From the NCBI GenBank assembly GCA_900320055.1, contig ONQS01000010.1, positions 41,266-105,265 of the forward strand: a stretch of DNA of 64,000 bases. Direction: 5' to 3'. Made by a program: the position numbers and the translations under genes. Origin of the DNA: an uncultured Prevotellaceae bacterium (GTDB taxonomy: Bacteria > Bacteroidota > Bacteroidia > Bacteroidales > Muribaculaceae). Numbering within the stretch: the first letter of the stretch is position 1; each line of letters begins with the position of its first letter. Below the pieces are notes generated by a model that saw nothing but the letters and a program-made list of their open reading frames with translations, was not told the origin of the DNA and did not search any database. Positions 1 to 64,000 of this stretch are shown in pieces.

Positions 1-220
1 CATCCCCGTCAAGCGGCTCTTAAAGAGGGCACGATGCCACTGAATGGCGAGAAAACGGGGAGGGTCACCGTCTCTTGGGGAGGCGGCGGCTGGGGTGGAG
101 AGCGGGTAAGGCTGGGGACACTATCACAGTAGTCATTTACAACCAGTTACCTAAGGTATGTCTCGCGTCGTCGTGGACGCGCGCACGTGTGAACGTGCGC
201 GCCTGACGCATACATTTGAA
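1..220. other. Left-edge segment without a supported gene
   Basis: No reading frame here has the length or composition of a protein gene. The segment is G-rich on the plus strand. It may be the 5' leader, or a structured RNA, of a leftward transcription unit outside the window, because a minus-strand -7-like element lies just to its right. I do not recognise it as tmRNA, RNase P RNA or SRP RNA. Confidence 0.3.
179..202. repeat. Perfect 10-bp inverted repeat, 4-nt loop
   Basis: GCGCGCACGT at 179-188 is followed by GTGA and then ACGTGCGCGC at 193-202. It would form a very stable hairpin on either strand. If the minus-strand -7-like element at 224-231 is used, the hairpin sits near the 5' end of the leftward RNA. 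Confidence 0.6.
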
Positions 221-223
221 TTG

Positions 224-231
224 CAAAAGTA
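224..231 (-). promoter_or_regulatory. Possible leftward -7 element (TACTTTTG)
   Basis: The minus strand reads TACTTTTG, matching the Bacteroidales TAnnTTTG -7 consensus. No TTTG was found 19-21 bp upstream, so only half of the promoter is supported. It would drive a transcript leaving the window to the left. Confidence 0.3.
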
Positions 232-527
232 AGTTTTTTCTGCGATGTACACAAGTTTGTCGGCAAAAATGATAGCGGTAAAAAACACATTTTTTCGGCG
301 GTCAATCGGTCCTGGACGGCCTAACGTGTTGGAAATGAAAAGAGCAGTCACTGCTGAGGAAACGCTAATCGCGCGGCGAAAAAAAGTTGAAATTCTTGAT
401 TTGCTTCGATGAAATGGGGAGTTTTGGCATTTTCCGGAACTTGTGATCGGGGCTTGTCGGCCTTATGGATAATGGGGGCCTGTTTGGCATTTTGTCCCCG
501 GTTGGCGCAAAAAATGTGCGGCAGGCT

Positions 528-558
528 TTTGCCGATGTGGGATTTATCACTAATTTTG
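528..558 (+). promoter_or_regulatory. Promoter of the acyltransferase gene
   Basis: TTTG at 528-531, a 19-bp spacer and TAATTTTG at 551-558 match the Bacteroidales housekeeping promoter exactly. The start point would fall near 565, about 25 nt before the ATG at 591. This rules out the longer in-frame start at 465, which lies upstream of the promoter. Confidence 0.75.
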
Positions 559-590
559 TGTATCGAAACGCTGTTGCGAAACCTGAAGAT

Positions 591-1616
591 ATGAACCTGA
601 CCAAAGAACAAAGCCTGAACCTGAAGGGGTATGCCATCACGCTGATCATGATCCACAACTATGTGGACCATGTGTTGAGCAGTTACTGCAACGAGATGGG
701 ATACCATCAGGCCTATACCGACGCGTTTCTGTCGCGGTTGTGGCCAGTGCCGTCGGTGTGGCACTGCTTCGCGTTTGCGGGATGGATTGGCGTGGCTGTG
801 TTCCTGATGCTGAGCGGCTACGGCTTGACACGGAAATATGGCGGGCAGCCCATCGACCAGAGGCTTTATGTCAAGCGCCATGCCACGAAGTTGTGGTTGC
901 TGCTTATTCCTGTATATTTATTATTTGTGCTGATCTATCATTTTGGCTATGGCGAGCCTCACAATCTGCTCTCGGTGATTGCCCAGTGCTCGTTTACGAT
1001 CAACCTGTTCAGTTACGGGGATAATGGCTTGATTATGGAGCCTGGGGTGTATTGGTTTTTTGGCGTGATTCTGCAACTGTACCTGCTGTTTGTGGCGCTT
1101 CGCAGGGTCAAGACCGACCACCTGTGGATGCTGCTGGCAGCGTTTATCGGCTTCCAGTACTTCACACTCTACTGCACAAATGACGACTTCATGTGGTGGG
1201 CCAGGCAGAACTTTATGGGATGGGGGGCGCCGTTTGTCCTGGGCATGATCATGGCCAGGACGCCCCAGTCCGACGGCATCGGCAAGCGCTGGTTGCTGCT
1301 AGGACTGCCGCTGTTGCTAGCGGGCCTGCTGCTGTGCCTGACGGTCAAGTGGCTGACTCCGCTAACGGAGGTTGTCACCGCGCTGGCCGGCATCTGCGTC
1401 GTCAGGCTGTTCACCCTGCGGGTCATCGCATGGCTGGGCGTGTTATCGCCGAGCATCTTTGTCATCCACCCGCTCGTGAGGATGGTGTGCTATCACTCGT
1501 TTGTGGGCAGCAGTCTCCCGTTTGCCATGACGGTTGCCATCTATTTCGTCATCGCATTGGCCCTGAGCATGGCTCATCACTACCTGTTGAATCGGGTTGC
1601 GTCCGCAAAGAAATAG
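591..1616 (+). CDS. Membrane acyltransferase, acyltransferase-3 family
   Basis: This is a multi-pass inner-membrane protein of about 341 residues. It opens with a short charged segment and a first membrane helix containing LKGYAITLIMIHNY, the usual place of the family's active-site histidine. A second helix with FLMLSGYGLTRKY follows, then about eight more hydrophobic segments. These features fit the acyltransferase-3 (OafA/NodX-like) family, which O-acylates cell-surface sugars; the substrate cannot be read from sequence. An in-frame ATG at 465 exists but lies upstream of the promoter at 528-558, so the start at 591 is preferred. The gene stands alone, with pdxA 176 nt downstream under its own promoter. 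Confidence 0.8.
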   Translation: MNLTKEQSLNLKGYAITLIMIHNYVDHVLSSYCNEMGYHQAYTDAFLSRLWPVPSVWHCFAFAGWIGVAVFLMLSGYGLTRKYGGQPIDQRLYVKRHATKLWLLLIPVYLLFVLIYHFGYGEPHNLLSVIAQCSFTINLFSYGDNGLIMEPGVYWFFGVILQLYLLFVALRRVKTDHLWMLLAAFIGFQYFTLYCTNDDFMWWARQNFMGWGAPFVLGMIMARTPQSDGIGKRWLLLGLPLLLAGLLLCLTVKWLTPLTEVVTALAGICVVRLFTLRVIAWLGVLSPSIFVIHPLVRMVCYHSFVGSSLPFAMTVAIYFVIALALSMAHHYLLNRVASAKK

Positions 1617-1691
1617 GGCATTTTATTTCGGCCTTCATTAATATTTATTCTAAATAAAATTACGGTCACATGATGCCAATTCGGGCATGAT

Positions 1692-1723
1692 GTTGCAAGG
1701 ATGGGAATAAATGCTTATCTTTG
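1692..1723 (+). promoter_or_regulatory. Promoter of pdxA
   Basis: GTTG at 1692-1695 (one mismatch to TTTG), a 20-bp spacer and TATCTTTG at 1716-1723. The start point near 1730 leaves a leader of about 60 nt before the ATG at 1793. Confidence 0.65.
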
Positions 1724-1792
1724 CAAGTTGAAACTATAAGAGCAAGCATATTAATCACATAGAAACGACATTAATAAGATATTAATAAGATA

Positions 1793-2899
1793 ATGAGCGA
1801 AAACAATAACAGCAACCGACTCAAAGTCGGCATCACCATTGGTGACACCAACGGCATCGGCATTGAAGTGGCACTGAAAGCCGTGGGCATACCAGAGATG
1901 ATGGACCTGTGCATACCTGTCATCTATGGTTCGAGCAAGGTTGTGAGTTATCACCGTAACGCCTGCAACCTGCCGGGCTTCCAGATCAACCACACCAAGA
2001 GCGCCCGCAACCTCAAGGAGAACATGCCCAATCTGGTAGAATGCATCGATCAGGAAATCAAGGTGGAACTGGGTCATCCCAGCAAGCAAGCAGGCCAAGC
2101 CGCCTTTTTGGCGCTCGAAAGTGCCGTGCGTGACCTAAAGTCAGGCCTTATCGACGCGCTGGTAACCGCCCCCATCAGCAAGGAAAACATCCAGAGCGAC
2201 CAATTCCATTTCCCGGGCCATACCGAGTACCTGGAAAGCGCCGCCGGCGAGGGCAACAGGGCATTGATGATCTTGTGCACCAGCGGCCTGCGTGTTGCCT
2301 TAGCCACCATCCACGTGCCCCTGTCGCAAGTCGCCACGTCGCTCACCGTCGAAGGCATCCGCGAGAAACTGCGCCTGTTTAACGCATCGCTCAAGCGCGA
2401 CTTCAACATCGACGGCCCCCGCATTGCCGTATTGTCCGTCAACCCTCACGCTGGTGAGAACGGGATCCTCGGCACCGAGGAACATGACATCATCCTGCCC
2501 GCCATGCAGCAATCGCTCGACGAGGATGGCGTGCAATGTTTTGGCCCCTATGCCGCCGACGGCTTCTTTGGCGCGCGCCATTACAGGCGCTTCGACGGTG
2601 TGCTCGCCATGTATCACGACCAAGGTTTAGCCCCCTTCAAGACCATAGCGATGGACGAGGGCGTTAACTTCACCGCAGGTCTGCCCATCGTGCGCACCAG
2701 TCCCGACCACGGCACCGGCTATGACATCGCCGGCCAAGGCATCGCCAACGAGTCATCGATGCGCCATGCGATATACACGGCCATCGACGTGTGCCGCAAC
2801 CGCGTCCGCTATGACGAGGCCCACCAGAATCCACTGCCCAAACTGTTCCAGGACCGCGGCCGCGACAACGTGAAACTCGATCTGACCAAGAGCGAATAA
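1793..2899 (+). CDS. pdxA: 4-hydroxythreonine-4-phosphate dehydrogenase PdxA
   Basis: PdxA oxidises 4-phosphohydroxy-L-threonine in the DXP-dependent route to pyridoxal phosphate. The 368-residue protein has the family's full length. It opens with VGITIGDTNGIGIEV and carries the three metal-ligand histidine regions: FPGHTEYL near residue 142, VNPHAGENG near 217 and MYHDQGLAPFK near 273. The C-terminal TSPDHGTGYDIAG motif is intact. It is the first gene of a plus-strand run with the HAD-like gene 16 nt downstream. Some PdxA2-type relatives act on other phosphorylated hydroxy acids, but nothing here argues against the vitamin B6 role. Confidence 0.92.
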   Translation: MSENNNSNRLKVGITIGDTNGIGIEVALKAVGIPEMMDLCIPVIYGSSKVVSYHRNACNLPGFQINHTKSARNLKENMPNLVECIDQEIKVELGHPSKQAGQAAFLALESAVRDLKSGLIDALVTAPISKENIQSDQFHFPGHTEYLESAAGEGNRALMILCTSGLRVALATIHVPLSQVATSLTVEGIREKLRLFNASLKRDFNIDGPRIAVLSVNPHAGENGILGTEEHDIILPAMQQSLDEDGVQCFGPYAADGFFGARHYRRFDGVLAMYHDQGLAPFKTIAMDEGVNFTAGLPIVRTSPDHGTGYDIAGQGIANESSMRHAIYTAIDVCRNRVRYDEAHQNPLPKLFQDRGRDNVKLDLTKSE

Positions 2900-2915
2900 C
2901 CGCAAGACGACAGCC

Positions 2916-3617
2916 ATGATCGAGGGAATCATCTTTGACTACGGCGGCACACTAGACAGCCGCGGCGTACACTGGAGCGAGGTGCTGTGGCAAGGTTACC
3001 AGCACGCTCAAGTGCCTATCGACAAAGCGACCTTCCGCAACGCATACGTTGAGGGCGAACGCGCCCTTGCCCGCGAGCGCATCATCTTGCCTCAAGACAA
3101 CTTCCACACCCTGCTGCGCAAGAAGGTGGCCCTGGAAATCGACTATCTGCCCGAGCACTACGACCACGACCTGCGCCAACAATGGGTCGACGCGATCGCC
3201 GCCTACTGCGACCAAGCCGCACGCGGCTGCATCGACGAGGCACGGCCCATGCTCGAGAGGCTGCATGAGCGCTATCCGCTGATGCTGGTGAGCAACTTCT
3301 ACGGCAACATCGACGAGGTGCTGCGCGATTACGGCATCCGGCACCTGTTCAAGGGCATCATCGAGAGCGCCGTGGTGGGAGTGCGCAAGCCCAACCCCAC
3401 CCTGTTCCGACTCGGCGTAGACGCTCTGGAACTCACCCCGGACCACGTGCTCGTGGTGGGCGACAGCCTGCGCAAGGACATTGAGCCAGCAGAGCGCCTC
3501 GGTTGTCACGCCCTGTGGCTCAAAGGCAAGGGATGGACCGACGAGGAGGACCAGCAGACCCATCCCCACACCATCACACGGGTCACCCAAGTCACAGACT
3601 GGCTGGACCAATTCTAA
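2916..3617 (+). CDS. HAD-superfamily hydrolase-like protein
   Basis: A 233-residue soluble HAD-fold protein with an alpha-helical cap in its first half. Motif I is FDYGGTLDS: the nucleophile Asp8 is present, but the second Asp of DxDxT, the usual general acid, is Gly10. Motif II (LVSNF), the motif III lysine (VRKPNP) and motif IV (VVGDSLRKDI) are intact. A DxG motif I resembles that of L-2-haloacid dehalogenases more than of typical phosphatases, so the reaction is uncertain. The gene lies 16 nt after pdxA and 37 nt before the nucleotidyltransferase and is probably cotranscribed with both. A small-molecule phosphatase in inositol or sugar-phosphate metabolism is one possibility. Confidence 0.8.
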   Translation: MIEGIIFDYGGTLDSRGVHWSEVLWQGYQHAQVPIDKATFRNAYVEGERALARERIILPQDNFHTLLRKKVALEIDYLPEHYDHDLRQQWVDAIAAYCDQAARGCIDEARPMLERLHERYPLMLVSNFYGNIDEVLRDYGIRHLFKGIIESAVVGVRKPNPTLFRLGVDALELTPDHVLVVGDSLRKDIEPAERLGCHALWLKGKGWTDEEDQQTHPHTITRVTQVTDWLDQF

Positions 3618-3654
3618 CAGACAACATCATTACACATTATAATATCTCTACAAC

Positions 3655-4353
3655 ATGAATTATGCGATAATCGCCGCTGGCGAAGGTTCACGACTGGCCC
3701 AAGAAGGCGTGGCCAAGCCCAAACCGCTCGTTGAACTCCAGGGTGAGCCCATGATCGGGCGCTTGATCAACGTGATGATTCGCTGCAATGCCGAGAGCAT
3801 CAGCATCATCGTCAACGAACACATGAGCGAAGTGCGCCAGTATCTCGAGAGCCTGGAACTGCCGATTCCCCTCAACCTGGTGGTGAAGACCACACCGAGT
3901 TCGATGCACAGTTTCTGGCATCTGAGCCAGGTGATACCCGAGGGCAAATTCTGCCTGACCACCGTCGACACCATCTTCCGCGAGCAGGATTTCAAAGCAT
4001 ACATTGACGCCTTTGAGGCCGATAAGACCCACGACGGCATGTGGGCCGTGACCCCGTTTGTCGACGACGAGAAGCCCCTGTGGGTCGACGTGGACGACGA
4101 GATGAGCATCACCGCCTTCCGCGACAAGCGATGGGACGGAGCGAAATACGTCTCAGGCGGCATCTACGCCATGACCGACAAGGCCTTTGATGTGCTTGAC
4201 CAATGCATCGAGCAAGGAATCAGCCGCATGCGCAACTTCCAGCGAGCGCTTGTCGACGCCGGCCATCGTCTCCAGGCTTATAGCATCGACAAGATTGTGG
4301 ACGTGGATCACGCCGACGACATCGCTACCGCCGAGGCTTTTCTTGCATCGTGA
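3655..4353 (+). CDS. NTP transferase family nucleotidyltransferase
   Basis: This 232-residue protein has the Rossmann-like fold of nucleotide-sugar pyrophosphorylases. The nucleotide-binding signature AIIAAGEGSRL begins at residue 4, followed by KPKPLVEL. A central FCLTTVDTIF segment and the VDVDD near residue 150 could supply metal-binding aspartates. It probably activates a phosphorylated sugar or polyol by forming an NDP derivative. Its nearest neighbours are a HAD-like protein upstream and myo-inositol-1-phosphate synthase downstream. That suggests inositol phosphate as substrate (CTP to CDP-inositol), but this is inference from context. MobA-like or hexose-1-phosphate specificity cannot be excluded. 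Confidence 0.8.
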   Translation: MNYAIIAAGEGSRLAQEGVAKPKPLVELQGEPMIGRLINVMIRCNAESISIIVNEHMSEVRQYLESLELPIPLNLVVKTTPSSMHSFWHLSQVIPEGKFCLTTVDTIFREQDFKAYIDAFEADKTHDGMWAVTPFVDDEKPLWVDVDDEMSITAFRDKRWDGAKYVSGGIYAMTDKAFDVLDQCIEQGISRMRNFQRALVDAGHRLQAYSIDKIVDVDHADDIATAEAFLAS

Positions 4354-4729
4354 CGTCACACCAGCATCCCATTCAACAACAACACAGGACCGCCCCATCA
4401 AGCCGATGGGCGGCCCTGCCTGTAATAGTGCAGGCGCCGAAGCCTCATCAGGCGGACATTGCAGCAGGCACAGATGACGACTCACGTTGACAAAAACGCA
4501 GCATTCAGCACGCGACCAAGCCCAACGCCCCACACCAATCGCTAAAAAATGTTATCAAGGCGACTCAAACGCACAAAGATCGAAAAAAATCGCATTTTCG
4601 CGCTTTTTTTACGAGGGGTAGCATTAACATATGTTTGCTTTTCGAGTACTCAAATGGTGTGAATTTAACATATATTATCCAATTCGGCTAATTATTATAT
4701 TTTTTAAAGCATTTTTACAATACGTTTAG
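4354..4729. other. Intergenic region before inositol phosphate synthase
   Basis: About 500 nt without a gene separate the nucleotidyltransferase from the synthase. A GC-rich hairpin at 4390-4413 (one bulged C) and a small hairpin at 4418-4435 may end the upstream operon, although neither has a T run. The part from 4560 to 4740 is very A+T-rich. It holds a second -7-like element, TATGTTTG, at 4630-4637, with only a weak -33 match. Confidence 0.4.
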
Positions 4730-4760
4730 TTTCGGAATTCAAAAAAAGGGTGTAATTTAG
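4730..4760 (+). promoter_or_regulatory. Promoter of inositol phosphate synthase
   Basis: TTTC at 4730-4733, a 19-bp spacer and TAATTTAG at 4753-4760, with one mismatch in each box. The start would be near 4766, giving a leader of about 100 nt. The surrounding sequence is much like the promoter at 13173-13204. Confidence 0.45.
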
Positions 4761-4867
4761 CGCCGTTTTTTTGTGAGAGGAATCTTCACGACAAGCATTC
4801 AGCCCCGTCGCCAACGGGACAAAACAAAACATTGAAATCAACGTAAACATTTAACTGTAATAAAATT

Positions 4868-6175
4868 ATGGCAAAAGAAATCGTTAAGCCCGCTACCGGC
4901 AAGTTAGGTATTATGGTAGTAGGATTGGGTGCAGTAAGCACCACCTTCATGACTGGTGTTATGATGACCCGCAAGGGTCTTGCAAAGCCTGTAGGCAGCA
5001 TGACACAGTATGACAAGATTCGCGTAGGAAAAGGCGAGAACAAGAAGTATTTACATTATAATGAAATCGTCTCGATGCCCAGCCTCGATGACATCGTGTT
5101 TGCCGCATGGGACGTATACCCCGCTAACGCATATGAGAGCGCCATCAATGCCGAGGTATTGAAGGAGAAGGACATTGAGCCCGTTAAGGACGAGTTGCTG
5201 AAGATCAAGCCCATGAAGGCTGCTTTTGACAAGAACTACGCCAAGCGTCTTGACGGCGACAACGTGAAGCAGTGCAAGGACCGCTGGGACATGACCGAGC
5301 AGGTTCGCGAGGATATCCGCAACTTCAAGAAGGAGACCGGTGTTGACCGCGTGGTTGTTCTGTGGGCCGCATCGACCGAGATCTACGTAGAGCCCGACAT
5401 GAAGTACCACGGCACCATCGCTGCCCTGGAGCAGGCCATGAAGGACAACGTAGTTGACAAGGTTGCTCCCTCGATGTGCTATGCCTATGCAGCACTGATG
5501 GAGGACTGCCCCTTCATCATGGGTGCCCCCAACACCACCGTCGACATTCCCGCCATGTGGGAACTCTCAGAGAAGACCCAGGTGCCCATCGCAGGTAAGG
5601 ACTTCAAGACTGGCCAGACTCTGGTGAAGAGCGGTTTTGCTCCCATCATCGGCACCCGCATGCTGGGTCTGAACGGTTGGTTCTCGACCAACATCCTGGG
5701 CAACCGTGACGGTCTCGTCCTCGATGAGCCCGCCAACTTCCGCACCAAGGAGGTCAGCAAACTGTCGACGCTCGAGTCGATTCTCGTTGCCGACAATCAG
5801 CCCGACCTGTACAGCAACTACTACCACAAGGTACGTATCAACTACTATCCTCCCCGCAACGATAACAAGGAGGGTTGGGACAACATCGACATCTTCGGCT
5901 GGATGGGCTATCCCATGCAGATCAAGATCAACTTCCTGTGCCGCGACTCTATCCTCGCTGCTCCCTTGTGCCTCGACCTGTGTCTGCTCATGGACCTGGC
6001 TCACCGTGCTGGCCGCTACGGCATTCAGCGCTTCCTGAGTTTCTTCCTGAAGAGCCCGATGCACGACTACACCAAGGACGAAATCCCCGTAAACCACCTG
6101 TTCCAGCAGTATGTGATGCTGAAGAACGCCATCCGTGAGATGGGCGGCTATCCTGCAGACGAGGAGATCGACTAA
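4868..6175 (+). CDS. ino1: myo-inositol-1-phosphate synthase
   Basis: The enzyme converts glucose 6-phosphate to 1L-myo-inositol 1-phosphate in an NAD-dependent reaction, the first step toward inositol lipids. The 435-residue protein starts with the NAD-binding segment VVGLGAVSTTFMTGV. Conserved family blocks follow: NTTVDIPAMWEL, AGKDFKTGQT, GLNGWFSTNILGNRDG and DIFGWMGYPMQIKINFLCRDS. The length fits the Bacteroidetes form. The gene is transcribed alone, with its own promoter and a strong terminator at 6214-6247. The CDP-alcohol phosphotransferase needed to make phosphatidylinositol or inositol sphingolipids is not in this window. Confidence 0.9.
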   Translation: MAKEIVKPATGKLGIMVVGLGAVSTTFMTGVMMTRKGLAKPVGSMTQYDKIRVGKGENKKYLHYNEIVSMPSLDDIVFAAWDVYPANAYESAINAEVLKEKDIEPVKDELLKIKPMKAAFDKNYAKRLDGDNVKQCKDRWDMTEQVREDIRNFKKETGVDRVVVLWAASTEIYVEPDMKYHGTIAALEQAMKDNVVDKVAPSMCYAYAALMEDCPFIMGAPNTTVDIPAMWELSEKTQVPIAGKDFKTGQTLVKSGFAPIIGTRMLGLNGWFSTNILGNRDGLVLDEPANFRTKEVSKLSTLESILVADNQPDLYSNYYHKVRINYYPPRNDNKEGWDNIDIFGWMGYPMQIKINFLCRDSILAAPLCLDLCLLMDLAHRAGRYGIQRFLSFFLKSPMHDYTKDEIPVNHLFQQYVMLKNAIREMGGYPADEEID

Positions 6176-6213
6176 TCCTATACCAGTCGTAACATAACGA
6201 CACCACAACATAA

Positions 6214-6247
6214 GCGGGGCGGAGACCTGATGAGGTTTCCGCCCCGC
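6214..6247 (+). terminator. Terminator after inositol phosphate synthase
   Basis: A 14-bp GC-rich stem (GCGGGGCGGAGACC pairing with its near-exact complement, one G-U) closes a TGATGA loop. Only weak T content follows, but the position right after the stop codon fits an intrinsic terminator. Confidence 0.7.
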
Positions 6248-6298
6248 TCAATTACATTAAAACTATGGCATTGTTTATATTTTTTTATTATTGATAAA

Positions 6299-6329
6299 TT
6301 TGTTGTTTTTGATAATTACACTAAATTTG
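6299..6329 (+). promoter_or_regulatory. Promoter of the Wzc-type kinase gene
   Basis: TTTG at 6299-6302, a 19-bp spacer and TAAATTTG at 6322-6329 give a perfect Bacteroidales promoter. The predicted leader is about 75 nt. Confidence 0.75.
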
Positions 6330-6410
6330 CAGCGAATTATGCAGTAATGTGTAGTCTCGCTATCGGAAAAGCATCGATAGCCTCCATATTTAGAACAAAA
6401 TTAGCAAATT

Positions 6411-8852
6411 ATGCAACAAATAATCCAAGAAGATCTGGCTGCAAAAAATGCCGCCATCGAAAAGAAGAAAAAACGCGCACGTACCGGCATTAAGTGGGAC
6501 CGCCTGTTTATGGCCTGTGCCTACAACTGGTATTGGTTCATCCTGTCGATGATTGTCTGCGCAAGTATTGCCTATCTGTATGCCAAGACCCAGCCCCAGT
6601 ACTTTATCGCTAGGTCTTCTATCCTGATCCGTTCCAAGGACAGCGCCCAAGGCACACCGTCGATGACATTCAGCGACCTGGGCCTGAACACGGTTAACTA
6701 CATCCCCAACGAGCCCTACAAACTGCGTTCTTCCAGAGTCATGGAAATCGTTGTCAATTCGTTGGGACTCAATGTTCAGTACTACGGACATATGTTCCTG
6801 CGCGATGTCAACATCTACAAGAACACGCCAGTCCAGGTCACCCCGCTCAAGGAAGTGACCCGCGGCTTCTCGATGACCATCGTGCCCAAGAGCAACGATG
6901 AGTTTGAGTTCAGAGTCAATGACGGCGATTGGAAGAAAGCGCACTTTGGCAACAAGGTGAGCACCGATTTTGGTCCCGTTGCCATCACCAAGACCAAGAA
7001 GTTTGGCGAGAACTTTATCGACTACACCGTCATTGTCAACATCACCAACCCCTCGAGCATGGCCCGCTCGCTGGCGTCATCGCTCATGGTCGAGAATGCC
7101 GACCAACACAGTGATGTGCTCAACCTCGCCATCCGCGGCCAGAACGCCGAAATGTGCGCCGACATCCTCAATGCCCTGGTAGTGGCATATAACCAAGAGG
7201 GTATCAACGATATGAACCAGGTGGCCCGCAACACCGAGGCGTTTATCGCCGAGCGCGTTGCCGATCTGTCAAAGGACCTGAGTGGCGTGGACAACGAGGT
7301 GGCAGTGCTGACCGCCGGCTCAGTCAACTCACGCATGTGGGGCAGCGAGGGCGTCGCGATGGCACAGATCAACAACAACGAGGATGTGACACTGGAAATC
7401 AACCTGGCTTCTCAGATTCGCCGCTTCATCGCCAATATGGGTAATGGCGAGTTGATTCCCGCCAACACGGGTATGAACAACGCTGGTATCATGAACCAGA
7501 TCCAGCAATACAACGAGGCCATGCAGGAGTATCAGAAGATTGCCGCTACCTCGAGTTCGGAGAACCCCGTCATGAAGGAACTCATCAACTCACTGGCTAG
7601 CCAGAAGAAAACGATTCTGGCCAGCCTTGATAACTACATGGGATCACTTCGCACCCGTCAGGGTCAGGCACAACGCCTGCAGAACCATGCTCAGAGCAGC
7701 ATGACGGCCAACCCGTCGCATGAGAAGGCCATCACCGAGGTTACCCGTCAGCAGAAAATCAAGGAGCAACTGTACCTCTACCTGCTGAACAAGCGTGAGG
7801 AGAACGCCCTGCAGATGGTCATCACCGAGCCCAACGCCAAGGTGATGGAACCTGCCATCCCCAACCCTGCTCCCGTTACCGCACCGCTGACGCGTATCGT
7901 GCTCACCGGTATGATTATCGGTCTGCTGATTCCCGCGTTTATCCTGTATGGTGTATTCTGGTACTTCTCACTTGACAAGACAATCCACACCCGCCGCGAG
8001 ATTGAGGAAGTGTGCGACATTCCCATCTTGGGTGAGTTGCCCGCCAAGAAGAGCAACGTCACCGGTGAGATTGTTGTTAACGAGACCTCTAACGACCGCA
8101 TGAACGAGGCCTTCCGCATCGTCAGGAGCAACCTTGACTTTGTCACCGATCAGAACAAGCCCGAAGGCGAGGCGACCGTGATCCAGTTTACCTCGACCAT
8201 GTCTGGTGAAGGTAAGAGTTTCGTGGCCGTCAATCTGGCATTGTCATATTGCTTCGTGAACAAGAAGGTCATCGTAGTCGACCTCGACTTGCGTAAAGGT
8301 AAGTTCTCAGAGTATGTCGGCGTGCAGGACGGTATCGGCGCATCGGCCTACCTGTCAGGCAAGGTGACCGACATCGACAAGGTGATCCACCACGATGCCT
8401 TGCACGAAGGCTTCGACATCATCAGTGTCGGTGCCATTCCTCCCAACCCCACTGCTCTGTTGCTGAGCGAGAACATGAACAAGATGGTCGAGGAATTGAA
8501 GAAACGCTACGACTTCGTCATCCTCGATACCGTGCCGTTCAACCTGATTGCCGACGCCGCTGTTGTCAACCGCCACGTTGACCTGACCATCTACGTCGTG
8601 CGCGACGGCAGGGTTGAGCAGACGTTCATGTACGAACTCGAGCGCCTGTCCGAGGAAGGCAAGATCAAGAACTTGACCATCCTTGTCAACGACATCAAGG
8701 TGAGCAAGACCCGCTACAACTACTCCTATGCCTACGGTTATGGTAAGGGCTATGGTTATGGTTACGGTTACGGCTATGGCTACGGCTACGGTGGTGACAG
8801 TGGCGGCTATTATGTTGACGACACTCCCAAGGAGAAACCCACCAAGGGATAA
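6411..8852 (+). CDS. Wzc-type polysaccharide chain-length protein and tyrosine kinase
   Basis: This 813-residue inner-membrane protein controls polymerisation and export of a capsule or exopolysaccharide. Membrane helices near residues 38-58 and 495-520 flank a long periplasmic Wzz-type domain. The cytoplasmic BY-kinase domain has Walker A (TSTMSGEGKSF, about residue 597), Walker A' (VIVVDLDLRKG) and a Walker B-like VILDTVPF near 705. The C-terminus is a run of alternating Gly and Tyr from about 766, with some 14 tyrosines as autophosphorylation sites. A Wza-type outer-membrane export gene normally precedes wzc but is missing here. The UDP-glucose dehydrogenase gene follows 22 nt later and is probably cotranscribed. 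Confidence 0.9.
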   Translation: MQQIIQEDLAAKNAAIEKKKKRARTGIKWDRLFMACAYNWYWFILSMIVCASIAYLYAKTQPQYFIARSSILIRSKDSAQGTPSMTFSDLGLNTVNYIPNEPYKLRSSRVMEIVVNSLGLNVQYYGHMFLRDVNIYKNTPVQVTPLKEVTRGFSMTIVPKSNDEFEFRVNDGDWKKAHFGNKVSTDFGPVAITKTKKFGENFIDYTVIVNITNPSSMARSLASSLMVENADQHSDVLNLAIRGQNAEMCADILNALVVAYNQEGINDMNQVARNTEAFIAERVADLSKDLSGVDNEVAVLTAGSVNSRMWGSEGVAMAQINNNEDVTLEINLASQIRRFIANMGNGELIPANTGMNNAGIMNQIQQYNEAMQEYQKIAATSSSENPVMKELINSLASQKKTILASLDNYMGSLRTRQGQAQRLQNHAQSSMTANPSHEKAITEVTRQQKIKEQLYLYLLNKREENALQMVITEPNAKVMEPAIPNPAPVTAPLTRIVLTGMIIGLLIPAFILYGVFWYFSLDKTIHTRREIEEVCDIPILGELPAKKSNVTGEIVVNETSNDRMNEAFRIVRSNLDFVTDQNKPEGEATVIQFTSTMSGEGKSFVAVNLALSYCFVNKKVIVVDLDLRKGKFSEYVGVQDGIGASAYLSGKVTDIDKVIHHDALHEGFDIISVGAIPPNPTALLLSENMNKMVEELKKRYDFVILDTVPFNLIADAAVVNRHVDLTIYVVRDGRVEQTFMYELERLSEEGKIKNLTILVNDIKVSKTRYNYSYAYGYGKGYGYGYGYGYGYGYGGDSGGYYVDDTPKEKPTKG

Positions 8853-8874
8853 ATAACAAAAACAATTACGACAC

Positions 8875-10194
8875 ATGAAGATCGCGGTTGTAGGAACCGG
8901 ATATGTCGGACTAGTCACGGGCACCTGTTTCAGCGAAATGGGTGTCCATGTGACATGTATAGACGTGGATAAGCGCAAGATCGACGCGCTCAACCAAGGC
9001 ATCATTCCCATCTATGAGCCCGGGCTGGAGACTCTCGTACACAAGAACATGAAGTCGGGCCGTCTGCACTTCACCACCCGGCTTGAAGACGTTCTTGACG
9101 ATGTGAATATCGTCTTCAGCGCCGTGGGCACCCCACCCGACGAAGACGGCAGTGCCGACTTGAAATATGTGCTGGAGGTGGCCCGCACCATCGGCCAACA
9201 CCTCAATCACTACATTGTGGTGGTCACTAAGAGCACCGTGCCCGTCGGCACCGCCCGCAAGGTTAAAGATGCCATACAGCAGGAATTGGACCGCCGAGGA
9301 GCGCAGGTTGAGTTTGACGTGGCCAGCAATCCAGAGTTCCTCAAGGAGGGAAATGCCGTGAAGGACTTTATGAGTCCCGACCGCGTGGTTGTGGGCGTTG
9401 AGAGTGACCGAGCACGCAAACTGATGGCCAGGCTGTACAAGCCATTTATGATCGTGAGCGATCGACTCATCTTCACCGACATCCCATCGGCCGAAATGAT
9501 CAAGTATGCCGCCAACTCGATGCTAGCGACCCGCATCAGTTTTATGAACGACATTGCCAATCTGTGTGAACTGGTGGGTGCCGACGTGAATATGGTACGC
9601 AAGGGCATCGGCAGCGACACCCGCATCGGCAAGAAATTCCTTTATGCCGGATGCGGCTATGGCGGATCATGCTTCCCCAAGGACGTTAAAGCGCTGATCA
9701 AGACAGCCTCGGACATGGGCTACACGATGCGCGTGCTGCGCGCAGTCGAGGAGGTCAATGCCGAGCAGAAACTGGTGCTGTATCACAAGTTGGTCAAGTA
9801 CTACGGCGATGAGACAGCCATCCAGGGCAAGGCCATCGGCATGTGGGGACTGGCCTTCAAACCCGAGACCGACGATATGCGTGAAGCGCCATCGCTGGTG
9901 CTCATCGACTTGCTGCTCAAGGCTGGCGCCACAGTCAAGGTCTATGACCCCGTTGCCATGGATGAGTGCCGCCGCAGAATCGGCGACAGTGTCACCTACT
10001 GCAAGAACATGTATGAGGCCGCTCAGGACTGCGATGCCCTGATGCTGGTGACCGAATGGAAGGAACTGCGCATGCCCAATATGGAGACCCTGTCACATGC
10101 GATGAAGGGCCGTCTGATTCTGGATGGGCGCAACATTCTCGATGCCGAAGAACTCCAGCAGGCCGGCTTTGAATACCACTGCATCGGCCGGTAA
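8875..10194 (+). CDS. ugd: UDP-glucose 6-dehydrogenase
   Basis: The enzyme oxidises UDP-glucose twice with NAD to give UDP-glucuronate, a precursor for acidic polysaccharides. The 439-residue protein has the N-terminal NAD site VVGTGYVGLVTG, the central NPEFLKEGNAV motif, and the catalytic cysteine (about residue 266) in GCGYGGSCFPKD. The C-terminal UDP-binding domain contains WGLAFKPETDDMREAPS. It is the usual length for the family. Its place directly behind the Wzc-type kinase implies a uronic-acid-containing surface polymer, and such enzymes are often activated by the adjacent tyrosine kinase. The operon ends at the terminator 10222-10260. UDP-ManNAc dehydrogenase is a less likely alternative. 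Confidence 0.9.
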   Translation: MKIAVVGTGYVGLVTGTCFSEMGVHVTCIDVDKRKIDALNQGIIPIYEPGLETLVHKNMKSGRLHFTTRLEDVLDDVNIVFSAVGTPPDEDGSADLKYVLEVARTIGQHLNHYIVVVTKSTVPVGTARKVKDAIQQELDRRGAQVEFDVASNPEFLKEGNAVKDFMSPDRVVVGVESDRARKLMARLYKPFMIVSDRLIFTDIPSAEMIKYAANSMLATRISFMNDIANLCELVGADVNMVRKGIGSDTRIGKKFLYAGCGYGGSCFPKDVKALIKTASDMGYTMRVLRAVEEVNAEQKLVLYHKLVKYYGDETAIQGKAIGMWGLAFKPETDDMREAPSLVLIDLLLKAGATVKVYDPVAMDECRRRIGDSVTYCKNMYEAAQDCDALMLVTEWKELRMPNMETLSHAMKGRLILDGRNILDAEELQQAGFEYHCIGR

Positions 10195-10221
10195 CGCTCC
10201 ACGCATCAATAAACCCATCAA

Positions 10222-10260
10222 ATTAAGGGGCTGTGTCATAATGAGACGCAGCCCCTTAAT
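10222..10260. terminator. Bidirectional terminator between ugd and the endonuclease gene
   Basis: A 16-bp stem with one G-U pair and a 7-nt loop (10238-10244), flanked by A/T runs on both sides. It serves the two converging genes. Confidence 0.8.
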
Positions 10261-10289
10261 CGATCAATCAGGTAAATCTTGATATCAGT

Positions 10290-12599
10290 CTATTTGACCA
10301 CAACCTTGCGCGAGCAGATATCGCCCGCCACCACATAGGTACCTGCAGGCAACTTCACCGTCTGGTCGCCAGGCTTGGATACGGTGGCACGCAATTCCGC
10401 ATCCATATCGTAGATTTCCAAGACCTCTCCGTCGCTCAGATGCTCCACGAGGATGCCACCTGCGGTCGGCACGGCGTCCCACATCATGGACATCGATGAC
10501 GGAGCCGACAGCAGCAGGTCGATCAGTGCAGTCACATCGGTAATGCTGACCGTATGGTCGCCATTGACGTCGGCAGCCGACGGGTCGACCGCAGAACCGC
10601 CATCGTTCAACAGATAGTCGATCAGCGAGGTCACATCGGTAATACTGATGGTTCCGTCACCGTTCACATCGCCCTGCAAGTGAGGCTTGGCAGTAACGGT
10701 ACCATTCACATCGGCATAGGCGCTTGCCTTGCCCGTTGTGGCCGAAACCAAGCCCTCGAAGTCGCCGACAGCGCTTGTAGCAGCCAAGCGTACGTAGAAC
10801 ACTTCTCCTGAGGGATCGAGTGTGAGCGTGCGGCTCCAACTGCGTTTGTCCAGGCTTAACAAGAAGTTGCCCTCAACGCTCAATGTGATGTTCTCGGTAT
10901 TGTTCTCGGAGGTAACCGTTGCCGACACGACTGTCGATTCACCATCCTGCTCAGCGGTAATGGCCGGAATCGAAGTGATGGCAAGCGACGGCTCGGCAGG
11001 CACTACAGGATTGCTCGTGATAGCGATATCATCAATGTTGAGACGCGCTCCAGCGGTTTGCAGGATTTTGAAGCGCACCCGGCCCGTTACATTCACGTTG
11101 AAGATGTACTGTTGCCATGTCGCGTTAGGCTTGCATGTGGCAGCGGGCGTCCAGGTGCTGCCGCCATTGGTGCTGTATTGCAGTTGCAGAGTAGGCGCCG
11201 TCTCACTGCTGCTCCAGTTAGCGGCATAGAAGGTCACCTTGCTGGCGCCATCGTCCAAATCCTCGGCCATCTCGATATAGGAATCCGATGTCTTGCCGAA
11301 GCGGCAACTCAACTTGTCATTACAATTGGCATCGCCACTCCAGATGCCTACATCAGAAGTGTTCCACTTGAAAGCATGGCCCTGAATCGAGGTCGTCGCG
11401 TAACTATCATATCCCGTGCATCCTTCCCATGTCTCAACAACCTCGGTGCCACCAGTCTGTCCGCCAGCGTTGTAGGTAGCGGTAAGGGTGACGTTGCTCG
11501 AGACCTCGGTGCTGGAGATGGTCAGTCGGCCCGTCGCATTGGCAGCGGTGCCGTTATAGGTGACCGTTACACTTGAGCCGGCATTGACAGCAGCGGCCGT
11601 CAGCGTCGCTGGCGACACACTGAAACCCGTACCAGAAACCGAGACTGTAACAGCCTTGGTGAGGTAAACGCCCTTGACGGTGACAGTCTTGCTCACCCCA
11701 GAGCCGGTGTTGGTTCCCACGTTGATGGTCGAGCCATTGGCCGGCGACGAGAGTGTGGGCGTATTGGCCGTGCCGCCATTCCAAGTGTTACCCGTCTGAT
11801 TGCCCCAGAGGTACTCGGCCAATTCGGGATGATCGATAAAGGGGTTACGGTTATGCTGAATGCCATAGACGGCTTCGTTGCGGTTAGACTCGAGGGTGCT
11901 CACCGGATCGTTGCGGTGCCATTCCAGCAACTGGCTTATGGCCCACGGCGTGAGATGCTTGTATGACGAGTTGGTAAACACTGCAGAGCCTTCAGTCTTA
12001 GTCCACGAGCCCACACGATCCATATAGCGCACTACCATATAGAAATAGGTGCGGGCAAAATCTCCCTTATACTCATCGGCAACCTCAAACACCGTTCCCG
12101 AGTATCCGTTATGGGTGCAAGTTCCCAACTTGCCAGTGCCCCAAGTGGTTCCACGATCACAGTCGCCAAAGGGGTAATTACCGCGTTTGCTGTTCACAAA
12201 GCCATCAACGGGATACATGTGATACAAATCTGTATACATGGTGTCAGTCTCACCGTTATTACCGCCCCACCAACTGTTGGGCACCGAGTGCTCACGATTG
12301 TAACAGTTGCCTACGTCACTATATGTTCCGCACTGATCGGTACTGTAAGTGAATTGGGAGTTGGAGTAGCGGTCGATGATGGTTGTACCATTACAGTCCG
12401 TTGTCTTGAACTTTTCCCACAGTTTGTTATAATAGATCATGTAGTGACCCTTAATCTTCTGATGGAGGCTGAGCATCAGTTCCCGATCAGCCTTGCCCAT
12501 AGCGGTGCTGTAATAACCATTGGGGATTGCCGCTGATGACTGAAGGCCGATGAACAGGGCCATAACTATCAACAGCAAGTAGTGCAGATTCTTCTTCAT
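10290..12599 (-). CDS. Secreted endonuclease I family protein with dockerin and T9SS-type tail
   Basis: This 769-residue secreted protein begins with a signal peptide ending near SSAAIPNGYY. The endonuclease I (EndA/NucM) domain covers about residues 25-270 and contains the catalytic motif REHSVPNSWWGG and the metal-site segment SKRGNYPFGDC. A beta-sandwich segment (about 280-385) and a jellyroll-like module (about 390-540) follow. A two-repeat dockerin-type EF-hand unit lies at about 642-700 (GDVNGDGTISITDVTSLID). The last 60 residues, ending GTYVVAGDICSRKVVVK, look like a type IX secretion sorting domain. Extracellular DNA or RNA degradation is the likely role. Having both a dockerin unit and a T9SS tail is unusual. 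Confidence 0.85.
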   Translation of the reverse strand: MKKNLHYLLLIVMALFIGLQSSAAIPNGYYSTAMGKADRELMLSLHQKIKGHYMIYYNKLWEKFKTTDCNGTTIIDRYSNSQFTYSTDQCGTYSDVGNCYNREHSVPNSWWGGNNGETDTMYTDLYHMYPVDGFVNSKRGNYPFGDCDRGTTWGTGKLGTCTHNGYSGTVFEVADEYKGDFARTYFYMVVRYMDRVGSWTKTEGSAVFTNSSYKHLTPWAISQLLEWHRNDPVSTLESNRNEAVYGIQHNRNPFIDHPELAEYLWGNQTGNTWNGGTANTPTLSSPANGSTINVGTNTGSGVSKTVTVKGVYLTKAVTVSVSGTGFSVSPATLTAAAVNAGSSVTVTYNGTAANATGRLTISSTEVSSNVTLTATYNAGGQTGGTEVVETWEGCTGYDSYATTSIQGHAFKWNTSDVGIWSGDANCNDKLSCRFGKTSDSYIEMAEDLDDGASKVTFYAANWSSSETAPTLQLQYSTNGGSTWTPAATCKPNATWQQYIFNVNVTGRVRFKILQTAGARLNIDDIAITSNPVVPAEPSLAITSIPAITAEQDGESTVVSATVTSENNTENITLSVEGNFLLSLDKRSWSRTLTLDPSGEVFYVRLAATSAVGDFEGLVSATTGKASAYADVNGTVTAKPHLQGDVNGDGTISITDVTSLIDYLLNDGGSAVDPSAADVNGDHTVSITDVTALIDLLLSAPSSMSMMWDAVPTAGGILVEHLSDGEVLEIYDMDAELRATVSKPGDQTVKLPAGTYVVAGDICSRKVVVK

Positions 12600-12649
12600 G
12601 ATGAGTTTTGATATAAGAAATAATTGATTTGACGTCGTTTAGAAGGCTG

Positions 12650-12657
12650 CAAAGTTA
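12650..12657 (-). promoter_or_regulatory. -7 element of the endonuclease gene
   Basis: The minus strand reads TAACTTTG, about 50 nt upstream of the ATG at 12599. The -33 position falls inside the first copy of the 63-bp repeat and reads GTTC, a poor match. Confidence 0.5.
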
Positions 12658-12660
12658 GGC

Positions 12661-12792
12661 AAAATTTGCGCAAGTCGAACACAATACCAAATTTATTTGA
12701 GTATTGTTGAGACGAAGCCAAATTTATCTAAAATTTGCGCAAGTCGAACACAATACCAAATTTATTTGAGTATTGTTGAGACGAAGCCAAAT
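12661..12792. repeat. Two direct copies of a 63-bp intergenic repeat
   Basis: Positions 12661-12723 and 12730-12792 are identical 63-bp copies with a 69-bp period. Each copy contains an imperfect hairpin, ACAATAC pairing with GTATTGT and CAAAT with ATTTG, with one bulged A. The copies lie directly upstream of the endonuclease promoter. No coding function is visible. Confidence 0.85.
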
Positions 12793-13010
12793 ATACACAA
12801 ATAAAATTTTGAGTCTATAGTCTCATGATTCTTATTTTTAGAAATTTTGCATAACCTCAATCACCCCCTCCATCGCACCTGTAATGGCTCGAACAGCCAT
12901 ATAATGCGGTATGAAGAGAGATTTTAGTGCTCCAAACAGTCCACAAAAGTGGATAAAATTACCTTTTTAATATTTCTTAACAGATTTTTTTTATTCTAGT
13001 CCATTTTATG
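12793..13010. other. A+T-rich intergenic sequence, nothing recognised
   Basis: This stretch between the direct repeats and the candidate small RNA holds no reading frame of note and no clear hairpin. Its right part is T-rich and may act as an upstream element for the promoter at 13015. Confidence 0.4.
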
Positions 13011-13014
13011 GCAG

Positions 13015-13115
13015 TAATTTTGCAGCACATTTTTAAGGTAATAATTTTTTTCATAAGGTAAAGATTTAAGAGATTGGATTAGACTCGCCGGGATGGCGAG
13101 TCTATTTTCATTTTA
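13015..13115 (+). ncRNA. Candidate small RNA with its own promoter and terminator
   Basis: TAATTTTG at 13015-13022 is a good -7 box, with a T-rich TTTA near 12990 at -33. About 60 nt further on, a perfect 9-bp stem (AGACTCGCC at 13081-13089, GGCGAGTCT at 13095-13103) is followed by ATTTTCATTTT. The unit would give a transcript of about 80 nt ending at this intrinsic terminator. It contains no reading frame of note. No family was recognised; an untranslated relic is the alternative. Confidence 0.45.
13081..13114 (+). terminator. Hairpin terminator of the candidate small RNA
   Basis: A 9-bp perfect stem with a 5-nt GGGAT loop and a T-rich tail. No protein gene ends nearby on the plus strand, which is why a small RNA is proposed. 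Confidence 0.6.
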
Positions 13116-13172
13116 ATCACGTCTATTGTCTTAACCCGATGGGGGGATAGAAGTCCATTTTTCATGTCGCGA

Positions 13173-13204
13173 TTTGGCAGGATGAGAAAAAAGGTGTAAT
13201 TTCG
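13173..13204 (+). promoter_or_regulatory. Promoter of the DUF4369/TlpA-like gene
   Basis: TTTG at 13173-13176, a 20-bp spacer and TAATTTCG at 13197-13204 (one mismatch). The leader would be about 35 nt. Confidence 0.6.
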
Positions 13205-13244
13205 CACGGTTTTTCAATATAGCAATATTCACAACACAGATACA

Positions 13245-14327
13245 ATGAAGAAGATCATCCTGATGATGGTTGCCATAGCCCTGCTGACGGCATGTGACGG
13301 CAACAAATTTCAAGTCGAAGGCACTGTGGAGGGCGCCAACGACTCTACGACCCTGATTCTCGAGCAATCGAGCAATGGCGAGTGGTTCATCCTTGACTCG
13401 GTGAAGGTGGACAAGAACGGACACTTCAGCGTAAGCGCTCCCGCTCCCGAAGTTCCCAACATCTTCCAGTTGAGACTGGGAGGCCAGACCATCTGTTTTC
13501 CCATCGACAGCCTGGATCACCTGACCATCAAGAGCAACCTGGCCAACTTTGGCAGTGATTACACCATCAGCGGCAGCGAGCACGCCGAGCAGGTCATGAA
13601 GATAGACAAAGAGGCGATGCAATTGGCTGGCGGCAAGGGCACTGCTGCCCAACTCCAGTCGTGGAAAGACCAATTGGCTCGCCAGATCGTTGCCGACCCG
13701 AGCGGTATCGTGGCCTACTACACTATCAACAAGTATATCGACGGCAAGCCGCTGTTTGATCCCACCAACGACAACGACCTGCGCATCATCGGAGCCGTAG
13801 CCAACGCGTTCAACTCGTTCCGTCCCGATGATCCCCGCACAGACTATCTGGTCAATCTGCTGCTGAACGGGCAGCGCCGTCGCCGCGCGATGAGCGCCCC
13901 GAGCGACACCGTCTATGCCGACGTGGCCAGCATCATTGACATCAAGTTGCAGGACTACGACGGCAAGGAGTACAGCCTGTCGAAAGTGGCAGCCGACAAC
14001 CGCGTCGTCCTGCTCGACTTCACGGCCTACACAATCGACATCTCGCCCCGCCTGAACAAACTGCTCAACGACATCTACCAGCAGTATCACAGCCGCGGCC
14101 TGACCATCTATCAGGTGAGTGTTGACCAGGACAACGTCGCCTGGCGCCAATCGGCACAGAACCTGCCTTGGATCACCGTGTTTGATCCCCTCAGCATCAA
14201 TTCCCAGAATGTGGGCGCCTATAACGTAACAGGCATTCCCACCACATTCATCATCAAGAACGGTGAAATCGTGGAGCGTGTCGAGGACGCCTCGCAGTTG
14301 AAGACTGCCGTTGCCAAGTATATGTGA
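13245..14327 (+). CDS. DUF4369/TlpA-like thioredoxin-fold lipoprotein lacking CxxC
   Basis: A 360-residue lipoprotein (LLTACDGN, lipid-bearing Cys near residue 17). Residues about 22-130 form a DUF4369-type beta domain (FQVEGTVEGANDSTTLIL). After a helical linker, residues about 220-360 match the TlpA/AhpC-TSA thioredoxin fold, with the cis-proline motif GIPTTF in place. The WCxxC active site that should follow LLDF is replaced by TAYTIDIS, so no redox cysteine remains. Family members are periplasmic thiol-disulfide reductases. This one is either non-catalytic or a binding or scaffold protein. It is transcribed alone and shares the terminator at 14353-14398 with the converging glycosyltransferase. 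Confidence 0.8.
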   Translation: MKKIILMMVAIALLTACDGNKFQVEGTVEGANDSTTLILEQSSNGEWFILDSVKVDKNGHFSVSAPAPEVPNIFQLRLGGQTICFPIDSLDHLTIKSNLANFGSDYTISGSEHAEQVMKIDKEAMQLAGGKGTAAQLQSWKDQLARQIVADPSGIVAYYTINKYIDGKPLFDPTNDNDLRIIGAVANAFNSFRPDDPRTDYLVNLLLNGQRRRRAMSAPSDTVYADVASIIDIKLQDYDGKEYSLSKVAADNRVVLLDFTAYTIDISPRLNKLLNDIYQQYHSRGLTIYQVSVDQDNVAWRQSAQNLPWITVFDPLSINSQNVGAYNVTGIPTTFIIKNGEIVERVEDASQLKTAVAKYM

Positions 14328-14352
14328 TCGGCAGGCATAGCAACCGGAATAA

Positions 14353-14398
14353 AATGCCGGCAGCAGAATGTTGATAAATCCATTCTGCTGCCGGTATT
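14353..14398. terminator. Bidirectional terminator
   Basis: A stem of about 18 bp (core CCGGCAGCAGAATG and its complement) with a 10-nt A/T loop lies between two converging genes. A- and T-rich flanks suit both directions. Confidence 0.8.
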
Positions 14399-14424
14399 GT
14401 TATTAATATCCTGCTCTGGCGCTG

Positions 14425-15540
14425 TTACAGCAACGACTGCCAGAAGTCCAGGTAACGCTGAGCCACCACCGCGGCGGCATTATGCTTCTCGACAAAGATG
14501 CGGCTGGCACGTGCCATCTGCGGCATCTGATCGCGATGCTCTACCAGCCAGGCCAGTTTGCGGTCGATGTCTCCCTCGACCAGAGGCGACACATTGACGA
14601 TAGGCTTGTTGGCTGTTTCGCCAATCAGGTCATAGTACTCAGGCTCAGCCCCCGAGACGGCCACGAGCCCTTGAGCCATTGCAATCAAGGCATTAGTACC
14701 CGGCGTGTAACTATAGAGTTGATCCAGTATCACGTGAGCATCACGCATGCGTCGCGTGTATTCGTCATAGGGCAGGTTCTCGACCACCTCCAGTTCGGTA
14801 ATGCCTGGATAACGGTCGTGCACACGCTTCATCGCAGCCAGCAAGCGGTCGGTCCCCTTGATGACGTGGCGGTCGCGCTGGATGCCGATAAAGAGCCTCA
14901 ACTTGTCGGGCGCCTGTTCCAGCGGACGGTATTTGAGCGACTCCACATCGATGGGAATGCCACCATAGGCCACACGGTCGCCCAGTACGGGCTTGTAGGC
15001 CGCATAGTACTCGTAGAGGCATGCCACGGCACCATCGATGCCGGACAGGATGTGGTCGCTGTGCTCCCGCATGAATGGCTGCTGCCAGTTGTCCTGCTGC
15101 TGCGCCACATACTCCGACGACCCCACGTAGGGTGAAGGCTCGTCGCCCAGCATATAATCACTGTAACGGAAAGTGTGCCCATCATGGCAGGCATCGTAAT
15201 AAACCATATCGGTAGCCAGTGCCGACAGCACCACCCGGCGATTGTTCTGCTTGAGGTAGTCAAACACCCGTGCCACACGATGCGGCTTGAGACGCAGAAA
15301 GATGGGCGATGCGATCTCGACGATGTCATAGCCCGTCATCAGCGGCAAAGCCCGCTTGATGTCCATCAGGTAACGAAAGGTTCCCAGCAAGCCCGGACGG
15401 CGCAGCAGGTTGATGTCGCGATGTGTGTCCATCCAACGAGAACCGTCGGATGCCACTGTCGCCTCATGTCCCATGCGCCTCAATTCCTGAGCGAGGCAAT
15501 TGTGCATATTGCTTGCGTCTCCAGCAAATAATATCTTCAT
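14425..15540 (-). CDS. GT-B fold glycosyltransferase (GT4-like)
   Basis: A soluble glycosyltransferase of 371 residues. It begins MKILFAGDASNMHNCLAQEL, the nucleotide-fold start typical of GT4 enzymes. The C-terminal half has LRLFIGIQRDRHVIKGTDRL and a donor-site-like SYTPGTNALIAMAQGLVAVSG. It should add a sugar to a lipid-linked glycan at the inner membrane; donor and acceptor are unknown. A longer frame reaches 15618, but the promoter lies at 15549-15580, so the ATG at 15540 must be used. It is divergent from the GT2 gene and shares its promoter region. Both probably serve the envelope polysaccharide implied by wzc and ugd. Confidence 0.8.
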   Translation of the reverse strand: MKILFAGDASNMHNCLAQELRRMGHEATVASDGSRWMDTHRDINLLRRPGLLGTFRYLMDIKRALPLMTGYDIVEIASPIFLRLKPHRVARVFDYLKQNNRRVVLSALATDMVYYDACHDGHTFRYSDYMLGDEPSPYVGSSEYVAQQQDNWQQPFMREHSDHILSGIDGAVACLYEYYAAYKPVLGDRVAYGGIPIDVESLKYRPLEQAPDKLRLFIGIQRDRHVIKGTDRLLAAMKRVHDRYPGITELEVVENLPYDEYTRRMRDAHVILDQLYSYTPGTNALIAMAQGLVAVSGAEPEYYDLIGETANKPIVNVSPLVEGDIDRKLAWLVEHRDQMPQMARASRIFVEKHNAAAVVAQRYLDFWQSLL

Positions 15541-15548
15541 AGCGGGTG

Positions 15549-15580
15549 CAAAAGTAGGACTTATTTTGCACTTTATCAAA
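15549..15580 (-). promoter_or_regulatory. Promoter of the GT4-like gene, almost no leader
   Basis: On the minus strand TTTG (15577-15580), a 20-bp spacer and TACTTTTG (15549-15556) match the consensus. Only 8 nt separate the -7 box from the ATG at 15540, so the mRNA should have a leader of 0-4 nt. Confidence 0.7.
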
Positions 15581-15596
15581 AAAAGCACTACCTTTA
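15565..15596 (+). promoter_or_regulatory. Promoter of the GT2 glycosyltransferase gene
   Basis: TTTG at 15565-15568, a 20-bp spacer and TACCTTTA at 15589-15596 (last base differs). It overlaps the divergent promoter of the GT4-like gene by about 16 bp, so the two are unlikely to be occupied together. Confidence 0.55.
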
Positions 15597-15626
15597 CCCC
15601 GATAAACCGAGCAATCAAGCATCGAT

Positions 15627-16607
15627 ATGGAGGTCACAATCATCATCCCCGTCTATAACCGCGCGACGGTCGTCGGCGCCACATTGCAGAGCGTTGTGGA
15701 TCAAACACACCGCCCGCTGCAGGTGGTGCTGGTGGACAATGACAGTACCGACGACACCATGCAGGTGCTGGAAACCTTCAAGCGGGAACACCCTGGTGCC
15801 GACATGAGCATCGTCATCACCAGCGAGTCACACCACACTGCCGGCGCAGCACGTAACAAGGGATTTGAGCAGGCCACCGGCGAATGGGTCCTCTTCTATG
15901 ACAGCGACGACATCATGGCTCCAGATCTGGTATCCTCCTATGTGCGCATCATCGAGCGGGCCCAGAAGCACGGCAGGTCGCTGGACCTGATCAGCGCCCG
16001 CTCTACCCTCGTCTTTCCCGACGGCAGCCGCCGTCCCGCCCCATTTCACCGTCACGACCTGTTTGCCAACCACATCCTGCACGGTCAACTGGCAACGCAG
16101 CGCTATGCCGTGCGACGCGCCTACTTTGCCGACAGCGATGGCTGGAACATCGATCTGCCCGGATGGAATGACTGGGAACTGGGATTGAGGCTGCTGCTGG
16201 GCAACCCTCACGTGGCCTATATGGGCGGCAGGTCCCGCATCATCATCTACCACAACGGTAACGACTCGATTACAGGCACCGAGTTCCACAGCCGCCAGGG
16301 ACAGTGGGAACACGTCATCGACATCATGAAGGGGGAAGTGGCATGCTCAAGACTGAAACCCCGCCTGAAACAGCGTTTCGGACGACTGCTGGAGTACCGC
16401 CGCATGGTCCTTGCCGCACAGTATGAGCGTGAAGGATATCCTCAACTGGCCAAACCCTTATGCCAGCAAGCCTATCAATCCCTCAAGGACTCTTACCGCG
16501 ACTCGCGGCGATGGCGCTGGCTGGTGGCTCCTGTCACGAGGCGCCTGTTTGCCCGCATCGCTGCCGGCAAGCGGGGCTCGGCTCGCATCGCCCGTCTCCT
16601 GTACTAG
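15627..16607 (+). CDS. Glycosyltransferase family 2 protein
   Basis: A 326-residue GT-A fold enzyme. The N-terminus, VTIIIPVYNRATVVGATLQS, is the classic GT2 nucleotide-sugar site. DNDSTDDT follows near residue 32, and the metal-binding YDSDD motif lies near residue 90. LPGWNDWELGLRLL near 180 is the usual acceptor-side WxDWE-like motif. No membrane segment is seen, so it probably acts on the cytoplasmic face on a lipid-linked glycan. The C-terminal 80 residues are basic and Arg-rich. It faces the GT4-like gene and ends at the hairpin 16633-16667. Confidence 0.85.
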   Translation: MEVTIIIPVYNRATVVGATLQSVVDQTHRPLQVVLVDNDSTDDTMQVLETFKREHPGADMSIVITSESHHTAGAARNKGFEQATGEWVLFYDSDDIMAPDLVSSYVRIIERAQKHGRSLDLISARSTLVFPDGSRRPAPFHRHDLFANHILHGQLATQRYAVRRAYFADSDGWNIDLPGWNDWELGLRLLLGNPHVAYMGGRSRIIIYHNGNDSITGTEFHSRQGQWEHVIDIMKGEVACSRLKPRLKQRFGRLLEYRRMVLAAQYEREGYPQLAKPLCQQAYQSLKDSYRDSRRWRWLVAPVTRRLFARIAAGKRGSARIARLLY

Positions 16608-16632
16608 GTCGCAACGATTCCACAAGACACGA

Positions 16633-16667
16633 CAATGGCTTGCAGACACGATGCCTGCAAGCCATTG
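16633..16667. terminator. Bidirectional terminator
   Basis: A perfect 13-bp stem, CAATGGCTTGCAG and its complement, with a 9-nt loop. It lies between the converging GT2 gene and the small secreted-protein gene. Confidence 0.75.
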
Positions 16668-16694
16668 ATTGATAAACCTGAAAAAAAACCTTAG

Positions 16695-16988
16695 TTACCT
16701 GATATATCCTGCTACAACATATACGATGCCGGTGCGCGTAGGAATCATCCGATACAGTACACCGTTGGCAGTCCAGAGGCGTTCGCGGTTGATGATGATG
16801 AACTTACCGCCAGCGGGACGATGGGTGAAGCGTTTGCCAACCTCCGGACGATGAGCGATGTGCATTCTGCGCTCGATACGGTGCTTGGGCTTAGCCACGT
16901 GACGATGCTTGTGATTGGCCGCCATAGCAGTGCTAGGCATGAGTAACGCGATAGTCGCGATTACACTCATTAAAATTTTCGTTTTCAT
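16695..16988 (-). CDS. Small basic secreted protein, unknown
   Basis: A 97-residue protein starting MKTKILMSVIATIALLMPST with a signal peptide cleaved after AMA. The mature part is rich in His, Arg and Lys (NHKHRHVAKPKHRIERR). It ends in a hydrophobic strand-like segment (YVVAGYIR). I do not recognise the family. The charge suggests a periplasmic protein that binds an anion, metal or nucleic acid. A longer frame extends to 17042, but the ATG at 16988 starts exactly at the signal peptide. A -7-like TACTTTTG lies at 17079-17086 on the minus strand. Confidence 0.65.
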   Translation of the reverse strand: MKTKILMSVIATIALLMPSTAMAANHKHRHVAKPKHRIERRMHIAHRPEVGKRFTHRPAGGKFIIINRERLWTANGVLYRMIPTRTGIVYVVAGYIR

Positions 16989-17189
16989 AATCGTCTGCGT
17001 TTTATGCTTTGGCCAGTTGTGCGACCTCGGCTGGTGAAACAATTTGTGGTTATCTGTCTATTAGACCCCAAAGCATGCCAAAAGTAAAATGCCGCATCTT
17101 GAGTTATCGACGCTCGAGGAGATTTCACCGATAAAACCACCATTTCGACAGATGTTCCATCAGAGGTGTTCAGCATCCAGCAAGCGCAA

Positions 17190-17226
17190 TTTGCAACCCG
17201 GTTGCACAGGATTGTGCGTACCTTTG
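17190..17226 (+). promoter_or_regulatory. Metal ATPase promoter with operator-like palindromes
   Basis: TACCTTTG at 17219-17226 is a strong -7 box and TTTG at 17190-17193 a possible -33, but the spacer is 25 bp instead of 19-21. The spacer holds a perfect 15-bp palindrome, TGCAACCCGGTTGCA (17192-17206), and then GCACA-GGAT-TGTGC (17204-17217). This is what one expects of a metal-sensor operator (Fur/Zur- or MerR-type); the regulator is not in the window. Confidence 0.55.
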
Positions 17227-17261
17227 TCACAACAAAAAACAATCAAAACACAGATAACGCT

Positions 17262-19229
17262 ATGATACACAGTCATGAGCACAAAGATCACTGCCAGTGC
17301 CACACGCATGAGCACGGCTGTGCCTGCTGCACCGACGCGCACAAACAAGCGCATGGCGTTGAAGAAGAGACCAGCATCTGGCAGCCCGCTTTGTCGATGG
17401 CCATGCTTGTCGCTGGCATCGTCATGACGGCGATGAACGTGCAATGGTTCAGCCACCCGTGGGTGAAAGCCGCCTGGTATATTGCCGCCTGGCTGCCCAC
17501 AGGCCTAGGCGTGCTGCGCGAGGCCATCGAGGCGACCAGAGACGGCGACTTGTTCAGTGAGTTCCTGCTGATGTCGGTGGCCAGCATCGGCGCAATGGCC
17601 ATCGGAGAGTTTCCCGAGGCCGTGGCCGTGATGACGCTCTACTGCATCGGCGAGGCGTTGCAAAATCATGCTGTGGGCCGTGCCCGAAGCAATATCACGT
17701 CACTCATCGCCTTCAGGCCCGACCATGCGGTGGTCGTACGCCAGGGTGAGCATATCCCAGTCGATCCCGCCGACGTGAAGGTGGGCGACCTGGTCGAGGT
17801 CAAGCCGGGCGAGCGCGTTCCCGTGGACGGCACCCTCACAGGCCGAGCGTCAGCACTCGACACCGCTGCGCTGACCGGCGAGAGCATGCCCCGGGTGATT
17901 GAGGCGGGCGAGGAAGTGCTGGCCGGAATGATCGCCACCGAGAGCACCGTGACGCTCATCGCCAAGCGCCCCGCCAGCGAGAGCGCGATGTCACGCATCC
18001 TGCACCTGGTCGAAGAGGCCACCGAGCGCAAGGCTCCTGCCGAACAGTTTATCCGCCGCTTCGCCAGGATTTATACACCCATCGTGGTGGGAATGGCGAT
18101 ACTGGTAGTCGCATTGCCCTGGCTATACTCGATACTGGCGCCGGCATTCAACTACCAATTTACCGAGTGGCTGCATCGCGCACTCATCTTCCTAGTCATC
18201 TCGTGCCCCTGCGCATTGGTCATCAGCATTCCGCTGAGTTACTATGCAGGTATTGGAGCCGCCTCACGTCGCGGCATCCTGTTCAAGGGCAGCAACTATC
18301 TGGATGCCATAGCCCGGACCGATACCGTCGTGTTCGATAAGACCGGGACACTCACCACAGGGCGCTTTGCCGTGAGCCATGTCGAGTCGCTGACCGATGC
18401 GCAGGTCGCCAGCGTGGCCGCCATTGAGCAAGCCAGTCCCCACCCCATCGCCCAGGCCATTATCTCCTATAGCCAGCCTGCTCCAGTGGCAATCGACGAC
18501 CTGAAAAATATCGCCGGCTATGGCTTGAGTGCCGTAATCGACGGAGAGACTTGGCTGGTGGGTACAACACGCCTGCTGGAGCAGCATGGAGTGGACTATC
18601 CCACTGGCCTGAATCACATTCCCGAGACGATGGTCGCCGTTGCTGTCGGAGGCCAGTATCAAGGCCACATCGTGATGAGCGACCAAGTCAAAGCCGACGC
18701 GGCCGACGCCGTAGCAGCACTGCATCGCCAGGGAATAGAGACCGTGATGCTCTCGGGCGACAAGCAGGTACTTGCCGACCAGGTGGCTAATAGCCTGGGC
18801 ATCGACAGCGCCCATGGCGATCTTCTGCCTCAGGACAAGGTAGAGCACATCGAGCGCTTGAGGGAAGGCAAGGGCCTTAAGAGGCTGCAAGTGGCCTTTG
18901 TGGGCGACGGCATCAACGATGCCCCTGTGCTCGCCATGAGCGATGTGGGCATCGCCATGGGAGCCCTGGGCAGTGATATGGCCATTGAAACCGCCGACGT
19001 CGTTATCCAGACCGACCAGCCCTCTCGTGTAGCCAATGCTATCGATATCGGGCAGCGCACGCGCCGCATTGTCACACAGAACATCGCCTTTGCCATCGCC
19101 ATCAAGGTGCTGGTAATGATATTGGGCGTGATCGGAATCGCCAACATGTGGGAAGCCGTGTTTGCCGATGTGGGCGTTGCCCTGCTATGCGTGCTCAACT
19201 CGTTACGCCTCATGCGCTCTGGTCAATAA
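17262..19229 (+). CDS. Heavy-metal-transporting P1B-type ATPase
   Basis: A 655-residue inner-membrane pump, probably exporting Zn(II), Cd(II) or Pb(II). The N-terminus has no HMA domain but a His/Cys-rich metal-binding stretch (MIHSHEHKDHCQCHTHEH). The P1B core is complete: TGES in the actuator domain, the membrane metal site CPCAL, DKTGTLTTG with the phosphorylated Asp near residue 359, SPHPIAQA, and the hinge GDGINDAPVLAMSDVGIAMG. CPC with a His-rich tail and the SxHP motif points to the ZntA/CadA group. A frame beginning at 17166 overlaps the promoter, so the ATG at 17262 is used. The gene stands alone with a terminator at 19254-19290. Confidence 0.9.
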   Translation: MIHSHEHKDHCQCHTHEHGCACCTDAHKQAHGVEEETSIWQPALSMAMLVAGIVMTAMNVQWFSHPWVKAAWYIAAWLPTGLGVLREAIEATRDGDLFSEFLLMSVASIGAMAIGEFPEAVAVMTLYCIGEALQNHAVGRARSNITSLIAFRPDHAVVVRQGEHIPVDPADVKVGDLVEVKPGERVPVDGTLTGRASALDTAALTGESMPRVIEAGEEVLAGMIATESTVTLIAKRPASESAMSRILHLVEEATERKAPAEQFIRRFARIYTPIVVGMAILVVALPWLYSILAPAFNYQFTEWLHRALIFLVISCPCALVISIPLSYYAGIGAASRRGILFKGSNYLDAIARTDTVVFDKTGTLTTGRFAVSHVESLTDAQVASVAAIEQASPHPIAQAIISYSQPAPVAIDDLKNIAGYGLSAVIDGETWLVGTTRLLEQHGVDYPTGLNHIPETMVAVAVGGQYQGHIVMSDQVKADAADAVAALHRQGIETVMLSGDKQVLADQVANSLGIDSAHGDLLPQDKVEHIERLREGKGLKRLQVAFVGDGINDAPVLAMSDVGIAMGALGSDMAIETADVVIQTDQPSRVANAIDIGQRTRRIVTQNIAFAIAIKVLVMILGVIGIANMWEAVFADVGVALLCVLNSLRLMRSGQ

Positions 19230-19253
19230 CCAGACCCCGCCTGTAAACAACAT

Positions 19254-19290
19254 TATCGGGATCGTGCCTGCTGTGGGCACGGTCCCGATA
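19254..19290. terminator. Bidirectional terminator
   Basis: A 15-bp stem (TATCGGGATCGTGCC and its complement, one T-G pair) with a 7-nt loop lies between the converging metal ATPase and M3 peptidase genes. Confidence 0.75.
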
Positions 19291-19324
19291 AATGGTTGAT
19301 GGGTAACGGCTAGCGCCGTATGTC

Positions 19325-21451
19325 TTACTTCAGACCGCGGTTGCGCAACAGAGCGTCGGCAGTGGGAGCCTGGCCACGGAAACGCTTGTAGAGTACCATA
19401 GCGTCCTCGGTGTCACCAGCCTCGAGGATGTTGGTGCGGTAACTGTCGGCAGTAGCCTTGTCAAATGCACCAGCCTTCTCAAATGCCATGTAGCCGTCGG
19501 CCTCGAGCACCTGTGACCACAGATAGGTATAGTAACCGCAAGCATACTGGTCATCGGCAAAGATGTGCTTGAAGTAGGGGCTACGATAGCGGAACTCAAC
19601 CAGGGCGGGCATGTTCAGTTGGGTCTTCACCTCCTGCTCAAACGCCTTGACGTCGACGTTCTTCAACTCCTCGGCAGTCCAAGCCTTTTTGTGCCAATAC
19701 ATATCCAAAAGGGCAGCGCCCACGAGTTCGGTGGTCATGAAGCCCATGTTGAACTGAGCACTTTCGTTCAGTTTCTGCACCAGGGTGTCGGGGATCACCT
19801 CGCCAGTCTTGTAGTGACGCGCATAGTTCTTGAGCACCTCAGGCTCAAATGCCCAGTGCTCGTTGATCTGCGAGGGCATCTCCACCAGGTCGCGGTCCAC
19901 GTTGGTACCTGCCAGGCCACGATAAGCCACGCGGGTGAGCATTCCGTGCAGGGCATGGCCAAACTCATGGAATACGGTCTGCACCTCGTCCCAGGTGAGC
20001 AGCGAGGGGGTATCGCCAGCGGGAGGTGTCATGCTAGCCACATTATAAATAATAGGACGGATGTTCTCGCCATTGTAGGCGTAGGCTTCCTGCATGGCTT
20101 CCATCCAAGCGCCCTGTGCCTTAACGGGACGCGGCAGGTAGTCGGTCATAAAGACGGCGAGGTGCTTGCCCTCGGCATCCTTCACGTCATAGACCTTAAC
20201 CTCGGGGTGATACTTGGGAGCATCGGGCATTTCCTCAAAGGTAAGGCCATAGAGTTTGTTGGCGCAGAAGAAGATACCATTCTTAACCACGCTGTCGAGG
20301 GCGAAGTAGGGACGCACGTCATCCTCACTGAAGTTGAATTTCTCCTTCTTCACCTTCTCGGCATAGTAATAGTAGTCACAAGCCTCGATCTGAGCGGTAT
20401 CGCCATGGGCTGCGGCATACTTCTGCATGTCGGCAACTTCCTCGTCAACCTTCTTGATAGCGGGACGCCAGAGCGACATCAGCAGGTCTTCGGCAGCCTT
20501 GGGAGTCTTAGCCATGTAAGGATTGGTAGCATAGTCGGCATAGGTGTTAAAGCCGAGCAGGTTGGCCTTCTGTTGGCGCAGGAGCAGGATGTTGCGGATG
20601 TTCTCGCTGTTGTCCCACTGGTCGCCATGGCTGGCAGTTGTGGTATAGGTCTCATACATCTGACGGCGCAGGTCACGGCTCTCGGCATAGGTGAGGACGG
20701 CCAGGCGTGTCGAGGCGGTAGCGGTGAAAGCCCACTGACCCTTCTTGCCCTTGTCGGCAGCCAGTTTTGCGGCATTGTCGATGATACCCTGGGGCAGGCC
20801 CTTGAGTTGCTCTTCCTTGTCGACAAAGAAGACGCAGTTGTCCATGTCGTGCATCACGTTGTTACCAAACTTGAGTTTGAACTCACCGAGTTTGCGGTTG
20901 ATCTCCTTGAGGGTGTCCTTCTGAGCAGCGGTCAGCAAAGCGCCATTGCGGACAAACTCCTTGTAGTACTTCTCGGTAAGACGCTTCTGGATGGGATCCA
21001 TACCGAGTTTGTCGGCATTGTCATAGACGGCCTTAACTTTGGCAAAGAGGCTGTCGTTCATGTACATGCCATCGCTCTGGGCGGTGAGTTTGGGCAACAG
21101 GGTCTCCGAGAGTTTCTGCATCTCGGGGGTGTTGTCACTGCTGCTCAGGGCATTGAATACTCTCGACACCTTGTCCAGAATGCGGCCGCTGTTGTCCAGA
21201 GCCAGGATGGTGTTCTCGAAATTGGGCTCAGCCGTGTTCTTGATGATGGAATCAATCTCGGCGTTCTGCTGCTCGATACCAGCGTCAACAGCGGGCTCAT
21301 AGTCAGCATAGGTGATCTTGTCAAACGGCGGGATGCCGTACTCGTTAGCATACTCCGACATAAACGGATTGTTCTCAATTGATTTTTTCTCGCTACAGCC
21401 CACCAGCATGATGGCTGCTAGGGCGAGAACGGTGAATAAAACTTTCTTCAT
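19325..21451 (-). CDS. M3 family metallopeptidase, Dcp-like lipoprotein
   Basis: A 708-residue zinc peptidase of the thimet/Dcp family. The N-terminus is a lipoprotein signal (LAAIMLVGCSEKK), so it is periplasmic and lipid-anchored. The zinc motif HEFGHALHGML is intact, and the downstream substrate-site region (GLAGTNVDRDLVEMPSQ and YWHKKAWT) is present. Bacterial Dcp enzymes remove C-terminal dipeptides from oligopeptides, here probably for peptide use in the periplasm. It follows the EEP-family gene by 56 nt and may be the last gene of the rhomboid-EEP-Dcp run. A near-identical cytoplasmic oligopeptidase role is less likely because of the lipobox. Confidence 0.88.
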   Translation of the reverse strand: MKKVLFTVLALAAIMLVGCSEKKSIENNPFMSEYANEYGIPPFDKITYADYEPAVDAGIEQQNAEIDSIIKNTAEPNFENTILALDNSGRILDKVSRVFNALSSSDNTPEMQKLSETLLPKLTAQSDGMYMNDSLFAKVKAVYDNADKLGMDPIQKRLTEKYYKEFVRNGALLTAAQKDTLKEINRKLGEFKLKFGNNVMHDMDNCVFFVDKEEQLKGLPQGIIDNAAKLAADKGKKGQWAFTATASTRLAVLTYAESRDLRRQMYETYTTTASHGDQWDNSENIRNILLLRQQKANLLGFNTYADYATNPYMAKTPKAAEDLLMSLWRPAIKKVDEEVADMQKYAAAHGDTAQIEACDYYYYAEKVKKEKFNFSEDDVRPYFALDSVVKNGIFFCANKLYGLTFEEMPDAPKYHPEVKVYDVKDAEGKHLAVFMTDYLPRPVKAQGAWMEAMQEAYAYNGENIRPIIYNVASMTPPAGDTPSLLTWDEVQTVFHEFGHALHGMLTRVAYRGLAGTNVDRDLVEMPSQINEHWAFEPEVLKNYARHYKTGEVIPDTLVQKLNESAQFNMGFMTTELVGAALLDMYWHKKAWTAEELKNVDVKAFEQEVKTQLNMPALVEFRYRSPYFKHIFADDQYACGYYTYLWSQVLEADGYMAFEKAGAFDKATADSYRTNILEAGDTEDAMVLYKRFRGQAPTADALLRNRGLK

Positions 21452-21507
21452 AATGCTAGATGATTAAACAATGTATGTAATATTATATATATAATGTCAT
21501 TATCATT

Positions 21508-22632
21508 CTAATCGACATCAAAGGTGACCACGAGCGGATAGTGGTCACTGCTGCCGCCCAGGATGCGCTTAGCAAACAGGGCCTGCAAGTCGCCTTTGTA
21601 CAGCATGTGGTCGATGCGATAGCGCAGTCCATGCCTATTGTAGGTGCTGGCATAACCGCGGCCCACAGTGGCCCAAGCATCGATCATGTCTTCGCCACAG
21701 ATGACACGATACACGTGCGATCCAGGCACATCGTTCATGTCACCGCACACGATCAGGTTGGCGGGCGATTTGTCGATAGCCTCACGCAGCGTCGTGGCAT
21801 TGTCGCTACGCAGGGCAAATGAGCGGCGCATGCGCTCGAGCGGAGCGGGCTTCACATCAGGCGATACGCGCACATTGGGATTCTTGCCGAAACTCAAGTG
21901 GTAGGACTGCAGTCTGAAGTCGATAATTCTCAACTGCTTGCCATGTGGCAGGCGCATGTCATAGGCACGAGCCAGATAGCCCGTCTGATCCCGATTGAAG
22001 CCCAATGGCGACCTGGCATGCTGAGGCTGACCGATGGGCTGCGTGGTGAATGGGTATTTCGACATGATGCTCAAGCCCTCGCTGCCATGATAACAATAGG
22101 GATACCTGGAGCGCATCTCGTCGAGATACGGGATGAGCGACGGCACCTCGCTCCAGTCAAACCCTCTCACACTGCCCTCCTGCAAGAGCACCACGTCGGG
22201 ATTAGTGTCTAAGATCAGACGCATCGTGGCCGATGGTTGGCTGCTTAACTTGGGCTCATGGTAATTAAAAGCGAGCACATTATAGGTCATCACCTTCAGC
22301 ATCTTGGTTGTGTCGGCGGGCACAGGCGGATGCATCGATGGTGCATTCAGCGGAACAAAGAGTTTAAACACCGGCAGCACGGCCACCAGCGCGACAATCA
22401 TCAGCAGGATCGCCAGCCAGCGCCGCTTTAATGCCACGACGAGCAGCACGCCGAGGGCCACAATGAGCATGGGGACAAAAGCCAAGGTCAAAAACGGTGC
22501 GGGGAAAAACCGCAACGGGTCAATCTTGCCCGCATAGGCACAAAGCACAAGCAAGGCTCCGGTTATCAGAGCCAAGATTTCAAAAGTCTTTCTCTTATGT
22601 TTCCTTCTCCTATGTCTGTAATAGTAACTCAT
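21508..22632 (-). CDS. Membrane-anchored endonuclease/exonuclease/phosphatase family protein
   Basis: A 374-residue protein with a basic N-terminus (YYYRHRRRKHKRK) and three membrane helices up to about residue 95. A catalytic domain of the EEP superfamily follows. Motifs seen are MTYNVLAF, VLLQEGSV (catalytic Glu), VCGDMNDVPGS and the C-terminal SSDHYPLVV with the catalytic Asp-His. The domain probably faces the periplasm or outside. Relatives cleave nucleic acids, phospholipids or inositol phosphates, so the substrate is open. The gene lies 42 nt after the second rhomboid and appears cotranscribed. Confidence 0.82.
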   Translation of the reverse strand: MSYYYRHRRRKHKRKTFEILALITGALLVLCAYAGKIDPLRFFPAPFLTLAFVPMLIVALGVLLVVALKRRWLAILLMIVALVAVLPVFKLFVPLNAPSMHPPVPADTTKMLKVMTYNVLAFNYHEPKLSSQPSATMRLILDTNPDVVLLQEGSVRGFDWSEVPSLIPYLDEMRSRYPYCYHGSEGLSIMSKYPFTTQPIGQPQHARSPLGFNRDQTGYLARAYDMRLPHGKQLRIIDFRLQSYHLSFGKNPNVRVSPDVKPAPLERMRRSFALRSDNATTLREAIDKSPANLIVCGDMNDVPGSHVYRVICGEDMIDAWATVGRGYASTYNRHGLRYRIDHMLYKGDLQALFAKRILGGSSDHYPLVVTFDVD

Positions 22633-22674
22633 TATTAAGGAGTGATTCTAATATTAATGTGTATGTGTTTAAGG

Positions 22675-23589
22675 TCATGCATTGCGGCGACGCGAAGCCT
22701 TGAAGAGTTGATCCTTCTCCTCATCGGTGAGCGCGTCATAACCCGCCGCCTTGATTTTGCCCAAGATGATATCCAGTTCCTCCTCGCTCACGGTATCTGC
22801 AGGCCGGCTTGTCGTCCGACGAGATTCGCCGTTGTCACGACGGGCCGATGATTGCCGCCTTTTTCCCCTGAACTCAGGCATGCGTATCGAGCGGCCCGAC
22901 AGCAGTCCCAGCACCGAGTCGATGACGGCGTTGAGCGGTCGCGTGATGTCGTGGCCAGCCTTGATGCGCAAGGCAAACCAGGCACCTACCGCCGCACCGC
23001 CCAGATGGGCCATGCTGCCACCCAAGTTGCCGGGGTCCAGACCCAGCACGTCGATGAGCACGGTGACTATGGCCACCCACTTGATGGAGACCTCGCCCAG
23101 AAACAGCAGACCGATCTTATAGTCGGGCGTATAGACAGCAGTTGCCACCACAATTGCGATGACCGACGCTGATGCCCCGATCAGGAAGCCCTGCGTGCCC
23201 TGGAAATGCGGCAGCAGATTGAAGGCCAACAGATAGAACAGCGCGCCCCCCCAGCCACCGAGCAGATAAAGCCCGGTGAGTTGCTTGGGCGAGAAAAACT
23301 CCATGAAGATGCGTCCCAGCCAGTAGAGCCACAACATGTTGAACAGGATGTGCAACAGCCCATAATGGGAAAACATGTAAGTCACCAGGGTCCAGGGGCG
23401 CCTGATGAGCCACGTCAGGTCGGAAGGCAGTTCCACCCATTGCAGCAGGGATGTTGCCTGTCCACCCACCAGCAATGAGCCCAGTGCGAACACATGCAGC
23501 AGCACAAAGACCCCGATATTGATGAGAATCAGCCTCATCAGCATCGAGCCCTGCAGATAAGCCCGCTTGATATCGTCAATAAAAGCCAT
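22675..23589 (-). CDS. Rhomboid family intramembrane serine protease
   Basis: A 304-residue membrane protease with six predicted helices. The catalytic serine lies in GASASV and the histidine in MAHLGGA; HYGLLHILFNMLWLYWLG is the conserved helix-2 motif. After the membrane core come about 90 charged cytoplasmic residues rich in Arg and Glu, ending EEKDQLFKASRRRNA, as in Bacteroidetes rhomboids with a DUF6576-type tail. It cleaves membrane-embedded substrates, which are unknown here. Its start overlaps the end of the upstream rhomboid gene by 14 nt, so the two are translationally linked. It is probably a paralogue of that gene. Confidence 0.88.
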   Translation of the reverse strand: MAFIDDIKRAYLQGSMLMRLILINIGVFVLLHVFALGSLLVGGQATSLLQWVELPSDLTWLIRRPWTLVTYMFSHYGLLHILFNMLWLYWLGRIFMEFFSPKQLTGLYLLGGWGGALFYLLAFNLLPHFQGTQGFLIGASASVIAIVVATAVYTPDYKIGLLFLGEVSIKWVAIVTVLIDVLGLDPGNLGGSMAHLGGAAVGAWFALRIKAGHDITRPLNAVIDSVLGLLSGRSIRMPEFRGKRRQSSARRDNGESRRTTSRPADTVSEEELDIILGKIKAAGYDALTDEEKDQLFKASRRRNA

Positions 23590-24325
23590 TGCCTCGCGAC
23601 AGTGTGCCGTTGTGTTTCCAATACAGAATCATGATGATGCCGGCAATCATGCCACCCAAATGGGCAAAATGGGCGACATGGTCCATCGCGCCCGTCACAC
23701 CGAACACCAACTCAAAGGCGCCATAGCCCAAGACCATCCACTTGGCCTTGATCGGGAAGGGGAAGGGGATGATGTACATGGGCATGTTGGGGAAAATCAT
23801 GCCAAAAGCCAGCAAGATGCCAAACACAGCGCCAGAAGCGCCCACAGTAAGCAGCAGGTTATAGAACTCATCCATCGTGAAGGATGCTTTCCCCGAGTTG
23901 ATGGCGTTGATGATCTCGGTCACACTGGACCCGGCAGGTCCTGTCACCATCGACGCCAGAATGCTCTGCCACGAGAATTGCCAAACCAACTCCTGAACCA
24001 AAGCAGCACCCAGTCCGCAAGAGATGTAATAGAACAGGTAGCGCTTAGAGCCCAGAACACGCTCGAGCAGACTGCCAAACATCCACAGCGAAAACATATT
24101 ACAGAACAAGTGGACGAAGCCGCCATGCATAAACATGTAGGTAAACAACTGCACAGGATTGAAATGACTTCCTTGCCAAAAGTGGAGTCCCAACCAACGC
24201 TCCAGATCTATCACTCCCGTCTGCTGGAAGACGTAGGTAGCCAACCAGACCAGAATATTGATGAGTAACAGATGCCGTGTGACCGGCATGATCGACGACC
24301 AGAAAGATCGATTATTATATTGCAT
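23576..24325 (-). CDS. Rhomboid family intramembrane serine protease
   Basis: A 249-residue rhomboid protease with the helix-2 motif HGGFVHLFCNMFSLWMFG, the active serine in GASGAVFG and the active histidine in AHFAHLGGM. It has six helices and no long tail. An extra periplasmic loop of about 50 residues (residues 120-170) between helices 3 and 4 distinguishes it from its neighbour. It is the first gene of the minus-strand run and overlaps the second rhomboid by 14 nt. A -7-like TATTTTTG on the minus strand at 24361-24368 would give a short leader. The paired rhomboids may act on the same or sequential substrates. Confidence 0.88.
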   Translation of the reverse strand: MQYNNRSFWSSIMPVTRHLLLINILVWLATYVFQQTGVIDLERWLGLHFWQGSHFNPVQLFTYMFMHGGFVHLFCNMFSLWMFGSLLERVLGSKRYLFYYISCGLGAALVQELVWQFSWQSILASMVTGPAGSSVTEIINAINSGKASFTMDEFYNLLLTVGASGAVFGILLAFGMIFPNMPMYIIPFPFPIKAKWMVLGYGAFELVFGVTGAMDHVAHFAHLGGMIAGIIMILYWKHNGTLSRGNGFY

Positions 24326-24360
24326 ATTCTATAACCTCGTTATCTATTTGTAATACCGCA

Positions 24361-24368
24361 CAAAAATA
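24361..24368 (-). promoter_or_regulatory. -7 element of the rhomboid operon
   Basis: The minus strand reads TATTTTTG, 36 nt upstream of the first rhomboid ATG. No good TTTG is found at the -33 position. Confidence 0.4.
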
Positions 24369-24460
24369 AAGAAAAAGTCCCTATTTTGGGCCGTTCTTAC
24401 CATAAAAAAACCAAAAATCATCATTTTTTGCTGAAAATACACATTTTTTTTATCATTTTT

Positions 24461-24491
24461 TTTGGAGAAACTGTTGTTATTCTTATATTTG
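24461..24491 (+). promoter_or_regulatory. Promoter of the HU gene
   Basis: TTTG at 24461-24464, a 19-bp spacer and TATATTTG at 24484-24491 match exactly, preceded by a T-rich tract that could boost a highly expressed gene. The leader is about 55 nt. Confidence 0.8.
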
Positions 24492-24551
24492 CGGTAACAA
24501 ATAGACCTTATATTTTATTCACATAACTAATTTTAATAAAAGACTTACACT

Positions 24552-24836
24552 ATGAACAAGACTGAATTAGTACAAGCAATCGCCGAAAAAGCCAATCTGA
24601 CTAAGGTACAGGCCAAGGCCGCTCTCGATGCAATGCTTTGCTCAATGGGTTGCGCTTTGAAGGATGGCAAAAAGGTAGCCCTCATCGGCTTCGGAACCTT
24701 CCAGGTGGTAAAGAAAGATGCTCGTGAAGGCATCAACCCCGCCACCAAGGCCAAGATCAAAATCCCCGCAAAGAAGGTCGTTAAGTTCAAAGCAGGTGCT
24801 GAACTGGCTGCAAAGGTTAACACCAAGAAGAAGTAA
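24552..24836 (+). CDS. hup: HU family DNA-binding protein
   Basis: A 94-residue histone-like protein that binds and bends DNA as a dimer and compacts the nucleoid. It starts MNKTELVQAIAEKANLTKVQAKAA, the standard HU helix pair. GFGTFQVVKKDAREGINPATK follows, with the DNA-intercalating proline in the arm (NPATK). The C-terminus KVNTKKK is basic. It has a strong consensus promoter and a clean intrinsic terminator, as expected for an abundant protein. IHF-type function cannot be excluded from sequence alone. Confidence 0.93.
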   Translation: MNKTELVQAIAEKANLTKVQAKAALDAMLCSMGCALKDGKKVALIGFGTFQVVKKDAREGINPATKAKIKIPAKKVVKFKAGAELAAKVNTKKK

Positions 24837-24866
24837 TCATCATTGCTTGTGCAAAATTAGGAATGA

Positions 24867-24905
24867 CAACCGTGGCTATATCTCATGCCACGGTTGCTTT
24901 TTTTT
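24867..24905 (+). terminator. Intrinsic terminator of the HU gene
   Basis: A perfect 10-bp stem, CAACCGTGGC at 24867-24876 and GCCACGGTTG at 24887-24896, followed by C and eight T. Confidence 0.9.
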
Positions 24906-25001
24906 ACCCCATCATCTATGACAATGGCTACAACCCGCCAAATCCAGTAGCGGTTGAATAAAAAATCGATGGAGAGAAGACCGTTATTTTAGTTTTTTGC
25001 T

Positions 25002-25009
25002 TATATTTG
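25002..25009 (+). promoter_or_regulatory. -7 element of the BspA-like gene
   Basis: TATATTTG lies about 88 nt before the ATG at 25097. No convincing -33 box at the right distance. Confidence 0.5.
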
Positions 25010-25096
25010 TGGTTTGAAACGATGCGCGAGTTCCGCACCGCCATTGTCTCAAGCAGATTGAGAACAACATTTAATAACCAAAACCTATAACGACTT

Positions 25097-28000
25097 ATGA
25101 AACAAGTTATTACTCACAAGACATGGTTGCAGCGTTGCCTGCTCGCGGTGGTCTGCATCGCTACAGCGGCAACCGTTTCGGCCGCCAGCATCACTGTCGA
25201 CGGCATCAACTACACGACCAAGAGTGACGGCACCGCCACCATCGCCAAGTACACGATTGTCAAGGCGAGCGGCGACACCCCAGCCGACACCCTATTCTAC
25301 TCAGGCGACATTGTCATTCCCGAGAAGGTTACCTATGAGGGCACCGAGTACACGGTAGTCGCCACTGCGGCCAACGCCTTTGTCGATTGCCGCAATCTGA
25401 CGTCGCTCACGTTGCCCGCCACCTGTGTGACCATCGCCCGCAACTCGTTTAAGGGCTGTTCAGCACTCAAGTACAGTCCCCTGCCTGCCACAGTCACCAG
25501 CGTGGGCAGCGGTGTGTTCAACGGGTGCACCAGTCTCGAAGAAGTTGTCATCTATCCGGGATGGAACAAGCCCATCAGCGAGGAATTTGCCAACTGCCCC
25601 AATCTGAAACGCCTGATCATCAGCGATGGCACTACGCCAGTGGTGATGAAATTGACCGCCTTTGGCTCATCGGCCGAAGCGCGCACGGCACTCAACAGCA
25701 TCGAGTACATCTACATGGGCCGCAATGTTGATGCCAGCGCCTATACCAATGCCGAACAGCCCTTCCACAACATGGGCGCCCTCAAGACACTGATCATCGG
25801 CGGCGAGACCACGACGATCCAGAGCACCACCTTCCAGGGTTGCACGGCGCTGACCGGGGTAACCTTCCAGAACAACAACGTCACCAGCATCGGCTCTAGC
25901 GCATTTGCCAGTTGCACGTCGCTGCCCCAGATCACCATCCCCGAAGCCGTGACGGTCATCGACCAGAGCGTGTTCAATGGCTGCCGCTCACTCCAGAGTG
26001 TCACCATGGGCGACGCCGTAACCAGCATCGGCATCACCGCCTTCTACAACACGGGACTGACCACGATTGACCTGCCCAGCGCATTGACCTCGATTGGCCA
26101 GAGTGCATTCGAGAACTCACAACTGACCGGCGCCATCGTTCTGCCCGAAGGCGTGACCAGCATTGGTTCACAAGCCTTTGCGGGCACCAAGTTGACAAGC
26201 GTGGGCCTACCTGCCAACGTGACCAGTATCGGCTCGGGCGCATTTGCCCCCATCCCTACCCTAGCCAACATCACCCTGGCCGATGGCAACCAAGCCTTTA
26301 AACTCGATGGTGGCGTGCTGCTGAATGCAGCCGGCACCCGCCTGCTGGTTACTGCCCATGAGGGCGACATGGCCACCACCTACAGCAACGCCACAGTGAC
26401 CAGCATTGACAACTACGGACTGGCATATGCGCCGTTTGCCAGCGTTGACCTGCCCGCGTTACAGACCATCGGCAACTACGGCTTTGCCTATAGCGATATT
26501 GAGACCTACACGCTAGCCAATGGTGTGAATGTGGGTCAGAACGTGTTTGCCGGCTCTGCCCTGCGTGAAATCGTCATCGCCGAGGGCCGCAACGAGATTC
26601 CCCAAGGCTTGTGCGCCCAGTGCACCAACCTCACCAGCGTGACCCTGCCCAGCACCACGACCAACATGATGCGCAACTGCTTTGAGGGCTGCACCTCACT
26701 CGAGGAAATGGAGATTCCCGCCAATGTCAACTACATGGAGCCTGGTTCGGTTCCCGCCACCATCAAGGTGCTGCGCGTGCTCAACGTCAACACGCCGGCG
26801 CTGGCAGCCGGAGTGTTTAACGAGAGCCAGAGCGACGTGGTCTGCAAGGTTGCGCCAGGCTCTGTCGAGGCTTTCAAGAGTGCCAACCAGTGGCGCTACC
26901 TCAACATCGTGGCCGACGAGAGCATTTCGGGCGACGGTTCCACCCTGGGCTGTCCGTCGGGCCTGTACTTTGCCACCACAGCCGGCGACCTCATGTATAA
27001 GGATACCGACGGCAACATCGTGAACACCAACTTCAACGCTGGTCAGCACGCCTTCACGTTGCAGAGTTACAAGAACCGTGTGTATGTCGCCGTGGCCGGT
27101 CAGCGCTTCACCTATCAGGATCCCAACCAACCCCTGGGCGACGGCGAACTGTTCTATGTCAACAACACCAACGGCATCTTCTACCGCGTGACCGTGCTCA
27201 ACAACGTGGGCTACGCTCCCAGCGAGGATCCCTTCACCATGTTCATCGACGAAAACGAGAACAAGATCTACATCAGCGACCGCAACGTGGGTATCCACGA
27301 GTTGAATGCCGACACCACGGGCCTCTATGGTCAGCAGCCCTTCCTGCTGCAGAACCAATGGCTGCCCTACTACAACGACGAGATCAGTTGGGGCAGCATC
27401 ACGGGCGGCTTTGCACAGGACAAGCATGGCATCTTCTGGATGAGCAAGAAGTTTAATGGCGTGTGCCTGCTGCGCTTCAAGAAGGGTGACATCTATCCCG
27501 ACGGCGGCCAAGGCCATACCAAGCACTACAACGCCCTGTTCCGCGATGCCATCATCAAGACCTTCTACCTCGACGAGGAGAATGGCTACCTGTACATGCA
27601 GGTACAGACCGATCCCAGCGGCTGCGTGCCGGGCATCTACCGCATTGCCCTAAACAAGATCGAGAACATGGAAACTGGTGCCGACGTCGAGGGTAACAAC
27701 TCGCTGCGCATCGCAGACTGTGAACTGATCGACGACTCTCCCATCAAGGTTGAGGGTGCCGAGGACAGCGGCGAGATCGCCAATGTGGCACAAATCAACA
27801 GCGACGGCGAGTACATCTACTGGAGTTACATTGCTCCTACCAGCGATGCCGAGGCAATCCGCAACAGCGTGCCCCTGGATGTAAACAATCCGCTGCACCA
27901 CAGCGGTATCAAGTGCCTGCGCGCTAAGCCCAACGAGGATGGCACGATGCCAACCACCGTAGGCTTTGCCATCGAGGGTGTTGAGGCTTATGGCGTGTGT

Positions 28001-28207
28001 GGCGCGACCTACACCGAGGATGAGCCAGGTCCAAATCCCATCGCAGGTGATGTGAACGGCGACGGCGAGGTCAATATCGCCGACGTGAACGCGCTCATCG
28101 ACCAGATCTTGACCGGAAACACCTTGCCTAGCGGTGACGTGAATGGCGACGGTGAGGTCAATATCGCCGATGTCAGTGCCGTGATCGACATCATCCTCAA
28201 GAGTTAA
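25097..28207 (+). CDS. BspA-like leucine-rich repeat surface protein with dockerin-type C-terminus
   Basis: A 1036-residue secreted protein. The signal peptide ends near TVSAAS. Residues about 60-600 are BspA/TpLRR (LRR_5) repeats, with units such as SIGSSAFASCTSLPQITIP and VIDQSVFNGCRSLQSVTMG. Residues about 620-960 form a second, non-repeat beta-rich region that I do not recognise. Two dockerin-type EF-hand repeats (GDVNGDGEVNIADVNALID and a near copy) close the protein from about residue 984. BspA-like proteins bind fibronectin, mucins or other cells. There is no T9SS tail, and no cohesin partner is in the window. It is a single-gene unit ended by the hairpin at 28239. Confidence 0.88.
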   Translation: MKQVITHKTWLQRCLLAVVCIATAATVSAASITVDGINYTTKSDGTATIAKYTIVKASGDTPADTLFYSGDIVIPEKVTYEGTEYTVVATAANAFVDCRNLTSLTLPATCVTIARNSFKGCSALKYSPLPATVTSVGSGVFNGCTSLEEVVIYPGWNKPISEEFANCPNLKRLIISDGTTPVVMKLTAFGSSAEARTALNSIEYIYMGRNVDASAYTNAEQPFHNMGALKTLIIGGETTTIQSTTFQGCTALTGVTFQNNNVTSIGSSAFASCTSLPQITIPEAVTVIDQSVFNGCRSLQSVTMGDAVTSIGITAFYNTGLTTIDLPSALTSIGQSAFENSQLTGAIVLPEGVTSIGSQAFAGTKLTSVGLPANVTSIGSGAFAPIPTLANITLADGNQAFKLDGGVLLNAAGTRLLVTAHEGDMATTYSNATVTSIDNYGLAYAPFASVDLPALQTIGNYGFAYSDIETYTLANGVNVGQNVFAGSALREIVIAEGRNEIPQGLCAQCTNLTSVTLPSTTTNMMRNCFEGCTSLEEMEIPANVNYMEPGSVPATIKVLRVLNVNTPALAAGVFNESQSDVVCKVAPGSVEAFKSANQWRYLNIVADESISGDGSTLGCPSGLYFATTAGDLMYKDTDGNIVNTNFNAGQHAFTLQSYKNRVYVAVAGQRFTYQDPNQPLGDGELFYVNNTNGIFYRVTVLNNVGYAPSEDPFTMFIDENENKIYISDRNVGIHELNADTTGLYGQQPFLLQNQWLPYYNDEISWGSITGGFAQDKHGIFWMSKKFNGVCLLRFKKGDIYPDGGQGHTKHYNALFRDAIIKTFYLDEENGYLYMQVQTDPSGCVPGIYRIALNKIENMETGADVEGNNSLRIADCELIDDSPIKVEGAEDSGEIANVAQINSDGEYIYWSYIAPTSDAEAIRNSVPLDVNNPLHHSGIKCLRAKPNEDGTMPTTVGFAIEGVEAYGVCGATYTEDEPGPNPIAGDVNGDGEVNIADVNALIDQILTGNTLPSGDVNGDGEVNIADVSAVIDIILKS

Positions 28208-28238
28208 CCCCATCGGTCACTGACCGACTAAACAAAGT

Positions 28239-28279
28239 GCGGCGCGAACTTTGAGAAGGTTCGCGCCGCTTTATTTTTC
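28239..28279. terminator. Terminator after the BspA-like gene
   Basis: An 11-bp GC-rich perfect stem (GCGGCGCGAAC and its complement) is followed by TTTATTTTT on the plus strand. The opposite strand reads CTTTGTTT after the stem, so it may also stop leftward RNA. Confidence 0.85.
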
Positions 28280-28300
28280 CGTTTCCGCCTGCCGACAAAT

Positions 28301-28436
28301 GAGCCGAAGCCATCGCTCAGCGGAAAAATAGTGGGGACAAGTATGAGGTCGAAAGACCTCGCCAAGGCCAGCGGCCTTGACTTGGTCTTCGACCTCACCG
28401 CCCACACCTTTTATCGGCTGAGCCGAAGCCATCGCT
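28301..28436. repeat. Structured intergenic element bounded by 17-bp direct repeats
   Basis: GAGCCGAAGCCATCGCT occurs at 28301-28317 and again at 28420-28436. Between them lies a nested inverted repeat. The outer arms start TGAGGTCGAA and pair with TTCGACCTCA (about 14 bp, one bulged A), and an inner hairpin pairs CAAGGCC with GGCCTTG around AGC. The whole would form a long cruciform or RNA stem. Short frames cross it on both strands but none looks like a gene. Confidence 0.7.
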
Positions 28437-28561
28437 ATTCAGCCACCTTGCGGGATGTATATGGCATAAAAAAATGGATTAACCCTTCTATCAATCACGA
28501 CAGTAAAGTTAATCCGAAACTCTTTGATAAATCAAAATAGATTTTTCCCTTTTATGCGCTA

Positions 28562-28591
28562 CAAAGATAATATCATTTTTTTACATACAAA
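28562..28591 (-). promoter_or_regulatory. Possible leftward promoter into the structured element
   Basis: On the minus strand TTTG (28588-28591), an 18-bp spacer and TATCTTTG (28562-28569). RNA from it would run through the structured element and could end at the hairpin at 28239, giving a transcript of about 310 nt with no long reading frame. Confidence 0.4.
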
Positions 28592-28644
28592 AGTTTTTGA
28601 CATTTTTTTCAAGAAAAACATATTTTGGCTAACAAATCGGAGCC

Positions 28645-29817
28645 TTATTCATTGTTTCTCCTATGATTGTTGATGCGGTCAACCACTAGCGCAATGGCCC
28701 CATCACCCGTCACATTGCATGCGGTGCCAAAACTGTCCATCGTGATATATAGAGCAATCATCAAGGCCTGCTGCTCGGCATTGAAACCCAACACCGACTG
28801 CAAGACACCCAGCGCCGCCATGATGGCACCACCCGGTACGCCAGGAGCCGCTACCATCATGATACCCAGCATGAGAATAAACCCGGTGAACAGGCTCAGG
28901 CTAATCTGACCACCCTGCATGATGAGCAGTGCCACAGCGCAGGCCGTGATCTTCATGGCGCTGCCAGAGAGGTGAATGGTAGCGCACAACGGAATCACAA
29001 AGCCCGCCACGCCATCGCTAACACAATTCTTCTTGGTCTGGGCCAACGTAACAGGAATCGTCGCTGCCGACGATGAGGTGCCCAGTGCGGTGAAATAGGC
29101 GGGCAACATCGTGTACAGCGCCTTAAAGGGATTGCGATGGGAAATGCCTCCGGCTATACAATACTGCAGCACCAGCAGGAAGATATGCATCACAAATATG
29201 ACACCGATGATGGCTATAAACACATTGATGATGCGCCATGCCTGTCCCGTGTGGGACATGTTGAGGAATATAGAGAAGATGTACACCGGCAAGATGGGAA
29301 TCAGAGCCACCTGGATGGTTTTGGCAATGATGTCGCGGAACTCGTCGAAGCACTTCTTGAGACTGGGCGATTCAAAAAAGGAAATACCGAGTCCCATCAC
29401 AAAGGCCGTGATCAGTGCGCTCATCACATCCAACAGCGGGGGAATCTCAATGGTGAAATAGGGTTGCAACTCCTCGACGGTGGCAACGGCCTGGGCAGCC
29501 TTGTCAGGATCGATCAGCGACGGGAAGATGCCCGTGCTGACAAAATAACTCATATAACCCGAGAAGACCGTGTCGCCATAGGCTATAAGCGCGGTGATCA
29601 GCAACAAACGGCCGGCACCCTTGCCGATATCGGCGATGGCAGGCGTTACCAGTCCCACAATGATGAGAGGGATCAAGAAGGAAAGGAAGTGGCTGAAAAT
29701 GCTGTTGAACGTTACAAAACACCTTACAGCCCAAACAGGAAAAAACGCGCCACAAGCCACACCCAGAATGATGGCGATGATGATGCGCGGCAGCAGTCCT
29801 ATCTTAATTATTTGCAT
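28645..29817 (-). CDS. Dicarboxylate/amino acid:cation symporter (DAACS family)
   Basis: A 390-residue inner-membrane transporter of the glutamate/aspartate/C4-dicarboxylate:H+ or Na+ family. It begins MQIIKIGLLPRIIIAIILG and has about eight hydrophobic segments. The re-entrant loop serine motif is present as LGTSSSAATIPVTL, and the substrate-site region as MDSFGTACNVTGDGAIALVV. The second loop reads VAAPGVPGGAIMAAL. The substrate may be an amino acid (serine, glutamate) or dicarboxylate. A frame reaching 29853 overlaps the -7 element at 29851-29858, so the ATG at 29817 is used. It is divergent from the FemAB-like gene. Confidence 0.88.
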   Translation of the reverse strand: MQIIKIGLLPRIIIAIILGVACGAFFPVWAVRCFVTFNSIFSHFLSFLIPLIIVGLVTPAIADIGKGAGRLLLITALIAYGDTVFSGYMSYFVSTGIFPSLIDPDKAAQAVATVEELQPYFTIEIPPLLDVMSALITAFVMGLGISFFESPSLKKCFDEFRDIIAKTIQVALIPILPVYIFSIFLNMSHTGQAWRIINVFIAIIGVIFVMHIFLLVLQYCIAGGISHRNPFKALYTMLPAYFTALGTSSSAATIPVTLAQTKKNCVSDGVAGFVIPLCATIHLSGSAMKITACAVALLIMQGGQISLSLFTGFILMLGIMMVAAPGVPGGAIMAALGVLQSVLGFNAEQQALMIALYITMDSFGTACNVTGDGAIALVVDRINNHRRNNE

Positions 29818-29844
29818 GGCACTATATGATGAATAATTGTATTT

Positions 29845-29879
29845 TTTGGGCAAAGGTAATATTTTTTAGCGTATATTTG
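29845..29879 (+). promoter_or_regulatory. Promoter of the acyltransferase-flippase pair
   Basis: TATATTTG at 29872-29879 with TTTG at 29845-29848; the 23-bp spacer is a little long. The leader would be about 90 nt. Confidence 0.45.
29851..29858 (-). promoter_or_regulatory. -7 element of the symporter gene
   Basis: The minus strand reads TACCTTTG, 33 nt before the ATG at 29817. No TTTG at the -33 position. It overlaps the divergent promoter of the acyltransferase gene. Confidence 0.5.
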
Positions 29880-29978
29880 CGTTTTAATTACAGCGGAATG
29901 ATGCGCTACCTAGATTAATGGGGCAGCCGGCTGCCCTCATCAAATACATTAATACTTATTATATAGGACACTACGACG

Positions 29979-30920
29979 ATGGTGGAAATCATGAGATATG
30001 AAGCCTCAATGGCTAAACGATGGGACGAATTTGCGAGCCAGAGCCGCAATGCCACATTCCTGCACCAGCGCGGGTACATGGACTACCATAGTGACCGCTT
30101 TGCCGACTGCTCGCTCGTGGCGCTGCACAATGGCAGGGTGTGCGCCCTGTTGCCAGCCAACGTCGAGGGTGACACATTGTGGTCACACCGTGGTCTCACC
30201 TACGGAGGCTGGCTCCTGCCCTACAAGCACTTCGACACCACAGTGATGGTCGAGGTGATGGACGCGGCCTGCCAATGGATGGCCGCAAACGGTCTCAAGC
30301 GACTGGTGTACAAGCCCGTGCCGCACATCTATCACCGCTATCCGTGCGAGGAGGACCTGTATGCGCTCTTCCGCCACCAGGCTGCCCTGGTCGAGACCAA
30401 TATCTCCACGACCATCGACCTGACTTGTCCCCTACCCCTGGACCGCGGCAACAAGAGCGGAGCCAACGCCGCCCGCAAAGCCGGCATCCAAGTGGGCCCT
30501 AGCGACGACTGGCAAGGCTACTGGCACCTGCTGACCTCGCTACTCGACGAGCGCTATGACACGCGTCCCGTGCACACGCTGGACGAGATGTGCCTGCTGC
30601 ATGATCGCTTTCCCGGCAACATCTGCCTGCACACCGCCACCCTCGATGGCGAACTGCTGGCAGGTGTGGTTATGTATCTGTCGGCACCTGTCGCACATTG
30701 CCAGTATATCGGCGCATCGACCCGGGGCAAGGACAGTAAGGCTCTCACCCTACTGTTTGAGCACTTGATTGACCACTACAAGCGACTGGGCTTCAGATAC
30801 TTTGACTTCGGCATTTCTAACGAGGACCACGGCCGATACCTCAATGCAGGCCTGGTCAAACAGAAGTCCCGATTAGGTGGCCGCGGAATCGCCTATAATA
30901 CCCTAGCAATCAACCTGTAG
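29979..30920 (+). CDS. FemAB/GNAT-like acyltransferase
   Basis: A 313-residue soluble protein resembling the Acetyltransf_6/FemAB-like GNAT family. Typical blocks are NATFLHQRGYMDYHSDRF near residue 24, LLAGVVMYL near 227, and FRYFDFGISNEDHGRYLNAGL near 280. The last block is the usual position of the acyl-CoA or aminoacyl-tRNA fold signature. Such enzymes N-acylate amino sugars or add amino acids to surface glycans. The adjacent Wzx-type flippase gene, 8 nt downstream, supports a role in polysaccharide modification. An ATG at 29991 is an alternative start (MRYEASMAKRW). Confidence 0.75.
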   Translation: MVEIMRYEASMAKRWDEFASQSRNATFLHQRGYMDYHSDRFADCSLVALHNGRVCALLPANVEGDTLWSHRGLTYGGWLLPYKHFDTTVMVEVMDAACQWMAANGLKRLVYKPVPHIYHRYPCEEDLYALFRHQAALVETNISTTIDLTCPLPLDRGNKSGANAARKAGIQVGPSDDWQGYWHLLTSLLDERYDTRPVHTLDEMCLLHDRFPGNICLHTATLDGELLAGVVMYLSAPVAHCQYIGASTRGKDSKALTLLFEHLIDHYKRLGFRYFDFGISNEDHGRYLNAGLVKQKSRLGGRGIAYNTLAINL

Positions 30921-30928
30921 ACTCATTC

Positions 30929-32365
30929 ATGCCCAACAAGAGCAACAACATATCACGCATGGCGATGAAGGCAATGGGCCTCTTCGGCGGGGTTCAGGTG
31001 ATGGGCATCCTATGCTCTATCATCCGCACCAAACTCGTCGCCCTGTGGATAGGTCCTGTGGGCATCGGGCTGTTCGGCTTGTTCAACAACGCGCTCGAGA
31101 TGATCTCGACCGGCACCAATCTGGGCATCCGCTCCAGCAGTGTGCGTGACATCTCACAGGCCATGGACAACCGCGACACGGGTTTGGTGGCGCGCATGGT
31201 CACCGTCGTGCGCAAGTGGTCGCTGTGGCTGGGCTTGGCCGGAGCGTTGATCACACTCGCCCTGGCTCCGATGCTCAGCCAGATCACCTTTGGCGACTCG
31301 TTCCACATCTGGGGCTTTGTGGCCCTGAGTGTTGCTGTATTGCTGCAGGCACTCACCAATGGCGAGTATGCCATCCTGCAAGGCACGGCTCGTCTCAAAC
31401 GGCTGGCCAGCGTCACCCTGTGGGGCACCCTTGTCGGGCTGGCAGTGTCGATACCCTTGTTCTACTGGCTGCGTCAGGACAGTATCCTGCCGTCGATTAT
31501 CGCGTATGCGTTGGCACTGGCTGCATCTGCCTGGCTACTGCGCAACCGTGACTACCCAAGTGTTCAAGTCAGCCGACGCGAAACGGTTGACCTAGGCAAA
31601 GGCTTTGTCAGATTAGGCATATTCATGACCCTGGGCAATTTTGCGGGCATTCTGGCCAGTTACGCCTTCAATGCATGGCTCAACACCCATGCCGGCACCG
31701 AAGTCGTGGGCTACTATCAAGCCGGCTACACGCTTATCAACAAGTATACAGGTCTGATCCTTGCCGCCCTAGGGATGGAATACTACCCTCGCCTGTCGAA
31801 GGTGGCCGAAAGCCGCCTGCGCCTGCGCGCCTACGTCTCCCAAGAGATCAACGTCGCTATTGCTGTGATGGCACCCGTTGTGGCCCTATTCATCCTGCTG
31901 CGCCAACTGGTGGTCTGGATCCTGTACACACCAGAGTTTGACGTGATACTCACGTTTGTGTCGTGGGGCATGATCGGCACTATCCTGCGCACCCTGTCGT
32001 GGTGTCTGGCATTTACCATCCTGGCTAAGGGTGACGGCAAGACCTACCTGTGGACTGAAGTTGCAAGTGCCATCATCAACCTAGTGCTTAACATCGTGTT
32101 CTACCGCTGGTGGGGACTCACAGGGCTCGGCGTGGCCTTTCTCGTGTCCTATCTGCTCTATACGCTCATCGTGGCCGTGGTCTACTTCAGGATCTATCGG
32201 CTCCAGGTATCTCCCGCCAGTGTGTACAACCTAGTGTGGACACTCGCTATCGCAGCCGGAGTGATGGCCGCCATGGAGAGCGGAGTCACGCCTGTGGCCA
32301 TCGTGCTGACGCTGGTCAGCATAGCGGTAGCCACCAGGCAAGTATTAGCCATGTGGAGACGATAA
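30929..32365 (+). CDS. Wzx-type O-antigen/polysaccharide flippase
   Basis: A 478-residue membrane protein with about 12-14 helices of the MOP superfamily. The N-terminus has GGVQVMGILCSIIRTKLVALWIGP, typical of O-antigen translocases. FNAWLNTHAGTEVVGYYQAGYTL and YYPRLSKVAES mark the conserved middle. It would move undecaprenyl-linked repeat units across the inner membrane. It follows the FemAB-like gene by 8 nt. No Wzy polymerase is seen in the window, so the polysaccharide genes are scattered rather than in one cluster. Confidence 0.85.
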   Translation: MPNKSNNISRMAMKAMGLFGGVQVMGILCSIIRTKLVALWIGPVGIGLFGLFNNALEMISTGTNLGIRSSSVRDISQAMDNRDTGLVARMVTVVRKWSLWLGLAGALITLALAPMLSQITFGDSFHIWGFVALSVAVLLQALTNGEYAILQGTARLKRLASVTLWGTLVGLAVSIPLFYWLRQDSILPSIIAYALALAASAWLLRNRDYPSVQVSRRETVDLGKGFVRLGIFMTLGNFAGILASYAFNAWLNTHAGTEVVGYYQAGYTLINKYTGLILAALGMEYYPRLSKVAESRLRLRAYVSQEINVAIAVMAPVVALFILLRQLVVWILYTPEFDVILTFVSWGMIGTILRTLSWCLAFTILAKGDGKTYLWTEVASAIINLVLNIVFYRWWGLTGLGVAFLVSYLLYTLIVAVVYFRIYRLQVSPASVYNLVWTLAIAAGVMAAMESGVTPVAIVLTLVSIAVATRQVLAMWRR

Positions 32366-32456
32366 ACGCGGGATTTGTTGTGCTACCGAAAGCGGTAGTC
32401 CCATTCATGGTCAACGGTTAAATTTTAATAATTGAGGCGGTTTTTATTAACAATTA

Positions 32457-32489
32457 GTTGACCCATTCCAATTTTATTGCCTATCTTTG
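32457..32489 (+). promoter_or_regulatory. Promoter of greA
   Basis: GTTG at 32457-32460, a 21-bp spacer and TATCTTTG at 32482-32489. The leader of about 95 nt contains a 6-bp inverted repeat, ATCTCA and TGAGAT, near 32519-32543. Confidence 0.65.
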
Positions 32490-32591
32490 CAACGTTAAAA
32501 AGAATATTAACCGCGAGGGATCTCACCTGCATCAAGTTGAGATTCTTCTAATTTTTTGAATCTTAAAAATTTAAAAAACACAGTATTTAGC

Positions 32592-33062
32592 ATGGCTATT
32601 ACTTACATGACACAGGAAGGATACGACAAGAAGATGGCCGAACTGGCCCATCTCGAGAATGTCGAGCGCCCCGAGGTTGTCCGTGCCATTGTTGAAGCAC
32701 GCGACAAGGGCGACCTTTCGGAGAACGCTGAGTATGATGCTGCCAAGGAGCGTCAAGGCATGCTTGAGGCCAAAATAGCGGAACTCAAGACCCTCATCGC
32801 ATCAGCGCGCATCATTGATGAGAGTAAAATTTCGACCGACGAGGTACAACTGTTGACCAAGGTGACCATCCGTAACCTGAAGAACAAGGCCAAGGTAACC
32901 TATATGATCGTTACCGAGACCGAGGCTAACCTGCGTGAGGGCAAGATATCCATCTCCACCCCCATCGCCAAGGGTCTGCTGGGCCACAAGGTGGGCGACA
33001 CCGTCGAGGTACAGGCTCCTGCCGGTCTGATGAAGTTTGAGATCCTGAAGATCGAAGTCTAA
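32592..33062 (+). CDS. greA: Transcription elongation factor GreA
   Basis: GreA reactivates backtracked RNA polymerase by stimulating cleavage of the nascent RNA. The protein has 156 residues. The N-terminal coiled-coil hairpin carries the catalytic tip GDLSENAEYDAAKERQ with the acidic D-E pair, and the C-terminal FKBP-like domain ends SISTPIAKGLLGHKVGDTVEVQAP. Start chosen at the ATG 32592 (MAITYMTQEGYDKK); an upstream TTG at 32556 is not supported. The HIT-family gene follows 27 nt later and is likely cotranscribed. Confidence 0.93.
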   Translation: MAITYMTQEGYDKKMAELAHLENVERPEVVRAIVEARDKGDLSENAEYDAAKERQGMLEAKIAELKTLIASARIIDESKISTDEVQLLTKVTIRNLKNKAKVTYMIVTETEANLREGKISISTPIAKGLLGHKVGDTVEVQAPAGLMKFEILKIEV

Positions 33063-33089
33063 GAGTTATCCATTCATCATTATCACAGT

Positions 33090-33482
33090 ATGGCAACAAT
33101 TTTCAGCAAAATCGCCGCTGGCGAGATTCCCAGTTACAAGGTAGCCGAGGACGACCGCTACTATGCCTTCTTGGACATCAATCCTATGGCCAAGGGTCAC
33201 ACTCTGGTTATCCCCAAGCGCGAGGTGAACTACATGTTTGACCTCGAGGAGGAGGAGTATACCGGCCTGTGGGCATTTGCCCGCAAGGTGGCCATGGCGC
33301 TTGAGCAGGCCGTTCCCTGCAAGCGTATCGGTATCGGCGTGCTGGGTCTGGAAGTGCCCCATTGCCACATCCACCTCGTGCCCCTGCAGAGCGAGAAGGA
33401 CATGGCCTTTGGAGGTCCCAAGATGACCCTGCCAGCCGAGGAGATGCAGGCCATTGCCGCCGCCATCGCCGCAAAACTCTAA
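33090..33482 (+). CDS. HIT family nucleotide hydrolase
   Basis: A 130-residue HIT-domain protein. It begins with IFSKIAAGEIPSYKVAEDD and has the catalytic histidine triad in HCHIHLVP (His91, His93, His95). Such proteins hydrolyse adenosine 5'-phosphoramidate and related dinucleoside or nucleoside-monophosphate compounds in the cytoplasm; the physiological substrate is uncertain. It lies 27 nt after greA and ends at the terminator 33521-33585. Confidence 0.9.
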   Translation: MATIFSKIAAGEIPSYKVAEDDRYYAFLDINPMAKGHTLVIPKREVNYMFDLEEEEYTGLWAFARKVAMALEQAVPCKRIGIGVLGLEVPHCHIHLVPLQSEKDMAFGGPKMTLPAEEMQAIAAAIAAKL

Positions 33483-33520
33483 CAGTCGCATCGGCCTTGT
33501 TGCCGATACAGGACACCACA

Positions 33521-33585
33521 TCAAGGCGCCTGTTCCCAGTTGATATCAAGCCAGGGGACAAACGCCTTGATTGTCATTTTTTTTG
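33521..33585 (+). terminator. Terminator after the HIT gene
   Basis: A long hairpin pairs TCAAGGCG with CGCCTTGA, then, after a 2-nt mismatch, TGTTCCC with GGGGACA, around a 16-nt loop. It is followed by TTGTC and eight T. Confidence 0.8.
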
Positions 33586-33624
33586 AATATATATTGTAGA
33601 TTCTTCTACCTAAATTGCGGATGA

Positions 33625-33658
33625 TTTGGTGCCGTATCACGAAATAGCATTAACTTTG
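33625..33658 (+). promoter_or_regulatory. Promoter of the AraC-type regulator, almost no leader
   Basis: TTTG at 33625-33628, a 22-bp spacer and TAACTTTG at 33651-33658. Only 5 nt separate the -7 box from the ATG at 33664, so the mRNA should be leaderless or nearly so. Confidence 0.6.
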
Positions 33659-33663
33659 TGGGT

Positions 33664-34572
33664 ATGAACAAAGAGCAAGTTATTACCATCGACAGCATCG
33701 ACGCCTACAACAAGTTGCTCGGTGTGGAGACCCTGCATCCGCTGGTCACCGTCGTCGACGTCGACAAGAGCCCCGATTGGATCAACGGAGCCACCATGCG
33801 CTATGGCGTGTACGCCCTGTTCTTGAAACAAGGAGAGGGCTGCTCGGTGCGCTATGGACGTGAGAAGTATGACTATCAGGCTGGAACCATCGTGACATTT
33901 GCCCCAGGCCAGTCGGTGAAGGTCGAATGGAACCAAGACCTGCCCATGCCTCCGTCACGCGCCCTGCTGCTGCATCCCGATCTGGCCTACGGCACACCGC
34001 TGGGCAAGAAGATCGGGCAATATGCCTTCTTTGACTACAGTCAGCGCGAGGCCCTCCACCTATCGGATCGTGAGCGCGCCATCGTTACGGGCTTGCTCGA
34101 CCAGATCGAAGCCGAGATCGAGCATCCCGTCGATTATCATAGCCAGACGCTCATCACCGATGCCATCTCGATGCTACTGGACTACTGCATGCGCTACTAC
34201 GACCGCCAGTTTATCACACGTCACAAGGTGTGCAGTACCATCTTCACGGCCTTTGAAGAGCAAGTGCGCGAGTATTTCCGCGACGGTCATGCCGAACAGT
34301 CAGGCATCCCCACAGTAGCCTATTTTGCACAACGGGCACATCTGTCGACCAGTTACTTTGGCGACCTGATCAAAAAGGAGGCAGGCGTCACCGCCCAGAG
34401 TTACATCCAGGACATCCTCATCGGTCAATCCAAGCAACTGTTGCTGGAGGGCAGCCTCACAATCAACGAGATAGCCTATCAACTGGGGTTCCAATACCCG
34501 CAGCACTTCACACGCCTGTTTAAGAACAAGGTGGGCATCACCCCCAACCAGTACCGTCGCCAAGCCATTTGA
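33664..34572 (+). CDS. AraC family transcriptional regulator
   Basis: A 302-residue regulator. The N-terminal half is a cupin-like sensing domain (CSVRYGREKYDYQAGTIVTF). The C-terminal 100 residues form the double helix-turn-helix of AraC proteins: YFAQRAHLSTSYFGDLIKKE, then LTINEIAYQLGF and YPQHFTRLFKNKVGITPNQYR. The first helix-turn-helix and the signature are complete. The ligand is unknown. The GTG at 33658 lies inside the -7 box and is rejected as start; the ATG at 33664 is used. The 2H phosphoesterase gene follows 25 nt later on the same strand. Confidence 0.88.
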   Translation: MNKEQVITIDSIDAYNKLLGVETLHPLVTVVDVDKSPDWINGATMRYGVYALFLKQGEGCSVRYGREKYDYQAGTIVTFAPGQSVKVEWNQDLPMPPSRALLLHPDLAYGTPLGKKIGQYAFFDYSQREALHLSDRERAIVTGLLDQIEAEIEHPVDYHSQTLITDAISMLLDYCMRYYDRQFITRHKVCSTIFTAFEEQVREYFRDGHAEQSGIPTVAYFAQRAHLSTSYFGDLIKKEAGVTAQSYIQDILIGQSKQLLLEGSLTINEIAYQLGFQYPQHFTRLFKNKVGITPNQYRRQAI

Positions 34573-34597
34573 CCACGGGCATCTACCGATATCTATC

Positions 34598-35125
34598 ATG
34601 CAGAGTTACATCGAGATCAAAGTCCCCATCCGCTGGGAAGAGCCCTGGTTTGAGCAACTTAGGGAACTGCTCGACGGTGTCAACATCAGGTGGCAGCATG
34701 GCTACTACCACATCACAATGGCCTTTCTGGACGAGACGCCGCTAGGGGTGGACCTGCTCACGGGCCTTAGCCGCCTGCTGCTTCCAGCCGATGCACCAAC
34801 CATCACGTTTGACCGGCTCGACGCTTTTGCCACGGGCGGCGGACGTCGCCAGGTCATCTACCTCACGACCAGCCATACACCAGCCCACTTCCAAACCCTA
34901 GTGGACGACATCCGCCATCACTTCAAGGCCAGAGGCAGTGTCATTCAGTCCGACTTCCGCCTGCATGTGACGCTCGGCCGTGTGGATGACCGCCGCATGA
35001 ACGTGGCCAAGTTGAAGCAGGTCATCAACGACGTGGACCTGCCCGCAACCACCCTGACGCTCACTGGCGTAGAGTACCGCATCTTCCGCGGCAAGACGCT
35101 GAGTCAATGGAAACTGAAGGCTTGA
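34598..35125 (+). CDS. 2H phosphoesterase, 2'-5' RNA ligase-like
   Basis: A 175-residue protein with two H-x-T motifs, YHITMAF near residue 38 and LHVTLGR near residue 125, the hallmark of the 2H superfamily (ThpR/LigT). Members open 2',3'-cyclic phosphates or join RNA ends. The two-lobed layout and length fit ThpR. It lies 25 nt downstream of the AraC-type gene and may be cotranscribed. Its 3' end converges with the lipoprotein gene with only 15 nt between. Confidence 0.85.
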   Translation: MQSYIEIKVPIRWEEPWFEQLRELLDGVNIRWQHGYYHITMAFLDETPLGVDLLTGLSRLLLPADAPTITFDRLDAFATGGGRRQVIYLTTSHTPAHFQTLVDDIRHHFKARGSVIQSDFRLHVTLGRVDDRRMNVAKLKQVINDVDLPATTLTLTGVEYRIFRGKTLSQWKLKA

Positions 35126-35140
35126 TGCAGTAGCGACCGA

Positions 35141-35602
35141 TTACTTGTCACGCAATATGAGCGAGTAGTAGCGCGACTCGCCTTGAAACCTCTTGCCGCC
35201 CTCTGTATTGAGGTGCCATGCCTGCTCACTGTTCCATAATTCGGCCGGCACTTCGTTATTACCGCTCTTGATCGATTGGATGAAATCCCATAGCGGTAGG
35301 ATCCGCTCCTCGCGGTAGAGGCCGTCCCACTCGTCATGCACCCACAAGACCTGGTCGGGCGCCAACAAAGCGACCGAGATGCTGTCGTCCTCACTATAAC
35401 TGGCGACCACGCTATCACCCTCCAGAATGGAATAACCGCCGTAACTCGACACGAGTATCGCCTCGTACATGCTGACCGTAACGGTGTCGCTCTGCTTGTT
35501 AACGATCTTATAATCAACCGACGAAATGGGGTCACACGATACCAACCCAGTCACCAACACGGCAACCAGGGCCAGCCATAGCGATATCCTCAGGCTCTTC
35601 AT
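35141..35602 (-). CDS. Hypothetical lipoprotein
   Basis: A 153-residue protein with a clear lipoprotein signal (VLVTGLVSCDP). The mature part is acidic with beta-type stretches (YKIVNKQSDTVTVSMYEAI, YYSLILRD). I recognise no domain. It is probably anchored in the outer or inner membrane. It is the only minus-strand gene between two plus-strand groups, and its start codon faces the parE leader. Confidence 0.65.
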   Translation of the reverse strand: MKSLRISLWLALVAVLVTGLVSCDPISSVDYKIVNKQSDTVTVSMYEAILVSSYGGYSILEGDSVVASYSEDDSISVALLAPDQVLWVHDEWDGLYREERILPLWDFIQSIKSGNNEVPAELWNSEQAWHLNTEGGKRFQGESRYYSLILRDK

Positions 35603-35796
35603 ATATTATGCATGTTTGTATTGATCCATGTTATGCTATAATAACGGCCCATCGCTCAAAATCTTGCACAAATCCGCTAAAACTTCATTAGAGAAGAATC
35701 CGTTTTGTGCAGGAACGGACAGGCCCCGAGGCACAGTCAATCGTTAATAAACCTTATAGATGCGAAGTGGTGGCTGCCAGTTTGCGGGAAATTTTG

Positions 35797-35804
35797 TAAA
35801 TTTG
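35797..35804 (+). promoter_or_regulatory. -7 element of parE
   Basis: TAAATTTG lies 33 nt before the ATG at 35838. The -33 position lacks a good TTTG; one at 35781-35784 is too close. Confidence 0.5.
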
Positions 35805-35837
35805 CAGGTTAAAACACGGATTTTTTTTGAAAACAGA

Positions 35838-37832
35838 ATGTCACAAGACAAACAGAATCAGATAGAGGAGCCCGCCATGGAAGCGGGACAGGCTTCGGCC
35901 CCGCAGCAGGGAACCGACTTTGGCGGCTACGAGAAGTTGGTCACGCTATCGCCGCGAGAGCATATCCGCCAGCGCCCGGGCATGTACATCGGCAAACTGG
36001 GCGACGGCTCACAAAACGACGACGGCATCTATGTGCTCATCAAGGAGGTGATCGACAACAGCATCGATGAGTTCAACACGGGCTACGCCAAGCCGACCAT
36101 CGACATCGAGATGGCCAACGGCACAGTCACCATACGTGACTATGGCCGCGGCATTCCTCTGGACCAGGTCAAGGATGCGTCGAGCAAAATGAACACCGGA
36201 GCCAAGTATGACACGCAGACCTACAAGCGGTCGGTGGGTCTGAATGGCGTGGGCATCAAGGCTGTGAACGCATTGTCGACAGAGTTCTACATCCGCAGTG
36301 TGCGCGACGGCCAGTGCTCGTCGGTGCTCTATAACGAGGGCATCGCCAAGGAGGAGAGCGGCATCGTCGCCGCTGGCGAGGGCGAGGAAAACGGTACCCT
36401 GGTGCGCTTCACCCCCGACGGCAGCATCTTCAAGAACTACGAGTTCCGAGAAGAGATCATCGAGCAGATGATCAAGAACTACTCCTATCTGAACACAGGC
36501 CTGACGCTCGTCTTCAACGGCAAGAAGTATCACTCGCGCAACGGCTTGAGCGACCTGGTCAAGGAGAACATGACCAACGACCCGCTGTACCCGCTCATGC
36601 ACTTCACGGGCAACGACATCGAGGTGGTCATCACCCATGCGGCCCAGTTGGGCGAGGAGTTCTACTCGTTTGTCAACAGCCAGCACACGACCCAGGGCGG
36701 CACGCACCAGAGCGCCTTCCGAGAGGCGCTGTCCAGGACCATCAAGGAGTTCTATGGCAAGAACTTTGAGTATAGCGACATCCGCAACGGTATCGTCGCC
36801 GCCATCAGCATCAAGGTCGAGGAGCCCGTGTTCGAGTCGCAGACCAAGATCAAACTGGGCAGCAGCATCATGTGGAAGGATGGCCCCACCATCTACAAGT
36901 ATATCAACGACTTCATCAAGAAGGAACTGGACGACTATCTGCACAAGGCGCCCGAGACGGCCGAGGTGCTGCTCAAGAAGATTCAGGACAACGAACGCGA
37001 GCGCAAAGCCATTGCCGGCGTGAGCAAACAGGTGCGTGAAAACGTCAAGAAGGCCAACCTGCACAACGACAAACTGCGTGACTGCCGTGTGCACTTCAAC
37101 GACGCCCGCGCCCCCAAGGACAACGACCGCCGTGGCGACAGTTCGATCTTCATTACCGAGGGTCTGAGTGCGAGCGGCTCGATTACCAAGATACGCGACG
37201 TGGAGACCCAAGCAGTGTTCTCGCTGCGAGGCAAGCCGCTCAACACTTATGGCCTCGATCCCAAAAAGGTGATCACCAACGTAGAGTTTGCCCTGCTGCA
37301 GTCGGCCCTCAACATCGAGGACGGCATCGATGGCCTGCGCTACAACAAGGTCATTATCGCCACCGATGCCGATGTCGACGGCATGCACATCAGGCTGCTG
37401 TTGCTCACCTACTTCCTGCAATTCTGCCCTGAACTCATCAAGACCGGTCACCTCTACATCCTGCAGACGCCGCTGTTCCGCGTCCTCAACAAGAAAGAGG
37501 CCAAGCGCAAGAACCGTTCCACCAAGCGCGAAGCCAAGCAGCAGAAGGTCGAGACCTACTACTGCTACAGCGACGAGGAGCGCCTGGCCGCCCTCAACAA
37601 ACTGGGCGACGCAGCCGAGATCACGCGATTCAAAGGTCTGGGTGAGATCTCGCCCGACGAGTTCAAGGACTTTATCGGTCCTGATATGCGACTTGACCGC
37701 GTGCAGTTGCGCAAAGAGGATTCCGTGAAGCAGATGCTGGCCTTCTTTATGGGCAAGAACACCATGGAGCGTCAGAGTTTTATTATTGACAATCTAGTGA
37801 ATGAAGACGATGAAGACATCACCGTGCATTGA
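35838..37832 (+). CDS. parE: DNA topoisomerase IV subunit B (ParE/GyrB family)
   Basis: The 664-residue ATPase subunit of a type IIA topoisomerase. The GHKL ATP site is seen in [17 protein letters not shown] and [10 protein letters not shown], and [14 protein letters not shown] follows. The transducer domain contains the QTKIKLGSS block. The TOPRIM domain has EGLSASGSI and [14 protein letters not shown]. The C-terminus ends [13 protein letters not shown] and [16 protein letters not shown]. Its order with coaD and the S41 protease is what Bacteroidales show for parE rather than gyrB. Start chosen at the ATG 35838 (MSQDKQ); a frame from 35760 overlaps the -7 box. Confidence 0.88.
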
Positions 37833-38313
37833 TCAGCAGCAAGGACAGCGCGTGGCGCTGTTTCCCGGGTCGTTCGACCCGTTCACCTGTGGCCACGAGT
37901 CGATTGTGAAGCGAGCGTTGCCACTGTTCGACAAGTTTGTCATCGCTATCGGCGTGAATGCCGACAAGCGGTCGTTTATGACCATGGAGCAACGCAAGAG
38001 TTGGATTGAGAGCATCTTCAAGGACGATCCGCGCGTGCAGGTCATCACCTACACCGGCATGACCGTCGACGTGGCCCGCCAAGTGGGCGCGCAATACATC
38101 GTGCGCGGTGTGCGCCTGATACAGGACTTTGAGAACGAGAAGCACCTGGCAGAGGTGAACCGCGACCTGACAGGCATCGAGACCATCCTGCTCTACACCC
38201 TGCCCGAGTACAGCCACATCAGCAGCAGCATCGTGCGCGAACTGTTCCGCTATGGCCAGGACGTGAGTCCCTATCTGCCAGAGGGTGCCGACACGGCTCA
38301 ACTGCCCCACTGA
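37801..38313 (+). CDS. coaD: Phosphopantetheine adenylyltransferase CoaD
   Basis: CoaD adenylates 4'-phosphopantetheine in the penultimate step of coenzyme A synthesis. [16 protein letters not shown] holds the nucleotidyltransferase T/HxGH site, with YIVRGVR and [11 protein letters not shown] further on. With the ATG at 37801 the protein has 170 residues and overlaps parE by 32 nt. A GTG at 37852 would start it just before the conserved core (ALFPGSF) and avoid the overlap. The family usually begins 3-6 residues before FPG, so the true start is uncertain. It is cotranscribed with parE. Confidence 0.88.
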
Positions 38314-38397
38314 TTCCCATTCAACACCTATTAAGCAAAAGCATCACCTGCAGTTAGCATCACCAACTATCAACAATTGACTAACAACGACAACCAA

Positions 38398-40041
38398 ATG
38401 AACAAAACACTCCTAGCCATCGCCTTGTGCCTGGCAGTCTCCATCACCGCTATCGCACAGCGTTCCATGCCCCAGGCCATGCAGAAACTGCTCAATGCGG
38501 AATATGCCATCTCGAGCCTGTATGTGGACTCGGTCAACGAGGATAAACTCATCGAGGACGCCATCAAGGGTATGCTCGAGAATCTGGATCCCCACTCGTC
38601 CTATACCGACGCCAAGGAGACCAAGGAACTGGAAGAACCGCTCCAGGGCGAGTTCAGTGGCGTGGGCATCCAGTTCAATATGAACAAGGACACGCTCTAC
38701 GTGATCCAGACCGTGCCTGGCGGACCGAGCGAACGCGTGGGTGTGCTGGCAGGCGACCGCATCATCTATGTCAACGACACGACCATCGCCGGCGTGAAGA
38801 TGAAAAACAGTGACATCCAGAAACGCCTGCGCGGCAAGAAGGGTACCCAAGTCACCATCAAGGTGCAGCGACCCGGTGTGAAGGACCTGATCACCTTCCG
38901 CATTACCCGTGACAACATCCCCCTGCATAGCATCGACGCACAGTATATGCTCGACGACCACACCGGCTACCTGCGCATCTCACGCTTCGGGGCTAAGACC
39001 CACGAGGAGATGATCGACGCCCTCAAGCAACTCAAGAAACAAGGCATGACACAACTGGTGATGGACTTGAGCGACAATGGCGGCGGTTATCTGAACGCAG
39101 CCATCGACATGTGCAACGAGTTTTTGGATCGGGGTCAACTCATGGTCTATACCGAGGGACAGAACAGTCCGCGCAACGAAGCCCACGCCAACGGCTGGGG
39201 CGAATACAAGGATCTGCCCCTGGTGGTGATGGTCAACCAGTACTCGGCATCGGCTGCCGAGATTTTTGCTGGAGCCATGCAGGACTGGGACCGTGCCGTG
39301 ATTGTGGGACGCCGCACTTTTGGCAAGGGCTTGGTACAGAGGCCCTTTAAGTTTGAAGACGGCTCGATGATGCGCCTGACCGTGGCCCGCTATTACACGC
39401 CCAGCGGCCGCTGCATCCAGAAGCCCTATGACCGCGGCAACAAGAAGGCCTATGAGAAGGAACTGCTCGACCGCGCCAATGAGGGCGAGTACTACAGCCT
39501 GGACAGCATCCAGTTTAACGACTCGCTGCGCTACACCACGCGCCTGAACGGGCGCACCATCTATGGCGGTGGCGGTGTGATGCCCGACGTGTATGTCCCC
39601 ATCGACACCACCGAGTACTCCACCTACTATCGCGACATGACGGCCAAGGGCATCATCAACCAGTTTGCCATCCAGTATGTCGATAAGCACCGCAAGAGCA
39701 TCGCCAAGCAATACAAGACGGTCAAGGACTTTGACCGCGGCTTCACGGTGAGCGACGAGATGATGCGCGACTTCATCGCCATGGGCGAGAACGACAGCGT
39801 GAAATATGACGAGGAGAAATACCGCACCAGTGAGCGCTTGCTCAAGGACATCATCAAGGGACTCATCGCCCGCGACGTTTATGGCGACCAGAGTGCCTAT
39901 AGCGTCATCATCAACCACCGCAACCGCGATCTGAAAGCGGCTACCGAGGTCCTCAACGACCCCGAGCGCTACCGCCGCCTGATCACCGAGGGCAATCCCG
40001 AATACGAGCGTCTGGTCAAGCACAGCGCCACCAAGCAATAG
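38398..40041 (+). CDS. S41 family C-terminal processing peptidase
   Basis: A 547-residue secreted or periplasmic serine protease with a signal peptide (LCLAVSITAIAQ). It has a PDZ domain at about residues 85-165 (GIQFNMNKDTLYVIQTVPGG) and an S41 catalytic core. The Ser is in QYSASAAEIFAG (about 283-285) and the Lys in RRTFGKGLVQ. About 150 C-terminal residues are helical. CtpA-type enzymes trim C-termini of envelope proteins. An upstream TTG at 38377 is rejected in favour of the ATG 38398. It lies 84 nt after coaD in the conserved parE-coaD-ctp order. Confidence 0.9.
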   Translation: MNKTLLAIALCLAVSITAIAQRSMPQAMQKLLNAEYAISSLYVDSVNEDKLIEDAIKGMLENLDPHSSYTDAKETKELEEPLQGEFSGVGIQFNMNKDTLYVIQTVPGGPSERVGVLAGDRIIYVNDTTIAGVKMKNSDIQKRLRGKKGTQVTIKVQRPGVKDLITFRITRDNIPLHSIDAQYMLDDHTGYLRISRFGAKTHEEMIDALKQLKKQGMTQLVMDLSDNGGGYLNAAIDMCNEFLDRGQLMVYTEGQNSPRNEAHANGWGEYKDLPLVVMVNQYSASAAEIFAGAMQDWDRAVIVGRRTFGKGLVQRPFKFEDGSMMRLTVARYYTPSGRCIQKPYDRGNKKAYEKELLDRANEGEYYSLDSIQFNDSLRYTTRLNGRTIYGGGGVMPDVYVPIDTTEYSTYYRDMTAKGIINQFAIQYVDKHRKSIAKQYKTVKDFDRGFTVSDEMMRDFIAMGENDSVKYDEEKYRTSERLLKDIIKGLIARDVYGDQSAYSVIINHRNRDLKAATEVLNDPERYRRLITEGNPEYERLVKHSATKQ

Positions 40042-40072
40042 TTGATTAATCATCATTGAATGATTCCGCATC

Positions 40073-40489
40073 TTGATAAAGTCTTGGATTAAAATATTAT
40101 TTACGGCATGTTTTGTGGCACTCCTTTGGACTATCACACCAGAGGAGTTGCCCGCAAATGCCGCATCTGCTCGTGCTATCCAAGGTGAATACGAGGCCGA
40201 AGGAAGGCCCTTGCCCATTACCGATGAGTATGGCTTCCTGAGCAATGCGCCTGTACAGATTCCCGCACTGACGCCGACCCAGTCATCACGGCTTGTGTCT
40301 CCTGCCAAGTATCGCCTCTCATCGATGCGCACCAACATCCTCAGGCGTTGTTCCAACCGTCTGAGTGCCAACATTTACACACCAATTGCCGCCACAGGGC
40401 GTCTCGTTATTGAACGCATAAGCGCCCCCTTGCGGCACACGCGAGCAGTTCACTTCTATGTTTTTGAACTTTGCCGATTATTGTGTTAG
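40073..40489 (+). CDS. Small secreted protein, unknown
   Basis: A 138-residue product if translation starts at the TTG 40073; no ATG is in frame near the signal peptide. The N-terminus (IKILFTACFVALLWTITPEE) is a signal or anchor sequence. The rest is basic and ends HFYVFELCRLLC, a pattern seen in other small Bacteroidales proteins, but I know no function. It follows the S41 protease gene by 31 nt. The TTG start and short length keep confidence moderate. Confidence 0.5.
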   Translation: MIKSWIKILFTACFVALLWTITPEELPANAASARAIQGEYEAEGRPLPITDEYGFLSNAPVQIPALTPTQSSRLVSPAKYRLSSMRTNILRRCSNRLSANIYTPIAATGRLVIERISAPLRHTRAVHFYVFELCRLLC

Positions 40490-40507
40490 CCCTCTATGAT
40501 TAGAGGG
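40490..40507 (+). terminator. Possible terminator
   Basis: CCCTCT pairs with AGAGGG around ATGATT directly after the stop codon. The T-rich tract comes only 20 nt later, so it is weak. Confidence 0.4.
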
Positions 40508-40671
40508 AAGGTTTTCCGATTTCCTCATTTATTTATTTATTTACCTGCCGCCGATTGACGGCAGGAGCGTCTGTCTTGTGGTCGCTTGTCAAAAGCACCT
40601 GCAGTGCTAGACTCATTCACTATATTAACACAATACTCTTTTCACTACTTGTTTTATATACAACGAACATT

Positions 40672-41067
40672 ATGGCAAATTTCAATAAACTGGCTATGTC
40701 AGCCGAACTATTATCACGCAATGACTTGCGTATCGAATCCACCCTGTTGGGATTGAGCAAGAAACTCGTCTACACTCCCACTGGAGCAACGGTTAATGTC
40801 AAGAAGTACAACTACAATCCAGAGGCCGTTGCCCACCTGCAGCGCATCATAGACAGCGATGGTCAACGTCTCAGTGCCGCTGTCAAGGCATGCCATGTCG
40901 AGCGCTCGGAAATCGGCAACATCGAACTCGATGCCTGCATCTCGACAGATAAGCAATTCGCGGCCCTGCAGTTATTGCAATTTATCGACTACACTTACCA
41001 GCCTATCAGCAAGGTGGCATTCTTTGTGGGCGAGCAGGCTCAACTAGTCTCATCAGTTATTAACTAA
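40672..41067 (+). CDS. Hypothetical protein, cytoplasmic
   Basis: A 131-residue protein beginning MANFNKLAMSAELLSRNDLR. It is mixed alpha/beta with no signal peptide and no recognised domain. Features are VNVKKYNYNPEAVAHL, a two-Cys stretch (ACHVERSEIGNIELDAC) and a hydrophobic end (KVAFFVGEQAQLVSSVIN). A longer frame from 40555 would need an unrelated hydrophobic N-terminus and is rejected. It lies 36 nt before the NhaD antiporter gene, so a link to ion homeostasis is possible but unproven. Confidence 0.6.
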   Translation: MANFNKLAMSAELLSRNDLRIESTLLGLSKKLVYTPTGATVNVKKYNYNPEAVAHLQRIIDSDGQRLSAAVKACHVERSEIGNIELDACISTDKQFAALQLLQFIDYTYQPISKVAFFVGEQAQLVSSVIN

Positions 41068-41103
41068 TTAACGATTAAACCACATCACTTATTGATTATA
41101 GAA

Positions 41104-42423
41104 ATGTTGACTATTGCGATCGTTGCCGTTTTTCTTACAGGATATGCGTGCATTGCATTAGAGAGTGTTATCAAGGTGAACAAGGCAGCCATCTCCCTGT
41201 TCATGTTTGTGGCATGCTGGACATTGTTTATGCTGGCTCCAGAAATCTATTTTCCTGGAACCACAGATGCCACCCGTGCTGCGTTGGAGTCGATCGAAGG
41301 ATGCTTGGGGGAAACCTCAACGACGTTGTTCTTCCTGATGGGTGCCATGACCATTGTCGAGGTTGTGGACCAGAACGGAGGATTCAACTTTGTGCGCGAC
41401 ATGCTTGGAACGACGTCCAAGCGCAAACTGCTGTGGCGCATTGCGTTGATGACATTCTTCCTGAGTGCCATCCTCGACAATCTCACGACGAGCATTGTCC
41501 TGATTATGGTGTTGCGCAAACTCGTTCCTCTACGCCATGACCGCCTCATCTATGATGCGGTTATTGTGATTGCCGCCAACGCGGGCGGTGCGTTCTCTCC
41601 CATCGGTGACGTAACCACAATCATGCTCTGGAACAGTGGAATGATTACTGCAGCAAAGACCATTACCAGCCTGCTCATTCCGTCACTCTTGTCGTTGCTG
41701 GTTCCTGCCTGTTTGTTGCAGTATGCCCTCAAAGGCACGCTTGAGCAAAGCAGCGCAGGCGACGACATCGTTACCAGCGAGCAGCAGTTGAAGCAGTGGG
41801 AACGCAAGACGGTGTTTGTGCTGGGAGTCGGTGGACTCATTTTTGTCCCCATCTTTCACTATCTCACCGATTTGCCTCCATTTATGGGCATCTTGCTGGT
41901 GCTGGCCATGCTATGGATCACGACCGAACTGTTCTATGCCCACCTCAAGGTCGACGAGTCGGCATCTCACCGTGTGGGACGCCTGCTGACACACATCGAC
42001 ATGGCGACAATACTCTTCTTCCTAGGCATACTGATGGCTGTGAACTGCCTCAAGCAGATTGGCGTGCTCACGGCCATGGGCGAGTGGCTCGATAGTGTCT
42101 CGGGCGGCAATCATTATCTGGTGACGGGCATCATCGGCATCGTGTCGAGCATTGTGGACAATGTGCCGCTGGTGGCTGGCTGCATGGGCATGTACCCGGT
42201 AGCACCGACTGGTGACCTGGCAGTGGACGGCGCCTTCTGGCAACTGCTGGCTTATTGTGCTGGTGTGGGCGGTTCGATGCTCATCATCGGTTCTGCTGCC
42301 GGGGTCGTCGTCATGGGACTGGAGAGCATTTCATTCGGCTGGTATCTCAAGCGCATCACCCCAGTTGCTATATTGGGATACCTTGCGGGAATGGTCGGCT
42401 ATTGGCTCCAGAGCCTGCTCTAG
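41104..42423 (+). CDS. nhaD: NhaD-type Na+/H+ antiporter
   Basis: A 439-residue inner-membrane antiporter of the ion transporter superfamily with about 11-12 helices. Typical NhaD blocks are FFLMGAMTIVEVVDQNGGF, LSAILDNLTTSIVL (Asp-Asn in the half-helix), NAGGAFSPIGDVTTIMLW and the mirrored IVDNVPLVAGCMGMY and GVGGSMLIIGSAAGVVVMG. It exchanges Na+ for H+, important for pH and salt tolerance. Start chosen at the ATG 41104 rather than the upstream TTG 41092. The long hairpin at 42447-42508 ends the unit. Confidence 0.9.
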   Translation: MLTIAIVAVFLTGYACIALESVIKVNKAAISLFMFVACWTLFMLAPEIYFPGTTDATRAALESIEGCLGETSTTLFFLMGAMTIVEVVDQNGGFNFVRDMLGTTSKRKLLWRIALMTFFLSAILDNLTTSIVLIMVLRKLVPLRHDRLIYDAVIVIAANAGGAFSPIGDVTTIMLWNSGMITAAKTITSLLIPSLLSLLVPACLLQYALKGTLEQSSAGDDIVTSEQQLKQWERKTVFVLGVGGLIFVPIFHYLTDLPPFMGILLVLAMLWITTELFYAHLKVDESASHRVGRLLTHIDMATILFFLGILMAVNCLKQIGVLTAMGEWLDSVSGGNHYLVTGIIGIVSSIVDNVPLVAGCMGMYPVAPTGDLAVDGAFWQLLAYCAGVGGSMLIIGSAAGVVVMGLESISFGWYLKRITPVAILGYLAGMVGYWLQSLL

Positions 42424-42446
42424 AGCACTCAACAAATGACAACAAG

Positions 42447-42508
42447 AGAGGCTATTGCAAAATGCAGCCGTCGCGATTACGGGACGGTTGCATTTTGCGA
42501 CAGCCTCT
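42447..42508. terminator. Long bidirectional terminator
   Basis: AGAGGCT pairs with AGCCTCT and GCAAAATGCA with TGCATTTTGC, extended by GCCGTC/GACGGT. This stem of about 23 bp with a small internal loop lies between converging nhaD and prsW genes. Confidence 0.85.
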
Positions 42509-42524
42509 ATTATATGAAGATATA

Positions 42525-43283
42525 TTACTGGCCGGGCAGGGGCGGTGGCATCGTGGAGCCGTTGCCGTCAAACGGGGGCGGTGTCAAGCGATCGTGGTCG
42601 CGCTGCTGCAACTCTGCGATACGTCTCATCGTACCCTTATAGACGCGCCAGATGAGCAGGACAAACAACGCATTGATGACTACCGAGAGAGCGGGATAGA
42701 TGCCCTCGCTGAAAGCCAGCGCGTCATAGACCCAGTGAATGAGCACGGGCACTGCCAGCACACACACTGCTGTGACAGTTGAGCGGTCGCCAAAGTGCCG
42801 CTTGCTGTAGAAGTAGCCCATAGCGCAGGCGATGGCAAAGTGGGCCGGCACAGCGGTTACGCCTCGCATGATTGCCGTCCCGATCCAGTCTTCGCTCTGC
42901 AGCAGGTACATGATGTTTTCGGTTCCGGCAAATCCCAGTCCCACACAAGCGGCATAGACAATGCCATCCAAGTACTCGTCGTAATAGGGATTGTTGCGCA
43001 GCACGAGCCACAGCATGAGCAACTTGGCCATCTCCTCGGGCAGTGCGGCGGCAAACAGCGCCGTGGAGACCGCACCCCTGAACGAGCCCAGGTCATACAC
43101 AAACAAGCCAATCATCCCCAGCAACTGAGTGATGACCAGCGTAACGAACGTGGAGCCCACTCCATAGAGGAATGCCTTGTAGAGCATCCTCAACGGCTCG
43201 GGACGCAGCGAGTCCTTCTGATAAATCCACCAGCCCAGAATCAGCACGGGCAGCAGTGCGGTAACGATGATGAGTAATAGCAT
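42525..43283 (-). CDS. PrsW family intramembrane metalloprotease
   Basis: A 252-residue membrane protein with about eight helices. The PrsW metal motifs are AALPEEMAKLLMLW (EE..K), AVPAHFAIACAMGYFY (His) and VLIHWVYDAL (H..YD). PrsW proteases cleave anti-sigma factors within the membrane; the target here is unknown. The C-terminal 25 residues are Pro-rich. An ATG at 43331 is also in frame but lies 4 nt from the -7-like element 43336-43343, so the ATG at 43283, at the first helix, is preferred. Confidence 0.82.
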   Translation of the reverse strand: MLLLIIVTALLPVLILGWWIYQKDSLRPEPLRMLYKAFLYGVGSTFVTLVITQLLGMIGLFVYDLGSFRGAVSTALFAAALPEEMAKLLMLWLVLRNNPYYDEYLDGIVYAACVGLGFAGTENIMYLLQSEDWIGTAIMRGVTAVPAHFAIACAMGYFYSKRHFGDRSTVTAVCVLAVPVLIHWVYDALAFSEGIYPALSVVINALFVLLIWRVYKGTMRRIAELQQRDHDRLTPPPFDGNGSTMPPPLPGQ

Positions 43284-43335
43284 TGCGATAATCTTATTTA
43301 AGGCTAATAGCGGTAAAACACCGCCAGCCATGCTA

Positions 43336-43343
43336 CAAAATTA
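43336..43343 (-). promoter_or_regulatory. -7 element of the PrsW gene
   Basis: The minus strand reads TAATTTTG, about 50 nt upstream of the chosen ATG. No -33 TTTG at the right distance. Confidence 0.4.
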
Positions 43344-43419
43344 CTTATTATTTGCCAAAAATGTCGAAGTCAAGAGGCACAATCTTCATCACAAAGACCG
43401 GTAGTGGCATTTTTTGCTG

Positions 43420-43427
43420 TATCTTTG
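43420..43427 (+). promoter_or_regulatory. -7 element of the sodium:solute symporter gene
   Basis: TATCTTTG lies 76 nt before the ATG at 43504; no clear -33 box. Confidence 0.45.
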
Positions 43428-43503
43428 CAGGCCGAATGGACAACGGGGCAGCCTTCTTCAAGGGGTCCTGTTGTGTCTTTGATTCGGACAAACAGACAAA
43501 CTC

Positions 43504-45009
43504 ATGGTATCATCAATTCATCTCATAGGGGTTACGCTGACCGTGCTGCTGCTGGTGATGGTCAGTTGGCTATCGGGGCGCAAGGTCAAGGATGCCCGCA
43601 GTTTCACCACAGGCGGCAATAGCGGCAGTTGGATGGTGTGCGGTGCCCTGCTCGGCACGCTGGCAGGAGGTCAAAGCACCATCGGCACAGCCCAATTGGC
43701 ATTCTGCTACGGCATCTCAGCCTGGTGGTTTACCATCGGTGCCGGTTTAGGGTCGTTGACTCTGGGGCTGTTCTTTGCCGGGCCCTTGAGGCGCAGCGGG
43801 TGCTCCACCCTGCTCGAGGTGGTCAGCCGTGAGTATGGTCACAAGGCCGAAACCGTGGGGTCGATATTGTTCCTGATCGGCATCTTTATCAGCATCATGT
43901 CGCAGGTACTGTCGTCCTCGGCCATGATTGGCAGCCTGTTTGGAATGCCCACAGTATGGGCCGCACTTGTGAGTGCAGTGCTCATCATGCTGATGGTGCT
44001 GTTTGGCGGCATCCGCAGCGCGGGCGTCAGCGGCATTGTCAAGTTGGTCCTTCTGTACTTATGCTCGATTGTGGCAGGCATTGTGGTGTGGCATGTTGCG
44101 GGCGGTCTGTCGGGTCTGCGCGATAGTGTGGCTAGTGTCTATCAGTCGCCCACCATCACTCAACTCAATGGTCTGACCGATGTCGAGAGCATCCACCATC
44201 GCTATGGCAGTCCGTTTGCCCGAGGCGTTTTCAAGGATCTGGGCGGCTGCTTGTCGCTCGTGCTTGGCGTGCTATGCACACAGAGTTATGCCCAGTGCAT
44301 CTGGTCAGCAGCCAGCACACCCAAGGCGCGCAAGGGTGCCGTGCTGTGCTCGGTGTTTATGCCCATCATCGGCGCGGCATGCACACTTGTGGGCATCTAT
44401 ATGCGCGGCCACTACATCACGGCCGAAGAACTCAAGGCGCTGCAAGGCGCCGGCGAGATGTTGCCCGCTGGCATCGGTGTGATCGAAAACTCGGCGCAGG
44501 CGTTCCCCGCGTTCATCCTCAAGCACCTGCCGGCCTGGTTGGGTGGTCTGATGCTGGGCACCATGCTCATCAACATCTTGGGATGCGGCAGCGGATTGTC
44601 GCTGGGCGCATCGACCATCCTGGTGCGCGACGTGTATGGCAACTTCAAGCGTCGCATGGGCTTGAAGTCCTCTCCCCTATCCCAGTTGGCTCAAACGCGA
44701 CTGTCCATTGTGGGCATCCTCGCGGCGGCATTTGTGGCGGCTATCACCTTCAGCGGCACCTTTATCAACGACTTGGGCTTCCTGTCGCTGGGCCTGCGAG
44801 CCGTAGCCATCCTGTTCCCGTTGTGTTTTGCCCTGAGTTGTCCCGGACGTTTCCAGCCCAGCCACGTGTTGCTGTCGATGCCCCTGGGCGTGGGAGCGAT
44901 GCTGCTGGCCAAGTTCACGGGGCTGCCGGGAGACGCTGTCTACTATGGACTGGCCGTCTCCCTGATCGCCATCCTTGCCGGCCGTCGCAAGCGGGAGAAA
45001 ATCTTATGA
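43504..45009 (+). CDS. Sodium:solute symporter family transporter
   Basis: A 501-residue protein with 12-13 helices of the SSF (SLC5-like) family. The N-terminal helix is followed by KVKDARSFTTGGNSGSWMVCG, the usual start of the core. GTLAGGQSTIGTAQLAFCYGISAWW matches the helix-1/2 sodium and substrate site. It imports a small solute with Na+; sugars, amino acids or acids are possible. Its stop codon overlaps that of the converging GH10-like gene by 6 nt, leaving no room for a terminator. Confidence 0.85.
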   Translation: MVSSIHLIGVTLTVLLLVMVSWLSGRKVKDARSFTTGGNSGSWMVCGALLGTLAGGQSTIGTAQLAFCYGISAWWFTIGAGLGSLTLGLFFAGPLRRSGCSTLLEVVSREYGHKAETVGSILFLIGIFISIMSQVLSSSAMIGSLFGMPTVWAALVSAVLIMLMVLFGGIRSAGVSGIVKLVLLYLCSIVAGIVVWHVAGGLSGLRDSVASVYQSPTITQLNGLTDVESIHHRYGSPFARGVFKDLGGCLSLVLGVLCTQSYAQCIWSAASTPKARKGAVLCSVFMPIIGAACTLVGIYMRGHYITAEELKALQGAGEMLPAGIGVIENSAQAFPAFILKHLPAWLGGLMLGTMLINILGCGSGLSLGASTILVRDVYGNFKRRMGLKSSPLSQLAQTRLSIVGILAAAFVAAITFSGTFINDLGFLSLGLRAVAILFPLCFALSCPGRFQPSHVLLSMPLGVGAMLLAKFTGLPGDAVYYGLAVSLIAILAGRRKREKIL

Positions 45010-47565
45010 TGCTCTTAGAATCAAATCAATGAGTGCGCTGACGTCGGCGATATTGGTCTCACCATCGGCGTTGACGTCGCCCTGGGTAAGATAGGTCCCG
45101 CTCAATATCATATCGATTACAGCATTGACGTCGGCGATATTGACCTCTCCATCGCCATTGACATCACCCTGGGGTGATGACTGCTGCGCCCTATAGACAA
45201 AACTGATCACAGGGCCATAGGCCGTGGTGTGGGTATTGCCGTCAAAGTCGAGATAACTGGTCTTGCTGCGGGCGTAATAGGTCTCGCCATCGGCCAGGTA
45301 TTTGCTATTGACCTTGATTTCCCCTGCAGGCAACGTTGTCTGATACTGTCCATTCTTCAATGTCTCGATAAAGCGTGAGCGGCCCCAAGTCGTCTCGCTG
45401 TTCGACACCTCTATAATATAGGCCGTGGCCCACGTCTGCGGCTTGAGTGTGATATGCTGGTCGGCATAGAGAGTACCGCCGTCAACAGGTATCGCAAATC
45501 GGGCTGCCGCATGAGCCACCGAGAAGCGCACGGCAGCACTGGTCATGGTCTCACCATCGACCGTGAGAGTAACGCGCAGGAAGTAGGTATTGCCTGGTTC
45601 GAGCAAGTCCTCGGGAATGACAAGTGTGCCGCTTGTCGATGTGCCAGTGTAGAGAGGAGCCGAGAAGGCGTCGTCGGCCGATACCTCCAGCACAGCAGGC
45701 TCGCTGCTGCCACAAGTGTACCACGAGACCGCTACGGGCACCTCTAAGTCCTCGCTGCCATCGGCGGGCTCAACGATGGTCAGCATCATCGGCGTGAAGG
45801 CTCTCACCTCGCTCACACCGCTATAGCAACTGTCGGCACACGACTGCACCCGCCAGTATTGGGTCTGGCCATGCGCGATTTTGCTGAACGACAACACGCT
45901 GGCAACGGTATCGGTGACCGTAACCCGCTCAAGCACATTGCTGAACTCGGGCGTTGACGCGAGTTCGACCAGATAGGACGTAGCGCCATCGACCTTGTGC
46001 CAGGTGAACTTGAACGGAGCATCGACCGTAGCACCATCGTCGGGCGAAATGAGCACGGGGTTATCGAGTTGATCCAATTCCACACTCAGGAATGCGGGGT
46101 CCCACTCGTTGCCTACGCGGTCGAGCACGCACACGGCAAACTGATAGCCCTGCTGATACTGCAAGGGGATGTCGAGCGATGACTCATAGGTCATGCCTAG
46201 CAGATAGTCGATCTGGCCGCTGAAGGTGGCGGTGTTCATCGTCATGGGGAAGGCATAGACCGTGTAGCGCACATCCTCGTAGCCCTGCCACGACAACCGG
46301 TTGCCCGTCCGTTCCAGATTCTGGACCACACCCGGGTTGAATCCCTGTTTCCAGGGCATGGCGGGCGGCAAGGCAGGACGAGTAAACACCGTATTCTTCA
46401 GGTAATGCCCCAACGAGTTGGCACTGAGCGCATACAGGTACTTACATGAGTAGAAGATCGCGCCTGGGCAGCCATCCTGGGAACTGGTGCGGTTGAGTTC
46501 CACCTCGTCGGCATACTCCTTGAACTGCACTTCGGTCGACGTGCTGGTGATTGACGAGATAGACGACGAGATAAAGACCTGACGGCCAAACTTGTTGGCC
46601 ACTTTTCCCCACCACGGGGTGATCTTGCTATAGTCGGCAGTGGCGCCGATTTTCCAATAGACCTGCGGCGAGATGTAGTCGATGCTTTGAGCGGAGAGCC
46701 AAGCCAGCGGGTCGCTGAAGATACCGTTATACTGCCAGTCGCTGCCAGCGGGACAAGGGTCGACGCCATACTGGCTGGCCACAGCAGCGCTGGTGGCAGC
46801 CACCCCCGCAGGCGAGATTCCATAGCGCACCTCGGGGCGTGTTTCCTGAATCATGTCATAGACGGCCCGCACCATGCGGTTGACGTTGTCGCGGCGCCAG
46901 TCGCCAAATGACAACTCCGTGTCAGCCTCGACCCACTCGTCATAGTCCTGTGCCGTTGCATCGGCAGGAATACCGTCGGGATAGAAATAGTCGTCATACA
47001 GGATGCCATCCACATCATACTTGGTGATGATCTCACGACACACGGCTACGATGCGGTCGATGGTGCGCTGCTGTCCCGGGTCGAGGATCACGGTCGAGCC
47101 GTGGGTGAGCAGCCATCCATCATCTTTCAATTCCTGATCTTGAGGCGTATTCCAATTGGTTCCAGTGCTCCATCGATAGGGATTGACCCAGGCATGGCAC
47201 TCCATGCCGCGCTTGTGGCACCCGTCCACGACATACTGCAACGGGTCGAAGCCCGGATCCTGGCCACGCGTACCCGTCAGGTAACTTGACCAAGGTTCGA
47301 GACTGGACTGATACATCGCGTCACACATCGAGCGCACCTGGAAATTGACGGCATTGAAGCGGTTGACCTGCAGTGAGTCGAGCAGACGGTCCATCTGCTG
47401 CATCTGCTTGGTGGCCCCAGCGCCCTGCGAGGGCCAGTCGAGGCACCACACGGTGGCAATCCAAGCCGAACGGAATTCTCGCTTAGGCATTCCATAACCC
47501 CAAGCCTGCGTCAGCAACGAGGACAGCAGGACAGTAAGTAGTGTAATCGAGAGAAATCGTTTCAT
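45004..47565 (-). CDS. Secreted GH10-like (DUF187/DigH-type) protein with dockerin-type C-terminus
   Basis: An 853-residue secreted protein with a signal peptide (LLSSLLTQAWG). Residues about 27-400 form the glycosyl-hydrolase-like 10 domain: REFRSAWIATVWCLDWPS at the start, NFQVRSMCDAMY, and DGILYDDYFYPDG. In DigH this domain cleaves denuded peptidoglycan glycans. Residues about 490-790 are fibronectin-III-like repeats (FKFTWHKVDGATSYLVELA). Two dockerin-type repeats end the chain (GDVNGDGEVNIADVNAVID, GDVNADGETNIADVSALID). The role is cell-wall or glycan hydrolysis at the surface. The promoter lies at 47609-47640. Confidence 0.85.
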   Translation of the reverse strand: MKRFLSITLLTVLLSSLLTQAWGYGMPKREFRSAWIATVWCLDWPSQGAGATKQMQQMDRLLDSLQVNRFNAVNFQVRSMCDAMYQSSLEPWSSYLTGTRGQDPGFDPLQYVVDGCHKRGMECHAWVNPYRWSTGTNWNTPQDQELKDDGWLLTHGSTVILDPGQQRTIDRIVAVCREIITKYDVDGILYDDYFYPDGIPADATAQDYDEWVEADTELSFGDWRRDNVNRMVRAVYDMIQETRPEVRYGISPAGVAATSAAVASQYGVDPCPAGSDWQYNGIFSDPLAWLSAQSIDYISPQVYWKIGATADYSKITPWWGKVANKFGRQVFISSSISSITSTSTEVQFKEYADEVELNRTSSQDGCPGAIFYSCKYLYALSANSLGHYLKNTVFTRPALPPAMPWKQGFNPGVVQNLERTGNRLSWQGYEDVRYTVYAFPMTMNTATFSGQIDYLLGMTYESSLDIPLQYQQGYQFAVCVLDRVGNEWDPAFLSVELDQLDNPVLISPDDGATVDAPFKFTWHKVDGATSYLVELASTPEFSNVLERVTVTDTVASVLSFSKIAHGQTQYWRVQSCADSCYSGVSEVRAFTPMMLTIVEPADGSEDLEVPVAVSWYTCGSSEPAVLEVSADDAFSAPLYTGTSTSGTLVIPEDLLEPGNTYFLRVTLTVDGETMTSAAVRFSVAHAAARFAIPVDGGTLYADQHITLKPQTWATAYIIEVSNSETTWGRSRFIETLKNGQYQTTLPAGEIKVNSKYLADGETYYARSKTSYLDFDGNTHTTAYGPVISFVYRAQQSSPQGDVNGDGEVNIADVNAVIDMILSGTYLTQGDVNADGETNIADVSALIDLILRAS

Positions 47566-47608
47566 ATCCTAAATAATTGTAGTTAATCCTTAAAAATTAT
47601 CATCACCA

Positions 47609-47640
47609 CAAAGGTAGCACCAAAAAAGCGCAATCACAAG
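47609..47640 (-). promoter_or_regulatory. Promoter of the GH10-like gene
   Basis: On the minus strand CTTG (47637-47640), a 20-bp spacer and TACCTTTG (47609-47616). It overlaps the terminator of the upstream pyrE unit. Confidence 0.55.
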
Positions 47641-47650
47641 TGGTTGCGCT
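47617..47650 (-). terminator. Terminator of the pyrE unit
   Basis: Read on the minus strand, AGCGCAA and TTGCGCT form a 7-8-bp stem followed by TTTTTTGG. Confidence 0.7.
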
Positions 47651-47710
47651 CTATCTTATAGATATTTAACGATTGCCGAAACGGAGACTCACCAATTGCG
47701 GCAGAGCCAC

Positions 47711-48154
47711 TCACAGCCTATCAAAGGGGATGCGGGCCAGCAGTTGGCCAAATCGCTCAGCGCCCTCCTGCAACTGCCCCTCAACCATCTTGCGCATGAA
47801 GAAGGGCAGATTCAGTTGCAACTCTGCCGTGCTCATGGTCGTGGCATCGGGCTGGGCCTCGAGATTGATCACCATGTTGATGGGGATGGGCGACTGAGAG
47901 GCCGTGTAGACCACCCGTTGTCCATCCACGCTGGCCTCATGGTCGAGCGCCAGGGTCACCTCTCCCATGGGCGACGCGATGGAGATGGAGTCCTGGGTGA
48001 ACTTAACGGTGTCGAGGTGGCGCTTTGCCTCGTCATCGATTTTATCGGCATTGGCCTCGATCTGCTGTTGGATGAGGGACGGATTGGTCAGTTTGCTATA
48101 GACGGTTGCGGCGTCACAGGCTATGGCGTGTGGGCTGCTCTTGAATGATTCCAT
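47711..48154 (-). CDS. SRPBCC/START-like domain protein, unknown
   Basis: A 147-residue protein beginning MESFKSSPHAIACDAATVYSKL. The pattern of a short helix (VYSKLTNPSLIQQQIEAN), beta strands and a long C-terminal helix (FMRKMVEGQLQEGAERFGQLL) fits the SRPBCC helix-grip fold, which binds small hydrophobic ligands. The function is unknown. It is directly downstream of pyrE, an arrangement I believe is common in Bacteroidales. A longer frame up to 48304 overlaps pyrE and is rejected. Confidence 0.65.
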   Translation of the reverse strand: MESFKSSPHAIACDAATVYSKLTNPSLIQQQIEANADKIDDEAKRHLDTVKFTQDSISIASPMGEVTLALDHEASVDGQRVVYTASQSPIPINMVINLEAQPDATTMSTAELQLNLPFFMRKMVEGQLQEGAERFGQLLARIPFDRL

Positions 48155-48194
48155 ATCGATAGGTACTACTATAGATTTATGATGATTTAAGCGG

Positions 48195-48848
48195 TTAATC
48201 CACATTTCCGAAACCGGCGGGAGCCCAGTTCTCAGGATCGCTATGCCACTGCTGCAGGGCATCGAGATCGGCGGCCGACAGCAGTTTCTTCTCGTCAGCC
48301 ACATCGATCATCGTCTCAAAGTTGGTGAGCGTGATGATGGGCAATTTGGCCCGTTTCAGAGACTTGGAAGCCTGCGAGAACTGATAATCAAAGATGACGA
48401 CTACCCCCAGGACGATACCCCCAGCCTCGCTCACCGTGTTCATGCACTTCATGCAGTTGTTGCCCGTCGAGAGTTGATCCTCGATGAGTACGACCTTCTG
48501 CCCAGGCTTGATATCACCCTCGATGAGGTTCTCAAGGCCGTGATCCTTAGGCGTGGAGCGCACATACACCATGGGCAGTGCCAACGAGTCGGCGACCATA
48601 GCGCCATGGGCGATAGCACCCGTGGCTATGGCAGCAACGACCTCGGCATTGCCAAAGTTTTCCATAATCAAGCGCGCCATCTCCACCTTGATGAGATTAC
48701 GCACCTCGGGATATGATAGCGTCATCCGCAAGTCACTATAGATGGGAGAATTCCATCCAGTCGCCCACGAGAAGGGGCTATCGGGCTGCAACTTGATCGC
48801 ATTGATCTGCAATAGTTTCTCGGCTAGAAGAGTATCTAATTTTTTCAT
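48195..48848 (-). CDS. pyrE: Orotate phosphoribosyltransferase PyrE
   Basis: PyrE joins orotate to PRPP to make OMP in pyrimidine synthesis. The 217-residue protein has the orotate-loop segment PFSWATGWNSPIYSDLR near residue 25. AAIATGAIAHG is present, and the PRPP motif VVLIEDQLSTGNN carries an acidic pair with Gln in place of the second loop Asp. An upstream in-frame ATG at 48887 is rejected because TAACTTCG (48876-48883, minus strand) looks like the -7 box. The SRPBCC-like gene follows. Confidence 0.9.
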   Translation of the reverse strand: MKKLDTLLAEKLLQINAIKLQPDSPFSWATGWNSPIYSDLRMTLSYPEVRNLIKVEMARLIMENFGNAEVVAAIATGAIAHGAMVADSLALPMVYVRSTPKDHGLENLIEGDIKPGQKVVLIEDQLSTGNNCMKCMNTVSEAGGIVLGVVVIFDYQFSQASKSLKRAKLPIITLTNFETMIDVADEKKLLSAADLDALQQWHSDPENWAPAGFGNVD

Positions 48849-49002
48849 TTTGTCTATGTGGTATGAAATACTGGGCGAAGTTAGCAAAAATCCTCCGTAT
48901 GCACGATAACAGCGCCAATAAAAAACCTAAAAACATGTTAATACGGGAAGGCGCTACCCTAGGACCCTCACTCATTACCATCAACCGTCACTTCAAGCCC
49001 GT

Positions 49003-49033
49003 TTTGCACAATCAGAATAATTCATTAACTTTG
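49003..49033 (+). promoter_or_regulatory. Promoter of the patatin-recX-comF operon
   Basis: TTTG at 49003-49006, a 19-bp spacer and TAACTTTG at 49026-49033 fit the consensus fully. The leader is about 18 nt. Confidence 0.75.
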
Positions 49034-49057
49034 CAGTGACCAAACAATACACTCTGA

Positions 49058-49948
49058 ATGAATATGGCAAATGGCAAAACGGGCATCGTTCTTGAGGGTG
49101 GTGGCATGCGTGGCATGTACACCTGTGGCATTCTGGACGTGCTCATGGAGAATCACATCTACCTCGATGGCATGGTTGGCGTGTCGGCTGGCATCGCCTT
49201 TGGCTGCAACTACAAGTCGCGACAGGCCGGCAGAGCCTTGCGTTACAACGTGAGGTTTGCCAGGGACAAACGCTATAGCGGCATGCAGTCATTATTGAAG
49301 ACGGGCAACTACTATAACGCCTACTTTGCCTACAAACTGGTGCCGACACACTACGATATCTTTGACTACAATGCCTACGAGGACAACCCCATGGAGTGCT
49401 ACGCCGTGTGCTTTGACGTCAAGACCGGGCAAGCCGTATACCAGCGTCTGGAGCGGGTCAACGACGACTTCTTTGAGTGGATTAGGGCCTCGGCCTCGAT
49501 GCCTGTCGTGGCCCAACCGGTAGAGGTGGGCGGCCGCTTGCTGCTCGACGGCGGTCTGGCCGATAGCATCCCCTTGGAGTTTATGATGAGCAAGGGCTAT
49601 GACCGCAACGTGGTGATCCTCACCCGCGAGGCGGGTTACCGCAAGAGCGCCGAGCATGGCATGTGGCTGTTCAAGTCGCTGCTGCGCAAGTATCCCAAGG
49701 TCATCGAAGCCCTGCAGCATCGTCCAGCCTTATATAACAAGCAATTACAGATAGTCAGGGAGCAAGAGAGCAAGGGTAACGCCTTTGTCTTTCGCCCGAT
49801 CAAGCCGCTGGACGTGAGCCGCACGACCCACGACGCGGGGGAGATGAACCGCGTTTATCAGCAGGGTCGCGACGAGGCACTGCAACGTCTCGATGACCTC
49901 AAGCGATTCCTGACTAATGATTCCTCCAAGCCCGATGGCCAGCACTAA
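49058..49948 (+). CDS. Patatin-like phospholipase
   Basis: A 296-residue serine hydrolase of the patatin family. The oxyanion loop EGGGMRG, the nucleophile elbow GVSAG (Ser43) and the catalytic DGG in LLLDGGLADSIPLEF (about residue 166) are intact. It belongs to the YjjU/RssA-type subgroup, which hydrolyses phospholipid or lysophospholipid acyl chains; the substrate is not known. It is the first gene of an operon with recX (32-nt overlap) and comF. A second ATG at 49064 is possible. Confidence 0.88.
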   Translation: MNMANGKTGIVLEGGGMRGMYTCGILDVLMENHIYLDGMVGVSAGIAFGCNYKSRQAGRALRYNVRFARDKRYSGMQSLLKTGNYYNAYFAYKLVPTHYDIFDYNAYEDNPMECYAVCFDVKTGQAVYQRLERVNDDFFEWIRASASMPVVAQPVEVGGRLLLDGGLADSIPLEFMMSKGYDRNVVILTREAGYRKSAEHGMWLFKSLLRKYPKVIEALQHRPALYNKQLQIVREQESKGNAFVFRPIKPLDVSRTTHDAGEMNRVYQQGRDEALQRLDDLKRFLTNDSSKPDGQH

Positions 49949-50429
49949 CCAACCGCTCACCCCCGCGCAGGCGATGAACCGCGCCGCGGCCCTATGCGCC
50001 CGCAGCGAGCAGGCGCCTGCCGACATCCGCGACAAACTCCACAAGTGGGGGCTCAGCGCTTGCGATGCCTCCCAAGTGCTGCAAGCCCTCATGCAGCAAG
50101 GCTTCCTCAACGAGCAGCGATATGCGCGTGCCTTTGTCAAGGACCGCTTTGCCTTTAATGGCTGGGGACGTATCAAGATTGCCCACCAACTGAGGCTCAA
50201 GGGCATCCCATCCACAGCCATCGACCCTGCCATGGATGCCATCGACGAGAGCCAATACCGCCAGCGGCTCATCGACCTCTTACGAGCCAAGTGGCGCACG
50301 TTGAGCGGCCGTGAGCCCAGATCGGCATGGGCCGCCATGATGAGGTTTGCGGTCTCACGCGGTTTTGAGACCAGTCTGGCCAGTGAGTGCGTCCACCTAG
50401 TTACCCACCTCGATGAACAAGACGATTAA
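49917..50429 (+). CDS. recX: RecX family regulator
   Basis: RecX binds RecA filaments and restrains RecA activity. The 170-residue protein is almost all helix with three RecX repeats: AMNRAAALCARSEQAPADIRDKL, QGFLNEQRYARAFVKDRFAFNGWGRIKIAHQL and a third around RQRLIDLLRAKW. The sequence RYARAFVKDR is the family's most conserved block. It overlaps patatin by 32 nt and comF by 17 nt, so the three are translationally coupled. An ATG at 49935 is an alternative start. RecA is not in the window. Confidence 0.85.
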   Translation: MIPPSPMASTNQPLTPAQAMNRAAALCARSEQAPADIRDKLHKWGLSACDASQVLQALMQQGFLNEQRYARAFVKDRFAFNGWGRIKIAHQLRLKGIPSTAIDPAMDAIDESQYRQRLIDLLRAKWRTLSGREPRSAWAAMMRFAVSRGFETSLASECVHLVTHLDEQDD

Positions 50430-51123
50430 ACAATGGTTGAACGCCGCGGCCGACATGCTGATGCCCAGGCTGTGCCCCGTGTGCCATAAAGCGCTCGACG
50501 GAGATGAGACGTGGCTGTGCCGCGACTGCCTGGCGGCACTGCCCCGCACCCGCTACGAGGAGGTCGACTTCAACACCATGGAACAGCACTTTGCAGGCAT
50601 CGTGCCCGTGGAACGGGCCACCGCCTATTTCTTCTATGAGAAAGGTTCTCCCTATGCCTCGATTCTGCACGACATCAAGTATCACCACACGCCCCGCATG
50701 GGACACTGGCTCGCCATGCGCGCTGTAACCGACATGTCGGGCAGCCACTTCTTTGACACAATACAGGCTGTGACCGCTGTGCCCCTGCACCGCAGCAAAC
50801 TGGCCCAGCGCGGCTACAACCAGAGCGAGTATCTGGCACGAGGTATCGCCGACACACTGGACATCCCCTATGTGAAAGCGCTCAAGGCCATCCGTCCCCA
50901 CCCCACCCAGACCCATAAGGGCGCGATGGAACGCTGGCAGAACATCCAGGGCAACTATGCCCTCAACGAGAAAACAGCCAGCCTGCTGGCTGGCCAACAT
51001 ATCCTGCTGGTGGATGATGTCATTACCACAGGTTCCACACTCACCGTCTGCACGACCCTGCTCAAGGGAATCCCTGGTGTGACGGTATCACTATTCACTC
51101 TGGCGGCTGCACGTCTGGAGTAA
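50413..51123 (+). CDS. comF: ComF family phosphoribosyltransferase-like protein
   Basis: A 236-residue protein with an N-terminal zinc ribbon (LCPVCHKAL, LCRDCLAAL). The phosphoribosyltransferase domain carries VPLHRSKLAQRGYNQSEYLA and the PRPP loop ILLVDDVITTGSTL. ComF homologues are needed for uptake or processing of single-stranded DNA in competent bacteria; in Bacteroidales the role is unproven. It ends the patatin-recX-comF operon. GntX is the E. coli relative. Confidence 0.88.
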   Translation: MNKTIKQWLNAAADMLMPRLCPVCHKALDGDETWLCRDCLAALPRTRYEEVDFNTMEQHFAGIVPVERATAYFFYEKGSPYASILHDIKYHHTPRMGHWLAMRAVTDMSGSHFFDTIQAVTAVPLHRSKLAQRGYNQSEYLARGIADTLDIPYVKALKAIRPHPTQTHKGAMERWQNIQGNYALNEKTASLLAGQHILLVDDVITTGSTLTVCTTLLKGIPGVTVSLFTLAAARLE

Positions 51124-51210
51124 TCCTGCACAGTGATCTGTTGCCGCCCTGCCATCATCGGCACGCCAATAACCTCACAACAAGCGCTGCTGCGCGCACC
51201 TTCACCCCAA

Positions 51211-51250
51211 AAATTAACGGCGCCCCTCGTGGTGACGCCGTTGAATTTTA
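51211..51250. terminator. Bidirectional terminator
   Basis: AACGGCG at 51216-51222 pairs with CGCCGTT at 51236-51242. T-rich tails exist on both strands (AATTTT on plus, AATTTTTGG on minus). It serves converging comF and rpoZ. Confidence 0.7.
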
Positions 51251-51580
51251 AAACTCATCTTTTTCCTTGGCCAGGTTGCGGTAGGCCAATTTGTCTTCCA
51301 AGTATTCTTGGGTCGCTATCAGCGTGGGCTTGGGAAGTTTCTCGTAATACTTCGAGATCTCGATTTGCTCACGGTTCTCGCTGATTTCCTCAAGGCTGTC
51401 GTTCATCGTAGCGAACTCCTGAAGTTTCTTCTCGAGGTCTGACTTCATCTCGGCAGCAATCTGATTGGCACGCTTGCTGATGATGCAAACGGTCTCATAG
51501 ATATTGCCCGTGGGCTCTGCCATTTTGATGATGTCGTGCACAGTAGTGGTGAGTGGCGCGTTAGTCTTCTTATAATCCAT
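51248..51580 (-). CDS. rpoZ: RNA polymerase omega subunit, Bacteroidales type
   Basis: A 110-residue protein, MDYKKTNAPLTTTVHDIIKMAEPT, with the Rpb6/omega-like helix NIYETVCIISKRANQIAAEMK. KLPKPTLIATQEYLEDKL follows, conserved in the Bacteroidales protein annotated as omega. It stabilises the beta' subunit of RNA polymerase. It is 56 nt downstream of bamD on the same strand, an order I believe is conserved in the group. Similarity to E. coli omega is low. Confidence 0.8.
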   Translation of the reverse strand: MDYKKTNAPLTTTVHDIIKMAEPTGNIYETVCIISKRANQIAAEMKSDLEKKLQEFATMNDSLEEISENREQIEISKYYEKLPKPTLIATQEYLEDKLAYRNLAKEKDEF

Positions 51581-51636
51581 GTCTTACTTGAAATTATATT
51601 ATATATGATGTGTTATTATTCTCGATGTGTGGACAA

Positions 51637-52443
51637 TCAATTGCCATTGACGTGCTTGTTGGCGATTTTGAAAATGTTGTCGGCCTCTTTGCGCATCTTG
51701 CTGTCGGGAAAATCGTTGATAAATGAGTAATACTCATCGATGACAACACGGAAACGCTCCACCTTCTTCTCAACAACGCTCTCGACGGCCTCGCGGTATC
51801 GTGCACGCAGCACGAGCATCTCCAGACTCTCCTTATACTTGCTGTAGGGATAAGACTTGATGGCATTTTGAGCGGTTATCACCGCGCTCTCGTAGTTATT
51901 GCCCATGTAATTGCCCAAGTTGTAATATAGGGTAGCGTTTTGCAACTCCTTGAGCACCAACTTATCCTGCAGTTCAAACACCGCGCTCTGAGCAATTGAG
52001 GCCTTGTCGCTCTTGGGGAAGTAGTCCAAGAAGGCCTGCAACTCCTCCATGGCACGGATGGTCTCGCTCTGGTCTAACTGTGCGTCGGGCGAGTCGAGAT
52101 AGTAGCCATAGCCGGCATAGAAGCGCGCCAACTCGGCATACTGCCCACGCGGATAGCGCTGATAATACTGCTTGAAGTAGGAACCGGCGCTCACGTAATC
52201 CTTATTCTCATAGTAACTGAGCGCCAGCAGATAGAGCGACTCCTCGGCATGAGGTGTGCCACGGAATATCGGCACCAGATCGGTCAGGATGGTGAAGGCC
52301 TGGGCATAGCGTTTGGCCTCAAACGACTTTTTGGCATAGGCATACTTGTACTCAAGGTCATTACTTTTCAGCACCTTGTTGTACTCGCCACAGCCAGCCA
52401 GCATACAGGCCATCGCCACGATTATCGTCAATTTCTTGATCAT
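51637..52443 (-). CDS. bamD: Outer-membrane assembly lipoprotein BamD
   Basis: BamD is the essential lipoprotein of the BAM complex that inserts beta-barrels into the outer membrane. The 268-residue protein has a lipoprotein signal (IIVAMACMLAGCGEYNKVLKS) and tetratricopeptide repeats: YAYAKKSFEAKRYAQAFTIL, YLLALSYYENKDYVSAGSYF, and YESAVITAQNAIKSYPYSKY. An in-frame ATG at 52464 would leave only a few nucleotides of leader from the promoter at 52473-52504, so the ATG at 52443 is preferred. Confidence 0.9.
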   Translation of the reverse strand: MIKKLTIIVAMACMLAGCGEYNKVLKSNDLEYKYAYAKKSFEAKRYAQAFTILTDLVPIFRGTPHAEESLYLLALSYYENKDYVSAGSYFKQYYQRYPRGQYAELARFYAGYGYYLDSPDAQLDQSETIRAMEELQAFLDYFPKSDKASIAQSAVFELQDKLVLKELQNATLYYNLGNYMGNNYESAVITAQNAIKSYPYSKYKESLEMLVLRARYREAVESVVEKKVERFRVVIDEYYSFINDFPDSKMRKEADNIFKIANKHVNGN

Positions 52444-52472
52444 CAAAAACTCGTTTTTGCGCATTTAGCCTG

Positions 52473-52504
52473 CAAAATTAGTCATTTATTATGAGTTGTG
52501 CAAC
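52473..52504 (-). promoter_or_regulatory. Promoter of bamD-rpoZ
   Basis: On the minus strand GTTG (52501-52504), a 20-bp spacer and TAATTTTG (52473-52480). Confidence 0.65.
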
Positions 52505-52675
52505 TTCACGCCCGATTTCAACAAATTATTTCGCAAAATTTAACGCAAGCCGCTGTAACTCGAACCAGCGCCCCACCCTTATTTGGTCGAGGGATGGAGA
52601 GGGACCGTGGCTGGCACCAGCCTGCCGTTTTCCCGAAAAAAGCGGCATCTGGCAGAGCCTTTCAAGAAAATGTAG

Positions 52676-52683
52676 TATATTTG
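52676..52683 (+). promoter_or_regulatory. -7 element of bcp
   Basis: TATATTTG, 42 nt before the ATG at 52726; no clear -33 box. Confidence 0.45.
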
Positions 52684-52725
52684 TGGTTCAAATCAACCTT
52701 TTACACAACTAAATCAAGCAATATT

Positions 52726-53178
52726 ATGAAAATTGGAGACAAGATACCCGAGGACCTCGGCATCGACATGAATGGCAACGAAGTGAAAGCCAGCGACTTT
52801 ACAGGCAAGAAACTGATTATCTATTTTTATCCCAAGGACAACACGCCGGGATGCACAGCCGAGGCTTGCAGCCTGTCGGAGGGCTATGGCGACCTGAAGC
52901 GTGCCGGGTTTGCGTTGCTGGGTGTGAGCAAGGATAGCGCCAAGAGCCATCAGAAGTTTGCCGAGAAGTATGGCCTGCCCTTCCCGCTCATTGCCGACGA
53001 GGACACCAGGCTGAATCAAGCCTTTGGCGTCTGGCGCGAGAAGAAGATGGCCGGCCGCACCTATATGGGCACGGTGCGCACCACCTTTATTATCGATGAG
53101 CAAGGCATCGTCACCCACATCATCGACAAGGTGAACACTAAGGACAGCGCCAACCAAATTCTCAATTTAAACCTTTAA
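52726..53178 (+). CDS. bcp: Thioredoxin-dependent thiol peroxidase (BCP/PrxQ)
   Basis: A 150-residue peroxiredoxin that reduces hydrogen peroxide and organic hydroperoxides. The peroxidatic cysteine is Cys43 in PKDNTPGCTAEAC, with the resolving Cys48 five residues on, as in E. coli BCP. YPKDNTPGC and the GTVRTTFIID strand fit the family. Longer frames starting from 52498 are not supported because the -7 element lies at 52676. The dipeptidyl peptidase gene follows 54 nt downstream and may be cotranscribed. Confidence 0.92.
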   Translation: MKIGDKIPEDLGIDMNGNEVKASDFTGKKLIIYFYPKDNTPGCTAEACSLSEGYGDLKRAGFALLGVSKDSAKSHQKFAEKYGLPFPLIADEDTRLNQAFGVWREKKMAGRTYMGTVRTTFIIDEQGIVTHIIDKVNTKDSANQILNLNL

Positions 53179-53232
53179 GAACCAACCACTTGTGCCGTGT
53201 TACTATCACGGCCATTAATCAAAGAACGACCA

Positions 53233-55401
53233 ATGAATAAGATAATTTTAACACTTGCGACCCTCCTTATTTCCATGAGTGCCGGCGCTATAACCCTCGA
53301 GGAATGTGTGCTGCGGGGCAACTCGCCACGCGGCGTCGGAGCCATGCAGCCCTCCAAGAGCGACGGGCGCTACTTCTACCGCTTGAGCGATAACGGTAAT
53401 GCCATCAAGCGCATCAGTTATGCCAAAGGCGATGAAAGTGTCCTGGTGGACACCAGCAATGAGATGGTAACTGGATGGGACGACTTTGAAGTGACCGCCG
53501 ACGGCGCATACGTGCTGCTGTGGAACAATTCACAGGAGATCTATCGCTACAGTTTCAGCGCCGACTACTATGTGTATGACCTGAAAAACAAGACGATGAA
53601 GGCCTTGAGCGACGGCGGCGGTGAGGAGATCGCCACCCTCTCGCCCGACGGCAAGCGCGTGGCTTATGTCAAGGGTAACAACGTGTATGTGCGCAACCTT
53701 CTGGACGGTACCACCGTGCAAGTGACCCGCGACGGCCAGAAGAACAATATCATCTATGGCGTGCCCGACTGGGTTTATCAGGAGGAACTGGGCATGCTCA
53801 ACACTCTCAACTGGTCGAGCGATAGCCGTACGCTAGCCTTCCTGCGATGGGATGAGAGCCAGGTGAAGATGGCTTCGATGGTCATCTATCAGGGCACTTG
53901 CAACCCGCGCGACGAGTATGCGCTCTACCCAGGCCGTTACGACTTCAAGTATCCCGTTGCCGGTGAGAAAAACTCGGTGGTGAGTGTGCACTGTTATGAC
54001 GTGGTCGATGGTACTTTCCAGAAACTCAACGTGCCGCTTGACGAGGAGGACTACGTTTGCCACATTACCTTTAGCCCCGATCCCAACAGGCTGATGGTGC
54101 AGCGCCTGAACCGTCACCAGAACGACCTGCGCATCTATGCTGTCAATCCCAAGACCAACCACGCTCATCAGGTCTATCACGAGACCTCCGACACCTGGGT
54201 CGACGCGGAGACCAGCCAGCAAGTGCAGTACGAGAAGGACTTCTTCGTCATCCCCAGCGAGCGTTCGGGCTATATGCAACTGTACCAATATGACCTGGAG
54301 GGAAACCTCATGCGCCAGTTGACCAACGACAACGACCGCATCATATCGCAATTCTATGGCTATGACAAGGCCACCAAGCGCTTCTACTATCAAGCCTCGT
54401 GTGGCCCGCTCAACCGCGTGGTGGAATGTGTCGATGCCAAGGGAAAGGTGACGCGTCTGGCCCCGTCAACCGCTGATGGTCAAGGCACTGCGTCGGCAAC
54501 CTTCAACGGAGACTTCAGTTACTACGTGGGCTGCTATAGCGATGCCTCTACACCCAACCAGTACCGCATCTACGACCGCAAAGGCCGCCGTGTGCGCGAC
54601 TTGCAACTCAACGAGGAGTATGCCCGCCGCTACACCGCTGTGGATGTCCCCACCAAGGAGTTTTTCACCATGGAGCATGACGGCTACACGCTCAACGGCT
54701 ACATGATCAAGCCCGTGGATTTTGACCCCAACAAGAAGTACCCCGTGATCATGGAGCACTACAACGGCCCCGGCTCTCAGGAGGTGCTCAACAAGTGGCG
54801 CATGGGTTGGGAACAGTACTTTGCCGCCCAGGGCTACATCGTCTGCGAGGTGGATAGCCGCGGCACGGGCTTCAGAGGCAAAGAATTCGAGTCGGTCACC
54901 TACCTCAACCTGGGTAAGTACGAGACCGAGGACGCCGTTGCTGCTGCCCACTACATGGCCAGCCAGCCGTGGGTCGATGCCGACCACATCGGCATCATGG
55001 GTTGGAGTTACGGCGGTTTCCAGACGCTGATGGCGATGAGCGAACCCGGCAGCAACTATGCCTGCGGTGTGAGCATCGCCCCGGTGACCACCTGGCGCTT
55101 CTATGACAGCATCTACACCGAGCGCTACATGCGCACGCCCCAGGAGAACCCCGAGGGTTACAGCAACTTCCCGCTCAACCGTGCCGAGAACCTGAATGGA
55201 CGCGTGCTCATCATGTTCGGCAGTGCCGACGACAACGTGCACATCGTCAACTCGATGCAATATGTGTCCAAACTGGTCGACATGAACCGCACCTGTGACA
55301 TGATGGTGTTCCCCAATATGAACCACAGCATCCGCGACTGCTCGGCCCGCTACGTCGTCTACAAGCGCGCTCTCGAGTTCTACGACCAATACCTCAAGTA
55401 A
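53233..55401 (+). CDS. S9 family peptidase, dipeptidyl peptidase IV-like
   Basis: A 722-residue secreted or periplasmic enzyme with a signal peptide (LLISMSAGAITLEECV). The first ~460 residues form a beta-propeller (DPPIV_N). The alpha/beta-hydrolase domain has Ser592 in GWSYGGF, the Asp in FGSADDNVH (666-667) and His698 in NMNHSI, a complete triad. It removes N-terminal dipeptides, usually Xaa-Pro, for peptide use. Start chosen at the ATG 53233 over 53197, where the signal peptide begins. The downstream intergenic region is filled with repeats. Confidence 0.9.
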   Translation: MNKIILTLATLLISMSAGAITLEECVLRGNSPRGVGAMQPSKSDGRYFYRLSDNGNAIKRISYAKGDESVLVDTSNEMVTGWDDFEVTADGAYVLLWNNSQEIYRYSFSADYYVYDLKNKTMKALSDGGGEEIATLSPDGKRVAYVKGNNVYVRNLLDGTTVQVTRDGQKNNIIYGVPDWVYQEELGMLNTLNWSSDSRTLAFLRWDESQVKMASMVIYQGTCNPRDEYALYPGRYDFKYPVAGEKNSVVSVHCYDVVDGTFQKLNVPLDEEDYVCHITFSPDPNRLMVQRLNRHQNDLRIYAVNPKTNHAHQVYHETSDTWVDAETSQQVQYEKDFFVIPSERSGYMQLYQYDLEGNLMRQLTNDNDRIISQFYGYDKATKRFYYQASCGPLNRVVECVDAKGKVTRLAPSTADGQGTASATFNGDFSYYVGCYSDASTPNQYRIYDRKGRRVRDLQLNEEYARRYTAVDVPTKEFFTMEHDGYTLNGYMIKPVDFDPNKKYPVIMEHYNGPGSQEVLNKWRMGWEQYFAAQGYIVCEVDSRGTGFRGKEFESVTYLNLGKYETEDAVAAAHYMASQPWVDADHIGIMGWSYGGFQTLMAMSEPGSNYACGVSIAPVTTWRFYDSIYTERYMRTPQENPEGYSNFPLNRAENLNGRVLIMFGSADDNVHIVNSMQYVSKLVDMNRTCDMMVFPNMNHSIRDCSARYVVYKRALEFYDQYLK

Positions 55402-55416
55402 GTTAACAGTTAAGAG

Positions 55417-55559
55417 ATTTGTTGAGATTTGTGACTGATTTGTTGGGATTTTTCCGAGCGTAGCGAGGACACTTAAACGGGCGGTAAGGATGCCCGCATG
55501 CGGGCAAAAATCGTAACAAATCAAAAACAAATCAAGACAAAGCAAAGTTGTGTAATATG
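55417..55559. repeat. Repeat copy A (type 1), upstream of the GxxExxY gene
   Basis: About 140 bp. It shares with the other copies a left part (gagatttgtgactgatttg), then CCGAGCGTAGCGAGGACACTT, the type-1 segment AAACGGGCGGTAAGGATG, the 16-bp palindrome TGCCCGCATGCGGGCA and an A-rich end. Its last bases contain the ATG of the GxxExxY gene (55557). Confidence 0.9.
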
Positions 55560-55988
55560 ATTATAGATTTTGACGGACGCTTTCCCTTCTTCCACGAAAT
55601 AACAGGCGTGGCAATGGAAATTCATCGACAATTTCATGGAGGTTTGCTTGAATCGGCCTACGAAGCCGCTCTGGCTTACCTGCTCCCGCAGAAAGGTTAT
55701 CTGGTTGAGCGACAGGTTTATCTGCCAATTTATTGGAAAGAAGTGAAGTTAGATCAGAACTATCGAATGGACTTGGTCATTAACAAAGAGATTATAATAG
55801 AACTCAAGGCCGCTAAGTATCATGGAAATGACGATCGACGCCAACTCTGGAATTATATGAACATTACTCATTCCAAGTATGGAATGCTGATTAACTTTGC
55901 TCCTGATGGTCTATACTCCGAGTGGTATATCCGTCATAACAATGGCGCTATAGATAAAGTGAAATATCATCAACAGCAACTTGACTGA
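55557..55988 (+). CDS. GxxExxY family PD-(D/E)XK nuclease-like protein
   Basis: A 143-residue protein of the GxxExxY family. The name motif is seen in GLLESAY (G-x-x-E-x-x-Y), and the PD-(D/E)XK core in YRMDLVINKEIIIELKA (Asp, then E-x-K), so the active-site residues are intact. The biochemical activity of the family is not established to my knowledge. The gene is clearly richer in A+T than its neighbours, suggesting transfer. A TTG at 55548 would add three residues; the ATG at 55557 gives the usual start. The ATG lies at the very end of repeat copy A, and copy B begins about 13 nt after the stop codon. No promoter of the usual type is visible. Confidence 0.85.
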   Translation: MIIDFDGRFPFFHEITGVAMEIHRQFHGGLLESAYEAALAYLLPQKGYLVERQVYLPIYWKEVKLDQNYRMDLVINKEIIIELKAAKYHGNDDRRQLWNYMNITHSKYGMLINFAPDGLYSEWYIRHNNGAIDKVKYHQQQLD

Positions 55989-56001
55989 GATAAAAGAATA
56001 A

Positions 56002-56186
56002 ATTTGTTGAGATTTGTGACTGATTTGTTGGGATTTTTCCGAGCGTAGCGAGGACACTTAGACAGGCGAAAAGGATGCCCGCATGCGGGCAAAAATCGCA
56101 ACAAATCGCGAAAAGGATGCCCGCATGCGGGCAAAAATCGCAACAAATCATAAACAAATCAAGACAAAGCAATAGTGGTGTAATAC
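56002..56186. repeat. Repeat copy B (type 2), downstream of the GxxExxY gene
   Basis: The same layout as copy A but with the type-2 segment GACAGGCGAAAAGGATG. It carries an internal 42-bp direct duplication starting at 56066 and 56108, which doubles the 16-bp palindrome. Confidence 0.9.
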
Positions 56187-56321
56187 GAGATTTGTGACTG
56201 ATTTGTTGGGATTTTTCCGAGCGTAGCGAAGACACTTAAACGGGCGGTAAGGATGCCCGCATGCGGGCAAAAATCGTAACAAATCAAAAACAAATCAAGA
56301 AAAAGTAAAGTTGTGTAATAT
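56187..56321. repeat. Repeat copy C (type 1)
   Basis: 135 bp, in direct tandem with B. It has the type-1 segment and the same 3' end as copy A (gttgtgtaatat). One base of the GCGAGGACA box differs (GCGAAGACA). Confidence 0.9.
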
Positions 56322-56441
56322 GAGATTTGTGACTGATTTGTTGGGATTTTTCCGAGCGTAGCGAGGACACTTAGACAGGCGAAAAGGATGCCCGCATGCG
56401 GGCAAAAATCGTAACAAATCAAAAACAAATCAAGAAAATTG
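56322..56441. repeat. Repeat copy D (type 2)
   Basis: About 120 bp, directly abutting C. It has the type-2 segment and an A-rich end that fades out about 20 nt before the miaA start codon. Confidence 0.85.
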
Positions 56442-56462
56442 AAATAAAACAAGTGTTTAGGA

Positions 56463-57410
56463 ATGAGCATTAAGGATGTGTTTTTTGTGGTGACGGGGCC
56501 GACGGCGACGGGCAAGACGGCCCGGGCGGTGCATCTGGCCAAGGCCATCGGCGGTGAGATCATTAGCGCCGACTCGCGCCAGATCTATCGCGGCATGGAC
56601 ATCGGCACGGGCAAGGACCTGGCCGAGTATGACGGTGTGCCCTATCACCTTATCGACATCCGTCCCGCCGGCTACCGCTATAGCCTATATGAGTTCCTGG
56701 AGGACTTCGAGCGGGCCTATAATGACATCCGTGGGCGTGGCAAGCCTGTCATCATGTGTGGTGGCACGGGCATGTATGTCGAAACGGTGGTCAAAGGCAT
56801 CAAGTTGCCGCCCGTGCCCCGCAATGAGGCCTTGCGGGCCGAACTCGCTGGCAAGTCGCTAGAGGAATTGACTGCCCTGCTCAAGACGATGAAGACCCTG
56901 CGCAACAACAGCGACATCGATACTGTGGCGCGCGCTACACGCGCCATCGAGATCTGCCGCTACTATGAGTTGCATCCCGAACTCAAGGCCCTTACCGAGC
57001 CGCACCCCATGGAGAACGCGCTGGTCATCGGCGTGGAGGTCGATCGCGATACCCGCCGCGAGCGCATCAGCCGCCGCCTGCGTGCCCGCCTTGACGAAGG
57101 CATGATCGACGAGGTGCGCCGCCTCATCAACGACGAGGGCATCGACCCTGAGGACCTGATCTACTACGGTCTGGAATACAAATTCGTCACCCAATACGTC
57201 ATCGGCCAGTTGACCGAGGACGAGATGTTCCGCCAGTTAGAAATCGCCATCCACCAGTTTGCCAAGCGCCAGATGACCTGGTTCCGCGGCATGGAAAAAC
57301 GCGGCACCCCCATCCACTGGCTCTCCAGCACCCTCACTCCCGACGACTTCACCGCCCAGGTCCTCCACCTCGCCACCGCCCTCTCATCAGACAACCAAGG
57401 CAACCAATAA
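56463..57410 (+). CDS. miaA: tRNA dimethylallyltransferase MiaA
   Basis: MiaA adds a dimethylallyl group to N6 of A37 in tRNAs reading UNN codons. The 315-residue protein has the P-loop TGPTATGKTARAV near residue 11, SADSRQIYRGMDIGTGK, GGTGMYVETVVKG and RQMTWFRGM in the C-terminal half. Two miaA genes are common in Bacteroidales, and I cannot tell which paralogue this is. The transcription start must lie in or before repeat copy D. A perfect hairpin terminator follows at 57432-57475. Confidence 0.9.
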   Translation: MSIKDVFFVVTGPTATGKTARAVHLAKAIGGEIISADSRQIYRGMDIGTGKDLAEYDGVPYHLIDIRPAGYRYSLYEFLEDFERAYNDIRGRGKPVIMCGGTGMYVETVVKGIKLPPVPRNEALRAELAGKSLEELTALLKTMKTLRNNSDIDTVARATRAIEICRYYELHPELKALTEPHPMENALVIGVEVDRDTRRERISRRLRARLDEGMIDEVRRLINDEGIDPEDLIYYGLEYKFVTQYVIGQLTEDEMFRQLEIAIHQFAKRQMTWFRGMEKRGTPIHWLSSTLTPDDFTAQVLHLATALSSDNQGNQ

Positions 57411-57431
57411 GACTACACGTACAACAAATGA

Positions 57432-57475
57432 TTTGTTTCTGAAACGCTGCAAAAATGCTGCATTTCAGAAACAAA
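57432..57475. terminator. Bidirectional terminator after miaA
   Basis: TTTGTTTCTGAAA at 57432-57444 and its perfect complement at 57463-57475 enclose a second small GC hairpin. It lies between two converging genes. Confidence 0.85.
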
Positions 57476-57525
57476 ACGAGGATTCTTGTGAAAAAATCTG
57501 ATTTTGATGGTAACAATGACTGGTT

Positions 57526-58383
57526 TCACTGGCCATCGGGAGCCTTTTGCCTCTTATTGAGGTATTGGTCGAGGTCGGGGAATCGGTGACAGACGAGGTT
57601 GCCGGCGCTCTGAAACAGGATGCTGTCGTTATAGGGAATGCCGTACTGGACGTCGAGCGGGGCACCGTGGGTGTCGATGTACTGGCTGGGGTCGTGGATA
57701 ATGACGTACTGGTAGAGGGTGGTGCCATAACGGCGGAACTTGACATAGGACTGATGCTCCCTGCCGTTGCGGTTAATCTCGAAGCCGATCACGCCTGCCT
57801 GCCTCATCTTGGCATTGATAGTGTCGAACTGAGCGGGTGTAATCCCTACACTTGACAGTGTTAAATCTTTCATGCTTTGGTTATTCATCATGTCATGCCA
57901 GCACCCACGGGGGCAACACACCATCAGTCGGTCAATCGTTTCACCCTCGGCCTGATAGTCGATGGTGGTGGAGTCGTCGAGGCAACTTTTGGTGTAAGCG
58001 ATCAGGTCGTGAATCTCGTCGTGATGGGACAAGTAATGTGCCTCCATCTGTGCGGCAGTGCAGGGTTCCGACTTGGGCAGAGCCAGGTAGAAAATGCCCC
58101 ACAAGCCCACGTTCAGCACATGCAAGGCCATCATGGTCTTTTGCCGGGTGTTGCGCAAGGGGATGGCACGGACAAGCGAAATGAGATAAATAAGGATGAT
58201 GGGCAGACCGATGAAAAACAGCCATGCCAACCCGATGATCGCATATTCCCATCGGTCCAGATACTCGATGCGGTCATGAGTCACATCGCCAAAACGCATC
58301 GCCACAATATAGATCATGGTGGCGATAACCACCACAAATTCCAATGCATTGTAGGCCTTGCCGAGTATGTCCTTGATTTTCAT
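57526..58383 (-). CDS. Hypothetical membrane protein
   Basis: A 285-residue protein with three membrane helices in the first ~115 residues (ALEFVVVIATMIYIVAMRF, IIGLAWLFFIGLPIILIYLI, ALHVLNVGLWGIFYLAL). About 170 soluble residues follow, including a Cys pair region CCPRGCWHDMM and YVKFRRYGTTLYQYVIIH. No domain was recognised. The soluble part is probably periplasmic. Its ATG overlaps the stop of a 47-codon gene upstream (ATGA overlap), so the two are translated together. Confidence 0.7.
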   Translation of the reverse strand: MKIKDILGKAYNALEFVVVIATMIYIVAMRFGDVTHDRIEYLDRWEYAIIGLAWLFFIGLPIILIYLISLVRAIPLRNTRQKTMMALHVLNVGLWGIFYLALPKSEPCTAAQMEAHYLSHHDEIHDLIAYTKSCLDDSTTIDYQAEGETIDRLMVCCPRGCWHDMMNNQSMKDLTLSSVGITPAQFDTINAKMRQAGVIGFEINRNGREHQSYVKFRRYGTTLYQYVIIHDPSQYIDTHGAPLDVQYGIPYNDSILFQSAGNLVCHRFPDLDQYLNKRQKAPDGQ

Positions 58384-58523
58384 TGTTCGTCTTCTTGCTG
58401 TTGGTTTTTCTTCTTGATGTATTCCTCGCGGGCGTGGCGCAGGCGGCGCAGGCGCTCGGCTTCACGGCGTCGACGGCGCTTCTCGGCGTCCTCTTGGCGG
58501 TATGCAAAATCGTTGTCAGCCAT
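58380..58523 (-). CDS. 47-residue highly charged small protein
   Basis: Reading on the minus strand from the ATG at 58523, the product starts MADNDFAYRQEDAEKRRRRR and ends KKKNQQQEDEQ. It is dominated by Arg, Glu and Lys and should form one long charged helix. The stop codon overlaps the start of the downstream membrane-protein gene (ATGA), typical of a genuine operon pair. It is below the size usually reported by gene finders. The function is unknown; it may regulate or assemble with the membrane protein. Confidence 0.65.
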   Translation of the reverse strand: MADNDFAYRQEDAEKRRRRREAERLRRLRHAREEYIKKKNQQQEDEQ

Positions 58524-58605
58524 ATTTATGCAACTAATGATTTCGCTAATTTAACAAATTGATTATCAGATAATAATTAGTATAATTTGTGTAATTCGTA
58601 GTTTC

Positions 58606-59235
58606 TCACTCCTTGTGGAAGGTGTCGCTGAAGAGGGTGCGGTTCATGATGGATCGGCCCAGGGTCAGTTCGTCGGTATACTCGATCTCGTTGCCGACAC
58701 TGACTCCGCGGGCCAGGATGGTGATCTTGACGTCGGGGTACGGCGCCAGGCGACGGAAGATGTAGAAGTTGGTCGTGTCGCCCTCCATGGTGGCACTTAG
58801 TGCCAGGATGACTTCCTTGACCTCACCGGACTTGACACGCTCCTCCAGGCTATCGACCTCAATGTCGGCTGGCCCGATGCCGTCCATGGGCGAGATGAGG
58901 CCTCCCAGCACATGGTACAGCCCGTGGTGCTGATGGGTGTTCTCGATGCTCATCACGTCCTTGACGTTCTCGACCACGCAGATGGTGCTTGCGTCACGCG
59001 ACGGGTTGCCGCAGATGGGGCACACTTCGGTCTCGCTGATGTTGTGGCACACCTTGCAATAGCGTATCTCGCGCCGCAACTTGATGATGGCCTCGCCAAA
59101 CGATACGGCCTCCTGCTCGTCCTGCTTGAGCAGATGCAGCACCAGGCGGAGCGCCGTCTTGCGCCCAATGCCAGGCAACTTGGCAAACTCACTGACCGCC
59201 GTCTCCAACAACCTTGAAGCAAATTCCTGTTCCAT
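58606..59235 (-). CDS. recR: Recombination mediator RecR
   Basis: RecR works with RecF and RecO to load RecA at gaps in DNA. The 209-residue protein has the N-terminal helix-hairpin-helix ([13 protein letters not shown]) and the zinc finger [16 protein letters not shown]. The TOPRIM domain has [13 protein letters not shown] and [16 protein letters not shown]. It is complete. A minus-strand -7 element TAACTTTG lies at 59261-59268, 26 nt before the ATG. It is divergent from mdh. Confidence 0.93.
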
Positions 59236-59260
59236 CTCTCTAGATTCTGATAAACCGGGG

Positions 59261-59268
59261 CAAAGTTA
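59261..59268 (-). promoter_or_regulatory. -7 element of recR
   Basis: The minus strand reads TAACTTTG; no good -33 box was found. Confidence 0.45.
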
Positions 59269-59329
59269 GTCATTTTGCCACGTACAGGGGCTGATTTCAC
59301 AATATTTAATCTTAATAACTTGCATTTTG

Positions 59330-59361
59330 CTTGTGGCTATCCTTTAAAAGCACTACCTTTG
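59330..59361 (+). promoter_or_regulatory. Promoter of malate dehydrogenase
   Basis: CTTG at 59330-59333, a 20-bp spacer and TACCTTTG at 59354-59361. The leader is about 45 nt. Confidence 0.6.
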
Positions 59362-59414
59362 CAGTGGTAAAATTTCATTTTAACATTAATCTTATTTAAT
59401 AGAAACATAACATC

Positions 59415-60404
59415 ATGGCATTAACTAATGACAAATTGGTCATCGTCGGCGCTGCCGGCATGATTGGCTCCAACATGGTACAGACCGCCCTGACTATGGG
59501 CTTGACTAACGACATCTGCCTGTATGACGTGTTCTCGCCCGAGGGTGTGGCCGAGGAAATGCGCCAGAGCGGCTTCAACGATGTGAAGATCACTGCTACC
59601 ACCGACGCCAAGGAGGCTTTTACCAACGCTAAATATATCATCTCGAGTGGTGGTGCTCCCCGCAAGGCCGGCATGACCCGCGAGGACCTGCTCAAGGGCA
59701 ACTGCGAGATCGCCGAGGGCTTGGGCAAGGACATCAAGACCTACTGCCCCGACGTGAAGCACGTCATCATCATCTTCAACCCCGCTGACCTGACCGGCCT
59801 GGTAACCTTGCTGTACAGTGGTTTGAAGCCCAACCAGGTAACCACCCTGGCTGCCCTCGACACCACCCGCCTGCAGAGCGCTCTGGCCAAGAAGTTCAAC
59901 GTGATGCGCAGCGAGATTACCGGTTGCGCTACCTATGGTGGCCACGGTGAGCAGATGGCAGTGTTTGGCAGCCATGTCGAGATCGCCGGCCGCAAGTTGA
60001 CCGACATCATCGGCACTGAGGAGTTCCCCGTCGAGGAATGGGAGCAGATGAAGACCGACGTGACCAAGGGAGGTGCCAAGATCATCGAACTGCGCGGCCG
60101 CAGTTCCTTCCAGAGCCCCGCTCAGATGTCAATAGAGATGATCCGTTCGGTCATGGGCGGCGAGAAGTTCCGCTTCCCCGTAGGCACCTACGTGAGCAAC
60201 GACAAGTATGACCACATCATGATGGCCATGGACACCGTCCTCGACGAGAACGGCGCAACCTACAAGGTGCCCCAGGGCACTCCCGAGGAGAACGCTAAAC
60301 TCGACGCCAGTTACGAGCACCTGTGCAAGATGCGCGACGAGTTGGTAGAACTGGGTATTGTTCCCGCCATCAGCGAGTGGAACAAGATCAACCCCAACCT
60401 GTAA
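59415..60404 (+). CDS. mdh: Malate dehydrogenase
   Basis: The enzyme interconverts malate and oxaloacetate with NAD(H), in Bacteroidales mainly in the reductive branch to succinate and propionate. The 329-residue protein has the NAD site VIVGAAGMIGSNM and the active-site loop SSGGAPRKAGMTREDLL. The Asp-Arg pair lies in LAALDTTRLQSAL, and catalytic His177 in YGGHGEQM. GGAPRKAGMTR, with Arg in the loop, indicates malate rather than lactate specificity. It stands alone with its own promoter and a terminator at 60434-60475. Confidence 0.92.
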   Translation: MALTNDKLVIVGAAGMIGSNMVQTALTMGLTNDICLYDVFSPEGVAEEMRQSGFNDVKITATTDAKEAFTNAKYIISSGGAPRKAGMTREDLLKGNCEIAEGLGKDIKTYCPDVKHVIIIFNPADLTGLVTLLYSGLKPNQVTTLAALDTTRLQSALAKKFNVMRSEITGCATYGGHGEQMAVFGSHVEIAGRKLTDIIGTEEFPVEEWEQMKTDVTKGGAKIIELRGRSSFQSPAQMSIEMIRSVMGGEKFRFPVGTYVSNDKYDHIMMAMDTVLDENGATYKVPQGTPEENAKLDASYEHLCKMRDELVELGIVPAISEWNKINPNL

Positions 60405-60433
60405 TCAGAAAGTACACTTTCCCACCTATAATT

Positions 60434-60475
60434 CGTGACAGGGGTGACTGCATGAGCCACTCCTGCCACGTTTGA
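60434..60475 (+). terminator. Terminator after mdh
   Basis: CGTGACAGGGGTG and CACTCCTGCCACG form a 13-position stem with one mismatch and one G-T pair, followed by TTTGATTT. Confidence 0.6.
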
Positions 60476-60551
60476 TTTCCAGTCTATCCTGGGCAAGGGT
60501 CTACCCTATTCTGACACGCTTGTGACGCGCCAATCATAATTTTTCTAAATA

Positions 60552-60583
60552 ATTTGGGAAAAAGGAAAAATATGAGTACTTTT
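60552..60583 (+). promoter_or_regulatory. Promoter of tRNA-Val
   Basis: TTTG at 60552-60555, a 20-bp spacer and TACTTTTG at 60576-60583, a full consensus match 37 nt before the tRNA. Confidence 0.8.
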
Positions 60584-60619
60584 GCAGTGCTTTTATCAAG
60601 ACAGCCACTTCAAGCACGG

Positions 60620-60694
60620 GCAGTTAGCGCAGTTGGTTCAGAGCATCTGCCTTACAAGCAGAGGGTCGGGGGTTCGAATCCCTCACTGCCCACC
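60620..60694 (+). tRNA. tRNA-Val (anticodon UAC)
   Basis: A 75-nt cloverleaf. The acceptor arm GGGCAGT pairs with ACTGCCC, the D arm is TAGCGCAGTTGGTTCAGAGC, and the T arm contains GGTTCGAATCC. The anticodon loop CTTACAA gives anticodon TAC (UAC in RNA), reading valine codons. The 3' CCA is not encoded: the sequence after the discriminator A is CCC. Confidence 0.95.
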
Positions 60695-60808
60695 CATTAC
60701 TTAATGTTTACAGATCAGTAACAACCAATATTAAAATTGAACGGCCGCGAGGCCACTACGAGAAATATTCAAAAGATATCAACAAAATTCTAATTGAAGT
60801 AATCAACG

Positions 60809-62314
60809 ATGGACGAGAATCTGAAAAAACCGAAAAGGCCTAGAATCGGTGAAACTAACGGCAATTTTGAAGACAATGTTGAAGGACGCTATGAGAAAGT
60901 AGAATATAGCGCCCACGAACCTCATCAGGGAGACGAGACGGCAACTCATGCCGAGGGTTTCCAGCAGCAAGAAGGTTACCAGCCCCGTCAGCAGGGCGGT
61001 TACCATCGCCAGGGTGGATATCAGCGCCAGGGCGGCTACCAGCGCCAGGGCGGTTATCAGCGCCAGGGTGGTTATCAGCGCCAGGGCGGCTACCAGCGTC
61101 AAGGCGGTTATCAGCCCCGTCAGGGCGGTTATCAGCAGCGCTATCAACAGCCTATGTCTGCCGGTGAGCACGACGCTACCAACCCTAGCGACAACAGCAC
61201 AATGAACACCGAGCAACAGGGCGGCTACCAGCCTCGTCAGCAAGGCGGCTACCAGCCCCGTCAACAGGGCGGTTACCAGCCTCGTCAACAGGGCGGCTAC
61301 CAGCATCGCCAGCAAGGCGGCTACCAGCCTCGTCAGCAAGGCGGCTACCAGCCTCGTCAGCAGGGCGGTTACCAGCCTCGTCAGCAGGGCGGTTACCAGC
61401 AGCGCCAAGGCGGCTACCAGCAGCGTCAGGGTGGCTACCAGCAGCGTCAGGGCGGTTACCAGCAGCGCCAGGGTGGCTACCAGCAGCGCCAAGGCGGTTA
61501 TCAGCAGCGTCCCAAGCGCCAGGGTCCCAAGCCCCAGATGCGATTCACACCCAAGCCCCAGCGCATCATTTATGAGGAGCCCGCTATCGATCCCAACATG
61601 GAGGTTCGCCTCAACAAGTTCATGGCCAACGCCGGCATCTGCTCGCGCCGCGTGGCTGACGAATACATCCAGAAGGGTCTGGTCAAGGTCAATGGCAATG
61701 TTGTGACCGAACTCGGCATGAAGATCACTCCTAAGGACATCGTTGAATATAATGGCGAGGTTGTCACCACCGAGAAGAAGTGCTACATCCTGCTCAACAA
61801 ACCCAAGGATTGCGTCACCACCAGTGATGATCCCAACGGCCGCAAGACCGTTATGGACCTTGTGAAGGGAGCCTGCGAGGAGCGCATCTATCCCGTGGGT
61901 CGTCTCGACCGCAATACCACTGGCGTGCTCCTGCTCACCAACGATGGTGACCTGGCCGCCAAACTCGCCCACCCCCAGTATGTCAAGAAGAAGATCTACC
62001 AGGTGTGGACCGACAAGCCCATCAGCGAGGAGGACATGCAGCACATCGCCGACGGTGTTGAACTCGACGATGGCCCCATCCACGCCGATGCAGTAAGTTA
62101 CGTATCTCCCACCGACCGCAAGCAGGCCGGCATCGAGATTCACTCTGGCCGCAACCGCGTCGTGCGCCGCATATTTGAGTCGCTGGGCTATCACGTGGTG
62201 AAACTCGACCGCGTCTACTTTGCCGGTCTCACCAAGAAAAACCTGCCCCGCGGTCGCTGGCGCTACCTCACTCAGGAAGAGGTCAACTTCTTGAAACAAA
62301 ACTCGTTTGAATAA
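60809..62314 (+). CDS. RluB/RsuA-family pseudouridine synthase with long GGYQ-repeat N-terminus
   Basis: A 501-residue protein. Residues 1-50 are charged. About 55-245 are a low-complexity tail with some 22 Gly-Gly-Tyr units ([21 protein letters not shown]), rich in Gln and Arg. The S4 RNA-binding domain begins near Met264 ([20 protein letters not shown]). The catalytic domain has Asp367 in [20 protein letters not shown], then [10 protein letters not shown] and [18 protein letters not shown]. The core should isomerise uridine in 23S (or 16S) rRNA. The tail resembles RGG/prion-like regions that bind RNA and condense. A short N-terminal extension is common in Bacteroidetes, but this one is long. 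The tRNA-Val gene lies upstream. Confidence 0.9.
60972..61510 (+). repeat. Coding tandem repeats of 18, 21 and 24 bp
   Basis: Two blocks of in-frame repeats encode the GGYQ tail: 18-bp units (ggttatcagcgccagggc type) at about 61003-61110, and 24- then 21-bp units at about 61218-61510, with a non-repeat linker between. Synonymous changes between units keep the peptide constant. Unit number is likely to vary between strains. Confidence 0.85.
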
Positions 62315-62330
62315 TCAACCCAACAGCACA

Positions 62331-62358
62331 CTTGACCCAGCGCTCCTGCTGGGTCAAG
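62331..62358 (+). terminator. Hairpin between the pseudouridine synthase and asnS
   Basis: CTTGACCCAGC and GCTGGGTCAAG make a perfect 11-bp stem with loop GCTCCT. There is no T run, so it may be a weak terminator or a processing or attenuation site in a shared transcript. Confidence 0.5.
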
Positions 62359-62400
62359 GTGTTAAAATCAATCAATAACGGATTACACTCTATTTTAACA

Positions 62401-63795
62401 ATGGCTTTGAAACGCACCAAAATCGTCGATATCTTTGACCCCGCACTCGTGGGCCAAGAGGTTTGTGTCAAGGGCTGGGTACGCAGCCGCCGTGGTAACA
62501 AGTTTGTCCAGTTTGTCGCCTTGAACGATGGCTCGACCATCAACAACCTGCAGATCGTCATCGACCTCGAGAAGTTCAGCGAGGAAGAGTTACGTCCTAT
62601 CACCACTGGAGCCAGTCTCCATGTCGAGGGACAACTCGTCCAGTCACAGGGTAAGGGTCAGACCGTCGAGGTACAGGCCCAGACCATCGAAATCTATGGC
62701 ACCGCCGATCCCGAGGAATATCCCTTGCAGAAGAAGGGCCACACGCTGGAGTTTCTGCGCTCAAAGGCTCACCTGCGCATGCGCACCAACACCTTCGGCG
62801 CCATCTTCCGCATCCGTCACCACTTGGCCTTTGCCATCCACAAGTTCTTTAACGACAAGGGCTTCTTCTACTTGAACACGCCCCTGATCACAGCCAGCGA
62901 CTGTGAGGGTGCCGGCGACATGTTCCAGGTGACGACGCTCGACCTGGGCGACCTGCCCAAGACCGAGGACGGCAAGACCGACTATACCAAGGACTTCTTT
63001 GGCAAATCGACGAGCCTGACCGTATCGGGCCAACTCGAGGGCGAACTGGGCGCAACTGCGCTGGGTGCCATCTACACGTTTGGTCCCACCTTCCGTGCCG
63101 AGAACAGCAACACTCCGCGCCACTTGGCCGAGTTCTGGATGATTGAGCCCGAGATGGCTTTCTATGACATCACCGACAACATGGACTTGGCCGAGGAATT
63201 CATCAAGTTCTGCGTAAACTATGCGCTCGAACACTGCCAGGAGGACATCGAGTTCCTGAACAAGATGTATGACAACACGCTTATCGACCGCCTGCACAGC
63301 GTGCTCAAGGAGCCGTTTGTGCGCCTGACCTATACCGAGGGTATCGAAATCCTCAAGCAGGCCAAAAAGAAGTTTGAATTCCCAGTTGACTGGGGTGTGG
63401 ACCTGCAGAGCGAGCATGAGCGTTACCTCGTCGAGGAGCACTTCAAGCGTCCTGTTATCCTCACCGACTATCCGCGCGAGATCAAGGCCTTCTACATGAA
63501 GCAGAACGAGGACGGCAAGACCGTCCGCGCCATGGACGTGCTGTTCCCCATGATCGGCGAGATCATCGGCGGTAGCGAGCGCGAGGCCGACTACGACAAG
63601 TTGATGAGCGAGATTGAGCGCCGCGGCATCCCCATGAAGGACATGTGGTGGTATCTCGATACACGCCGCTTCGGCACCGTGCCTCACAGCGGCTTCGGTC
63701 TGGGCTTTGAGCGCCTGATCCTGTTTGTGACGGGTATGGCCAACATCCGTGACGTCATCCCCTTCCCTCGCACTCCCAACAACGCCGAGTTCTGA
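62401..63795 (+). CDS. asnS: Asparaginyl-tRNA synthetase
   Basis: AsnS charges tRNA-Asn with asparagine. The 464-residue class IIb synthetase has an N-terminal OB-fold anticodon-binding domain ([25 protein letters not shown]). The catalytic domain has [17 protein letters not shown] (motif 1 region), [21 protein letters not shown] (motif 2) and [21 protein letters not shown] (motif 3). Motif 2 with [10 protein letters not shown] is typical of AsnRS rather than AspRS. Start at the ATG 62401; an upstream TTG at 62332 lies inside the hairpin and is rejected. A terminator follows at 63830-63869. Confidence 0.93.
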
Positions 63796-63829
63796 TCAGC
63801 GGCATAACAGCGAGTCTGGAAAAGAAGTA

Positions 63830-63869
63830 ACGAGACTAGCACCTCTTCGGTGTTAGTCTCGTCTTTTGT
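63830..63869 (+). terminator. Intrinsic terminator of asnS
   Basis: ACGAGACTAGCACC and GGTGTTAGTCTCGT pair over 14 positions (one G-T) around TCTTC, followed by CTTTTGTTT. Confidence 0.9.
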
Positions 63870-63956
63870 TTCAGTTGTCGATATGCGCACTAAAAGAGAA
63901 CCGTGACTTGAACTAGAAAAAGTTGACAGATTCGAGAGGCAAAAAGAGATTGCCAA

Positions 63957-64000
63957 ATGCAAGAGTTTGTACAACGATCCACTGTAACGGAGGTGGACCC
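63957..64000 (+). other. Possible start of a gene cut by the right edge
   Basis: An ATG at 63957 opens a frame that is still open at the window end (14 codons, MQEFVQRSTVTEVD). No promoter was seen and the piece is too short to judge. Confidence 0.15.

Follow-up and report, generated by a model that had tools for sequence, protein, structure and literature searches.

What does a small nuclease-like gene do in the middle of an array of palindromic repeats? In the window, the 64,000-nt stretch of DNA analysed here, the 1,061-bp gap between the end of a dipeptidyl peptidase IV-type peptidase gene (55401) and the start of miaA, which encodes an IPP transferase (56463), is taken up by a GxxExxY gene and repeats. 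An earlier sequence-only reading had likened this arrangement to REP sequences and their RAYT enzymes and supposed that the protein could mobilise, cut or maintain the repeats. We therefore examined the locus, its own genome and related genomes for the structure of the repeat unit, its association with the gene and its presence or absence at orthologous sites.

A GxxExxY gene in the loop of a palindromic unit

Profile searches with the window protein matched TIGR04256 (GxxExxY) at 112 bits against a cut-off of 35 and PF13366 (PDDEXK_3) at 105 bits against a cut-off of 22, and the GxxExxY, D, ExK and QxxxY motifs were all present, bearing out the claim that the nuclease residues are intact. The gene was also A+T-rich as claimed, with a GC content of 41% vs 54% for the whole window. 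Four repeats had been said to fill the rest of the gap, and a 137-nt repeat unit was indeed found in four in-register copies starting at 55424, 56009, 56187 and 56322, with copies 2 to 4 being 75, 98 and 86% identical to the first. The palindrome that every repeat was said to carry, TGCCCGCATGCGGGCA, occurred in all four, but five times in total without mismatch (55491, 56076, 56118, 56254 and 56389) because of a partial duplication within the second repeat. No additional match was present in the window with up to three mismatches allowed, and 0 of 100 shuffles reached five matches (largest, three).

As the hallmark of the repeat, this palindrome proved to be only part of the unit: a second hairpin in each repeat (CCGAGC-GTA-GCGAGG or GCGAAG, 4 copies) and two mutually inverted AT-rich arms per repeat (36-nt arm pairs 78–81% complementary) had been missed. 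The unit runs in the order GC hairpin, A-rich arm, loop, inverted T-rich arm and GC hairpin. It divides into two types of half element, the first consisting of the GC palindrome followed by the A-rich arm with ACAAATC every ~10 nt, and the second of the inverted T-rich arm followed by CCGAGC-GTA-GCGAGG. Three such elements stand in tandem, and the GxxExxY gene occupies the loop of the first (Table 1). We rejected the exact 16-bp palindrome as the unit, as relatives carry other hairpins and arms. When folded as single-stranded DNA, each of five such units was stronger than all 200 shuffles, with z from -4.9 to -6.0. Searches of the locus found no Rfam family up to E 1 and no match to its DNA in plasmid DNA.

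Table 1 Features of the gap between the peptidase gene and miaA in window coordinates
Feature	Start	End	Strand	Composition
Upstream half element	55416	55468	+	T-rich arm and GNA-loop hairpin (55454–55468)
Gene-bearing element	55491	56053	+	Palindrome at 55491 through hairpin at 56053
Gene-bearing element, left end	55491	55541	+	GC hairpin TGCCCGCATGCGGGCA (55491–55506) and A-rich arm AAAAATCnnAACAAATCnnnnACAAATC (to 55541)
GxxExxY gene	55557	55988	+	143 aa; ATG 55557, stop 55986–55988; TIGR04256, PF13366
Gene-bearing element, right end	56001	56053	+	Inverted T-rich arm (56001–56038) and hairpin CCGAGC-GTA-GCGAGG (56039–56053)
Extra partial half	56076	56107	+	Palindrome (56076–56091) and short A-arm
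Gene-less element 1	56118	56231	+	Palindrome, A-arm (56133–56168), loop, T-arm (56187–56216), hairpin (56217–56231)
Gene-less element 2	56254	56366	+	Palindrome, A-arm (56269–56303), junction GTAAAGTTGTGTAATATGA, T-arm (56322–56351), hairpin (56352–56366)
Downstream half element	56389	56438	+	Palindrome and A-arm; end 24 bp before miaA start

The loop of gene-less element 1 is 18 nt long and similar to the 5' leader of the GxxExxY gene. In gene-less element 2 the junction leading into the T-arm is, on direct reading, nearly identical to the gene leader with its start codon, GCAAAGTTGTGTAATATGA; from the letters of these junctions, both copies in the window look like gene-deleted derivatives of the gene-bearing element. 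The left-end half (hairpin and A-rich arm) was also found in gene-less copies of relatives, which run hairpin, arm, short loop, inverted arm and hairpin. In several genomes, such gene-less window-type copies lay beside a dockerin-type C-terminal end on the opposite strand, by our own reading (L073 at 5650–5970, 7820–8130 and 10460–10780, L078, L082 and L084), and these copies may belong to a repeated unit of larger size.

The own genome, a 2.63-Mb draft of 73 contigs (92.8% complete), held the array gene as its sole GxxExxY match and the window repeat only within the array (5 matches within about 1.04 kb). No dispersed copies were found in this draft outside the array, where collapsed copies could be missed because the assembly is split into 73 contigs. 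As it stands, this confinement speaks against a literal REP analogy in the own genome.

Conservation and fold of the GxxExxY protein

In an alignment of 106 proteins, with loci chosen by similarity, the G of GxxE was conserved at 97%, its E and Y at 100%, the D at 100%, E-x-K at 100 and 99%, and Q and Y of QxxxY at 100 and 99%. The catalytic D, E-x-K and Q-xxx-Y occur in the order expected of PD-(D/E)XK nucleases, with a matching fold and agreeing helix-strand order. GxxExxY is thus apparently a PD-(D/E)XK nuclease with a conserved, active-looking catalytic centre.

An AF2 model built from 7 sequences had a moderate pLDDT of 69. Its best fold match was 4ic1 (SSO0001, which we take to be a Cas4) with an E of 1.3e-4, but the match was loose (TM 0.49, rmsd 12.9). 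Only two chains matched at E ≤0.001, both of them SSO0001, and a restriction-endonuclease-like protein and a lambda-type exonuclease followed near E 0.01; a PDB sequence search with the protein gave no match up to E 1. A QxxxY after ExK marks the Cas4/RecB/lambda-exonuclease branch of the fold. Sharing this motif and the loose model-based match, GxxExxY would be most like the Cas4/lambda-exonuclease branch, from which it differs in its size of about 120–145 aa and in having no conserved cysteine; no iron-sulphur cluster is expected, because no cysteine is among the conserved positions. An intron- or intein-borne homing endonuclease of the PD-(D/E)XK type was ruled out, the gene being free-standing and the locus matching no Rfam family up to E 1.

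Inverted repeats accompany GxxExxY genes in other genomes

We compared 51 loci with proteins sharing 28–100% identity with that of the window (the window locus itself, 29 best-match loci, 20 picked among the weaker matches listed, and L042, of unconfirmed genus), by scoring the inverted repeat between the 250 bp on each side against 60 shuffles. The flanking inverted repeat beat all 60 shuffles at 47/51 GxxExxY loci vs 8/137 control genes, the latter drawn from the window and from contigs chosen because they hold gene-less copies, and a score of at least 30 was reached at 43/51 vs 2/137. The exceptions that failed to beat the shuffles were L030, L032, L088 and L103. Inverted repeats at the gene are thus general among relatives, as the sequence-only reading would require, though mostly of another sequence than the window palindrome: a palindrome of its type was seen at the gene in the window and L008–L010 alone. 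By eye, arm sequence varied by subfamily.

Beyond the genus, 21 of 30 returned phylum loci (100 shuffles), 12 of 19 further loci and 2 of 5 plasmid loci passed the inverted-repeat test, and arms were visible by eye in several of those that failed (9/30, 7/19 and 3/5). The arms there were mostly CACAGAG or CGCAAAG arrays, with CACATAG, ACCGATT and GAATT types among the others (by eye). Bacteroides gave a further arm-flanked example, and arm-flanked GxxExxY genes were also found outside Bacteroidota, in Gemmatirosa, where a second copy was frame-broken, and in Sphingomonas, between fabD and fabG. A Treponema locus with an 11-bp pair only and a Fusobacteria locus with mainly direct repeats did not pass the test.

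Co-occurrence across genomes pointed the same way. In a phylum sample of 148 genomes, 74 carried a GxxExxY gene (73 above the family cut-off), and we counted arrays of three CRCRRAG motifs separated by gaps of 2–4 nt, overlapping matches included. Such arrays were present in 44 of the 148 genomes, 40/74 GxxExxY-positive vs 4/74 negative (Fisher p 3.5e-11, which like the other p-values here is optimistic because related loci and genomes are not independent), in agreement with the expectation that the repeats are rarer without the gene. There were 402 matches in gene-positive vs 8 in gene-negative genomes, and the reversed pattern, as a control, gave 4 in all 148 genomes; stratification by family (7 informative) left a p of 1.5e-4. 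Arrays of this class were absent from 34 of the 74 positive genomes and present in 4 negative ones. Within the genus, GxxExxY matches occurred in 88/101 genomes, and the window-type repeat was found in 16/37 genomes with the window's own subfamily (at least 51% identity to the window protein) vs 3/64 others (p 3.5e-6), again as the earlier proposal would have it. The corresponding contrast of 19/88 GxxExxY-positive vs 0/13 negative genomes has too few negatives, and we rejected it as proof that the repeat depends on the gene. These results support a general and specific link between GxxExxY genes and flanking inverted repeats.

Phased arms, hairpin loops and their relation to the protein

Among 66 arms, 5-mer self-matches numbered 83, 71 and 68 at offsets of 9, 10 and 11 nt, against an expectation of ~6.4 and a maximum of 20 in 200 letter shuffles. 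Such phasing is what sites along a single duplex face should give. In non-homologous contexts, arm similarity rose with protein identity (rho 0.31, permutation p 0.001; 3,094 pairs from 80 loci), and arm pairs scoring at least 30 made up 24/51 at ≥70% protein identity vs 0/2,142 below 40%. Moving as one unit explains this tracking as well as recognition of the arms does.

At 31 loci of the window's subfamily, GC hairpins stood beside [AG]AAAT[TC] at 61/158 motifs in flanks vs 30/664 in background and beside the arm motif on both sides at 22/31 loci, while c(GNA)g or c(GNNA)g loops on the strand running from T-arm to hairpin were found in 32/44 distinct hairpins, in 1 on the other strand and in 14/617 of the background, all of these counts including orthologous loci and so not being independent. 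Few DNA minihairpins are as stable as GNA and GNNA loops closed by C-G. One end of the unit has its loop on one strand and the other end on the opposite strand, which makes the signature symmetric for DNA and not for a single transcript. The window-type second hairpin had a GNA loop in 19/20 contexts, with all four middle bases seen; its partner, the 16-bp palindrome of the window, is one of the exceptions to the loop rule.

Filled, gene-less and empty sites

The gene was called by tblastn at the dpp–miaA, radical-SAM and L012 sites and by eye at scpB, and arms by eye throughout; apart from scpB, the radical-SAM gene, miaA and the peptidase, neighbours are named by our own reading. The site upstream of scpB was compared in 8 genomes of a single genus: 4 carried the gene (L257 having lost the Y of the GxxExxY motif), 1 kept a remnant with both arms (L255), and 3 were bare, with the neighbouring genes adjoining and the arms absent. 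Filled and empty sites alone give no direction of change; the bare sites belong to three more distant species of the genus, which suggests gain. Of 13 genomes compared upstream of a hemN-like radical-SAM gene, 4 had GxxExxY, 1 had arms with an apparent remnant (L325), and 8 were without GxxExxY, one of which, L331, bore another array. At the site upstream of the L012 neighbour (dsbD–sdaA-like, 30 loci of the genus) the gene was present in 9, L313 lacked it but kept the same arms, arms of other families stood at most of the remaining loci, and about three were nearly bare; the upstream gene usual at this site was not visible in L295.

In the 30 genomes ranking highest by miaA out of 101, the dpp–miaA gap held the gene in 7, of which 4, the window included, were of the window's subfamily and 3 of another subfamily with its own arms, and 11 of the 23 without the gene carried a gene-less AAGACAAGAAAGACAA-type pair. 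Thus, different families use the same intergenic sites. By eye, at least five array families occupied the dpp–miaA gap in these 30 related genomes (L138–L167), and we read it as an insertion hot spot or a region regaining arrays. Conversely, G147 and G174 had a similar element with 79% protein identity and nearly the same arms in non-homologous contexts. A target-site duplication could not be defined because the empty-site flanks and intergenic DNA are too diverged.

A proposed element and its nearest analogue

The closest likeness is to REPtrons, in which, according to the portions of PMC3116915 and PMC8266576 that describe them, a small nuclease-type gene (RAYT/TnpA-REP) has inverted palindromic flanks (REP/REPIN) with hairpin ends, gene-less inverted pairs occur, and the repeats track their protein. 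GxxExxY genes likewise are flanked by inverted repeats, have gene-less pairs and co-vary with their arms, so the REP/RAYT resemblance drawn by the sequence-only reading held for the architecture; dispersed copies were found in relatives but not in the own draft genome beyond the array. The REPtron enzyme is of the HUH/Y1 type and GxxExxY a PD-(D/E)XK protein; it matched PDDEXK_3 and GxxExxY only, with no HUH/Y1 transposase, which rules out a RAYT. Moreover, the GxxExxY arms are phased AT-rich or CACAGAG-type arrays in place of single short REP palindromes, and the gene lies inside the loop of the arm pair. By analogy, the element may nevertheless work like a REPtron despite failing the REPtron definition.

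On balance we favour, with modest confidence, the reading that GxxExxY is the single gene of a small, self-contained mobile-type element and recognises and cuts its own arms or hairpins, leading to movement. The starting points are observed ones: the unit structure and its generality, presence and absence at sites, arm tracking, the loops and catalytic conservation. The element would be an inverted arm pair with a short motif every 9–11 nt and the gene in the loop, capped on the outside by GC hairpins in the window's subfamily. The whole unit would enter and leave intergenic sites, and internal deletion of the gene would leave gene-less arm pairs. GxxExxY would recognise its own arms and hairpins and cut DNA there, after which host repair or replication might copy the unit into new sites, much as has been proposed for RAYT and REPIN. 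We infer all three of arm binding, arm cutting and movement driven by cutting.

A wider reading, which we offer tentatively and hold to be somewhat short of probable, is that GxxExxY mobilises palindromic elements in several phyla and carries both its own gene and arm pairs that have lost the gene to further intergenic sites. The nuclease would recognise helically phased arms and, at least in the window's subfamily, strand-specific GNA minihairpins at both 3' ends; widespread intergenic CACAGAG, CGCAAAG and CGAATT arrays would be their footprints and S23 a sister system.

These properties suggest a type of small mobile DNA element that has not been described before. It stands in a category of its own because it fails a defining feature of REPtrons, of 23S rRNA intervening sequences (IVS) and of homing endonucleases borne on introns, and no transposase is recognised in it. 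Among open-licence papers we found no link between GxxExxY and repeats, and the name itself was very rare, its mentions being apparently on other subjects. An abundant orphan family would thereby gain a testable substrate in its own repeat arms, the common CACAGAG/CGCAAAG-type intergenic arrays would gain a possible origin, and the long-known IVS would be joined by another family that shares their plan. If the enzyme moves the arms, this would be a self-spreading element on a nuclease fold; we know of no earlier use of the PD-(D/E)XK fold by such elements.

Alternative explanations

The alternative that survives best, though we consider it unlikely, acts at the RNA level: as in an IVS, the arms would fold in the transcript and RNase III would excise them, making the insertion harmless, with GxxExxY acting on RNA or riding as a passenger. 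The Coxiella IVS, which the relevant part of PMC4990558 places in 23S rRNA and calls a selfish element excised by RNase III, shares with the units described here a short element with a small ORF inside a hairpin. The GxxExxY units do fold into long hairpins (computed with DNA parameters), and inverted periodic arrays also surround genes of the IVS protein family (S23/four-helix bundle) in this phylum. However, GxxExxY sites are intergenic, the protein has a nuclease fold that is closest to DNA nucleases, and the array motifs are of another class; GNA and GNNA loops on opposite strands at the ends fit the symmetry of DNA ends and not one transcript, and the 9–11-nt phasing suits duplex binding, though an RNA duplex is possible too. 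The window element itself was ruled out as a 23S rRNA IVS, as it sits between dipeptidyl peptidase and miaA genes, its protein is not S23 and the locus has no Rfam match.

The S23 loci form a set of their own. Of 30 phylum loci matching TIGR02436 (L261–L290), with S23 genes inside inverted periodic arrays, 13 beat the shuffles and 10 scored at least 30, and their motif class differs (AGTAGTCAGTAG, AAGTATCAAGAT and TTAGCTTTTAGC). Five matches of the S23 family were found in the own genome. S23 genes in such arrays mean that S23 and GxxExxY may be parallel systems.

Also improbable in our estimation, and next in order, is that the arm pairs are MITE-like and moved by unrelated transposases or host recombination, with GxxExxY as cargo for defence or repair. 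Like MITEs and insertion sequences, the GxxExxY units have terminal inverted repeats, gene-deleted derivatives, and filled and empty sites (scpB, radical-SAM and L012-neighbour); they differ in lacking a recognised transposase, in their internally periodic arms and in their undefined target duplication. Dispersed gene-less pairs, of which the own genome has none beyond the array, were found in relatives and other genera, there partly inside MITEs, and several arm families and S23-type arrays share intergenic sites (by eye). The presence of arrays inside foreign-ended MITEs in G147, G199 and G149 (by eye) favours this explanation; array spread need not be the doing of GxxExxY, because some high-copy arrays sit there, and we rejected dispersed copies as proof of mobilisation by GxxExxY. 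Against a mere cargo gene, arm type follows the GxxExxY subfamily, arm pairs enclose GxxExxY much more often than they enclose other genes, the three empty scpB sites lack any arms, and a search with one Bacteroidota query found GxxExxY in 8 plasmid records out of 72,556 and in none of 50,697 phage records, unlike common cargo.

In the three genomes just named, many CRCRRAG arrays (L190–L206, L212–L225 and L230–L238) lay, by eye, inside MITE-like elements with terminal repeats unrelated to the arms (AGGGTAGTTCC, GAGGCTGTCTCA and AAGCCATCTCAAAA); it thus seems that other transposons took up palindromic arrays and multiplied them. Short-motif arrays are also known from TAACTGA heptamers, which the relevant portion of PMC4679880 describes as intergenic direct repeats in Beggiatoaceae, Cyanobacteria and Bacteroidetes that some close relatives lack at the corresponding intergenic position, and discusses as possible regulatory sites. 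They look related in form to the GxxExxY arms, and that portion of the paper makes no link to GxxExxY or S23.

A regulatory role, in which the arms are phased sites for transcription control by GxxExxY or a partner and gene-less pairs form the regulon, would suit short motifs phased near the helical turn and arms within gene clusters such as fabD–fabG. We regard it as very unlikely, since the arms are mirror images on both sides of the gene and absent at empty sites, relatives carry different gene-less copies at one and the same site, and a repressor needs no conserved nuclease active site. Coincidence, a piling up of repeats around one gene that their restriction to one locus in the own genome might suggest, is contradicted by the flank, co-occurrence and arm-protein association tests and deserves practically no credence.

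Other features of the window

Just past miaA, a 20-nt inverted repeat with a 4-nt loop (57432–57475, 90% complementary) is perhaps a terminator or another small element. Further downstream, an RNA pseudouridine synthase gene (60809–62314; PF00849, S4 domain) carries a long N-terminal low-complexity extension, (QGGYQPRQ)n.
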